32,099 nt of DNA. Origin: an uncultured Erysipelotrichaceae bacterium (lineage in GTDB: Bacteria; Bacillota_I; Bacilli_A; RF39; UBA660). The notes under the pieces were generated by a model. The model ran no database searches. It was not told where the DNA came from and saw only the letters and a program-made list of their open reading frames with translations. Positions 1-32,099 of this stretch are shown here, in pieces. Each line of letters starts with the position of its first letter. The first letter of the stretch is position 1. Where the stretch lies: positions 1 through 32,099 of the forward strand of contig CADBCT010000005.1 of assembly GCA_902793315.1 (NCBI GenBank), read 5' to 3'. The position numbers and the translations under genes were made by a program.

Positions 1-50
1 TAAAGAACTAACTATGAAATTATACTATATTTTTTTTACTTTGTAAATTA

Positions 51-78
51 TTGAGTAAAAAAAATAATATGTTATAAT
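51..78 (+). promoter_or_regulatory. Sigma-A promoter of the 247-aa gene
   Basis: TTGAGT (51-56) and TATAAT (73-78) are 16 bp apart. TG at 70-71 makes this an extended -10. The start codon follows 17 bases after the -10, so the 5' leader is very short. The rest of bases 1-50 holds nothing I can assign; the opening TAA may be the stop of a gene outside the window. Confidence 0.7.
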
Positions 79-95
79 TATTATGAGGTGATAAT

Positions 96-839
96 GTGGA
101 TAGAGAAGATATAGAATGGGAAGCCGAGGAATTAATTGCTAGAGTAGCAGGAATAAATCAATGGATATCTGAAAATCCTAAGACTGATCCTAATATGTAT
201 GAAATGACTGAATGTCTTATGGAATTTGGTAATATTTGTGCTTTATATAAAAAATCAGTCTTTGATGAAGAACTTGCTAAAGGTAATAAAGTGTCTGAAT
301 ATGATATTATAAAGATGGGTAATTTACCAAGGTTAGAAGCTCAAATACGTCAAATGATGAAACTACGTGGACTTGTTCCGTTAAATAAAAATGAAGAAGT
401 AAATTCGGAATTTGCTTTGAAAGACGCTAATCATGGATTTCAAATTGTTGATAGTGAATATTTTTCACAAAATAAAGCTGCAGCTGATTTTTTAAAAGAT
501 ATTCATTACCTAGCCATTACTGGTGGATATACTGGAGAAGATGTTTTAGGAAAAGAAAACTTTAAAGAAAAGAAAAAGGTTTTTGCTAAGATTGCTGCTA
601 TTAATTTATATGTATGGCAAGAGTCAAAGAAAGATCTTAATTTCTCATATGATAATGTAGGTGAATATAAGCAAGTTAAGAAAGCTTTTGATAGACTAAA
701 AGGGACTTTAGAAGAATATGGAGTATATTACTATGAGGGTGGAGATTCTATTGATAAGATGTTTGAAGAAGTCAAACAATATTCAAAGTCACAAATGATG
801 GAAGAAGTAGATAATAATACTCATAATTTTTCAATGTAA
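96..839 (+). CDS. Unknown soluble 247-aa protein
   Basis: I do not recognise the family. The protein is acidic and looks helical, with no signal peptide or membrane segment. The start is GTG, chosen because GAGGTGAT lies just upstream; an ATG at 94 is in another frame. Two stretches resemble each other: ARVAGINQWISE near residue 15 and AKIAAINLYVWQ near residue 167, each followed by Asp/Asn-rich and helical sequence, so it may be an old internal duplication. It is a single-gene unit, with its own promoter and a terminator hairpin directly after the stop. It lies upstream of ftsY in the same direction, but nothing ties it to the SRP pathway. Confidence 0.85.
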   Translation: MDREDIEWEAEELIARVAGINQWISENPKTDPNMYEMTECLMEFGNICALYKKSVFDEELAKGNKVSEYDIIKMGNLPRLEAQIRQMMKLRGLVPLNKNEEVNSEFALKDANHGFQIVDSEYFSQNKAAADFLKDIHYLAITGGYTGEDVLGKENFKEKKKVFAKIAAINLYVWQESKKDLNFSYDNVGEYKQVKKAFDRLKGTLEEYGVYYYEGGDSIDKMFEEVKQYSKSQMMEEVDNNTHNFSM

Positions 840-863
840 GAAAGAATATTCTTTCTTTTTTTT
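838..863 (+). terminator. Intrinsic terminator, overlaps the stop codon
   Basis: A perfect palindrome, AAGAAAGAAT/ATTCTTTCTT (838-857), is followed by a T-run. The first bases belong to the TAA stop of the upstream gene. Confidence 0.8.
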
Positions 864-874
864 ATTACTTCTTA

Positions 875-883
875 TGGTATAAT
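875..883 (+). promoter_or_regulatory. Extended -10 promoter of the ftsY operon
   Basis: TATGGTATAAT carries TG at 875-876 and TATAAT at 878-883. No good -35 is visible; the T-run of the preceding terminator occupies that place. ATG follows only 17 bases after the -10. Confidence 0.65.
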
Positions 884-899
884 AAGTATGGTGATGTAA

Positions 900-2102
900 A
901 TGGGTTTATTTAATAAAATTAAGAATATGTTTAAGTCTTATGATGAAGAAGAGGAAGAAGTAGTTGAAGAAGAAACTATTGAAGAAGAACCTGAGGAAGA
1001 GGAACAAGAAGAAGTAGTTGATGATGAAGAAAAAGAAGAAATATCCCCAGAACCTGTGGAAGAAAAGGAAGAAGAACCACTTGAAGAGAAAAAATCCACA
1101 GAAATAGTTGAAGAAGTAAAAGAAAAACCTAAGAAAAAAGGTTTATTTAAGAAGAAAGATAAAAAAGAAGAAGAGAAGAAATCAGTTAAGATATATGAAA
1201 AAGGTCTTACTAAATCTCGTCAAGGTTTTGTTTCTAAATTAGCTAATTTAACTAATAAGTACAATAAAGTAACTGAAGAATACTTTGAAGAACTAGAAGA
1301 GATTCTTATTATGGCTGACATTGGTGTTAATACAGTCATGGATTTCATGGATAGATTACGTGATAGGGTAAAATCTGAGAATATTGAAGATCCAGAACTT
1401 TTAAAAGAAATTATAGTTGACGAGTTATTCATTATTTATGTTAATGATGAAGTATTGAGTAACAAGATTAATTATAATGAAAATGATATTTCAGTTATCT
1501 TATTTATTGGAGTAAATGGAGTAGGTAAAACTACTACTATTGCAAAGATTGCTAATAAATTAAAAGATGAAGGTAAAAAAGTGCTTTTAGTAGGAGCTGA
1601 TACTTTTAGAGCAGGAGCAGTAGAACAATTACGCGAATGGAGTGAAAGAGTAGGAGTAGGTTTCTACGGAAAAGAAGAAAGTGATCCTTCAAGCGTTGTT
1701 TATGATGGAATAACTAAAGCTAAAGAAGAAGATTATGATGTGGTTTTAATTGATACTGCCGGTAGACTTCAGAATAAAGTTAATTTGATGAAAGAATTAG
1801 AAAAGATGAATAAAGTTATTGATTCTTTAGTCGAAGGAGGAGCTTCTGAAACACTACTTGTTTTAGATGCTACTACTGGTCAAAATGGTATTAGTCAAGC
1901 AGAAGCATTTAAAGAAATTACTAATATTACAGGTATAGTATTAACTAAACTAGATGGTACTGCTAAAGGTGGTATAGTTCTAGCTATTAAAGAAAGTGTT
2001 GGTATACCTGTTAAATATATTGGTTTAGGTGAGACCAAAGATGATTTACAAACATTTGATATTGAAAAATATATTTATGGATTATTTAAGGATTTGATGT
2101 AA
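900..2102 (+). CDS. ftsY: FtsY, signal recognition particle receptor GTPase
   Basis: This is the membrane-side GTPase of co-translational protein targeting; it pairs with the SRP GTPase Ffh at the translocon. Residues 1-95 are very acidic, with long Glu runs, and then turn Lys-rich: the A-domain that contacts membrane and translocon, longer than in many Firmicutes. The N domain follows from about 105 to 190, then the G domain with the P-loop GVNGVGKTTT (204-213), DTAGR and the TKLDGTAKGG motif typical of SRP GTPases. GGTGAT lies just before the ATG. It leads an operon with a small membrane protein, ylxM and an unknown gene with gaps of 0, 0 and 8 bases. Identification is secure. Confidence 0.97.
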   Translation: MGLFNKIKNMFKSYDEEEEEVVEEETIEEEPEEEEQEEVVDDEEKEEISPEPVEEKEEEPLEEKKSTEIVEEVKEKPKKKGLFKKKDKKEEEKKSVKIYEKGLTKSRQGFVSKLANLTNKYNKVTEEYFEELEEILIMADIGVNTVMDFMDRLRDRVKSENIEDPELLKEIIVDELFIIYVNDEVLSNKINYNENDISVILFIGVNGVGKTTTIAKIANKLKDEGKKVLLVGADTFRAGAVEQLREWSERVGVGFYGKEESDPSSVVYDGITKAKEEDYDVVLIDTAGRLQNKVNLMKELEKMNKVIDSLVEGGASETLLVLDATTGQNGISQAEAFKEITNITGIVLTKLDGTAKGGIVLAIKESVGIPVKYIGLGETKDDLQTFDIEKYIYGLFKDLM

Positions 2103-2387
2103 ATGAAAAAGAAAGATAAAAGAAAAAGTAAGATCAATGAATTTAATATTCTAGGTATTAATATTCAAATGGTTTTAACAGTAATAGTAGTTATTTTTGC
2201 ATTACTTAGTTTAATTGTTAATAGAAAGTTAGTTACATTTTTATATTTGTTTGTTGCTTTAGATTTATTTGCTATGGCTTATAATAATGAGCAACTTTAT
2301 CATAGAAAGAATGTTACTAAGGCTTATATTGCAGCAGGAATAATTTTATTATTATATTCAATACTTAGTTTTATAGGGGTGTTATAG
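2103..2387 (+). CDS. Small integral membrane protein in the ftsY operon
   Basis: A 94-aa protein with a basic N-terminus (MKKKDKRKSK) and about three hydrophobic segments: residues 20-38, 43-60 and 75-93. It starts on the base after the ftsY stop, with AAGGA inside the end of ftsY serving as ribosome-binding site, so it is probably translationally coupled. It is followed at once by ylxM. I know no named family. Its place between the SRP receptor and ylxM suggests, but does not prove, a link with membrane targeting. Confidence 0.8.
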   Translation: MKKKDKRKSKINEFNILGINIQMVLTVIVVIFALLSLIVNRKLVTFLYLFVALDLFAMAYNNEQLYHRKNVTKAYIAAGIILLLYSILSFIGVL

Positions 2388-2681
2388 ATGAAAGAGGTAA
2401 TTTATTATAATAATTTATATGATTTATATGGAGATTTATTAACTGATAAACAAAAAAAGTACTTTGAAGATTATTATTTTAATAATTTAAGTTTTAGTGA
2501 AATGGCAGAGAATTATAACGTTAGTAGAAATGCTGTTTTTAAACAGCTCCATATAGTTACAGATAAATTAGAAGAATATGAAAGTAAATTAAAACTATTA
2601 GAAAAAAGAGAAAAGTTACTTAAAGTAATTGATTCTATTGATGATAAGAAATTAAAGGGAAAATTAGAAGATTTAATATAG
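2388..2681 (+). CDS. ylxM: YlxM/p13-like helix-turn-helix protein
   Basis: A 97-aa helical protein with a sigma-70 region 4-like helix-turn-helix (roughly residues 20-60: LTDKQKKYFEDYYF followed by SFSEMAENYNVSRNAVFKQL) and a charged C-terminal coiled coil. This pattern and size match YlxM, which in most Firmicutes sits directly upstream of ffh and is reported to modulate SRP GTPase activity in streptococci. Here it is joined to ftsY, and ffh lies about 2.8 kb away with its own promoter. The ATG directly follows the previous stop (TAGATG), and the ribosome-binding site AGGGGTG lies inside that gene. Confidence 0.9.
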   Translation: MKEVIYYNNLYDLYGDLLTDKQKKYFEDYYFNNLSFSEMAENYNVSRNAVFKQLHIVTDKLEEYESKLKLLEKREKLLKVIDSIDDKKLKGKLEDLI

Positions 2682-2689
2682 GTGGTAAA

Positions 2690-3118
2690 GTGTTTAAAGT
2701 AGGTAAGATAAAACAAGTTTTAAATGAAAAAGTAACTATAAAACCTGTAGAATATGAAAAAGCTCATTTTGAAGATGGAAAATCTAAGTATGAAACAATT
2801 AAAACTTTAGCATTTAAAATTACTAGTGATAATTATTCTTTTGAGTTTATGATGAATAAAGAATTAACCAGTTTATTAGACATACCAATGAATGAACAAG
2901 TAGATTTTAATGAATATCTTTTTACTGGTGAAACATTTTTTAATGTAAAAGATAAACCAAGTTATATGGATCCTAATATGGAAATAACTATATATAGATA
3001 TCTTGAAAATAGTTATGAAATAACTGTTCATTTTGATACTAGTGAATTGAATAGTACTATAGATTTTAGTGGTTTTTTACAAGTTTCTTTTGACTTAAAT
3101 GATTATTTAAATAAATAG
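2690..3118 (+). CDS. Unknown 142-aa protein at the end of the ftsY operon
   Basis: I do not recognise the family. It has no membrane segment or signal peptide. The alternating hydrophobic/charged pattern (VTIKPVEY, YEITVHFD, FLQVSFDL) suggests a beta-rich fold. The start is GTG with GGTGG seven bases upstream, and it lies eight bases after ylxM, so the two are cotranscribed. A good terminator follows. Its function cannot be inferred beyond its place in the SRP-receptor operon. Confidence 0.8.
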   Translation: MFKVGKIKQVLNEKVTIKPVEYEKAHFEDGKSKYETIKTLAFKITSDNYSFEFMMNKELTSLLDIPMNEQVDFNEYLFTGETFFNVKDKPSYMDPNMEITIYRYLENSYEITVHFDTSELNSTIDFSGFLQVSFDLNDYLNK

Positions 3119-3124
3119 TTATTT

Positions 3125-3158
3125 ACAAAGTGTTAAATTAATACTTTGTTTTTTTTAT
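3125..3158 (+). terminator. Terminator of the ftsY operon
   Basis: ACAAAGT (3125-3131) pairs with ACTTTGT (3143-3149), followed by a T-tract. Confidence 0.75.
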
Positions 3159-3164
3159 TTTACC

Positions 3165-3193
3165 TTGAAAAATGATTTAAATATTAGTATAAT
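3165..3193 (+). promoter_or_regulatory. Sigma-A promoter of the HerA-like gene
   Basis: TTGAAA (3165-3170), a 17-bp spacer and TATAAT (3188-3193): close to consensus. It lies just after the terminator of the ftsY operon. Confidence 0.8.
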
Positions 3194-3231
3194 CTATAGT
3201 ATGATAGGTTAATGATAAAGAGGGGATATTA

Positions 3232-5376
3232 ATGTTTGACAGAATTTCTTATATTAGTGATGATTCTTGTACTGTTAAAATGAAAGAAAATGCAGAAATT
3301 ACAATGAATTTAATGAACTTACATTTAGTTTTTGAAGATAGCGAAAAGAAAATACTAGGTGAAGTAGATGACATGGATGGAGCTAGTTTAAAAGCTAGAT
3401 TTTTGGGTGAAATAGTAGGCAACAAATTGATTGGTGGTACTATCAGAAAACCATCTTTAGATGCAAAGATTAGAGTTATAGATCAATCTGAAATACCTTT
3501 AATAACAGGTGCTGATGTAGCTGGATTTATGAAATTAGGAGTAAGTCCATTCTATAATGATTTTCCAGTATACTTAGATGTAAATAATTTCTTTAGTAAT
3601 CACTTTGCTATATTTGGTAATACTGGTTCAGGTAAATCTTGTGGTACTACTAGATTATTCCAAAATATGTTTCATGATCAAAGATTAAATCCTTATAAAG
3701 CAAATATCTTTATCTTTGATTCATCTGGTGAGTATTATAGTGCTTTTTCTAATTTAAATAGCATTAATAATAACTATAATTATCGTTACATTAGTACTAA
3801 TGAAGTAGAAGGCTTAGGAGAAAAGCTAAGATTACCAGTATATTTATTAAATAAAGATGATTTAGCTTTATTATTACAATGTACATCTCACTCACAATTA
3901 CCTATTATTGAAAGAATGTTAAAACTTGCTTTAGTTTTTAGTCAAAATGATGTAGATTCGAATGCTTATAAGAATCACTTGATTGCTAAAGCAATCATGT
4001 CTATTTTATATACAAATGAAACAGCTCCTAATAAGAGAAATGAAATATTCTCTATTTTGGCTAGTTGTTCTACTCCAGAATTTAATTTGGAAGCACCAGT
4101 TCAAGGAATTGGATATGTTCGTAAATTCAGGGAATGTTTCTTAATTGATAATTCTGGTAACTTCACTGAAAGTGTTTTAATGAATCAATACTTAGATTCA
4201 TTTATCAAAGAAGAGTATGATGATTTTGAACCACACACAGGGGTTTATTATAACTTAGATACTTTGGAAAAAGCTCTTAACTTTACTTTGATTAGTGAAG
4301 GTTGGTTAAGAAATGAACAAACATATGGTGATTCAGTAACAATAAGAGTTAGATTACATGCCTTAATAGTTGGAGAAAATGCTAAATACTTTGATGTTCC
4401 TGATTATGTATCACTTGAAAAGTATTTATCATCTTTAGTAGTATCTGATGGTAAAAAATATCAAATAGTTAATATAAATTTAAATGATATTGATGATGAC
4501 TTTGCTAAGGTATTGACAAAGATTTATTCAAGATTAATCTTTGATTTCTGTAAAGGATTAAAAGATAGAGCTAGTATTCCTTTCCATATTATTTTGGAAG
4601 AAGCTCATAGATATATTCAAAGTGACCATGATAGATTCTTATTCGGATATAATATCTTTGAAAGAATTGCTAAGGAAGGTCGTAAGTATGGAGTTATACT
4701 TGGTATAATTACACAAAGACCGGTTGAACTTTCAGATAATGTTATTTCACAATGTACAAATTTCTTGATCTTTAAGATTAACCACCCTATGGATATTGAC
4801 TATATCCGTAAAACGATACCGCATATTACTGATGATATCATTGAAAAACAAAAAGCATTACAAGCTGGTACTTGTTTAGGATTTGGTTTAGGATTTAGAA
4901 TTCCGTTAATTGTTAGAATGGAAATGCCTGATCCAGCACCTTTATCTGGAAACTGTGATGTTGCAAAAATTTGGAATGGTACTGGTGGTGGTATTGCAGA
5001 AACTCCTGCACCTGTTCAATCTCAAACAGTTGAACAAGCTAACCAAGTAACACAAACAGTTAATGAAAATCCAATTATTGATAATAGTATATCTTCTGGA
5101 TCTTCAACTCCAGAAGGGCCTAGTTTAGTTTCTAATGAAGCAGAAACTACTGCAAGCAGTAATGATGCAGAACCTAAATTTGACACTTCATTTGTTATTC
5201 CAGATCAACCAATAATTAATCAAAACCCTGCTTCAAGTATGCCTAGTCAAGCAGCACCTGTTTCTCAGATGGCTCCTGTAGGACAAGAAATGGTTAATCA
5301 ACCAATTCCTGAGTTGCAAGCATCTCAACCACAAGAACCATTAATCAAGCTTTCAACTGAAGGAACTGGTATGTAA
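3232..5376 (+). CDS. HerA-like ATPase (HAS-barrel + DUF87) with disordered tail
   Basis: A 714-aa ATPase of the HerA/FtsK superfamily. Residues 1-95 form a HAS-barrel-like beta domain. The Walker A motif GNTGSGKS lies at 129-136 and a Walker B motif in HIILEEAHRYI at about 452-462. The sequence GKYGVILGIITQRP further on fits the sensor region of DNA-translocating HerA proteins. From about residue 585 the protein changes to a Pro/Gln/Ser/Thr-rich tail of some 130 residues with no predicted fold. Archaeal HerA works with the nuclease NurA in DNA end resection, and bacterial relatives occur in phage-defence operons. No nuclease or SIR2-like partner lies beside it here, and it is a one-gene unit. 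It is probably a hexameric DNA- or protein-handling motor; the exact role is unknown. Confidence 0.88.
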   Translation: MFDRISYISDDSCTVKMKENAEITMNLMNLHLVFEDSEKKILGEVDDMDGASLKARFLGEIVGNKLIGGTIRKPSLDAKIRVIDQSEIPLITGADVAGFMKLGVSPFYNDFPVYLDVNNFFSNHFAIFGNTGSGKSCGTTRLFQNMFHDQRLNPYKANIFIFDSSGEYYSAFSNLNSINNNYNYRYISTNEVEGLGEKLRLPVYLLNKDDLALLLQCTSHSQLPIIERMLKLALVFSQNDVDSNAYKNHLIAKAIMSILYTNETAPNKRNEIFSILASCSTPEFNLEAPVQGIGYVRKFRECFLIDNSGNFTESVLMNQYLDSFIKEEYDDFEPHTGVYYNLDTLEKALNFTLISEGWLRNEQTYGDSVTIRVRLHALIVGENAKYFDVPDYVSLEKYLSSLVVSDGKKYQIVNINLNDIDDDFAKVLTKIYSRLIFDFCKGLKDRASIPFHIILEEAHRYIQSDHDRFLFGYNIFERIAKEGRKYGVILGIITQRPVELSDNVISQCTNFLIFKINHPMDIDYIRKTIPHITDDIIEKQKALQAGTCLGFGLGFRIPLIVRMEMPDPAPLSGNCDVAKIWNGTGGGIAETPAPVQSQTVEQANQVTQTVNENPIIDNSISSGSSTPEGPSLVSNEAETTASSNDAEPKFDTSFVIPDQPIINQNPASSMPSQAAPVSQMAPVGQEMVNQPIPELQASQPQEPLIKLSTEGTGM

Positions 5377-5385
5377 TAAGGAAAT

Positions 5386-5411
5386 AAAATAGTGGAAACA
5401 CTATTTTTTCT
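5386..5411 (+). terminator. Terminator of the HerA-like gene
   Basis: AAAATAGTG (5386-5394), loop GAAA, CACTATTTT (5399-5407), then T-rich sequence. Confidence 0.8.
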
Positions 5412-5439
5412 TTGTATAAAGACTAGTTTTTGTTATAAT
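5412..5439 (+). promoter_or_regulatory. Promoter of ffh
   Basis: TATAAT at 5434-5439 with a weak -35, TTGTAT (5412-5417), 16 bp upstream. The -10 ends 16 bases before the ATG, so the leader is only a few bases longer than the ribosome-binding site AGGTGAT. Confidence 0.65.
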
Positions 5440-5455
5440 TGTAATAGGTGATTTT

Positions 5456-6763
5456 ATGTTTGAAAGTTTAGGAGACAGATTACAAAATGCTTTGCATAAA
5501 ATAAAAGGTTATGGAAAGATTACTGAAGACAATATATCTGAAATGATGCGAGAAATACGTTTGGCTCTATTGGAGGCAGATGTTAATTATCAAGTAGTTA
5601 AAGAGTTTACTAGTAAAGTAAAAGAAAAGGCTCTAGGAGAAGAAGTAGCATCTAGTATTAATCCAGGTGATTTGTTTGTTAAGATTGTTAAAGATGAATT
5701 AACTGAATTATTAGGAGGAGAAAGTGAACCTTTAAATTTGAAAGGTAATCCAGCTATCTTAATGCTAGTTGGTCTTCAAGGTTCTGGTAAAACTACTACT
5801 ATTGCAAAATTAGCCAATTTCTTGAGAAAGAAGCATAATAAAAAGCCTTTATTAGTAGCTTGTGATGTATATAGACCCGCAGCTATTGATCAATTGGTAC
5901 AACTAGGTAAACAACTAAATATGGAGGTTTATGAAGAAGGTAAAAAAGATCCTGTAGAAATTGCTCGTAATGCGATTAATTATGCTAAAGAAAATAAATT
6001 TGATTATGTATTAGTAGATACTGCCGGTAGATTACATATTGATGAAGAATTAATGCAAGAATTGGAAAATATAAACAAAGAAATTAATCCTCAAGAAATT
6101 CTATTAGTAATAGATTCTATGATGGGTCAAGATGCTATTAATGTAATCACGGGGTTTAATGATCAATTACCACTTACTGGTGTAATACTAACTAAATTAG
6201 ATGGTGATACTAGAGGTGGTGTAGCACTATCAGTTAGACATTTAACTAATGTTCCAATTAAATTTATAGGTACTTCTGAAAAGCTAGATGGATTAGATTC
6301 CTTTGATCCAGAACGTATGGCTGGAAGAATCTTAGGTATGGGAGATATTGTATCTTTAGTTGAAAAAGCTACTGAGAGTATTGATGAAAAAGAAGCTGAA
6401 AAGACTGCTAAAAGGATGCAACAGGGTAAATTTGATTTAGAAGATTTTTTATCTACGCTAAAACAAATGAAAAAACTTGGACCATTAGAGAATTTAATTA
6501 AACTAATTCCAGGAGCAAAGAAAATGGGAATTAGTAATGTTCAAATTGATCCAAAGCAAATGGCTCATATTGAAGCTATAGTTCTTTCAATGACACCTAA
6601 AGAAAGACGCAATCCAGATATTATTAAAGCTAGTCGTAAAACTAGAATTGCTAAGGGTAGTGGGACTTCTGTTCAAGAAGTAAATAAATTACTACAACAA
6701 TTTGATCAAATGAAAAAAATGATGAAACAAATGAGCAATGGTAATTTTAAGATGCCATTTTAG
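5456..6763 (+). CDS. ffh: Ffh (SRP54), signal recognition particle GTPase
   Basis: The GTPase subunit of the bacterial signal recognition particle: it binds signal sequences at the ribosome and docks on FtsY. At 435 aa it has the usual length. The N domain occupies residues 1-90. The G domain has P-loop GLQGSGKTTT (106-115), DTAGR, TKLDGDTRGG and the SRP54 signature around FIGTSEKLDGLDSFDPERM. The Met-rich M domain (about 300-435) ends in MKKMMKQM, the part that binds SRP RNA and signal peptides. Unlike most Firmicutes it has no ylxM next to it and is a single-gene transcript. No SRP RNA gene is visible in this window. Confidence 0.98.
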   Translation: MFESLGDRLQNALHKIKGYGKITEDNISEMMREIRLALLEADVNYQVVKEFTSKVKEKALGEEVASSINPGDLFVKIVKDELTELLGGESEPLNLKGNPAILMLVGLQGSGKTTTIAKLANFLRKKHNKKPLLVACDVYRPAAIDQLVQLGKQLNMEVYEEGKKDPVEIARNAINYAKENKFDYVLVDTAGRLHIDEELMQELENINKEINPQEILLVIDSMMGQDAINVITGFNDQLPLTGVILTKLDGDTRGGVALSVRHLTNVPIKFIGTSEKLDGLDSFDPERMAGRILGMGDIVSLVEKATESIDEKEAEKTAKRMQQGKFDLEDFLSTLKQMKKLGPLENLIKLIPGAKKMGISNVQIDPKQMAHIEAIVLSMTPKERRNPDIIKASRKTRIAKGSGTSVQEVNKLLQQFDQMKKMMKQMSNGNFKMPF

Positions 6764-6764
6764 T

Positions 6765-6797
6765 AAAAGGAACTAATTAATATTAGTTCCTTTTTTA
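6765..6797 (+). terminator. Terminator of ffh
   Basis: A perfect 13-bp stem, AAAAGGAACTAAT (6765-6777) with ATTAGTTCCTTTT (6782-6794), then Ts. Confidence 0.9.
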
Positions 6798-6806
6798 TTT
6801 AATAAT

Positions 6807-6815
6807 CATAAGATA
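6807..6815 (+). promoter_or_regulatory. Sporulation-type -10 box (CATAAGATA) of the CotD-like gene
   Basis: CATAAGATA matches CATAnnnTA, the -10 element of mother-cell sigma factors E and K in Bacillus. No clear -35 is seen; that place overlaps the ffh terminator. No TATAAT-type promoter is present. The assignment rests on this box plus the nature of the gene. Confidence 0.5.
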
Positions 6816-6830
6816 TTTTAGGAGGTATTT

Positions 6831-7142
6831 ATGTATAATAACGATTTATTTCAAAATATGAATATGGAAAATACTGTAACAGGAAATAATAATTATATTA
6901 ATAATGAGATGGATGTTGATGTTAATATGATGAATAATAATATGGGACCAGTTGCTAGTGAAGGAGTAAAAGAAAGGGTAATTAATAGGACTTTTGTTCA
7001 TGAAGTTCCACATACTTGTCCTATTCATACTCGAATTATTAATCATCATGTTTACAAGCATACCTATAGACCTGTATATACTTGTTCAGAAGAAAATGTT
7101 TGTAGCAATGTACAATGTGGTAGCTGTTGTCAGTTTAATTAG
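6831..7142 (+). CDS. CotD-like spore coat protein
   Basis: A 103-aa protein whose N-terminal half is low-complexity and rich in Asn and Met. Its C-terminal half is rich in His, Cys and Tyr: HEVPHTCPIHTRIINHHVYKH, then Cys at 85, 91, 96, 99 and 100. The H-x-C-P-x-H-T-x-(V/I)-(V/I)-N-H-H pattern is the hallmark of CotD-family inner coat proteins of endospores, which are cross-linked in the mother cell. It uses the canonical AGGAGG ribosome-binding site, unlike most neighbours, and a CATAnnnTA box lies upstream. Its own terminator follows directly. The family call is good; naming it cotD itself would go too far. Confidence 0.8.
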   Translation: MYNNDLFQNMNMENTVTGNNNYINNEMDVDVNMMNNNMGPVASEGVKERVINRTFVHEVPHTCPIHTRIINHHVYKHTYRPVYTCSEENVCSNVQCGSCCQFN

Positions 7143-7170
7143 AAAAGCATGATTTTTATCATGTTTTTTA
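7143..7170 (+). terminator. Terminator of the CotD-like gene
   Basis: AAAAGCATGAT, loop TTTT, ATCATGTTTTTT: stem CATGAT (7148-7153) with ATCATG (7158-7163), extended by A-T pairs into the T-run. Confidence 0.8.
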
Positions 7171-7227
7171 CTGTTGTAAATATTTTTGTAAATAAAAGTG
7201 TCTAATTCTGTCGATTTACTTGATAAT

Positions 7228-7250
7228 TTACAATAACGAGGTTATTGTAA
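7228..7250 (+). promoter_or_regulatory. Perfect 10-bp inverted repeat upstream of rpoZ
   Basis: TTACAATAAC (7228-7237), GAG, GTTATTGTAA (7241-7250), followed five bases later by the ribosome-binding site. There is no T-run, so it is not a typical terminator. It could be an operator, or an mRNA hairpin that limits translation of rpoZ. GATAAT at 7222-7227, just before it, is a possible -10. Confidence 0.5.
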
Positions 7251-7269
7251 TAATAGGGAGTGTGATACT

Positions 7270-7467
7270 ATGATATATCCTTCAATTGACAAACTATTAA
7301 ATATTGTCGATTCCAAATACGAGCTTGTACATATAGCTGCTAGAAGAAGTAAACAAATTGCCAAAGATGGATATTTACAAATGCCTGAATCCGAGTACAA
7401 AAGTAAAAAGAATATTGGGAGGGCCCTAGAAGAGATTTCAGAAGGACTTATTGATATAAAAAGATAG
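7270..7467 (+). CDS. rpoZ: RNA polymerase omega subunit
   Basis: A 65-aa protein with the omega pattern: YPSIDKLLNIVDSKYELVHIAARRSKQI at the N-terminus, then NIGRALEEI. Omega helps fold and hold the beta' subunit of RNA polymerase. In most Firmicutes rpoZ follows gmk near priA; here it stands alone between a spore gene and recX. The ribosome-binding site (GGGAGTG) is weaker and farther away than for the neighbours. The 3' end of the coding sequence forms the left arm of its own terminator. Confidence 0.92.
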   Translation: MIYPSIDKLLNIVDSKYELVHIAARRSKQIAKDGYLQMPESEYKSKKNIGRALEEISEGLIDIKR

Positions 7468-7489
7468 AAGTCATCTGAAATCTTTTTTT
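7433..7489 (+). terminator. Terminator built into the 3' end of rpoZ
   Basis: AGATTTCAGA (7433-7442) pairs perfectly with TCTGAAATCT (7474-7483), and inside that GACTT (7445-7449) pairs with AAGTC (7468-7472). A T-run follows. The left arm codes for the last residues of omega and the stop codon lies in the loop. Confidence 0.75.
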
Positions 7490-7490
7490 A

Positions 7491-7499
7491 TGTTATACT
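7491..7499 (+). promoter_or_regulatory. Extended -10 promoter of recX
   Basis: TG (7491-7492), T, TATACT (7494-7499). Transcription would start almost at the ribosome-binding site AGGTGAT (7507-7513). Confidence 0.55.
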
Positions 7500-7516
7500 A
7501 TTTATAGGTGATTATT

Positions 7517-8266
7517 GTGAAAATAATTAAGTATAAAAAAGGATCTAAAGGTAAATATAAAGTGTTTTTAGATGATGATAGAGAATTAATTCTATATGAA
7601 GATGTTATTCTTAAATATAATTTACTTTTAAGTAAAGAATTAGATGAAAAGACTATGATTGAGTTAGATAAGTATAATCAAGAATGTGATGTTTATTATA
7701 CTGCTTTAAATAGTATTAATAATAGATTTAAAAGTGTCTATGAACTAAGGCAAAACTTAATAAAGAAAGAATACCCAAAAGATTTAGTTGATAAAGCAAT
7801 TGATAAATTATTACAGCAAGGATATTTAAATGATAGGATATTTGCTAAGAGTTATATTAATAATCAGATAATCACTACTAATAAAGGTCCATATAAAATA
7901 ATGAAAGAATTAGCTGATAAAAAGATTGATTCAGATATTATCAATGAAGAAATAGAATTATTTACAACAGAAGAACAAACTGAAAGAATTAAAAAATTAA
8001 TTAATAAAGGTATTAAGACAAATCATAATCGTGGTGGAATAGTTTTAAAACAAAAGATTTATAATGATTTAAAATTAGCAGGTTATGATATTAATTTAAT
8101 AAATAGTATTATTTGTGAGTATAGTTTTGAGAATGATAGTGTAATTGCTAAAAAAGAGTATGAAAAACTATATCGAAAATACAGTAGAAAATATAGTGGT
8201 TCTGAATTAGAAAGAATAATTAAGGAAAAACTTTATCAAAAAGGTTTGAAGTATGAAAAAGAGTAA
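7517..8266 (+). CDS. recX: RecX-family regulator of RecA
   Basis: RecX binds RecA filaments and tempers recombination and SOS activity. The 249-aa protein has the three-helix repeats of the family: an N-terminal helical region, then YELRQNLIKKEYPKDLVDKAIDKLLQQGYLNDRIFAKSYI (about residues 75-115), and similar GG/L-x-x-K repeats to the end. Its length fits the long Firmicutes RecX. I place the start at the GTG at 7517, because the GTG at 7508 lies inside the AGGTGATT ribosome-binding site. The gene converges with prsA, and the two share a terminator that overlaps both stop codons. recA is not in this window. Confidence 0.88.
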   Translation: MKIIKYKKGSKGKYKVFLDDDRELILYEDVILKYNLLLSKELDEKTMIELDKYNQECDVYYTALNSINNRFKSVYELRQNLIKKEYPKDLVDKAIDKLLQQGYLNDRIFAKSYINNQIITTNKGPYKIMKELADKKIDSDIINEEIELFTTEEQTERIKKLINKGIKTNHNRGGIVLKQKIYNDLKLAGYDINLINSIICEYSFENDSVIAKKEYEKLYRKYSRKYSGSELERIIKEKLYQKGLKYEKE

Positions 8267-8291
8267 AAAAAAAGAGATTTACTCTTTTTTA
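8256..8291. terminator. Bidirectional terminator shared by recX and prsA
   Basis: AAAAAGAGTAAA (8256-8267) pairs with TTTACTCTTTTT (8278-8289), a perfect 12-bp stem. The recX stop (8264-8266) lies in the left arm, and the prsA stop overlaps the right arm and T-run. Confidence 0.85.
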
Positions 8292-9293
8292 TTGATTACT
8301 TGAACTTGAATTAGCACTATCAATTAAATCATTTACATAATCATTATAAGCTTTCTTTAAAGTATCATCATTCCATTTGATTTTGTTATCTTCTCTAAAT
8401 CCACGTAAAGCTTTGTAATATAAAGAAGGGTCATCATTTAATTTTTGTGTCTTAATTTTTTCGATAATGTCTTTTTTGATAGTCTTTAACTTAGCTTTAT
8501 CTTTTTCACCAGTTTTTAAAATTATATGATATCCATATTCTGTTTTAACTGGTTCTTTAGTATATTCATCTTTCTTTAATTCTTTAACAGCATCAGAAAA
8601 TTCACTAACCATTTCATCTAAATTAAAGTATCCTAAGTCACCACCATTTTCAGAATTTGCTTTATCATCAGAATACTTTTTAGCTAAATCAGCAAACTTC
8701 TTACCGTTCTTTAATTCCTTAATAACTTTGTTAGCTTTCTTTAAAGCTTTTTCTTCAGCAGCTTTCTTTTCTTCATCAGTTGCTCCATCTTTAACATTAA
8801 TAGAAATTAAAATATGACTAGCTTTAACTTGACCAAATACTTTTTCATCATAATATTTTTTTATTTCGCTATCTTTAATATTCTTTTTAATATAATCCTC
8901 AACAGCTAAATTTCTTTTATATTCTAGTTTTAACTTTTCTTTTAAATCTTTTTCACTATCAACACCAAAATATTGTTTTAACATACTTTGATAAGTATTT
9001 TCATCACTACCATAGTATGATTTTACTTGTTCTATTTGTTTATCAATAGCTTCAGTCTCTTTAGAATCTGTTTTATATTTCTTATATAATAAGTCTTTAT
9101 CAAGCATGTCTACTAATTTAGAAATATTATCTTTCTTTATCTCATTATAATATTCAGTAGCAGTATACTTTTCTGTTTTAGTAGAAACAGCTACTTTAGA
9201 ACCATTCTTAACAGCAATTTCCTTTCCACAACCAGTTACTAGAATTGATACTACTAGAATTCCTAGTGTATAAATAATTTTTTTATTTTTCAT
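8289..9293 (-). CDS. prsA: PrsA-like foldase lipoprotein (parvulin peptidyl-prolyl isomerase)
   Basis: A 334-aa membrane lipoprotein that helps secreted proteins fold outside the membrane. The signal peptide ends in the lipobox LVTGC with Cys22 as the lipidated residue. A helical SurA-like N-domain follows, then the parvulin domain at about 155-262 with VKASHILI, FADLAKKYSDD, GGDLGYF and GYHIILKTG. A C-terminal helical extension ends in a Ser/Asn tail. The start at 9293 is chosen because AGGAGGAAG lies just upstream; the longer reading would place that site inside the coding region. It is monocistronic with its own promoter. It may assist folding of the sorted surface protein and penicillin-binding proteins encoded nearby. 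Confidence 0.93.
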   Translation of the reverse strand: MKNKKIIYTLGILVVSILVTGCGKEIAVKNGSKVAVSTKTEKYTATEYYNEIKKDNISKLVDMLDKDLLYKKYKTDSKETEAIDKQIEQVKSYYGSDENTYQSMLKQYFGVDSEKDLKEKLKLEYKRNLAVEDYIKKNIKDSEIKKYYDEKVFGQVKASHILISINVKDGATDEEKKAAEEKALKKANKVIKELKNGKKFADLAKKYSDDKANSENGGDLGYFNLDEMVSEFSDAVKELKKDEYTKEPVKTEYGYHIILKTGEKDKAKLKTIKKDIIEKIKTQKLNDDPSLYYKALRGFREDNKIKWNDDTLKKAYNDYVNDLIDSANSSSSNQ

Positions 9294-9319
9294 TTTTCTT
9301 CCTCCTGTACACATCTAAT

Positions 9320-9348
9320 ATCATAACAAAAATATTTTTTTCTTGCAA
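9320..9348 (-). promoter_or_regulatory. Sigma-A promoter of prsA
   Basis: On the minus strand, TTGCAA (9348-9343), a 17-bp spacer and TATGAT (9325-9320). Confidence 0.65.
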
Positions 9349-9367
9349 TAAAATGATAGTTATATGA

Positions 9368-9395
9368 ACACATTTTTAAGTTTTGCCATAGAATA
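9368..9395 (+). promoter_or_regulatory. Sporulation-type promoter of the YjcZ-like pair
   Basis: CATAGAATA (9387-9395) fits CATAnnnTA. AC dinucleotides at 9368-9369 and 9370-9371 lie 17 and 15 bases upstream, as in sigma-K promoters (AC about 16 bases before the -10). It precedes two small spore-type genes. Confidence 0.5.
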
Positions 9396-9426
9396 TCATG
9401 AAAAGAGTTAAAAAGGAGGAATAAAT

Positions 9427-9513
9427 ATGACTAATTGTGGTTCAACATCAAGTAGTGCGATTATACTTGTTTTATTTATACTTTTAATAATTATTCTTGG
9501 CTCTCATATTTAA
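9427..9513 (+). CDS. YjcZ-like tiny spore protein, copy 1
   Basis: A 28-aa protein: a short polar head (MTNCGSTSSS), then AIILVLFILLIIILG, a single hydrophobic helix, and a short tail. The VLFILLIII-G core closely matches the YjcZ family of sporulation proteins found in Bacillus spores. AAGGAGGAATAAAT lies before the ATG. It is the first of a tandem pair behind a CATAnnnTA box. Its size would let most gene finders miss it. A small toxin-like or holin-like peptide is the alternative, but the tandem order and promoter favour a spore role. Confidence 0.72.
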   Translation: MTNCGSTSSSAIILVLFILLIIILGSHI

Positions 9514-9525
9514 GGAGGTGCTGTA

Positions 9526-9633
9526 ATGGCTTGTTCTAGTGATGTTAATAATGGATCTAGAGGTAATGGCTTATTTATTATAGTTATTTTATATATCTTA
9601 TTAGCTATTATTCTTAGTGGTTCACTATATTAA
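9526..9633 (+). CDS. YjcZ-like tiny spore protein, copy 2
   Basis: A 35-aa protein, MACSSDVNNGSRGNG followed by the hydrophobic helix LFIIVILYILLAIILSG. It has the same design as the gene 12 bases upstream: a polar, Cys-containing head and one membrane helix. The ribosome-binding site AAGGAGGTG is near-perfect and overlaps the stop of copy 1. The pair ends in a terminator shared with the convergent HIT gene. The two copies differ enough in sequence to be an old duplication. Confidence 0.72.
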   Translation: MACSSDVNNGSRGNGLFIIVILYILLAIILSGSLY

Positions 9634-9634
9634 A

Positions 9635-9657
9635 AAAATACCAAATATTGGTATTTT
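9635..9657. terminator. Bidirectional terminator (YjcZ pair / HIT gene)
   Basis: AAAATACCAA (9635-9644), loop ATA, TTGGTATTTT (9648-9657). On the plus strand it leads into TTTTCTTTTT; on the minus strand into seven Ts. Confidence 0.8.
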
Positions 9658-9661
9658 CTTT

Positions 9662-10057
9662 TTAATTATTTAATTTTTCAAATACTTCATCTAAATCAAT
9701 TAATTTAGACTCATCATACTGAAAATCAGCATTATCATCAGGATATCTTGGTATTAAATGTAAATGAAAATGCTTTATTTCTTGACCTAATTCATTATTC
9801 TCAGCTATTGTTAAACCTTCACAGTTTAACTTTTCTTTTAATAAGGGATAAAGATTTTCTCTTATAACCTTTAAACTATGAGTAATAATTTCATCAGTAA
9901 TATCATTAATATTAACAAAATGCTCTTTTGGTAATACTAATAGATGACCATTAGTATTAGGATTAATATTCATAATTACTTTTATTAAATCATCTTCATA
10001 TACTGTCTTTGAAGGTAATTCTCCATTTATTATTTTACAAAAAATACAATCTTTCAT
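9662..10057 (-). CDS. HIT-family nucleotide hydrolase
   Basis: A 131-aa histidine-triad protein. The zinc-site CxxC (CIFC, residues 4-7) is at the N-terminus, the middle has GHLLVLPKEHF, and the catalytic HFHLHLIPR (His-x-His-x-His) is near the end. These enzymes cleave nucleoside phosphoramidates or dinucleoside polyphosphates; the Hit/HinT subgroup cannot be fixed here. I start it at 10057, one base after the stop of the upstream gene (GAGGAATAAAATG), so its ribosome-binding site lies inside that gene and the two are probably translationally coupled. Upstream in-frame codons overlap the preceding gene without a better binding site. Confidence 0.93.
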   Translation of the reverse strand: MKDCIFCKIINGELPSKTVYEDDLIKVIMNINPNTNGHLLVLPKEHFVNINDITDEIITHSLKVIRENLYPLLKEKLNCEGLTIAENNELGQEIKHFHLHLIPRYPDDNADFQYDESKLIDLDEVFEKLNN

Positions 10058-10058
10058 T

Positions 10059-10823
10059 TTATTCCTCCTCATTTAAATATTTGTATTTTATTTTATTATT
10101 CTTAACTAATTTAGAATTGTTATCTTCTAAAATGTCGTTGATTATTTGTTCATTATCTTTACTATTAATAAATTCTTCGGTTATATTACTTATTTGAATT
10201 GATTGAGTAATATCTTTACTATTAGTTATAGTGAAAGTATAACTCTTAGGAGTAATATTATTATTTTGACATTTTGTAACTAATTCACTAATACTAGTTA
10301 GTATTTCTTTAGAAGTCCAATCCTTAATAGTTAAATCTTTTTCAATATTATAAAATTTCAATTCTAGTAAATTATCTTCAGTAATAATTTTATCTTGAAC
10401 TAAAGAGGTATATTTATCTAATGTAGATATTATTGATACTTTAACACTTGTACTAGTTTTTTTTCTAATATCTTGTTCCAAGTCTTTCTGAATAGTTTTT
10501 AATAATTGTCCACCTTCAGAATAATCTTTTTTATATGTATCAGTCATTTTTTTATTATTATAATATATGTAAAAGTAATGATTTTTATTTTTTACTGAGG
10601 TTACTTTCATTTTATAAATTGTTCTATCATATGTAACTTTGCCAAGTTTAATGCTATCTTTTAATTCAGAATAATTAGTATTTAAGTATTCTTGCATCTT
10701 TTTTTCTACTTTGGGAATTAATAGTCCTGCTGACTTTTCAGTGACTATTATTACACCAAAACATACAAAAATTATGAATAAAAAGACATTCCTAGCAAAT
10801 AATAATCTTTTTTGTTTTTGCAT
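10059..10823 (-). CDS. Unknown membrane-anchored extracellular protein
   Basis: A 254-aa protein with a basic head (MQKQKRLLFAR), one hydrophobic helix at about 12-30 (NVFLFIIFVCFGVIIVT) and an outside region rich in Lys, Asn, Thr and beta-type patterns. No catalytic motif is visible. The start at 10823 has GGTGATAAA directly before it; a longer reading would lack a binding site. It is coupled to the HIT gene, and the region downstream of its promoter carries only these two genes. It could be a sporulation or envelope protein of the type with a single N-terminal anchor, but I do not recognise the family. Confidence 0.78.
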   Translation of the reverse strand: MQKQKRLLFARNVFLFIIFVCFGVIIVTEKSAGLLIPKVEKKMQEYLNTNYSELKDSIKLGKVTYDRTIYKMKVTSVKNKNHYFYIYYNNKKMTDTYKKDYSEGGQLLKTIQKDLEQDIRKKTSTSVKVSIISTLDKYTSLVQDKIITEDNLLELKFYNIEKDLTIKDWTSKEILTSISELVTKCQNNNITPKSYTFTITNSKDITQSIQISNITEEFINSKDNEQIINDILEDNNSKLVKNNKIKYKYLNEEE

Positions 10824-10838
10824 TTTATCACCAAATTT

Positions 10839-10867
10839 ATTGTATCTCATAATTTAGGATAATGCAA
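10839..10867 (-). promoter_or_regulatory. Sigma-A promoter of the 254-aa gene and HIT gene
   Basis: On the minus strand, TTGCAT (10867-10862), a 17-bp spacer and TACAAT (10844-10839). Confidence 0.6.
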
Positions 10868-10891
10868 TTTTGTTTATTTTAATAAAAAAGG

Positions 10892-10920
10892 TTGTCTTGA
10901 TTTTTGTTTTATGATATATT
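10892..10920 (+). promoter_or_regulatory. Promoter of the acidic coiled-coil gene
   Basis: TTGTCT (10892-10897), 17 bp, then TATATT (10915-10920), with TG at 10912-10913 as an extended -10. Confidence 0.65.
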
Positions 10921-10957
10921 AATTAGTAGATTAAAGTATAGCATTGGTGGTGTTTTT

Positions 10958-12385
10958 ATGGCATTGGAAGAAAAGAGAAATAATGTTAAATATCAAGGAA
11001 GAGACGATTATGAAGTAGTATATTATGATGTTCCAGATACTGGTAAAAAGTACTTTTTTCTTGATGAAGGAAAAGAAAGATTAAAGAATGGTAACATTAT
11101 TGCAACTACAAGTTTAAAAGTAGCAATAAATGCTAATAGACCTGAAGAATTGGCTGAAATAGGTGTAGTAGATTCAGAGGGACATGAAGTAATATCATTT
11201 ACTAATAGAAAGATTAAAGTTATTGATGATAATACTCTTTTAGTTGAACCGGATAAGCCAGTTAGTGAAAACGTTATCAAAGCTATAGAGGATAGAACTC
11301 AACCACAAGAAGCAACTAGATTAGTATCTTCAGCAAATAAAATTAAAGAAAATTTAAATAATAAAATGAATGGAAATGGTAGATTTATATTTAACGATTT
11401 GTTTTCTGAAGCTACTATTTATGATATAGATGGAAACAACCTAGTTAATAATGAATATTATAGTTTTGTAGGGATTAATGATAATGAAATGTTTTTAATA
11501 AAAAATGATCCTGAATCAGAAGTAGTTACATTACCACTTGATAAAGAAAAAGTAGAAGAGGCTGTTGAGGCTACTGAAAAATTAAATACTGAAGAAGTAG
11601 CAGATAATCTTGATGTTAGTGAAGTTAAAGTGGATGAAAATGTTGTAGAAGATGCTTTCAATAGTGAAATTTTAGAAGATACTCCTACTGAAGAAGTAGT
11701 TGAAAATAACGAAGATAATGCTGTGATTGAAGATACTAATGAAGAAATTGAGACAATGGAAGAACCAGTTGCAGATGTTTCAGAAGAAGTGGTAGAAGAA
11801 AACAATACTGAAGAATTAAATACTACACTTGATAGTATGATTGAAGAGCCTCAAAAAGAAACTGCTGTATCAGATGATATGATTAATTCAATGCCTGCAA
11901 CAGATGAAGACATAGATGAATATAGATTTGAAAATTCACAAGTACATGTTGATTCTATTGACAGAAGTGATAGTTTTGATGATTTAGTAGAAGATGATCA
12001 TTTCAGAGGATCAGATTTTGCTGATGCTACTGAAATTATTGAAGAAATGATTGGCAGAATGAAGGATCAAGATAGTCAGATTAATAAACTAGAAAGCCAA
12101 TTAAATGAAGAAAAAAATATAAATAGAGCTGTTAATAGAAGAAATAAAGAATTAGAAGAAAAAAATAATATGCTTAATAAAGAAAATAATGAGCTAGAGG
12201 AAAAAGGTAATTATTATAAGCGAGCAGCTGCATCTTTAGCTACCGAAAATAGTAATTTAAAAGCTCAGCTTGAAGATAAAGATAAATTATTAGATATGTT
12301 AAGAGAAGCTAAGAAATTATTAAACGGTGAGGCTGAACCAAGATATGATTTCGATGAAGATAATGTTTTTAGAAGAATAGCTTAA
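10958..12385 (+). CDS. Large acidic coiled-coil protein, unknown function
   Basis: A 475-aa cytoplasmic protein in three parts. Residues 1-195 look folded, with repeated beta-type segments (YEVVYYDVPDTGKKYFFLDEG; IKVIDDNTLLVEPDKP; FIFNDLFSEATIYDIDGN). Residues 195-360 are a Glu/Val/Thr/Asn-rich acidic linker, probably disordered. Residues 365-455 form a strong coiled coil (INKLESQLNEEKNINRAV; ELEEKNNMLNKENNEL). It has no membrane segment. GGTGGTG lies before the ATG at 10958; an in-frame upstream ATG at 10904 falls inside the -10/-35 region and is rejected. I do not recognise the family. The shape suggests a scaffold or structural protein. It is a single-gene unit with its own promoter and terminator. 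Confidence 0.82.
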   Translation: MALEEKRNNVKYQGRDDYEVVYYDVPDTGKKYFFLDEGKERLKNGNIIATTSLKVAINANRPEELAEIGVVDSEGHEVISFTNRKIKVIDDNTLLVEPDKPVSENVIKAIEDRTQPQEATRLVSSANKIKENLNNKMNGNGRFIFNDLFSEATIYDIDGNNLVNNEYYSFVGINDNEMFLIKNDPESEVVTLPLDKEKVEEAVEATEKLNTEEVADNLDVSEVKVDENVVEDAFNSEILEDTPTEEVVENNEDNAVIEDTNEEIETMEEPVADVSEEVVEENNTEELNTTLDSMIEEPQKETAVSDDMINSMPATDEDIDEYRFENSQVHVDSIDRSDSFDDLVEDDHFRGSDFADATEIIEEMIGRMKDQDSQINKLESQLNEEKNINRAVNRRNKELEEKNNMLNKENNELEEKGNYYKRAAASLATENSNLKAQLEDKDKLLDMLREAKKLLNGEAEPRYDFDEDNVFRRIA

Positions 12386-12391
12386 CTAATT

Positions 12392-12420
12392 AAAACCAAC
12401 TAAAAGTAGTTGGTTTTTTT
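12392..12420 (+). terminator. Terminator of the coiled-coil gene
   Basis: AACCAACTA (12394-12402), loop AAAG, TAGTTGGTT (12407-12415), then Ts. Confidence 0.85.
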
Positions 12421-12447
12421 GTATAATTAAGACTTTTGTGATAAAAT
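12419..12447 (+). promoter_or_regulatory. Promoter of the SUF operon
   Basis: TTGTAT (12419-12424), 17 bp, TAAAAT (12442-12447), with TG at 12439-12440. The -35 begins in the T-run of the preceding terminator. No inverted repeat suggesting an Fe-S or iron regulator site is seen. Confidence 0.6.
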
Positions 12448-12476
12448 AAGAATGGTTTTTATGAAGAGGTGGTATT

Positions 12477-13223
12477 GTGCTAGAAATAAAAAACGTTTAT
12501 TGTTCTATCACTGATAGTAATTTAAATATATTAAAAGGCTTATCTTTAAAGATTAAAGAAGGTGAAACTCATGTTATTATGGGACCTAATGGTACTGGAA
12601 AAAGTACTTTAGCCAAAGCTATTATGGGTCATTATAAATATAGTATAACTAAGGGAGATATTTTAATTGATAAAAAAAGTATTTTGAATTTGACAGTAGA
12701 TGAAAGAGCTAAAAAAGGTTTATATCTATGTATGCAAGATCCTACTGTAATAGAAGGTGTAAGTAATAGTGAATTCTTAAGAACAGCTCTATCTTCTAAA
12801 ACTGGTACTAAAGTAAATTTATATAGTTTTATTACTGATATGGAAAAAGCTATGAAAGAAGTAGAATTAGATAGTAATATGTTACATCGTTCTCTTAATA
12901 TGGGCTTTAGTGGTGGAGAAAAGAAAAAGAATGAGATTTTAGGTTTAAAAGTATTAAAACCAAAGTATATTATTCTTGATGAAATAGATTCTGGACTAGA
13001 TGTAGATAGTTTAAGAATCGTGTGTAAAAACATTAAACAATATATGAAAGAAAATAAAGATGCTTCATTATTAATTATTACTCATTATCCACGAATCTTA
13101 GAGTATTTAAAACCTGATTATGTTCATATTTTAAAAGATGGTAAAATCAGAAAAAGCGGTGATATCAGTTTAGCTTTAGAAGTAGAAAAAGAAGGTTATA
13201 CTGGTATTAATGTAATGTCTTAA
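12477..13223 (+). CDS. sufC: SufC, Fe-S assembly ATPase
   Basis: The ABC-type ATPase of the SUF scaffold, which drives conformational changes in the SufB-SufD pair during Fe-S cluster building. At 248 aa it has the usual size. Walker A GPNGTGKST is at 36-44, the SufC-type signature FSGGEKKKNEI at 144-154 and Walker B YIILDEIDSGLD at 164-175. The start is GTG, chosen for AGGTGG six bases upstream. It is the first gene of a six-gene operon with gaps of about 8-25 bases. Confidence 0.97.
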   Translation: MLEIKNVYCSITDSNLNILKGLSLKIKEGETHVIMGPNGTGKSTLAKAIMGHYKYSITKGDILIDKKSILNLTVDERAKKGLYLCMQDPTVIEGVSNSEFLRTALSSKTGTKVNLYSFITDMEKAMKEVELDSNMLHRSLNMGFSGGEKKKNEILGLKVLKPKYIILDEIDSGLDVDSLRIVCKNIKQYMKENKDASLLIITHYPRILEYLKPDYVHILKDGKIRKSGDISLALEVEKEGYTGINVMS

Positions 13224-13233
13224 GGAGAATACC

Positions 13234-13812
13234 ATGAATAAGATATTATATATAATAGATGATAATAGTAATAAAGATTATAAGTACAAGATAAAAGAAG
13301 ATACTATTATTTATCATTTTTCTATTAATAGTAGTAATAACGTAGAAATAGACTTAGTTAAAGAAAACATTAGTTTATATTATTACTATAATAATATTAA
13401 TTATGATGATAATGAGTTTAAGATAGAAGTAAGACATCAGAAGAATAATACTCATAGTGAATTGTATAATCATGGAGTTAATGTTAAGAATAATAAATTA
13501 ACTTATTATGTTAATGGAATAGTTCCTAAAGATAGTGCTAAATGTATTTGTAATCAAGAAAATCAAATTATTAATATGAATGATGGTAAAAGTACTATTT
13601 GTCCTAATTTATTGATTGATAATTATGACGTTGATAGTAATCATGGAGCTTATATTGGTAAATTTAGTGAAGAAAAGTTATTTTATTTAATGAGTAGAGG
13701 AATTAATAGAGAAGATGCTACTAGACTACTATTAACTAGTTATTTAATTAATAGTGACAGTATTGATCTTAATAAAATCTCTAAATTTATAAATGAAATA
13801 GAAAAGATATAG
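13234..13812 (+). CDS. sufD: Half-size SufD-like scaffold protein
   Basis: A 192-aa protein in the sufD position; Firmicutes SufD is normally more than twice as long. The C-terminal part aligns with SufB/SufD cores: NNTHSELYNHGV (about 71-82), a shortened beta-helix, ICPNLLIDNYDVDSNHGAYIG (123-142) and EEKLFYLMSRGINREDA. The His in HGA (His137) corresponds to the SufD histidine implicated in cluster assembly in E. coli. The N-terminal domain and much of the beta-helix are gone. The frame is intact, with a good ribosome-binding site (AGGAG), so it looks like a functional reduced form rather than a pseudogene. Confidence 0.85.
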   Translation: MNKILYIIDDNSNKDYKYKIKEDTIIYHFSINSSNNVEIDLVKENISLYYYYNNINYDDNEFKIEVRHQKNNTHSELYNHGVNVKNNKLTYYVNGIVPKDSAKCICNQENQIINMNDGKSTICPNLLIDNYDVDSNHGAYIGKFSEEKLFYLMSRGINREDATRLLLTSYLINSDSIDLNKISKFINEIEKI

Positions 13813-13823
13813 GGGGTGATTAT

Positions 13824-15017
13824 ATGAATCGTGAAGATTTTCCTATGTTAAAAAAAGATATAGTTTATTTTGATAATGGAGCTACTACTTTAAAACCAAA
13901 AGTAGTAATTGATTCAATAAACAAATATTATAAAGAACATACTGCTAATATTCATCGAGGTGATTATGAAGCAGCAGTTAAAACTAATGAATTATATGAT
14001 GGAGTTAGAGAGTTAGTTAGTAAGCTTGTTAATTGTAATTCTGATGAAGTTATTTATACAAGTGGAGCTACTATGTCACTTAATATGGTTGTATTTGGTT
14101 ATATGAAAAAACACCTAAAAAAAGGTGATGAGGTTCTACTAAATAAAGCTGAGCATGCTTCTAATGTTCTTCCTTGGATTAAATTAAGAGAAGAAATAGG
14201 AATAGTAATTAAATATGTTCCGTTGAATAAGAATTATGAATTAACACTAGATAATATAAAGAAATATGTTACTAATAAAACTAAAGTAATAAGTCTTGCT
14301 CATGTAAGTAATGTTATTGGTGATGTAAGAGATGTTAAAAGTATTGGTAAGTATTGTAGAGATAATAAAATACTATTTAACGTAGATGGAGCACAGAGTG
14401 TTCCACATATGAAAGTAGATTTTAAAGATAGTAATATTGATTTCTTAAGTTTTTCTGGTCATAAGATGTGTGGACCTACAGTAGTAGGAATTTTAGTTGG
14501 TAGAAAAGAATTATTAGAAGAGATGGAACCATTGTTTTATGGAGGAGGAATGAATTCTTTCTTTGAAGAAGACTATTCATATGAATTAAAGAGTATTCCA
14601 ACTAGATTTGAAGCAGGCACTCCACCAATTGCTGAAGTAATTGGTTTAGGTGAAGCTATTAAATATTTGCAAAAGATTGGTATGGATAAAATACATGATT
14701 ATGAAATTGAATTAAAGAAGTATTTACTTGAAAAAATAAAAGATATTGATAACTTAATTGTTTATAATAAGAATACTGATAGTGGTATTATAGCTTTTAA
14801 TATCGATGGAGTGTTTGCTCAAGATAGTGCAGTATATCTTAATCATTATAATATTTATGTAAGAGCAGGTAATCATTGTGCTAAGATGTTAAAAGATGAA
14901 TTATCAATTAAAAATACAGTTCGTATTAGTATGTATTTCTATAATAATAAAGAAGATATTGATAAATTAGTAGAAGTTTTAAAGAATAGTAAAGATATCT
15001 TTAAAGTAATAATATAG
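13824..15017 (+). CDS. sufS: SufS, group II cysteine desulfurase
   Basis: A PLP enzyme that takes sulfur from cysteine and passes it as persulfide to SufU. At 397 aa it has family length. His111 (AEHASNVLPW) stacks on PLP, Lys214 (SFSGHKMCGP) forms the Schiff base, and Cys352 in VRAGNHCAKM is the persulfide residue. RFEAGTPP is also conserved. The ribosome-binding site is GGGGGTGAT. The next gene, sufU, starts eight bases after its stop. Confidence 0.97.
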   Translation: MNREDFPMLKKDIVYFDNGATTLKPKVVIDSINKYYKEHTANIHRGDYEAAVKTNELYDGVRELVSKLVNCNSDEVIYTSGATMSLNMVVFGYMKKHLKKGDEVLLNKAEHASNVLPWIKLREEIGIVIKYVPLNKNYELTLDNIKKYVTNKTKVISLAHVSNVIGDVRDVKSIGKYCRDNKILFNVDGAQSVPHMKVDFKDSNIDFLSFSGHKMCGPTVVGILVGRKELLEEMEPLFYGGGMNSFFEEDYSYELKSIPTRFEAGTPPIAEVIGLGEAIKYLQKIGMDKIHDYEIELKKYLLEKIKDIDNLIVYNKNTDSGIIAFNIDGVFAQDSAVYLNHYNIYVRAGNHCAKMLKDELSIKNTVRISMYFYNNKEDIDKLVEVLKNSKDIFKVII

Positions 15018-15025
15018 GTGATAAG

Positions 15026-15442
15026 ATGGACGAAAATTTTAGAAGAGAAATTATTTTAGATAATTATAATGATCCTATGAACAGAGGGTTAATAGAAGAT
15101 GATAGTTATTTAAAAACTCGTACTAATAGTGAAAGCTGTATTGATGACTTGAACTTTATGATGAAAATTGAAGATGGAAAAGTTAAAGATATTAGATTTG
15201 ATGGAGAAGCATGTGCTATAAGTACTAGTGCTACTTCAATAATGATTAGGTCATTAATTGGAAAGAAGATAGATGAAGTAAGAAAGATACTTCTTAACTA
15301 CCAAAATATGATTAATGATAAAGAATATGATAAAGAATTATTAGGGGAATTAAATGTATATGATAATATACAACCAAACAGAAAGAATTGTGCACTAATA
15401 CCTAGTGTCGCAGTAGATAAAATGTTAGAAGAGTTAAAATAA
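15026..15442 (+). CDS. sufU: SufU, zinc-dependent sulfur acceptor
   Basis: A 138-aa protein of the SufU group that accepts sulfur from SufS. The zinc/thiol residues are in place: Cys38 and Asp40 (SESCIDD), Cys63 (GEACAIS) and Cys122 (RKNCALIP), matching the Cys-Asp-Cys-Cys set of Bacillus SufU. The usual Gly in C-G-D is Ile here. The Cys63-Cys122 distance fits SufU, which carries an insertion, and not IscU. Confidence 0.95.
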   Translation: MDENFRREIILDNYNDPMNRGLIEDDSYLKTRTNSESCIDDLNFMMKIEDGKVKDIRFDGEACAISTSATSIMIRSLIGKKIDEVRKILLNYQNMINDKEYDKELLGELNVYDNIQPNRKNCALIPSVAVDKMLEELK

Positions 15443-15467
15443 ATGTATGTAATAGGGGGAGTTTTAA

Positions 15468-15980
15468 ATGAGACATACAAAAATTAGTGCCGATAAGGTA
15501 CGTATAGGACAAATGAGATATTTTGATATAGAAAGAAATGGGACAGAAATTCCAGAAGATAAGGCTTATGCTTTTTTAGTGAAGGTTAATGGTGTATATA
15601 TTAATCCGTTTAATCCATTTGAAGAAATACCAGTGTATGATAGGACAAAATATACAAATACTACTCTAGATGGTGAATCGTATGGTACGAAAATAGAATT
15701 GGCATGTGGAGAAGTTAAAGAAGGGCCTTGTTATGTTTTAGAAAAACTAGATGGTAGATATATCTTTGATAAAGAAGAAATTACTATAAGTGATATGGAA
15801 GATTATATGTTTGCATCTCAAGATTTCTTCTTTGATAGAATGGAAGTTGCTAAAAACAATCGTTGGAAACCTAAAGAAATGCTATATAGATATACACAAA
15901 TGGGTGATGACTATATCAAGATGATGAATTTAGATATGTATCTAAGTAGAGAAGAAAAAGCTATAGAAAAAGTTAAATAG
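15468..15980 (+). CDS. Unknown 170-aa protein inside the SUF operon
   Basis: I do not recognise the family. It is soluble and charged, starting MRHTKISADKVRIGQMRYFD, with beta-type segments in the first 115 residues and a helical Lys/Glu-rich C-terminus. It has only two cysteines (LACGEVKEGPCY, around residues 82-90), spaced eight residues apart. The gene lies between sufU and sufB, where Firmicutes operons normally have nothing. It has its own strong ribosome-binding site (AGGGGGA) but no promoter or terminator, so it is cotranscribed. Base composition is like its neighbours. The position invites a role in Fe-S assembly, but no motif proves it. Confidence 0.82.
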   Translation: MRHTKISADKVRIGQMRYFDIERNGTEIPEDKAYAFLVKVNGVYINPFNPFEEIPVYDRTKYTNTTLDGESYGTKIELACGEVKEGPCYVLEKLDGRYIFDKEEITISDMEDYMFASQDFFFDRMEVAKNNRWKPKEMLYRYTQMGDDYIKMMNLDMYLSREEKAIEKVK

Positions 15981-15995
15981 ACTAGAGGTGGTTAA

Positions 15996-17309
15996 ATGGA
16001 AGTAATTGGATTAAGTAAAGATAAAATTAAGACAATTTCTTCTATAAAAGGTGAAGAAGATTGGATAAAGAAATATCGACTTGATAGTTATAAGAAATTT
16101 GTAGATCTTGAAATGCCTAAATTTGGACCTGAAATAGATTTGGATTTTGAAAAGATAATTTATTATAAGAATAACTTTCAAGATGATCTAATTAAGAATG
16201 ATTGGAATAATGTTTTAAAACCAATTGTTGATGATTTAGATTCAGTAGGTGTTAGAGAAGCAGAAACACATATGGGTGGTATGGGTGTTCAATACGAAAG
16301 CGAAGTAATATATCATTCGATGTTAAAAGAGATTGAAGATAAGAAAGTAATTTTTACTTCAATTGAAGATGCGATGAGAAAATATCCTGATCTTGTTAAG
16401 AAGTATTTTGGTAAGATAGTAAACAATGCTGATAACAAGTTTGCTGCTTTAAATGGAGCGGTTTTCTCAGGAGGAAGCTTTATCTATATACCACCTAATA
16501 CTAAATTAGATAGACCTCTGCAAAGTTATTTTAGAATTAATAGTCGTAATATGGGACAATTTGAAAGAACTTTAATAATTGTTGATGATAATAGTGATTT
16601 ACATTATATAGAAGGATGTACTGCTCCTACTTATAGTGAATCATCATTACATGCAGCTGTCGTAGAAATATATGTTGGTAAGAATAGTAAATGTCGTTAT
16701 TCAACAGTACAAAACTGGGCTAATAATGTTTATAATTTAGTTACTAAAAGAGCCTTAGTAGATGAAAATGGTACTATGGAATGGATTGATGGTAATATTG
16801 GATCTAAAGTTACTATGAAGTATCCAGCATGTATTTTAAAAGGTAATAATTCTACTGGTACTTGTATTACTATTAGTGTGGCTGGTACTGGTCAAATCCA
16901 AGATACTGGTGCTAGAATGATTCATCTAGGTAAGAATACTAAGAGTAATATTATTTCTAAGAGTATTGCTAGAAATGGTGGTAATGCTACATATAGAGGT
17001 AAAGTGTTGATTAATACCAACTCTACTAATAGTGAAGCTAGTGTTAAATGTGATACGTTAATTTTAGATGAATTGTCAAAGAGTGATACTATTCCAACTA
17101 ACTCATGTTTTAATAAAAGTAGTAATATTGAACATGAAGCTACTGTTTCAAAAATTAGTGAAGACAATTTGTTCTATTTAATGAGTAGAGGAATATCACA
17201 TGAAAGAGCTATGGATTTAATTATTTTAGGATTCATCGAGAAATTTAGAGAAGAATTACCTATGGAATATGCAGTAGAATTAAATCAATTAATAAAGAGA
17301 AATTTATAA
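15996..17309 (+). CDS. sufB: SufB, Fe-S scaffold protein
   Basis: The scaffold subunit on which the Fe-S cluster is built. At 437 aa it is slightly shorter than usual. It has ETHMGGMGVQYESEVIYH near residue 88, the beta-helix core with IEGCTAP (Cys208), VQNWANNVYN, KCDTLILD (Cys352, the likely cluster-related cysteine), and the C-terminal EHEATVSKISEDNLFYLMSRG. It ends the operon, followed by a terminator. With the reduced SufD next to it, SufB may carry more of the scaffold function here. Confidence 0.97.
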   Translation: MEVIGLSKDKIKTISSIKGEEDWIKKYRLDSYKKFVDLEMPKFGPEIDLDFEKIIYYKNNFQDDLIKNDWNNVLKPIVDDLDSVGVREAETHMGGMGVQYESEVIYHSMLKEIEDKKVIFTSIEDAMRKYPDLVKKYFGKIVNNADNKFAALNGAVFSGGSFIYIPPNTKLDRPLQSYFRINSRNMGQFERTLIIVDDNSDLHYIEGCTAPTYSESSLHAAVVEIYVGKNSKCRYSTVQNWANNVYNLVTKRALVDENGTMEWIDGNIGSKVTMKYPACILKGNNSTGTCITISVAGTGQIQDTGARMIHLGKNTKSNIISKSIARNGGNATYRGKVLINTNSTNSEASVKCDTLILDELSKSDTIPTNSCFNKSSNIEHEATVSKISEDNLFYLMSRGISHERAMDLIILGFIEKFREELPMEYAVELNQLIKRNL

Positions 17310-17338
17310 AGCGATTGAATTGACAATCGTTTTTTTTA
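17309..17338 (+). terminator. Terminator of the SUF operon
   Basis: CGATTG (17312-17317), a six-base loop, CAATCG (17324-17329), then eight or more Ts. Confidence 0.85.
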
Positions 17339-17348
17339 TGATTAAAAT
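17320..17348 (+). promoter_or_regulatory. Promoter inside the SUF terminator
   Basis: Consensus TTGACA (17320-17325) lies in the loop and right arm of the SUF terminator, with TAAAAT (17343-17348) after exactly 17 bp. It drives the 206-aa gene. Confidence 0.75.
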
Positions 17349-17365
17349 TAAATTAGGAGGTTAAT

Positions 17366-17986
17366 ATGAAATATGATATTGCCATGCATTTATTTGCAAA
17401 TGGAATGATTGAAAAAGAACAATATGAACTAGTCAGTAAAATTCTTTCAGGAGTTAGAATAGCTCAAGATGATTTAGAAGAGGAACTTGAATATAAAAAG
17501 GGTGATACATATAGTTTTTCAGGAAAAATACCAAACATAGATGATACTTTTGATTTAGAAATATCTAAGAATACAGATGACTTCTTTTTTAACTATAGAG
17601 TATCTGGTTTCTATTTTGAGGTTACTCAAAACAAAAAAAATCAAGTAGGACTATATGTTATAAGAGAGAGTTCTACTGATCAAAGTTCTAGAAAAGGTAA
17701 AGATTATTATTTAATTGATAAGAAAGAAAAAGATGATTTTATCACAATTAGATACTATGATAAAGATGCATATAATTTTGTTAGAGAGTTAGACTATAAT
17801 CTTGAGTTTTTAGAGTTAGATGATTATGAAAAGGCAGGAATAATACCTGATGAAGAAGTTATTGTTCAAAATACCGATGTAATAGACTTTGCTCATAATT
17901 TGATTACTCCTTTTACAACAGGTATAGGTAGTTTTGATGATACTATGGAAAGTATTATTCATCCGGCAAAACAAAAAACTTTATAA
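17366..17986 (+). CDS. Unknown 206-aa protein
   Basis: I do not recognise the family. Residues 1-45 are helical (MKYDIAMHLFANGMIEKEQYELVSKIL), followed by a beta-rich part (FNYRVSGFYFEVTQ; GLYVIRESSTDQ; FITIRYYDKDAYNFVREL) and an acidic tail. There is no signal peptide or membrane segment. It has a strong AGGAGG ribosome-binding site, a near-consensus promoter and its own terminator, so it is expressed separately and probably well. Confidence 0.8.
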   Translation: MKYDIAMHLFANGMIEKEQYELVSKILSGVRIAQDDLEEELEYKKGDTYSFSGKIPNIDDTFDLEISKNTDDFFFNYRVSGFYFEVTQNKKNQVGLYVIRESSTDQSSRKGKDYYLIDKKEKDDFITIRYYDKDAYNFVRELDYNLEFLELDDYEKAGIIPDEEVIVQNTDVIDFAHNLITPFTTGIGSFDDTMESIIHPAKQKTL

Positions 17987-18021
17987 TACTAAAGTTGCTT
18001 ATTGAATTAGTTAAGTGATAA

Positions 18022-18056
18022 AAAAAAGAAAATTCCTTTAGGGAATTTCTTTTTTT
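18022..18056 (+). terminator. Terminator of the 206-aa gene
   Basis: A/T-rich hairpin: AAATTCC pairs with GGAATTT around CTTTAG, flanked by an A-run and a T-run. Confidence 0.75.
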
Positions 18057-18093
18057 GAGATTTTTTTTAACAAAAAAAAGTAAAAAGCATGAT

Positions 18094-18122
18094 TTGTTTT
18101 CTTAAGAATGTATGTGTATTAT
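18094..18122 (+). promoter_or_regulatory. Promoter of the short SSB gene
   Basis: TTGTTT (18094-18099), 17 bp, TATTAT (18117-18122). Confidence 0.5.
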
Positions 18123-18145
18123 ACACTTTCGAGAGGAGGTGATTC

Positions 18146-18490
18146 ATGCTAAATCAAATAGTACTTGTTGGTCGATTAACTCGTAATATTACCGTCAATG
18201 AATCTGATAGTGGCATTAAAGTAGCTACTATACCCCTAGCCATCCCAAGAAGCTTTAAAAATAGTGACGGAACTTATGACACAGACTTTGTTGATTGTGT
18301 TGCATTTGATCAAATTGCGAATAATACCAGTGAGTATTGTGAGAAAGGAGATATTGTAGGAGTAAAAGGAAGGATTCAAACTAGAATCGTTGATAAAGAG
18401 GGGCAAAAAGAAAATGTGATGGAAATCATTGCTGAAAAAGTAACATTTTTATCTAGCCATACTAAAGAAGAAAAAGAAGAAGCAGATTAG
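18146..18490 (+). CDS. Short single-stranded DNA-binding protein (SsbB-like)
   Basis: A 114-aa OB-fold SSB: MLNQIVLVGRLTRN at the start, FVDCVAFDQIANNTSEYCEKGDIVGVKGRIQTR in the core. It ends right after the OB fold in EEKEEAD and lacks the long linker and the DDDIPF-type tip with which replicative SSBs recruit partners. Length and form resemble Bacillus SsbB, which protects incoming DNA in competence. It stands alone, not between rpsF and rpsR, so it is likely a second SSB. The ribosome-binding site AGGAGGTGAT is perfect. Confidence 0.92.
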   Translation: MLNQIVLVGRLTRNITVNESDSGIKVATIPLAIPRSFKNSDGTYDTDFVDCVAFDQIANNTSEYCEKGDIVGVKGRIQTRIVDKEGQKENVMEIIAEKVTFLSSHTKEEKEEAD

Positions 18491-18510
18491 TAATCTGCTT
18501 CTTGTTTTTT
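18477..18510 (+). terminator. Terminator overlapping the ssb stop
   Basis: AAGAAGCAGATTA (18477-18489) pairs with TAATCTGCTTCTT (18491-18503), then a T-run. The left arm encodes the acidic end of the protein. Confidence 0.85.
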
Positions 18511-18511
18511 A

Positions 18512-18540
18512 TTGCAAATTTTGTAAATTTGTATTATTAT
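18512..18540 (+). promoter_or_regulatory. Promoter of the histidine kinase pair
   Basis: TTGCAA (18512-18517), 17 bp, TATTAT (18535-18540). Confidence 0.55.
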
Positions 18541-18567
18541 TTTTAATAGATAGTAAGGTGGTTGCAT

Positions 18568-20088
18568 ATGAAGTATTTAGCTAGTGTTGGTTGCTCTATG
18601 GGCGCCTTTGTAACTTTGATTGAAATCTTAATTGCTTATATTAGTAAGAAAAAAGTTAATAATTTACAAAACACTTTGTTTGTAGCAATAACTGTTTTTT
18701 GTCTTTTATCATGTTTAGCTGAATTCTCTTATGCCTATTGTATTTCAGTAAGGGAAACATTACCACTTAGCACAGTCTTGTTTTTTTGTCGATCATATAT
18801 ATTCTTTTCATTGTTCTGTATGTATTTTACTATCTGTTATATTGTTGCCTATAGAACAGCAGATTTAGAGGAAAAGAAAAGAAAAAAAATTAGAATAGTT
18901 CTATTCTCAATATTCTTTGTTATATATTCAGTTTGTTTCTTTATAGCAAGTAATTCAAGAATAGAATTATATGATGATTTTCTATATCAATTTAGTGGTC
19001 CTACTATAAATATAATATCAGCCATTTGTTACGGAATATTCATAGTATTTATTTTTGTGCTTTTTATAAAGAACAAAGAACTTTCAAAAAATCAGCTTTT
19101 ACCATTATTATATGCTGTAATAGTGGTTGTTTGTGTTTTTGGCACGCAAATTTTTGGTTATGACTTTAACTATCTTACATATCTTCTTACATTCTTGTTA
19201 GCAGCAATTTTCTTTACTACAGAAAATCAAGATTTTAAACTTCTTGGTGAATTAGAAGAATCAAAGAAAATTGCCGATAATGAAAATGTTGCTCAATCAA
19301 AGTTTTTGGAAAAAATTTCTCATGAAGTAAGGTCTCCATTAAATAATATCTTAGGACTTAGTGATATTTTATTAACTGAGCCAGAATTTAATTTTGAAAA
19401 TATTAAAGCTGATGCTTTAAACATTCAAAAATCTTCTGCTTATTTATTAAATCTTACAAATCATATTGCTGATATTTCACAGATTGAATCAGGTAAAGAA
19501 AAAGTCGAAGAAGCTGAATACGCTTTAGCTGATATTATTGATAGTATTTATGACAATGTTAATAAAAAACTATTGAAAGATGATGTTAGTTTTTCAATAA
19601 ATGTTGATGAAAATTTACCTAAGAGCTATTATGGTGATGCTGAAAAAATTAAGAAAATCATCTTAAATGTGCTTTTCAATGCTTTTAATTATAGTAGTAA
19701 TGGTAAGGTTTCATTAGATATAAATGAAATAGAAAGAACTGATAAAGAAATAAAATTAGAGTTTCTTGTTTTTAATACTGGGCATTTAATGAAAGAAGAA
19801 GATTTTGATCGTGGAATTCAAGACTTTTTTGAAAATAATAGTAATAGTCTTAATATTAGTGATAATATTATTGCTTTGATGGTAGCTAAAAGTTTAGTTT
19901 TAATGCTTGATGGTGAAATGAAATTTGCTAATGAAAAAGGAAAAGGAACTAGATATTTTATTACTTTGAAGCAACTTATTATTGATCCGACTAGTATTGG
20001 TAAGGTAACTAATAGTTTAGATATAATTGATATGTATAAGAAAGAACAATCTAATATAAAAGATAGTTCTTTGGAGGTGAATTTATGA
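18568..20088 (+). CDS. 7TM sensor histidine kinase with degenerate ATP site
   Basis: A 506-aa membrane kinase. Seven hydrophobic segments fill residues 5-218. The dimerisation domain follows with phospho-acceptor His252 (KISHEVRSPLNN), and then a HATPase domain with an intact N box (ILNVLFNAFNYSSNG). The glycine boxes are poor: G1 reads FNTGHL instead of DxGxG, and the GxGLGL lid motif is absent (SDNIIALMVAK). It may bind ATP weakly or act as a pseudokinase. I start it at ATG 18568, six bases after AAGGTGG. Its TGA overlaps the ATG of the next kinase, so the two are coupled and may form heterodimers. No ligand can be named. Confidence 0.88.
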   Translation: MKYLASVGCSMGAFVTLIEILIAYISKKKVNNLQNTLFVAITVFCLLSCLAEFSYAYCISVRETLPLSTVLFFCRSYIFFSLFCMYFTICYIVAYRTADLEEKKRKKIRIVLFSIFFVIYSVCFFIASNSRIELYDDFLYQFSGPTINIISAICYGIFIVFIFVLFIKNKELSKNQLLPLLYAVIVVVCVFGTQIFGYDFNYLTYLLTFLLAAIFFTTENQDFKLLGELEESKKIADNENVAQSKFLEKISHEVRSPLNNILGLSDILLTEPEFNFENIKADALNIQKSSAYLLNLTNHIADISQIESGKEKVEEAEYALADIIDSIYDNVNKKLLKDDVSFSINVDENLPKSYYGDAEKIKKIILNVLFNAFNYSSNGKVSLDINEIERTDKEIKLEFLVFNTGHLMKEEDFDRGIQDFFENNSNSLNISDNIIALMVAKSLVLMLDGEMKFANEKGKGTRYFITLKQLIIDPTSIGKVTNSLDIIDMYKKEQSNIKDSSLEVNL

Positions 20089-21989
20089 TTTCAATGTATA
20101 AATTTACTTTCTTAATGATTATGGGTTTTGGCAGTGTATTATTTAGTATCATGATATTTTTAGCATATCTTACTAAGTCGATTAAGTATGAATTAAAGAA
20201 TAAGCTATATATATTATTCTTAATTCTTACATTCTTGTTTGAAGTTGCTGAAATTATTCTAGTTCTATGCTATGGACTTAGTAATGAAATAATTAATTTA
20301 CACCTTGGTATTAAATTGTATTGGCTATTTGTTTATTTGTGGGATATTTGGTTACTATTATATTGCTTATACTATTATACGGGAATGGATAAAGCTAATT
20401 ATAAAAAACTTACTGACTTATTTAAACATAGTTTCTTTAAAGCATATCTAATAATTGTAATTTTGGGCTTGATAGCTTTTTTTCTAATACCTATAGGTGA
20501 TGTTACTTTTGAGAATTTTGCTATTGCTAAAGGAAATATTCCAACTTATGTTATGGGACTCCATATATTGTTAATTTTCATTATTGCTGTATATATATTA
20601 TGTTCAAGAAAAGAAGTAGCAAAAGATGCTTTGGGAATAATTGCTTTGAATTTGTTTATGAGTCTTGCATTTACCATTGCTCAATTCTTTTTACTTGACA
20701 TTGCTGTGTTTACGATTGCTAATTGTATTTTGCTTGCTAGTTTATATTTGTTCTTTGAAAATCCTGACTTATATACTATTGAAGAAATTGAAATGGCAAA
20801 AGATGTAGCAACTAAGTCTAAATTATCAAAAACAGAGTTTCTTGCAAATATCTCACATGATATAAAATCACCAATGAATACAATTTTGGATCTTACAGCA
20901 GCAATTTTAAATACTGAGGAAGTTGATGAAGATAAAATTAAAGAGGACCTTCGTTTAATTAATCTATCTAGTAGAAATTTAATGGACACAATAAATAATA
21001 TAATTGATATTTCTAAAGTTGAAGGAAATACCGAATCATTAATTGAAAGAGAATATTCGTTGAAAAAAATCTTAATGAATTTATCAAGTATTATTACTTC
21101 TAAAGTGGAACAAAAACCAGTTAAGTTTATTATGAAAGTAGATGAGTCAATTCCAGATACATTACAAGGAGATTCTACTAAGATATATCAATTATTATTA
21201 AATATTCTTTCTAATTCAGTAAAAAACACTGATGTTGGTAAGATTAGTCTTTCTTTAGATAAAGAATTGAAAGGAACTCAAATAATACTTAAATTTAGAA
21301 TAACTGATTCAGGAACTGGAATCAAAGAAGAAATTGCGGAAAAACTAGCTGCTAAATTATCTCAAGAACATAGCCCTGAGCAAGAGGATAATGAAGGTAA
21401 AGGGGTAGGACTAACTATTGTTAAAAAGTATGTTGACTTGATGAACGGAAGAGTTTGGTTTGAAAGTGAATATGGAGCAGGAACTAGTTTTTATGTAGAA
21501 ATTCCTCAAACAATCGTCTCAATGACACCACTAGGAGATGTTAATATTTCTACTGATGAAATGACTAATAAAGAATTAAAAGATTGTTCTAAATATAGAA
21601 TCTTAATTGTTGACGATGATTATTTAAGTTTACAAATAGCCAGTAGATTATTAAGCAGATATAAATTAAAAATAGATACAAGTAATGGTGGAAAAGATTG
21701 TATTTATAAAATAAAGAGTGGAGAAAAATATGATTTGATTTTTCTTGATCCAATTATGCCTGAATTAGATGGGGTAGAAACTTTACATGTAATTAAAAAA
21801 CTACAAAGTTTTTATAATATTCCTCCGGTTATTGCATTAACTGCTAATGTTAACTCTACTGCAAGACAATATTATTTAAAAGAAGGGTTTGATGAGTATT
21901 TATCAAAACCAATTAATTTATTAGAATTAGATATTATAATAAATAAATATTTATCAGAGAAAGAAAATAGTTCTGAAGCAGATGAATAA
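20085..21989 (+). CDS. 7TM hybrid histidine kinase with receiver domain
   Basis: A 634-aa kinase of the same plan as its upstream neighbour but with complete motifs. Seven membrane segments (7-225), His258 in NISHDIKSPMNT, N box LLLNILSNSVKN, G1 DSGTGI, G2 EGKGVGLTIV. A receiver domain fills 503-622: acidic pocket VDDD, phospho-acceptor Asp555 (FLDPIMPELDG) and Lys608 (LSKPIN). There is no DNA-binding domain and no separate response regulator beside the pair, so the output must lie elsewhere (a phosphotransfer protein or a distant regulator). GGAGGTG precedes the ATG, which overlaps the stop of the first kinase. Confidence 0.93.
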   Translation: MISMYKFTFLMIMGFGSVLFSIMIFLAYLTKSIKYELKNKLYILFLILTFLFEVAEIILVLCYGLSNEIINLHLGIKLYWLFVYLWDIWLLLYCLYYYTGMDKANYKKLTDLFKHSFFKAYLIIVILGLIAFFLIPIGDVTFENFAIAKGNIPTYVMGLHILLIFIIAVYILCSRKEVAKDALGIIALNLFMSLAFTIAQFFLLDIAVFTIANCILLASLYLFFENPDLYTIEEIEMAKDVATKSKLSKTEFLANISHDIKSPMNTILDLTAAILNTEEVDEDKIKEDLRLINLSSRNLMDTINNIIDISKVEGNTESLIEREYSLKKILMNLSSIITSKVEQKPVKFIMKVDESIPDTLQGDSTKIYQLLLNILSNSVKNTDVGKISLSLDKELKGTQIILKFRITDSGTGIKEEIAEKLAAKLSQEHSPEQEDNEGKGVGLTIVKKYVDLMNGRVWFESEYGAGTSFYVEIPQTIVSMTPLGDVNISTDEMTNKELKDCSKYRILIVDDDYLSLQIASRLLSRYKLKIDTSNGGKDCIYKIKSGEKYDLIFLDPIMPELDGVETLHVIKKLQSFYNIPPVIALTANVNSTARQYYLKEGFDEYLSKPINLLELDIIINKYLSEKENSSEADE

Positions 21990-22002
21990 TCTGCTTTTCT
22001 TT
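21976..22002 (+). terminator. Terminator overlapping the kinase stop
   Basis: AAGCAGAT (21976-21983), loop GAATA, ATCTGCTT (21989-21996), then a T-rich tract. The stop TAA is at the loop-stem junction. Confidence 0.75.
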
Positions 22003-22013
22003 TTGAATTGTTA

Positions 22014-22022
22014 TGGTATAAT
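22014..22022 (+). promoter_or_regulatory. Extended -10 promoter of the GNAT-pdp operon
   Basis: TATGGTATAAT: TG at 22014-22015, TATAAT at 22017-22022, the same sequence as before ftsY. No clear -35. Confidence 0.6.
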
Positions 22023-22043
22023 TTAAATAAGATAGGTGATTAT

Positions 22044-22451
22044 ATGAGTATAGTAGTTAGAGATTATTTGAAGACAGATTTGGATGATGTAAATTATATT
22101 TTAGATGAAGTGTTTTCTGTTCAAAAAAATAATTTTAATTCAGAAGATTTTCATGAAATAGTCGCAACTATTGATAATAAAGTAATTGGATATTTACTTA
22201 TGACTAAAGTATTTAATCCAATATTGAGTAAATATTATTATTGGCTAGACTATGTATCAGTTTTAGAAAGTTATCGAGGAATGGGTGTTGGTGATAAATT
22301 ACTTGAATATGCTGAAGTAATTGCTAGAAAAGAAAATGCTGATTATCTACAATTAAGTTGTGGATATCAAAGAAAAGCTGCTCATGTTTTATATGAAAAA
22401 AATGGTTTTGTTAGACGTGAGTCTGACTTGTTTAGGAAGGAACTAGTATGA
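22044..22451 (+). CDS. GNAT-family N-acetyltransferase
   Basis: A 135-aa acetyl-CoA-dependent acetyltransferase. The acetyl-CoA loop is YRGMGVGDKLLEYAE (R/Q-x-x-G-x-G/A), and HVLYEKNGF is the conserved C-terminal motif. The substrate is unknown. I start it at ATG 22044, after AGGTGAT; an upstream ATG at 22008 falls inside the promoter. Its stop overlaps the start of the phosphorylase gene (ATGA), so the two are coupled. Confidence 0.92.
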   Translation: MSIVVRDYLKTDLDDVNYILDEVFSVQKNNFNSEDFHEIVATIDNKVIGYLLMTKVFNPILSKYYYWLDYVSVLESYRGMGVGDKLLEYAEVIARKENADYLQLSCGYQRKAAHVLYEKNGFVRRESDLFRKELV

Positions 22452-23674
22452 TATTAGAAATTATTAATAAAAAGAGGTTAGGAAAAGAATTAAGTTATAA
22501 GGAACTAGATTATTTCTTTAATGGGTATTTGAATGGTGAAATAGCTGATTATCAAATGGCTAGTTTGCTTATGGCTATTTGTATTAATGGAATGACTGAT
22601 GAGGAGATTTTTTCTCTTACTAAGATATTTATTGATAGTGGAGATATTCTTGATTTCTCTGATATTGAGGGAATTAAAGTTGATAAGCATTCTACTGGTG
22701 GTATAGGTGATAAAACTACTTTAGTAATTGCACCTATAGTGGCTTCTCTAGGAATACCAGTTATTAAAATGAGTGGAAGAGGTTTAGGATATACTGGTGG
22801 AACTATTGATAAATTAGAAAGTATTCCTGGATTTAGAATTGATTTAAAAGAAAAAGAAATATTTGAACAAGTAAAGGATATTGGGGTAGTAGTTACTGGT
22901 CAAACTAAAGATTTAGCTCCAATGGATAAAGTAATATATGCATTGAGAGATGTTACTGGGACAGTTTCTTCAATACCTTTAATTGCATCAAGTATTATGA
23001 GTAAAAAAATAGCAAGTGATGCTGATAAAATACTAATTGATATTAAAGTTGGCAATGGAGCTCTTTTAAAAACAAAAGAAGAAGCTAAAAAACTAAGTGA
23101 ACTAATGATTAAAATAGGTGAAGTTTATGGAAGAGAAGTTAGAACTATTATTAGTGACATGAATACACCTTTAGGAAAATGTATTGGAAATGCGTTGGAA
23201 GTATTAGAAGCTGTTGATGTTTTAAAAGGAAAAGAAGATTCAACTAATTTGTTTAATTTGTGTGTTGAATTAGCTACTGAAATGGTAAGTATGGGAAAAG
23301 ATGTTTCTAAAGAAGATGCAAGAAAATTAGTACTAGAAAGTATTGATACTGGGAAAGCTTTAAAGAAATTTGAAGAAATGGTTAAATATCAAAATGGTGA
23401 TTTAACTGCTATCAAGGTTAGTGATAAAACAATTAAGATAAAAGCTAATAAGACCGGAGAAATAAAAAAGATAAATGCTTTAGAATTAGGTAAATTATCG
23501 TTAGCTTTAGGAGCAGGTAAGATTAAAAAATCTGATAAAATAGACTATTCCGTTGGTATAAAACTAAATAAATTAGTTGGTAGTTATGTAAAAGCAGGTG
23601 ATCTTTTGATGACATTATATGTAAATAAAGATGCAATAGATGTTAATATTGACGATATTTTCACTATTGAGTAA
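22448..23674 (+). CDS. pdp: Pyrimidine-nucleoside phosphorylase
   Basis: A 408-aa enzyme that splits uridine, deoxyuridine or thymidine with phosphate for nucleoside salvage. Phosphate and nucleoside site KHSTGGIGDKTTL starts at residue 80, and the family signature SGRGLGYTGGTIDKLE is at 109-124. The Lys/Arg/Ser residues of the active site (LRDVTGTVSSIPLIASSIMSKKIA) and the C-terminal PYNP domain (about 335-408) are present. It is somewhat shorter than the Bacillus enzyme (433 aa) because of small deletions. The usual salvage neighbours (deoC, cdd, nupC) are absent; it is paired instead with a GNAT gene. No terminator is seen after it. Confidence 0.95.
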   Translation: MILEIINKKRLGKELSYKELDYFFNGYLNGEIADYQMASLLMAICINGMTDEEIFSLTKIFIDSGDILDFSDIEGIKVDKHSTGGIGDKTTLVIAPIVASLGIPVIKMSGRGLGYTGGTIDKLESIPGFRIDLKEKEIFEQVKDIGVVVTGQTKDLAPMDKVIYALRDVTGTVSSIPLIASSIMSKKIASDADKILIDIKVGNGALLKTKEEAKKLSELMIKIGEVYGREVRTIISDMNTPLGKCIGNALEVLEAVDVLKGKEDSTNLFNLCVELATEMVSMGKDVSKEDARKLVLESIDTGKALKKFEEMVKYQNGDLTAIKVSDKTIKIKANKTGEIKKINALELGKLSLALGAGKIKKSDKIDYSVGIKLNKLVGSYVKAGDLLMTLYVNKDAIDVNIDDIFTIE

Positions 23675-23682
23675 AAAAATGT

Positions 23683-23709
23683 TTGATTTTAGATTAAATA
23701 TGATATAAT
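23683..23709 (+). promoter_or_regulatory. Promoter of the surface protein-sortase operon
   Basis: TATGATATAAT: TG at 23701-23702 and TATAAT at 23704-23709. TTGATT (23683-23688) lies 15 bp upstream and is a weak -35. Confidence 0.6.
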
Positions 23710-23734
23710 ATAAATGTAAGGTTAGGTGATTTGA

Positions 23735-24988
23735 ATGGAGAAATTTTATATGCAAGATTCGCAAGAAAAGAAACAAAGAAAAATTTTACAAAGAAAGGTT
23801 GATTTTACAGTAGCTCTATCTGTAGTTGTAGCTGCATTTGCACTATTCTCAATTGCATCTTTTGGTATTATTAATAATCAAAAAGATACAGTTAGTTATG
23901 CTGCTCCAGCTGAAGGATTTAATGCTGTAGTACTTACTCCTGATGAAGGTGTTATGGGATTAGTTGGTTATGGTGGAACAGATGCTGATCCAGAAGGATT
24001 AAATGTTCCGTTATACTATATGAATTCAGCTAATTCAGCTAATCGTGTATTTTGTGTAGAGCTTCGTAAGAGTATTGAGGGTGGAGAAAATTATACTAAG
24101 AATGGTATAGCTAATGATGCAGGATTACTTTATATTTTAAAGAATACTATGGCAAATAAAAAATCATTTACTGAATATAAAGGAGATTATGCTGAATATG
24201 TTGAGGTTTGGGCTACTCAAGCTGCAATTTGGTTATATTTAGCAGAAAAATATCCAAGTGTAGAAGTATATCAATTTTATGGTAAGGACGATGCTAATGC
24301 ACCACATTTAACTGATGATCCAGATAGTATGGTACTTGATACAAAAAATGGATTATTAACTACTACTAAAATTCAGTTCCATGGCGGAGAACATTCAGGA
24401 GACTTCATTAGTATTCCTGGTGTAGCTGCTAAGGTTAGAGCTTTAGTTGATCAAGCTATGAAAGCTACTGATCCAGCAACTCCTACTTTGACTTTATCTG
24501 CTAGTGATCAACTTTCAAAAACAGCTGATGGAAAATTCTATCAAACATCATTAATTAATGTTACTGGAAGTCCAGCTGATGCTTTAAAGAGTTATGACAT
24601 CTCTTCAGTAACTGGAATAGATGGTGTTAGAATTGTTGATGAAAATGGTAAAGAATTAGCACTTAAGAATATTGCTGCTGGTAAAAAATTCTATGTAAGA
24701 ATTCCAGTTAACAAAGTTACTGAAAAAACTCAAACTGTAAAAGTACTTGTTGATGGACACTTTACTATGCCTGTAGGTGTTTACTATACGCATGAAGGTA
24801 CTCAAAAATTAATTCTTCTAGATGAAGAAGAAAAACCAGATCAAAAGGGTATTGATTTTGATATCGTTGGAGTTCCTGATACTGGAATGAATGCTGCCCA
24901 AACAATTTACTTTATCGGTTTAATAGTATTGCTTTGTGGTGTAGGAATTGTTTATGCAAATACGAAACCTGTTGAAAGTAAACAATAA
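23735..24988 (+). CDS. Thioester-domain (TQXA) surface adhesin with sorting signal
   Basis: A 417-aa secreted wall-anchored protein. A positively charged head and a hydrophobic helix (about 24-46) form the signal peptide. The thioester domain follows: Cys107 in RVFCVEL and Gln162 in TQAAIW, the pair that forms an internal Cys-Gln thioester in Gram-positive adhesins and lets them bind host surfaces covalently. The rest is beta-rich (about 250-375). The end is a sorting signal, VPDTG (380-384), a membrane helix and a weakly charged tail; the motif differs from LPxTG at the first position. The sortase gene overlaps its 3' end. The codons are better balanced and less A/T-bound than in neighbours, as in highly expressed genes. 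Confidence 0.85.
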   Translation: MEKFYMQDSQEKKQRKILQRKVDFTVALSVVVAAFALFSIASFGIINNQKDTVSYAAPAEGFNAVVLTPDEGVMGLVGYGGTDADPEGLNVPLYYMNSANSANRVFCVELRKSIEGGENYTKNGIANDAGLLYILKNTMANKKSFTEYKGDYAEYVEVWATQAAIWLYLAEKYPSVEVYQFYGKDDANAPHLTDDPDSMVLDTKNGLLTTTKIQFHGGEHSGDFISIPGVAAKVRALVDQAMKATDPATPTLTLSASDQLSKTADGKFYQTSLINVTGSPADALKSYDISSVTGIDGVRIVDENGKELALKNIAAGKKFYVRIPVNKVTEKTQTVKVLVDGHFTMPVGVYYTHEGTQKLILLDEEEKPDQKGIDFDIVGVPDTGMNAAQTIYFIGLIVLLCGVGIVYANTKPVESKQ

Positions 24989-25631
24989 AATAAAAAAGAG
25001 CCATACATTACTGATTGGCTCTTTACTTATTTTTATAGGAGCTATCTCATTAACTTGGAATTATCTTGAAAAGATGAGAGATGAAGTCTATTCTGATATG
25101 AAGATAAAAATGATGGATAAAGATATTCCTAAAAATGTTACTAATGGTGATGTTGTAGATACTGCTCCTGTTGCAGACAATGTAGCTCCTAAACAGGAAA
25201 ATAAACAACCACAATATTATGAGATTGATTATAGTAAGTATACAGGTGTTTTAGAAATACCTAAAATAGGTTTAAAAAGAGGGTTTTATAACGTAGGTAA
25301 TCGTTATAATAATATTGAATATAATGTTACCATGGTTTCTGGGTCTAATCTACCTGATGTAGTGAATGGTAATTTAATATTAATGGCTCATTCTGGGGAT
25401 GCCTACATATCATATTTTGCTTATTTATATCGTTTAAATATTGGTGATATGGCATATGTTACATATGCTGGTAGAAAATATCAATATAAGATTGTTAATA
25501 TTTATGAGGTACCGAAGAATGGAATTGTTACAATAAGAAGGAATAAAAGTAGAACAACTTTGACTATGATTACATGTACGAAAAACAATGATCATACTCA
25601 AACTGTTTATATATCTGAACTCGTTGGCTAG
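24954..25631 (+). CDS. Sortase, probable partner of the adhesin
   Basis: A 225-aa transpeptidase with an N-terminal membrane anchor (about 19-37) and a sortase fold from about residue 90. The catalytic His146 is in LILMAHSG and Cys208 in LTMITCTKNND. The usual Arg near the C-terminus is not found: the segment reads HTQTVYIS, with Gln216 near the expected place. I start it at ATG 24954 with AGGAA six bases upstream, inside the adhesin gene, giving a 35-base overlap. A terminator-like hairpin lies within its first codons. It most likely attaches the adhesin at its VPDTG motif. The class cannot be fixed by eye. Confidence 0.88.
   Translation: MQIRNLLKVNNKIKKSHTLLIGSLLIFIGAISLTWNYLEKMRDEVYSDMKIKMMDKDIPKNVTNGDVVDTAPVADNVAPKQENKQPQYYEIDYSKYTGVLEIPKIGLKRGFYNVGNRYNNIEYNVTMVSGSNLPDVVNGNLILMAHSGDAYISYFAYLYRLNIGDMAYVTYAGRKYQYKIVNIYEVPKNGIVTIRRNKSRTTLTMITCTKNNDHTQTVYISELVG
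24995..25031 (+). terminator. Terminator-like hairpin inside the sortase start
   Basis: AAAGAGCCA (24995-25003) pairs with TGGCTCTTT (25016-25024) around a 12-base loop, followed by ACTTATTTTT. It starts seven bases after the adhesin stop. It may act as a partial terminator so that less sortase than adhesin is made. Confidence 0.55.
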
Positions 25632-25645
25632 AAGAAGGTGATAGT

Positions 25646-26221
25646 ATGAACTTATCATTATTAGAGAAATTGGGGATAATTTTTAAGTATATATTCTCCT
25701 CATTTCTTTCTATTGAAATGTTTGTACTTAGTCTTCTTTTATTTGTTATTTTAATTGTTAACTTAAAGAAAGATAATGAATTAGTTCAAATGATAGCTAT
25801 AGGTATTTATATAGGATTTATAATTGGTATTTTAATTAGTTATAGTACTTATGTTAAAACTTGTGTTAATTCCTTTGTAAAAGCTATTATGAACTATGTT
25901 TATTTCCCTTCTACTATTGTTTACTTCTTTATAATACTATTTGTTACAGTAATGATTTTGTATACATTATTTAGTAAACAGTTAACTATTTTTAAGAAGA
26001 TTATCAATTATGCTTTCTTTAGTATTTTATACTTCTTCTTTATGGCCTTTATAGCTTTAGCTGCATATGATTCTGTAGACTTAGTAGATGTTGCAATACT
26101 ATATCAAAATGAAACAATTCTTTCATTAGTTCAAATAAGTAATTTAATTTTGCTTATTTGGGCTTTATTTACAGGGTTCTATCATTTATATAAGTATTTT
26201 AAGAAAAGATGCAATGAATAG
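25646..26221 (+). CDS. Multi-spanning membrane protein of the sortase operon
   Basis: A 191-aa, very hydrophobic protein with about five membrane helices (roughly 10-38, 45-65, 82-108, 120-142 and 157-180) and few charged residues. I know no family for it. It follows the sortase by 14 bases with AAGGTGAT before its ATG and ends the operon. It might help secretion, hold the sortase, or serve adhesin assembly; none of this can be shown from sequence. Confidence 0.78.
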   Translation: MNLSLLEKLGIIFKYIFSSFLSIEMFVLSLLLFVILIVNLKKDNELVQMIAIGIYIGFIIGILISYSTYVKTCVNSFVKAIMNYVYFPSTIVYFFIILFVTVMILYTLFSKQLTIFKKIINYAFFSILYFFFMAFIALAAYDSVDLVDVAILYQNETILSLVQISNLILLIWALFTGFYHLYKYFKKRCNE

Positions 26222-26231
26222 CATCTTTTTT
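26204..26231 (+). terminator. Terminator of the adhesin operon
   Basis: AAAAGATGC (26204-26212) pairs with GCATCTTTT (26221-26229), then Ts. It overlaps the stop codon of the membrane-protein gene. Confidence 0.8.
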
Positions 26232-26273
26232 ATTGAAACAAAAGTATATTTATTATCAACACATGAAGTTTAG

Positions 26274-26555
26274 GAAGATGTAGATGGCCATACTTCAAGC
26301 GGAATAGATTACTATGACACAACATATAATAATACAAGACAATTAGATTATTATAGTGCACAAAATGTAACAACAAGTAGTTACTCAGGAGCAATTAAAC
26401 AGTATAATGGTTCAAACGAGTGGTGGTGGTTTCGCTCACCTAATTCTCGCTATAGCACAAGCTCTGATTTCTTCGGTGTGTATTTGGATGGTGGTTGGAA
26501 CGCCAACGAATCTAATTTTACTAATGGAGTTTCGCCAGCTTTCCGAATTGGTTAA
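26274..26555 (+). pseudogene. Start-less C-terminal fragment of a DUF6273-like protein
   Basis: This fills most of the 355-base gap between 26222 and 26576. One frame is open for 93 codons, from just after a TAG at 26271 to TAA at 26553. It has no ATG, GTG or TTG near its beginning and no ribosome-binding site. The translation runs VDGHTSSGIDYYD, then QYNGSNEWWWFRSPNSRY and DFFGVYLDGGW, and ends NGVSPAFRIG. The WWxRSP, G-x-V-x-x-D-G and G-V-x-P-A-F-R-I marks are those of the C-terminal module (DUF6273-like) found in large surface proteins of gut Firmicutes. Codons such as CGC, TCG, AAC and GCC make it less A/T-rich than the genes around it. It is either a decayed gene end or a silent cassette. 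The family call is from memory of the pattern. Confidence 0.65.
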
Positions 26556-26556
26556 A

Positions 26557-26578
26557 AAAAGGAGTTTTAACTCCTTTT
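26557..26578 (-). terminator. Terminator of the VanY-like gene
   Basis: AAAAGGAGTT (26557-26566), TT, AACTCCTTTT (26569-26578). On the minus strand it leads into a run of Ts. The right arm overlaps the vanY stop. Confidence 0.8.
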
Positions 26579-27506
26579 AATGTGTTGCAATATATTCCTC
26601 TAATGATATTTTGTGTTCTTTAATATATTTAGCTATATTCTTTCCTACATATCTGTAGTGCCATGATTCATAGATATATCCTGTTTCATTTTCTTTATCT
26701 TTAGGGAACCTTAGAATAAATCCATATTCATGAGCATGTTTTTGCATCCATTCAAATTCTTCTGTTTCTTCAAAATTAGTATAGTTTTCTTCTTCATTAT
26801 AGACATCTACTGCTAAACCAGTTTGATGTTCGGAATGTCCCGGTCTACCAGAATAAGAATCAGCTTTTTCTATTCCATCTTGTCTTTTATAACGATTATA
26901 TAAACTTACTTGGTAGTTATAACTTCTATATGTAGACATAGCTACTATTTTTAAATTTTCTTTAGCTGCAGATTTTGCCATATCTTCAAAAGCAACTTTT
27001 GCTTCACTAACTAAACGCATACCTGATAAAGCATATCTAGTACTTATTTTTTCTAAATTATTTGGAATATAATCTTTATCTAAATAATAATACTTGTTCA
27101 CTAAAATATTAGTTTTATTTAGGTTAATAGCTTCGGTTATATCTTCATATGGTGTTAGGTCTAAATTCATATTTACATCTTTTATAACTTGTATAGTATC
27201 TAGTTTTGAATTACTTTTTTTATAAGCTAAATATCTATCAATATTATCTTTTTTAAAGTAAGTAATTTTTTGATCGATATTATCTAATTCTTGCAACTTC
27301 TTTTCATAATTAGTTGCTTTTTTTGTAGTTGTCACTTTCTTTATTTTCTCTTCCTTTTCAACAACTTCTTTTTTTGGTGTAGTAATGACTTTATATACTA
27401 CAAAGCCAATTTCATAGAGACAAAAACTAAAAAGCATAATGAAAAAAATAAAAATTGTGAAGTTTTTCTTTTTGATTTTTACTTTTCTTTTCATAGTAGT
27501 CCCCAT
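26577..27506 (-). CDS. VanY-like D-alanyl-D-alanine carboxypeptidase
   Basis: A 309-aa membrane-anchored peptidase that trims the terminal D-Ala from peptidoglycan stems. A basic head and one helix (about 15-40) anchor it, followed by a Lys/Thr linker. The VanY domain is at 155-300: zinc ligands His227 and Asp234 in SEHQTGLAVD, catalytic Glu280 and ligand His283 in YESWHYRY. The start at 27506 has AGGTGAT directly before it. It is divergent to the DacA-like gene, which acts on the same bond. With no vanA/vanH it is a housekeeping or remodelling enzyme, not a vancomycin resistance set. Confidence 0.92.
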   Translation of the reverse strand: MGTTMKRKVKIKKKNFTIFIFFIMLFSFCLYEIGFVVYKVITTPKKEVVEKEEKIKKVTTTKKATNYEKKLQELDNIDQKITYFKKDNIDRYLAYKKSNSKLDTIQVIKDVNMNLDLTPYEDITEAINLNKTNILVNKYYYLDKDYIPNNLEKISTRYALSGMRLVSEAKVAFEDMAKSAAKENLKIVAMSTYRSYNYQVSLYNRYKRQDGIEKADSYSGRPGHSEHQTGLAVDVYNEEENYTNFEETEEFEWMQKHAHEYGFILRFPKDKENETGYIYESWHYRYVGKNIAKYIKEHKISLEEYIATH

Positions 27507-27517
27507 ACTATCACCTA

Positions 27518-27526
27518 ATTATATCA
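27518..27526 (-). promoter_or_regulatory. Extended -10 promoter of the VanY-like gene
   Basis: On the minus strand TATGATATAAT: TG at 27526-27525 and TATAAT at 27523-27518. Between 27527 and 27580 I see no convincing plus-strand promoter for the DacA-like gene. Confidence 0.65.
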
Positions 27527-27594
27527 TAGCATTAAAATCTCTATTTTATGAATAAAAGTTAATAACTTTACATAAAAAAACATAGGAGGTATGT

Positions 27595-28731
27595 ATGAAG
27601 AAAATACTATTTATAATAATTATATTGTTATGTCCTATACGTGTATTTGCAGAAGAATTAATACCTAATTCTACTAGTGGAATATTAATTGAAGCTAATA
27701 GTGGTAAGATAATTTTTGAAAAAGAAATAAATAAAGAAGTTAGTGTAGCTTCGATGACTAAGATGGTTGCTCAAATCATTATCTTAGAAGAAATTAAAGC
27801 TAAACATATTAAATGGGATGATATAGCAACAGTTAGTAAGAATGCTAGTGATATGGGAGGAAGTCAAATATACTTAGAACAAGGTGAAAAAATAACTTTA
27901 GAAGACTTAATGAAAGGGATAAGCGTAGCTAGTGGAAATGATGCGACTGTAGCTATGGCTGAATATATTAGTGGAAGTGAAGAAAAGTTTGTTAAAAGAA
28001 TGAATGAGAAAGTAAAGGATTTAGGTTTAGTTCATACACATTTTACTAACTGTACTGGGTTGGATGAAAAAAATCATTATTCTAGTGCTTATGATATGGC
28101 TATGATTGCTAGAGAATTAGTAGTTAATTATCCAGAAATATTAAAATTTTCTTCTATTTATGAGGATTATCTTAGAGAAAATACTAATAAGAAATTTTGG
28201 TTAGTTAATACTAATAAATTAATTGCTGGATATGAAGGAACTGATGGTTTGAAAACTGGGCATACTGATGATGCAGGTTACTGTTTAGCTGCTACTACTA
28301 AGAGAAATAATGTTAGATTAATTGCCATTGTCTTGGGTGAAAAAGAAAGTAAAATTAGAAATAAAGAAACTATGGAATTACTAGATTATGGTTTTAATAA
28401 TATTAAAGTAAAGACATTGAAGAAAAAAGGAGTTTTAATTGATAGAAGAATAGTTAATAAAGCAGATAAGAATTATGTGGATATTATTTTAAAAGAAGAT
28501 TTAAATGTAGTAGAAGATTTAGAAGATAATAATAAATATAAATATGAGATAGAAATTGATAATATTAATGTTCCTATTTCAGCTAATACTCCTATAGGAG
28601 AAATTATAGTTAAAAACAATTCTAAAGTAATCGCTAAGGAAGAATTAATTACTGCATTTGACTTAAATAAAGTACCATTATTAACTTATTACTTAAATAA
28701 TTTGAAAAATATTATTATTGGTAATTATTAA
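27595..28731 (+). CDS. DacA-like serine D,D-carboxypeptidase (PBP5 type)
   Basis: A 378-aa low-molecular-weight penicillin-binding protein of peptidase family S11. A signal peptide (1-19, ending VFAEE) is followed by the catalytic domain with SMTK (Ser53-Lys56), SGN (113-115) and KTG (220-222), then a beta-rich C-terminal domain (about 265-350). The end (YYLNNLKNIIIGNY) looks like an amphipathic membrane anchor. It removes terminal D-Ala from peptidoglycan. AGGAGG precedes the ATG, the type of binding site the spore genes here use, so a sporulation-specific DacB/DacF role is possible. No terminator is seen after it. Confidence 0.94.
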   Translation: MKKILFIIIILLCPIRVFAEELIPNSTSGILIEANSGKIIFEKEINKEVSVASMTKMVAQIIILEEIKAKHIKWDDIATVSKNASDMGGSQIYLEQGEKITLEDLMKGISVASGNDATVAMAEYISGSEEKFVKRMNEKVKDLGLVHTHFTNCTGLDEKNHYSSAYDMAMIARELVVNYPEILKFSSIYEDYLRENTNKKFWLVNTNKLIAGYEGTDGLKTGHTDDAGYCLAATTKRNNVRLIAIVLGEKESKIRNKETMELLDYGFNNIKVKTLKKKGVLIDRRIVNKADKNYVDIILKEDLNVVEDLEDNNKYKYEIEIDNINVPISANTPIGEIIVKNNSKVIAKEELITAFDLNKVPLLTYYLNNLKNIIIGNY

Positions 28732-28766
28732 AACTTAATTTATATCTTTTTAATCAACTCTATTTT

Positions 28767-28775
28767 TGATATAAT
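28767..28775 (+). promoter_or_regulatory. Extended -10 promoter of the SGNH-VanW pair
   Basis: TG (28767-28768), A, TATAAT (28770-28775). Confidence 0.6.
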
Positions 28776-28804
28776 ACATTTGTATATGAAAAGAGGGTAT
28801 GAGT

Positions 28805-29749
28805 ATGGCTAAAAATAAACCTTATAATATTCCTAGTAAAACAACTAGAAAAGGAACTTTAAAGAAGAAAAATGTTACACGTAAAATTAAAGATACAATA
28901 GAAAATACTACTAAAATTAGAATTGATAAAGATAGATTAAATGATACATCTTCACTAGATACCAGTTTTTTAGAAGGAAGAGTAGATGCTCAAAGTAGAA
29001 GAAAAGTTCTTAATAGTAAATCAAGTAATAAGAAAACTATTGATTTAACTATTCTTCGCAATATTCTACTAATGGTATTATTACTTGTTCTATTGATTAT
29101 AACTGTTTTAGCTCTTATGAAGCATAGTACTAATGAGCCTAAAGAAGAAAAAGTAAAAGAAGTAGAAAAAGAAAAGATAGTTACTAAAATGGATAATAGT
29201 TATTTATTTGTAGGAGATAGTTATGTGAATAATCTTAATTTTGAAGAATTAGATTTTCACTATATTAAAATAAGTGATGATAATTATACTACTGAAGATA
29301 TTCTTAATGATATGGAAACAATTTATAGATATAATCCTTCTCATATATTTATTGAAGTAGGAATGAATGATTTAAAAACTGGGGTAGAAGATAATGAGAT
29401 AGTTACTAATATAAGTGAAATAATTGATGGTATTAAAGAAAATAGACCTTATGCTAAAATATATCTTGAATCAATTTATCCAATTAATACTGAAATGGAA
29501 GAATTTGATCAAGAATCACTACCTAGAAATATTAGTAATGAATATATTATGAATATAAATGATATGTTAAAGGAATTATCTAATGATAAAAAGATTGAAT
29601 ATTTAGATATATATAAAGATTTAGTTGAAGATGAAGAATTAAATACTGAATATACTAATGATGGAGTATCTTTAAATAATACTGGTTATGAAGAGGTATG
29701 GAATTTAATAAGAAAAGTAGTTGATAAAAATGGTGGTAAAAAGAATTGA
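28805..29749 (+). CDS. Membrane-anchored SGNH/GDSL-hydrolase-like protein
   Basis: A 314-aa protein: a basic, Thr/Lys-rich cytoplasmic part (1-80), one membrane helix (about 84-105), a Lys/Glu stalk, then an SGNH domain outside (130-310). Block I is FVGDSYV (Ser139), block III is IEVGMND (Asn188), and block V should be DxxH but reads DGVSLN: Asp286 with Ser289 in place of the catalytic His. The domain may bind rather than cleave, or use another base. Relatives act as peptidoglycan or polysaccharide O-acetyl esterases. ATG 28805 is preferred to 28799 because AGAGGG lies seven bases before it. The downstream VanW gene overlaps its 3' end. Confidence 0.82.
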   Translation: MAKNKPYNIPSKTTRKGTLKKKNVTRKIKDTIENTTKIRIDKDRLNDTSSLDTSFLEGRVDAQSRRKVLNSKSSNKKTIDLTILRNILLMVLLLVLLIITVLALMKHSTNEPKEEKVKEVEKEKIVTKMDNSYLFVGDSYVNNLNFEELDFHYIKISDDNYTTEDILNDMETIYRYNPSHIFIEVGMNDLKTGVEDNEIVTNISEIIDGIKENRPYAKIYLESIYPINTEMEEFDQESLPRNISNEYIMNINDMLKELSNDKKIEYLDIYKDLVEDEELNTEYTNDGVSLNNTGYEEVWNLIRKVVDKNGGKKN

Positions 29750-30965
29750 TAAAAAAACTAAACTGATTAGTTTAATTACACTTTTAGTAATTCTTGTATT
29801 AGCCTATGTCCTTTTAATAGTTTTAAATATTGGAGCAATAAACAAATATAATAGTAGTATATTGCCAAGTATGTATTTAGAAGACCTAGATTTATCAGAT
29901 TATAGTTATAAACAGGCTAGAGAAAGAATTGTGTACTATAACGATAATATTTTAACTAAAGTAGTTAAGTTTAAAGTTAATGAAAGTGAATATGAATATC
30001 CGATACGGGATATTGGATTAACTATTGATGTTGATAAGAGTCTTGAACAAATTAAAAAATATCAAGAAAGTTTAAGTTTTAATGAAAAATTAATGGCTAT
30101 GCATGGTACAACTAAGAAAGACTTTAATTTTATTTATAAGTCAGATATTGGTAAACTAACTGAAGCAATTAATGCTTTAAAAGTAAAGGTTGATAGACCT
30201 GCTGTTAATGGGCATTTTGAAACTTCTGGAAATGTTTATTATGTTAAAGGGGTATCTGGTTATAATTTAAATGTTAATAAGAGTGTTGAGGCAATTAGTG
30301 AAAGTATTAATACTGAATATCATGATGGAATAGTAGTTGATTTAGTAGGTGATACTATAGCAGCTTCTGGTAATGATAGTTACTTAAGTATTGATACTAT
30401 GACTTCATCGTTCGTAACTGATTTTATGCCAAATACTTATTTGCGAAATATAAATTTAAATACTGCTTTAGGCTATATTAATGGGACTGTTGTAGAACCT
30501 GGAGAAATATTCTCATATTGTAATAAAGCTGGACCTTTTGATAAAGCTGGTTATGTATTTTATTATGAATTTGTAGGTAATGGAGTTTGTCAGATAGCTA
30601 CTACAACTTATAATGCAGCTCTTTTAGGAGGATTAGAGATAGTTAAGAGATATCCTCATGATAAAAAGAGTTTATATGTTGCTGGAGGATTAGATGCTAC
30701 TGTAGCTAGTTATTCAAGTGGTTGGTGTGTAGATATGCAATTTAAAAATACTTATAAATATCCAATTTATATAAAAGCATATTCTTATAATGGAGAAGCT
30801 CATGTAGAGTTCTGGTCTAATAGTAATGCTAAAGAAGGTAAAACGTATAGTACTTCTTCAGAACAGATAGGTAGAAGAGGATATAGATCTTATCTACATA
30901 CATATAAAGATGGAAAAGAAATAGATGTACATGAAATTGCTACTACTTGGTATTTAAAAGACTAA
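29730..30965 (+). CDS. VanW-family protein
   Basis: A 411-aa envelope protein with a basic head and a membrane helix (about 12-36). The outside part has a peptidoglycan-binding-like domain at 45-200 (FKVNESEYEYPIRDIGLTID) and the VanW domain from about 230 to 370: NINLNTALGYINGTVVEPGE, FSYCNKAGPF, GNGVCQIATTTYNAALLGGLEIV, LDATV. The biochemical role of VanW proteins is unknown, though they occur beside cell-wall genes. The start is uncertain; ATG 29730 and GTG 29733 are possible and both overlap the SGNH gene by about 20 bases, which implies coupling. No strong ribosome-binding site is visible. Confidence 0.92.
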   Translation: MVVKRIDKKTKLISLITLLVILVLAYVLLIVLNIGAINKYNSSILPSMYLEDLDLSDYSYKQARERIVYYNDNILTKVVKFKVNESEYEYPIRDIGLTIDVDKSLEQIKKYQESLSFNEKLMAMHGTTKKDFNFIYKSDIGKLTEAINALKVKVDRPAVNGHFETSGNVYYVKGVSGYNLNVNKSVEAISESINTEYHDGIVVDLVGDTIAASGNDSYLSIDTMTSSFVTDFMPNTYLRNINLNTALGYINGTVVEPGEIFSYCNKAGPFDKAGYVFYYEFVGNGVCQIATTTYNAALLGGLEIVKRYPHDKKSLYVAGGLDATVASYSSGWCVDMQFKNTYKYPIYIKAYSYNGEAHVEFWSNSNAKEGKTYSTSSEQIGRRGYRSYLHTYKDGKEIDVHEIATTWYLKD

Positions 30966-30992
30966 AAAAAGTTCTAGAAATAGAACTTTTAA
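30964..30992. terminator. Bidirectional terminator (VanW / lipoprotein)
   Basis: AAAAGTTCTA (30967-30976), loop GAAA, TAGAACTTTT (30981-30990). The VanW stop lies at its left edge, the lipoprotein stop at its right edge. Confidence 0.85.
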
Positions 30993-31654
30993 TTTGTATT
31001 AATAATTAAGTTAGAATAAGAATTACCTCGGTATTCATTATTTAAAAAGTCATCTTCACTATCATAAGTAAAAGCAGTTAATTCAATACTTTTTATTTCA
31101 CTACATTGATAAGCTGCTTGTATTTTAATAGCTGTAAATAAAGAATTTTGATTATAATCGCTAGATTCAAGGTGTGAATAGAAAGATTTTCCTCTATTTA
31201 TATAGTCATCATATAAATAATTCATTAAATATTCCCAATGTTTAAAAGTATCATCAGGACTAAATATATTATATGAAGTTACTTGATCATTCTTTAAAGT
31301 ATATTTAATATTAAATCCTTGTTTTATATCTTTATACTTAATCCATTCATTATAAAATGATTCACCAAAGCTTTTATTTAAAGTAATATTATTTTCATTA
31401 GATAAATAGATTTGAAAAGTACCAATATCTTCTTCAACATTTAAGTGTTTTGTTATTGTAGATAGTTTTATTAATGTATTATTTTCTAATTTATAAATAC
31501 CAATTGGGGTATTGTTTAAGTCTTTATAGATATCTTTTTTTTCAGTAACTTTAGGTGTAGTTTTAGGAGTTGTTTCTTGCTCCTTATTAGTTTCTTTATA
31601 ACAGCCAGTTAATATTAAAGAAAAAATTGTTAATAATAAGAATAGTTTTTTCAT
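30989..31654 (-). CDS. Unknown lipoprotein
   Basis: A 221-aa lipoprotein: signal peptide MKKLFLLLTIFSLILTGC with Cys18 as the lipid site, a Thr/Lys/Glu linker (25-45), and a mostly polar domain with no known motif. I start it at 31654, with GGTGATT just upstream; a longer reading would reach into the promoter. It is a single-gene unit that converges with the VanW gene and is divergent from spoVS. The function is unknown. Confidence 0.82.
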   Translation of the reverse strand: MKKLFLLLTIFSLILTGCYKETNKEQETTPKTTPKVTEKKDIYKDLNNTPIGIYKLENNTLIKLSTITKHLNVEEDIGTFQIYLSNENNITLNKSFGESFYNEWIKYKDIKQGFNIKYTLKNDQVTSYNIFSPDDTFKHWEYLMNYLYDDYINRGKSFYSHLESSDYNQNSLFTAIKIQAAYQCSEIKSIELTAFTYDSEDDFLNNEYRGNSYSNLIINTN

Positions 31655-31669
31655 ACAATCACCACTTAA

Positions 31670-31675
31670 ATTATA
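31670..31675 (-). promoter_or_regulatory. -10 box of the lipoprotein gene
   Basis: TATAAT on the minus strand, about 15 bases before the ATG. No good -35 is seen 17 bp upstream. Confidence 0.45.
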
Positions 31676-31692
31676 ATATAAAATAGTTCTTT

Positions 31693-31721
31693 TTAACATA
31701 ATTTTAGTTATTTCTCATATT
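31693..31721 (+). promoter_or_regulatory. Possible promoter of spoVS
   Basis: TTAACA (31693-31698), 17 bp, CATATT (31716-31721). CATATTATT (31716-31724) is also one base off CATAnnnTA, so a sporulation sigma factor is possible. No sigma-H consensus was found, although spoVS in Bacillus depends on sigma-H. Confidence 0.4.
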
Positions 31722-31743
31722 ATTAATTGAAAGTGAGGAATTT

Positions 31744-32004
31744 ATGGAAACATTAAAAGTAGGTAGTAAATCTAATCCAAATAGTGTAGCAGGGGCTCTA
31801 GCTAATGTCTTTAGAGAAAAGGGAAGTGTTGAAATCCAAGCAGTAGGTGCTGGGGCATTAAATCAAGCAATTAAAGCTGTAGCTATTGCGAGAGGTTTTA
31901 TTGCTCCTAGTGGTAAAAACTTGGTTTGTATCCCAGCATTTCAAGATATTTCAATTGATGGTGAGGAGCGAACTGCAATTAAATTAATTATAGAAGCAAA
32001 ATAA
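31744..32004 (+). CDS. spoVS: Stage V sporulation protein S
   Basis: An 86-aa Alba-like protein, very conserved in spore formers: METLKVGSKSNPNSVAGALA, EIQAVGAGALNQAIKAVAIARGF, DGEERTAIKLII. In Bacillus it is needed for later stages of sporulation and influences septation. Its sequence is near-canonical, in contrast to the divergent genes around it. In Bacillus it follows rny and ymdB; here the upstream neighbour is a lipoprotein gene on the other strand. Confidence 0.97.
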   Translation: METLKVGSKSNPNSVAGALANVFREKGSVEIQAVGAGALNQAIKAVAIARGFIAPSGKNLVCIPAFQDISIDGEERTAIKLIIEAK

Positions 32005-32015
32005 AGTGGTAAAGT

Positions 32016-32053
32016 AAAAGTAGACAGATAAAAAAAGAACTGTCTACTTTTTC
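32016..32053 (+). terminator. Terminator of spoVS
   Basis: AAAAGTAGACAG (32016-32027) pairs with CTGTCTACTTTT (32040-32051), then T-rich. Confidence 0.85.
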
Positions 32054-32055
32054 TA

Positions 32056-32064
32056 TGTTAAAAT
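32056..32064 (+). promoter_or_regulatory. Extended -10 promoter of the last gene
   Basis: TG (32056-32057), T, TAAAAT (32059-32064), directly after the spoVS terminator. Confidence 0.5.
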
Positions 32065-32086
32065 TTAATAAAGGAGATGTGTGTAT

Positions 32087-32099
32087 ATGAGAGAAAACA
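32087..32099 (+). CDS. First codons of a gene cut by the window end
   Basis: ATG with AAGGAGATG about ten bases upstream; it reads MREN before the window ends. Nothing can be said about the product. Confidence 0.55.

Follow-up and report, generated by a model that had tools for sequence, protein, structure and literature searches.

A compact cassette of three genes in the window (the whole 32,099-nucleotide stretch of DNA analysed here) is, on balance, probably a dedicated and self-contained surface-display module, in which an adhesin with a thioester domain (TED) is handled by its own sortase and a five-helix membrane protein aids the pairing of that sortase with its substrate. Besides the cassette, such a module still depends on the general secretion machinery and on wall precursors. 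The first-pass annotation had proposed that an adhesin, an overlapping sortase and an undescribed membrane partner may form a complete surface-display system, and all three genes proved to be real (Table 1), with an order that is conserved across genera. The 5' end of the sortase gene overlaps the 3' end of the adhesin gene by 35 nt, and the membrane-protein gene begins 14 nt after the sortase. The sortase start is likely the ATG at 24954, which was read from the sequence and whose Met is common to the orthologues; sortase residue numbers are counted from it throughout, while some alignments began at a shorter start at 24963.

Table 1 Coordinates of the cassette genes and of the sites discussed in the text.
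Feature	Position	Strand	Basis
Adhesin type A, 417 aa	23735..24988	+	ORF, Pfam, model and alignment
Cys107 codon, predicted thioester Cys (strand 104-107)	24053..24055	+	Cys in 49/50 relatives, Ser in 1; model
Gln162 codon, part of the TQxxPhiW motif (helix); not the bond-forming Gln	24218..24220	+	TED papers, model, alignment
Gln357 codon, predicted bond partner of Cys107 (tip of the final beta-hairpin)	24803..24805	+	Gln in 49/50 relatives, Asp in 1; model
Sorting signal: PDTGM, TM QTIYFIGLIVLLCGVGIVYAN and tail	24875..24985	+	Amino acid identity at equal synonymous divergence
Sortase, 225 aa; His146, Thr207-Cys208, Gln216; last strand without Arg	24954..25631	+	Profiles, alignment
Undescribed membrane protein, 191 aa, five TM helices, N-out/C-in	25646..26221	+	Model, positive-inside rule, conservation

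The cassette is flanked by a pyrimidine nucleoside phosphorylase gene on one side and, on the other side, by a VanY-type carboxypeptidase gene of the opposite strand, and promoter and terminator scans found nothing above shuffled expectation. Between the cassette and vanY, positions 26274-26552 (+) code for a C-terminal fragment of DUF6273 (PF19789, E 1.5e-6, profile positions 105-170 of 172), which, with the rest of the domain missing, looks like a gene remnant. Elsewhere in the window, 18562-21989 holds two adjoining histidine kinases (508 and 634 aa) with a 4-nt overlap and multi-TM N-termini, the second of which has a receiver domain. The source assembly measures 1.07 Mb at 70% completeness and contains four sortases and four clear TED proteins.

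The adhesin comprises an extended signal peptide (residues 1-56, with a Ser54-x-Ala56 site), a TED at about 57-380, the PDTG motif and a transmembrane (TM) helix at about 387-409. As the annotation had supposed, it is a thioester-domain protein: residues 104-173 match the Pfam TED family (E 1.1e-6, above the gathering score), and the structural model returned a class II TED fold over residues 57-380, with matches to BaTIE (Z 17.4, 251 residues aligned) and EfmTIE86 (Z 16.8, 259 aligned) and a Foldseek match at E 1.9e-13, against Z scores of 8.5-11.4 for class I TEDs (for example 9.5 with 149 aligned residues for the class I domain of SfbI). The adhesin profile searched against PDB sequences gave only a marginal match to Cpa (E 0.068). 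Because the alignment of the model with class II TEDs spans the entire range 57-380, the whole ectodomain of this adhesin, which we refer to as type A, is by that model a single class II TED with no stalk. At 23735-23800, ahead of the signal-peptide core, the N-terminus (MEKIYMEEN...) is conserved in relatives beyond what is ordinarily expected of an n-region, and this conservation may point to an extended signal that resembles the YSIRK types.

The original pairing of Cys107 with Gln162 did not hold. Both residues are where they had been placed, and Cys107, in the context F-C107-V-E, is the predicted thioester Cys, but Gln162 is not its partner. It belongs to the motif T161-Q162-A-A-I-W166, whose Gln and Trp are both found in 50/50 relatives, and in the predicted structure, which had been suggested as a check, it sits in helix 153-172. 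The Gln of TQxxPhiW is known to be a helix residue that is not essential for the bond, the bond-forming Gln being located on strand Q (PMC6194298, PMC4450167), and these papers together with the model ruled out Gln162. The predicted bond is instead Cys107-Gln357, the latter residue being placed by the model in the turn between two long strands (333-352 and 359-377), and the closeness of the two would follow from the fold match to class II TEDs. In the 50 relatives the residues after Gln357 are mostly [KTSRDE][VIL][VTI] and the residue before it is often not hydrophobic, and the Phi-Q-zeta-Phi-Phi motif is described as weak. In the adhesins of a second, paralogous cassette type (type B, see below), the equivalent Cys62 and Gln276 occur in 20/20 sequences.

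The sole Ser at position 107 and the sole Asp at position 357 among the 50 relatives both come from tandem copies, the former from the paralogue in L093 and the latter from L123. A tandem adhesin copy with Ser for the thioester Cys (VFSIEKN) and the Gln kept is found in L048 (2030-3202), L093 (2935-4107) and L094 (2935-4107), and is by its sequence a natural thioester-dead paralogue. In L123 the last of three adjoining adhesin-like ORFs (4038-5342) has Asp for the thioester Gln and keeps the Cys.

The related records are metagenome assemblies of Bacilli, whose names indicate rumen, goat, sheep, yak, roe deer and other gut sources, so that the bacterium probably lives in the gut. Their small genomes and large number of genera are in keeping with the uncultured order RF39, and a genome survey predicts that a peptidoglycan wall is kept in most RF39 species (PMC10868615). 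We consider it somewhat unlikely, albeit a possibility to be taken seriously, that the TED joins bacteria to one another, or acts as nothing more than a structural lock, instead of serving host attachment. Conjugation of pLS20 depends on a class II TED adhesin (PMC8092201), and the type A adhesin, since it has no stalk, would sit close to the wall; however, the gut and rumen origin of the related genomes offers host mucins and other microbes alike.

At the C-terminus of the adhesin, the non-standard VPDTG motif reported by the first-pass annotation is present, with PDTG at residues 381-384 and Val380 directly before it, followed by the TM helix and a short tail. The TIGR01167 model for LPXTG-type signals scored 13.6 bits in the protein, against a cut-off of 15.9, and 16.1 in the genome scan; the genome-wide scan was of no use for listing other substrates because the model also matched all of the control genomes (14/14). 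Mean identity among type A adhesins is 0.83 over TM residues 391-407 and 0.77 over PDTGM, compared with 0.22-0.33 over the TED of the ectodomain, whilst the synonymous difference is alike throughout at 0.36-0.42 (TM 0.41 versus ectodomain 0.37-0.40), and Gly395, Gly402, Gly404, Tyr407 and Asn409 are invariant in the type A set compared. Since the identity of the helix is far higher at equal synonymous divergence, the sequence comparison indicates that selection acts on the TM at the protein level, and the overlap with the sortase gene is able to constrain only the last adhesin residues. This pattern suggests that the type A helix makes a specific intramembrane contact. Contact between a sortase and the TM of its substrate has been proposed from simulations of S. 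pyogenes SrtA (PMC12746448). In type B the TM identity is 0.53, which is similar to that of the type B ectodomain, though type B also has a membrane partner; the type B helix being no more conserved than the rest of the protein, the idea of helix recognition is limited in its generality.

The third gene codes, as was originally noticed, for an undescribed five-helix membrane protein. The model of its 191 residues (pLDDT 86.6) contains five long TM helices plus amphipathic segments, and by the positive-inside rule its charges assign the N terminus and loops 2 and 4 to the outside of the membrane, with loops 1 and 3 and the C terminus facing the cytoplasm. The near-invariant residues S18-S19, Y86-F87-P88, Y93, Y153 and N155 are at or near the outer face, and the likewise near-invariant N121, S165, W172 and Y179 are situated elsewhere. 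The window protein matched no family in Pfam or NCBIfam, in which relatives gave sporadic weak matches only, and the fold search gave no Foldseek match at E <= 0.001, with the best structural match, VIA at Z 7.2, within background. The matches that the fold searches did give were helical ones at background level.

As for what this protein does, it could act on the wall side, either by holding or presenting the peptidoglycan precursor to the sortase or by clearing the cleaved C-terminal helix. The strict linkage to sortase and the conserved residues on the outer face would fit such a role equally well, and the cytoplasmic tail of the type B protein, with its conserved DYKLLLK-type segment, suggests a link to a cytoplasmic process. 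We nevertheless hold a wall-side role to be unlikely, as similarity to known precursor-handling proteins was not seen in Pfam, NCBIfam or fold comparisons and as it would leave unexplained why the substrate TM of type A is constrained.

The second gene product carries a sortase domain (PF04203, E 3.6e-16, with both PF04203 and TIGR01076 above cut-off) in which the His and the Thr-Cys pair are invariant in the alignment of sortase set A2. The canonical Arg, expected at about Cys+9 to +13, is absent: the last strand has TQTVYI in the place of the T[H/Q]RLLV of the controls. We split the distinct sequences for comparison at 90 bits against a profile of the clade. At >= 90 bits, no readable member has an Arg in the range Cys+8 to +13; almost every one carries a Gln at Cys+7 or +8, except for one His and one Tyr among those that could be read. 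Arg is kept, by contrast, in 28 of the 32 sortases below 90 bits, of which three were unreadable and one was scored otherwise (28/29 readable). The Arg is likewise present in two class C-like sortases from the same bacterial family. In a gap-free alignment the Gln falls one residue before the Arg column, where some class C enzymes read Q-R, and Thr or Ile occupies the Arg column itself, so the conserved Gln accompanies the loss of Arg and would at most be a putative replacement for it. In L077, a further sortase of the same genome (4857-5693, -; 278 aa) reads TCNRIFSDDSKEVIYI and has Lys, not Arg, at Cys+9. The window sortase reaches no curated class A-F cut-off, the NCBIfam scores being 64.9 against 160 for class C, 50.4 against 140 for SrtD, 36 against 165 for class D, 34.5 against 160 for class E and 13.7 against 166 for class F. 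Our literature search returned nothing relevant on Arg-less sortases or on a sortase-associated factor.

The loss of Arg throughout the clade members examined, together with the class cut-offs that are not reached, would be compatible with an enzyme that does not perform ordinary wall anchoring, being slow, hydrolytic or dependent on the membrane protein, with the adhesin perhaps released or joined to another protein. We regard this as decidedly improbable, since the His, the Thr-Cys and the fold signature are conserved, the window itself encodes wall enzymes (VanY and a DacA-like protein, by Pfam), and the Arg, although critical, is perhaps not the oxyanion stabiliser, a part that has been assigned to the Thr and a backbone amide (PMC12746448).

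The association of the three genes was assessed by querying a genome collection with the membrane-protein alignment alone. A sortase lies directly upstream of the membrane protein in 75/75 loci, and an adhesin lies upstream of the sortase in 72 of these; two of the three loci without an adhesin begin at a contig edge, and the third (L151) keeps sortase and membrane protein. In a same-family sample of 154 genomes, 69 of the 70 credible membrane homologues adjoin a sortase, which is directly upstream in 68 cases and directly downstream in one (L242). The annotation had named a membrane protein found mostly without sortase as the outcome that would speak against the module, and the opposite was found. 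The one homologue with no sortase is an orphan of 424 aa (L241, 3588-4862, -) beside a 591-aa multi-TM protein. The type A cassette is present in 34/36 genomes of the genus, and the cassette gene order recurs in dozens of genera. Samples at class and phylum level (395 and 392 genomes) yielded no convincing copy outside the bacterial family, weak or partial matches to the membrane alignment within unrelated long ORFs of two genomes (G275, G307) being treated as chance. In the same family many related sortases, Arg-less ones among them, have no recognisable membrane partner, hence not every such enzyme requires one; the membrane partner is tied to the sortase, not the sortase to the partner.

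Type A cassettes hold a single adhesin or, in rare cases, a tandem of two or three, and are flanked by housekeeping genes, whilst in the type B cassette (represented by contig 24 of G000) a TED protein with two SpaA domains and a VPDT/VPNT motif is accompanied by a sortase of its own and by a longer membrane protein. The latter resembles type A in its N-terminal region, with about 19-25% identity, and its cytoplasmic extension ends in a conserved DYKLLLK...ELYRS. The two types occupy unrelated genomic sites and separate in the sortase tree (branch support 0.26) as well as in the membrane-protein tree (0.88). Taken type by type, distances between sortases correlate with those between membrane proteins (r of 0.65 and 0.76, against maxima of 0.31 and 0.43 after shuffling), a correlation that shared descent alone would also give. 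That the third gene is a mere neighbour of unrelated function carried along in a stable operon is very improbable: the orphan copy in L241 and the Arg-less sortases without a membrane protein are consistent with it, but the linkage spans about 48 genera and two paralogous cassettes at unrelated sites, and is kept where the order is permuted (L242) and where the adhesin is missing (L151).

Several known systems share parts of this arrangement. Sortase pilus operons with an accessory protein, such as SipA/LepA in S. pyogenes (cf. PMC4049620), likewise encode a sortase together with its substrate and an accessory protein dedicated to them, but the type A cassette has no major or basal pilin gene, which rules out a sortase-assembled pilus operon, and its accessory is a five-TM protein that is not signal-peptidase-like. 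The class II TED proteins BaTIE, EfmTIE86 and SaTIE (PDB 6FWV, 6FWY, 6FX6) have in common with the adhesin a Cys in [YFL]C-Phi-zeta, the TQxxPhiW helix, an inserted beta-sandwich and the terminal Gln hairpin. The type A adhesin, unlike them, is a TED only, with no isopeptide stalk and with PDTG in place of LPXTG, and shares its operon with a dedicated sortase and a membrane partner; the type B adhesin, with its two SpaA domains, is like a TIE protein. Class C and D sortases share with the window enzyme the sortase fold signature, the catalytic His and Thr-Cys and an N-terminal TM, but the latter lacks the Arg, scores far under the curated cut-offs and is encoded beside a multi-pass protein gene, and a class C lid motif (DPW/DPF type) was not seen on reading its sequence. 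Actinomyces SafA and the staphylococcal Spd proteins are multi-pass membrane proteins tied to sortase display. To our knowledge, neither of these systems is linked to a thioester adhesin.

In the surface-display module that we favour, the adhesin would be exported via Sec and fold as a single class II TED, whose predicted Cys107-Gln357 bond would be open to a nucleophile on a target surface, while the conserved C-terminal helix would hold the protein in the membrane. The Arg-lacking sortase, with its His146, Thr207-Cys208 and Gln216, would then cleave PDT|G and join the adhesin to a wall precursor. The five-TM protein would most likely bind the sortase and/or the substrate TM helix at the outer membrane face as a pairing or retention factor, thereby directing every sortase to the substrate encoded with it. 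A bolder version, which we put forward tentatively and think rather doubtful, is that of a new sortase class without the catalytic Arg, working in a membrane complex with a five-TM subunit that reads the substrate TM helix, so that specificity would come from within the membrane and not from the pentapeptide alone.

Sorting specificity is usually ascribed to the five-residue motif and the catalytic domain, and a cassette that keeps substrate helix, sortase and multi-pass partner together offers a natural means of testing whether membrane helices set it too. The widespread Arg-lacking clade bears on the debated role of that residue in sortases, and the minimal, stalk-free thioester adhesin adds another candidate for covalent attachment, from uncultured bacteria that are abundant in gut and rumen.
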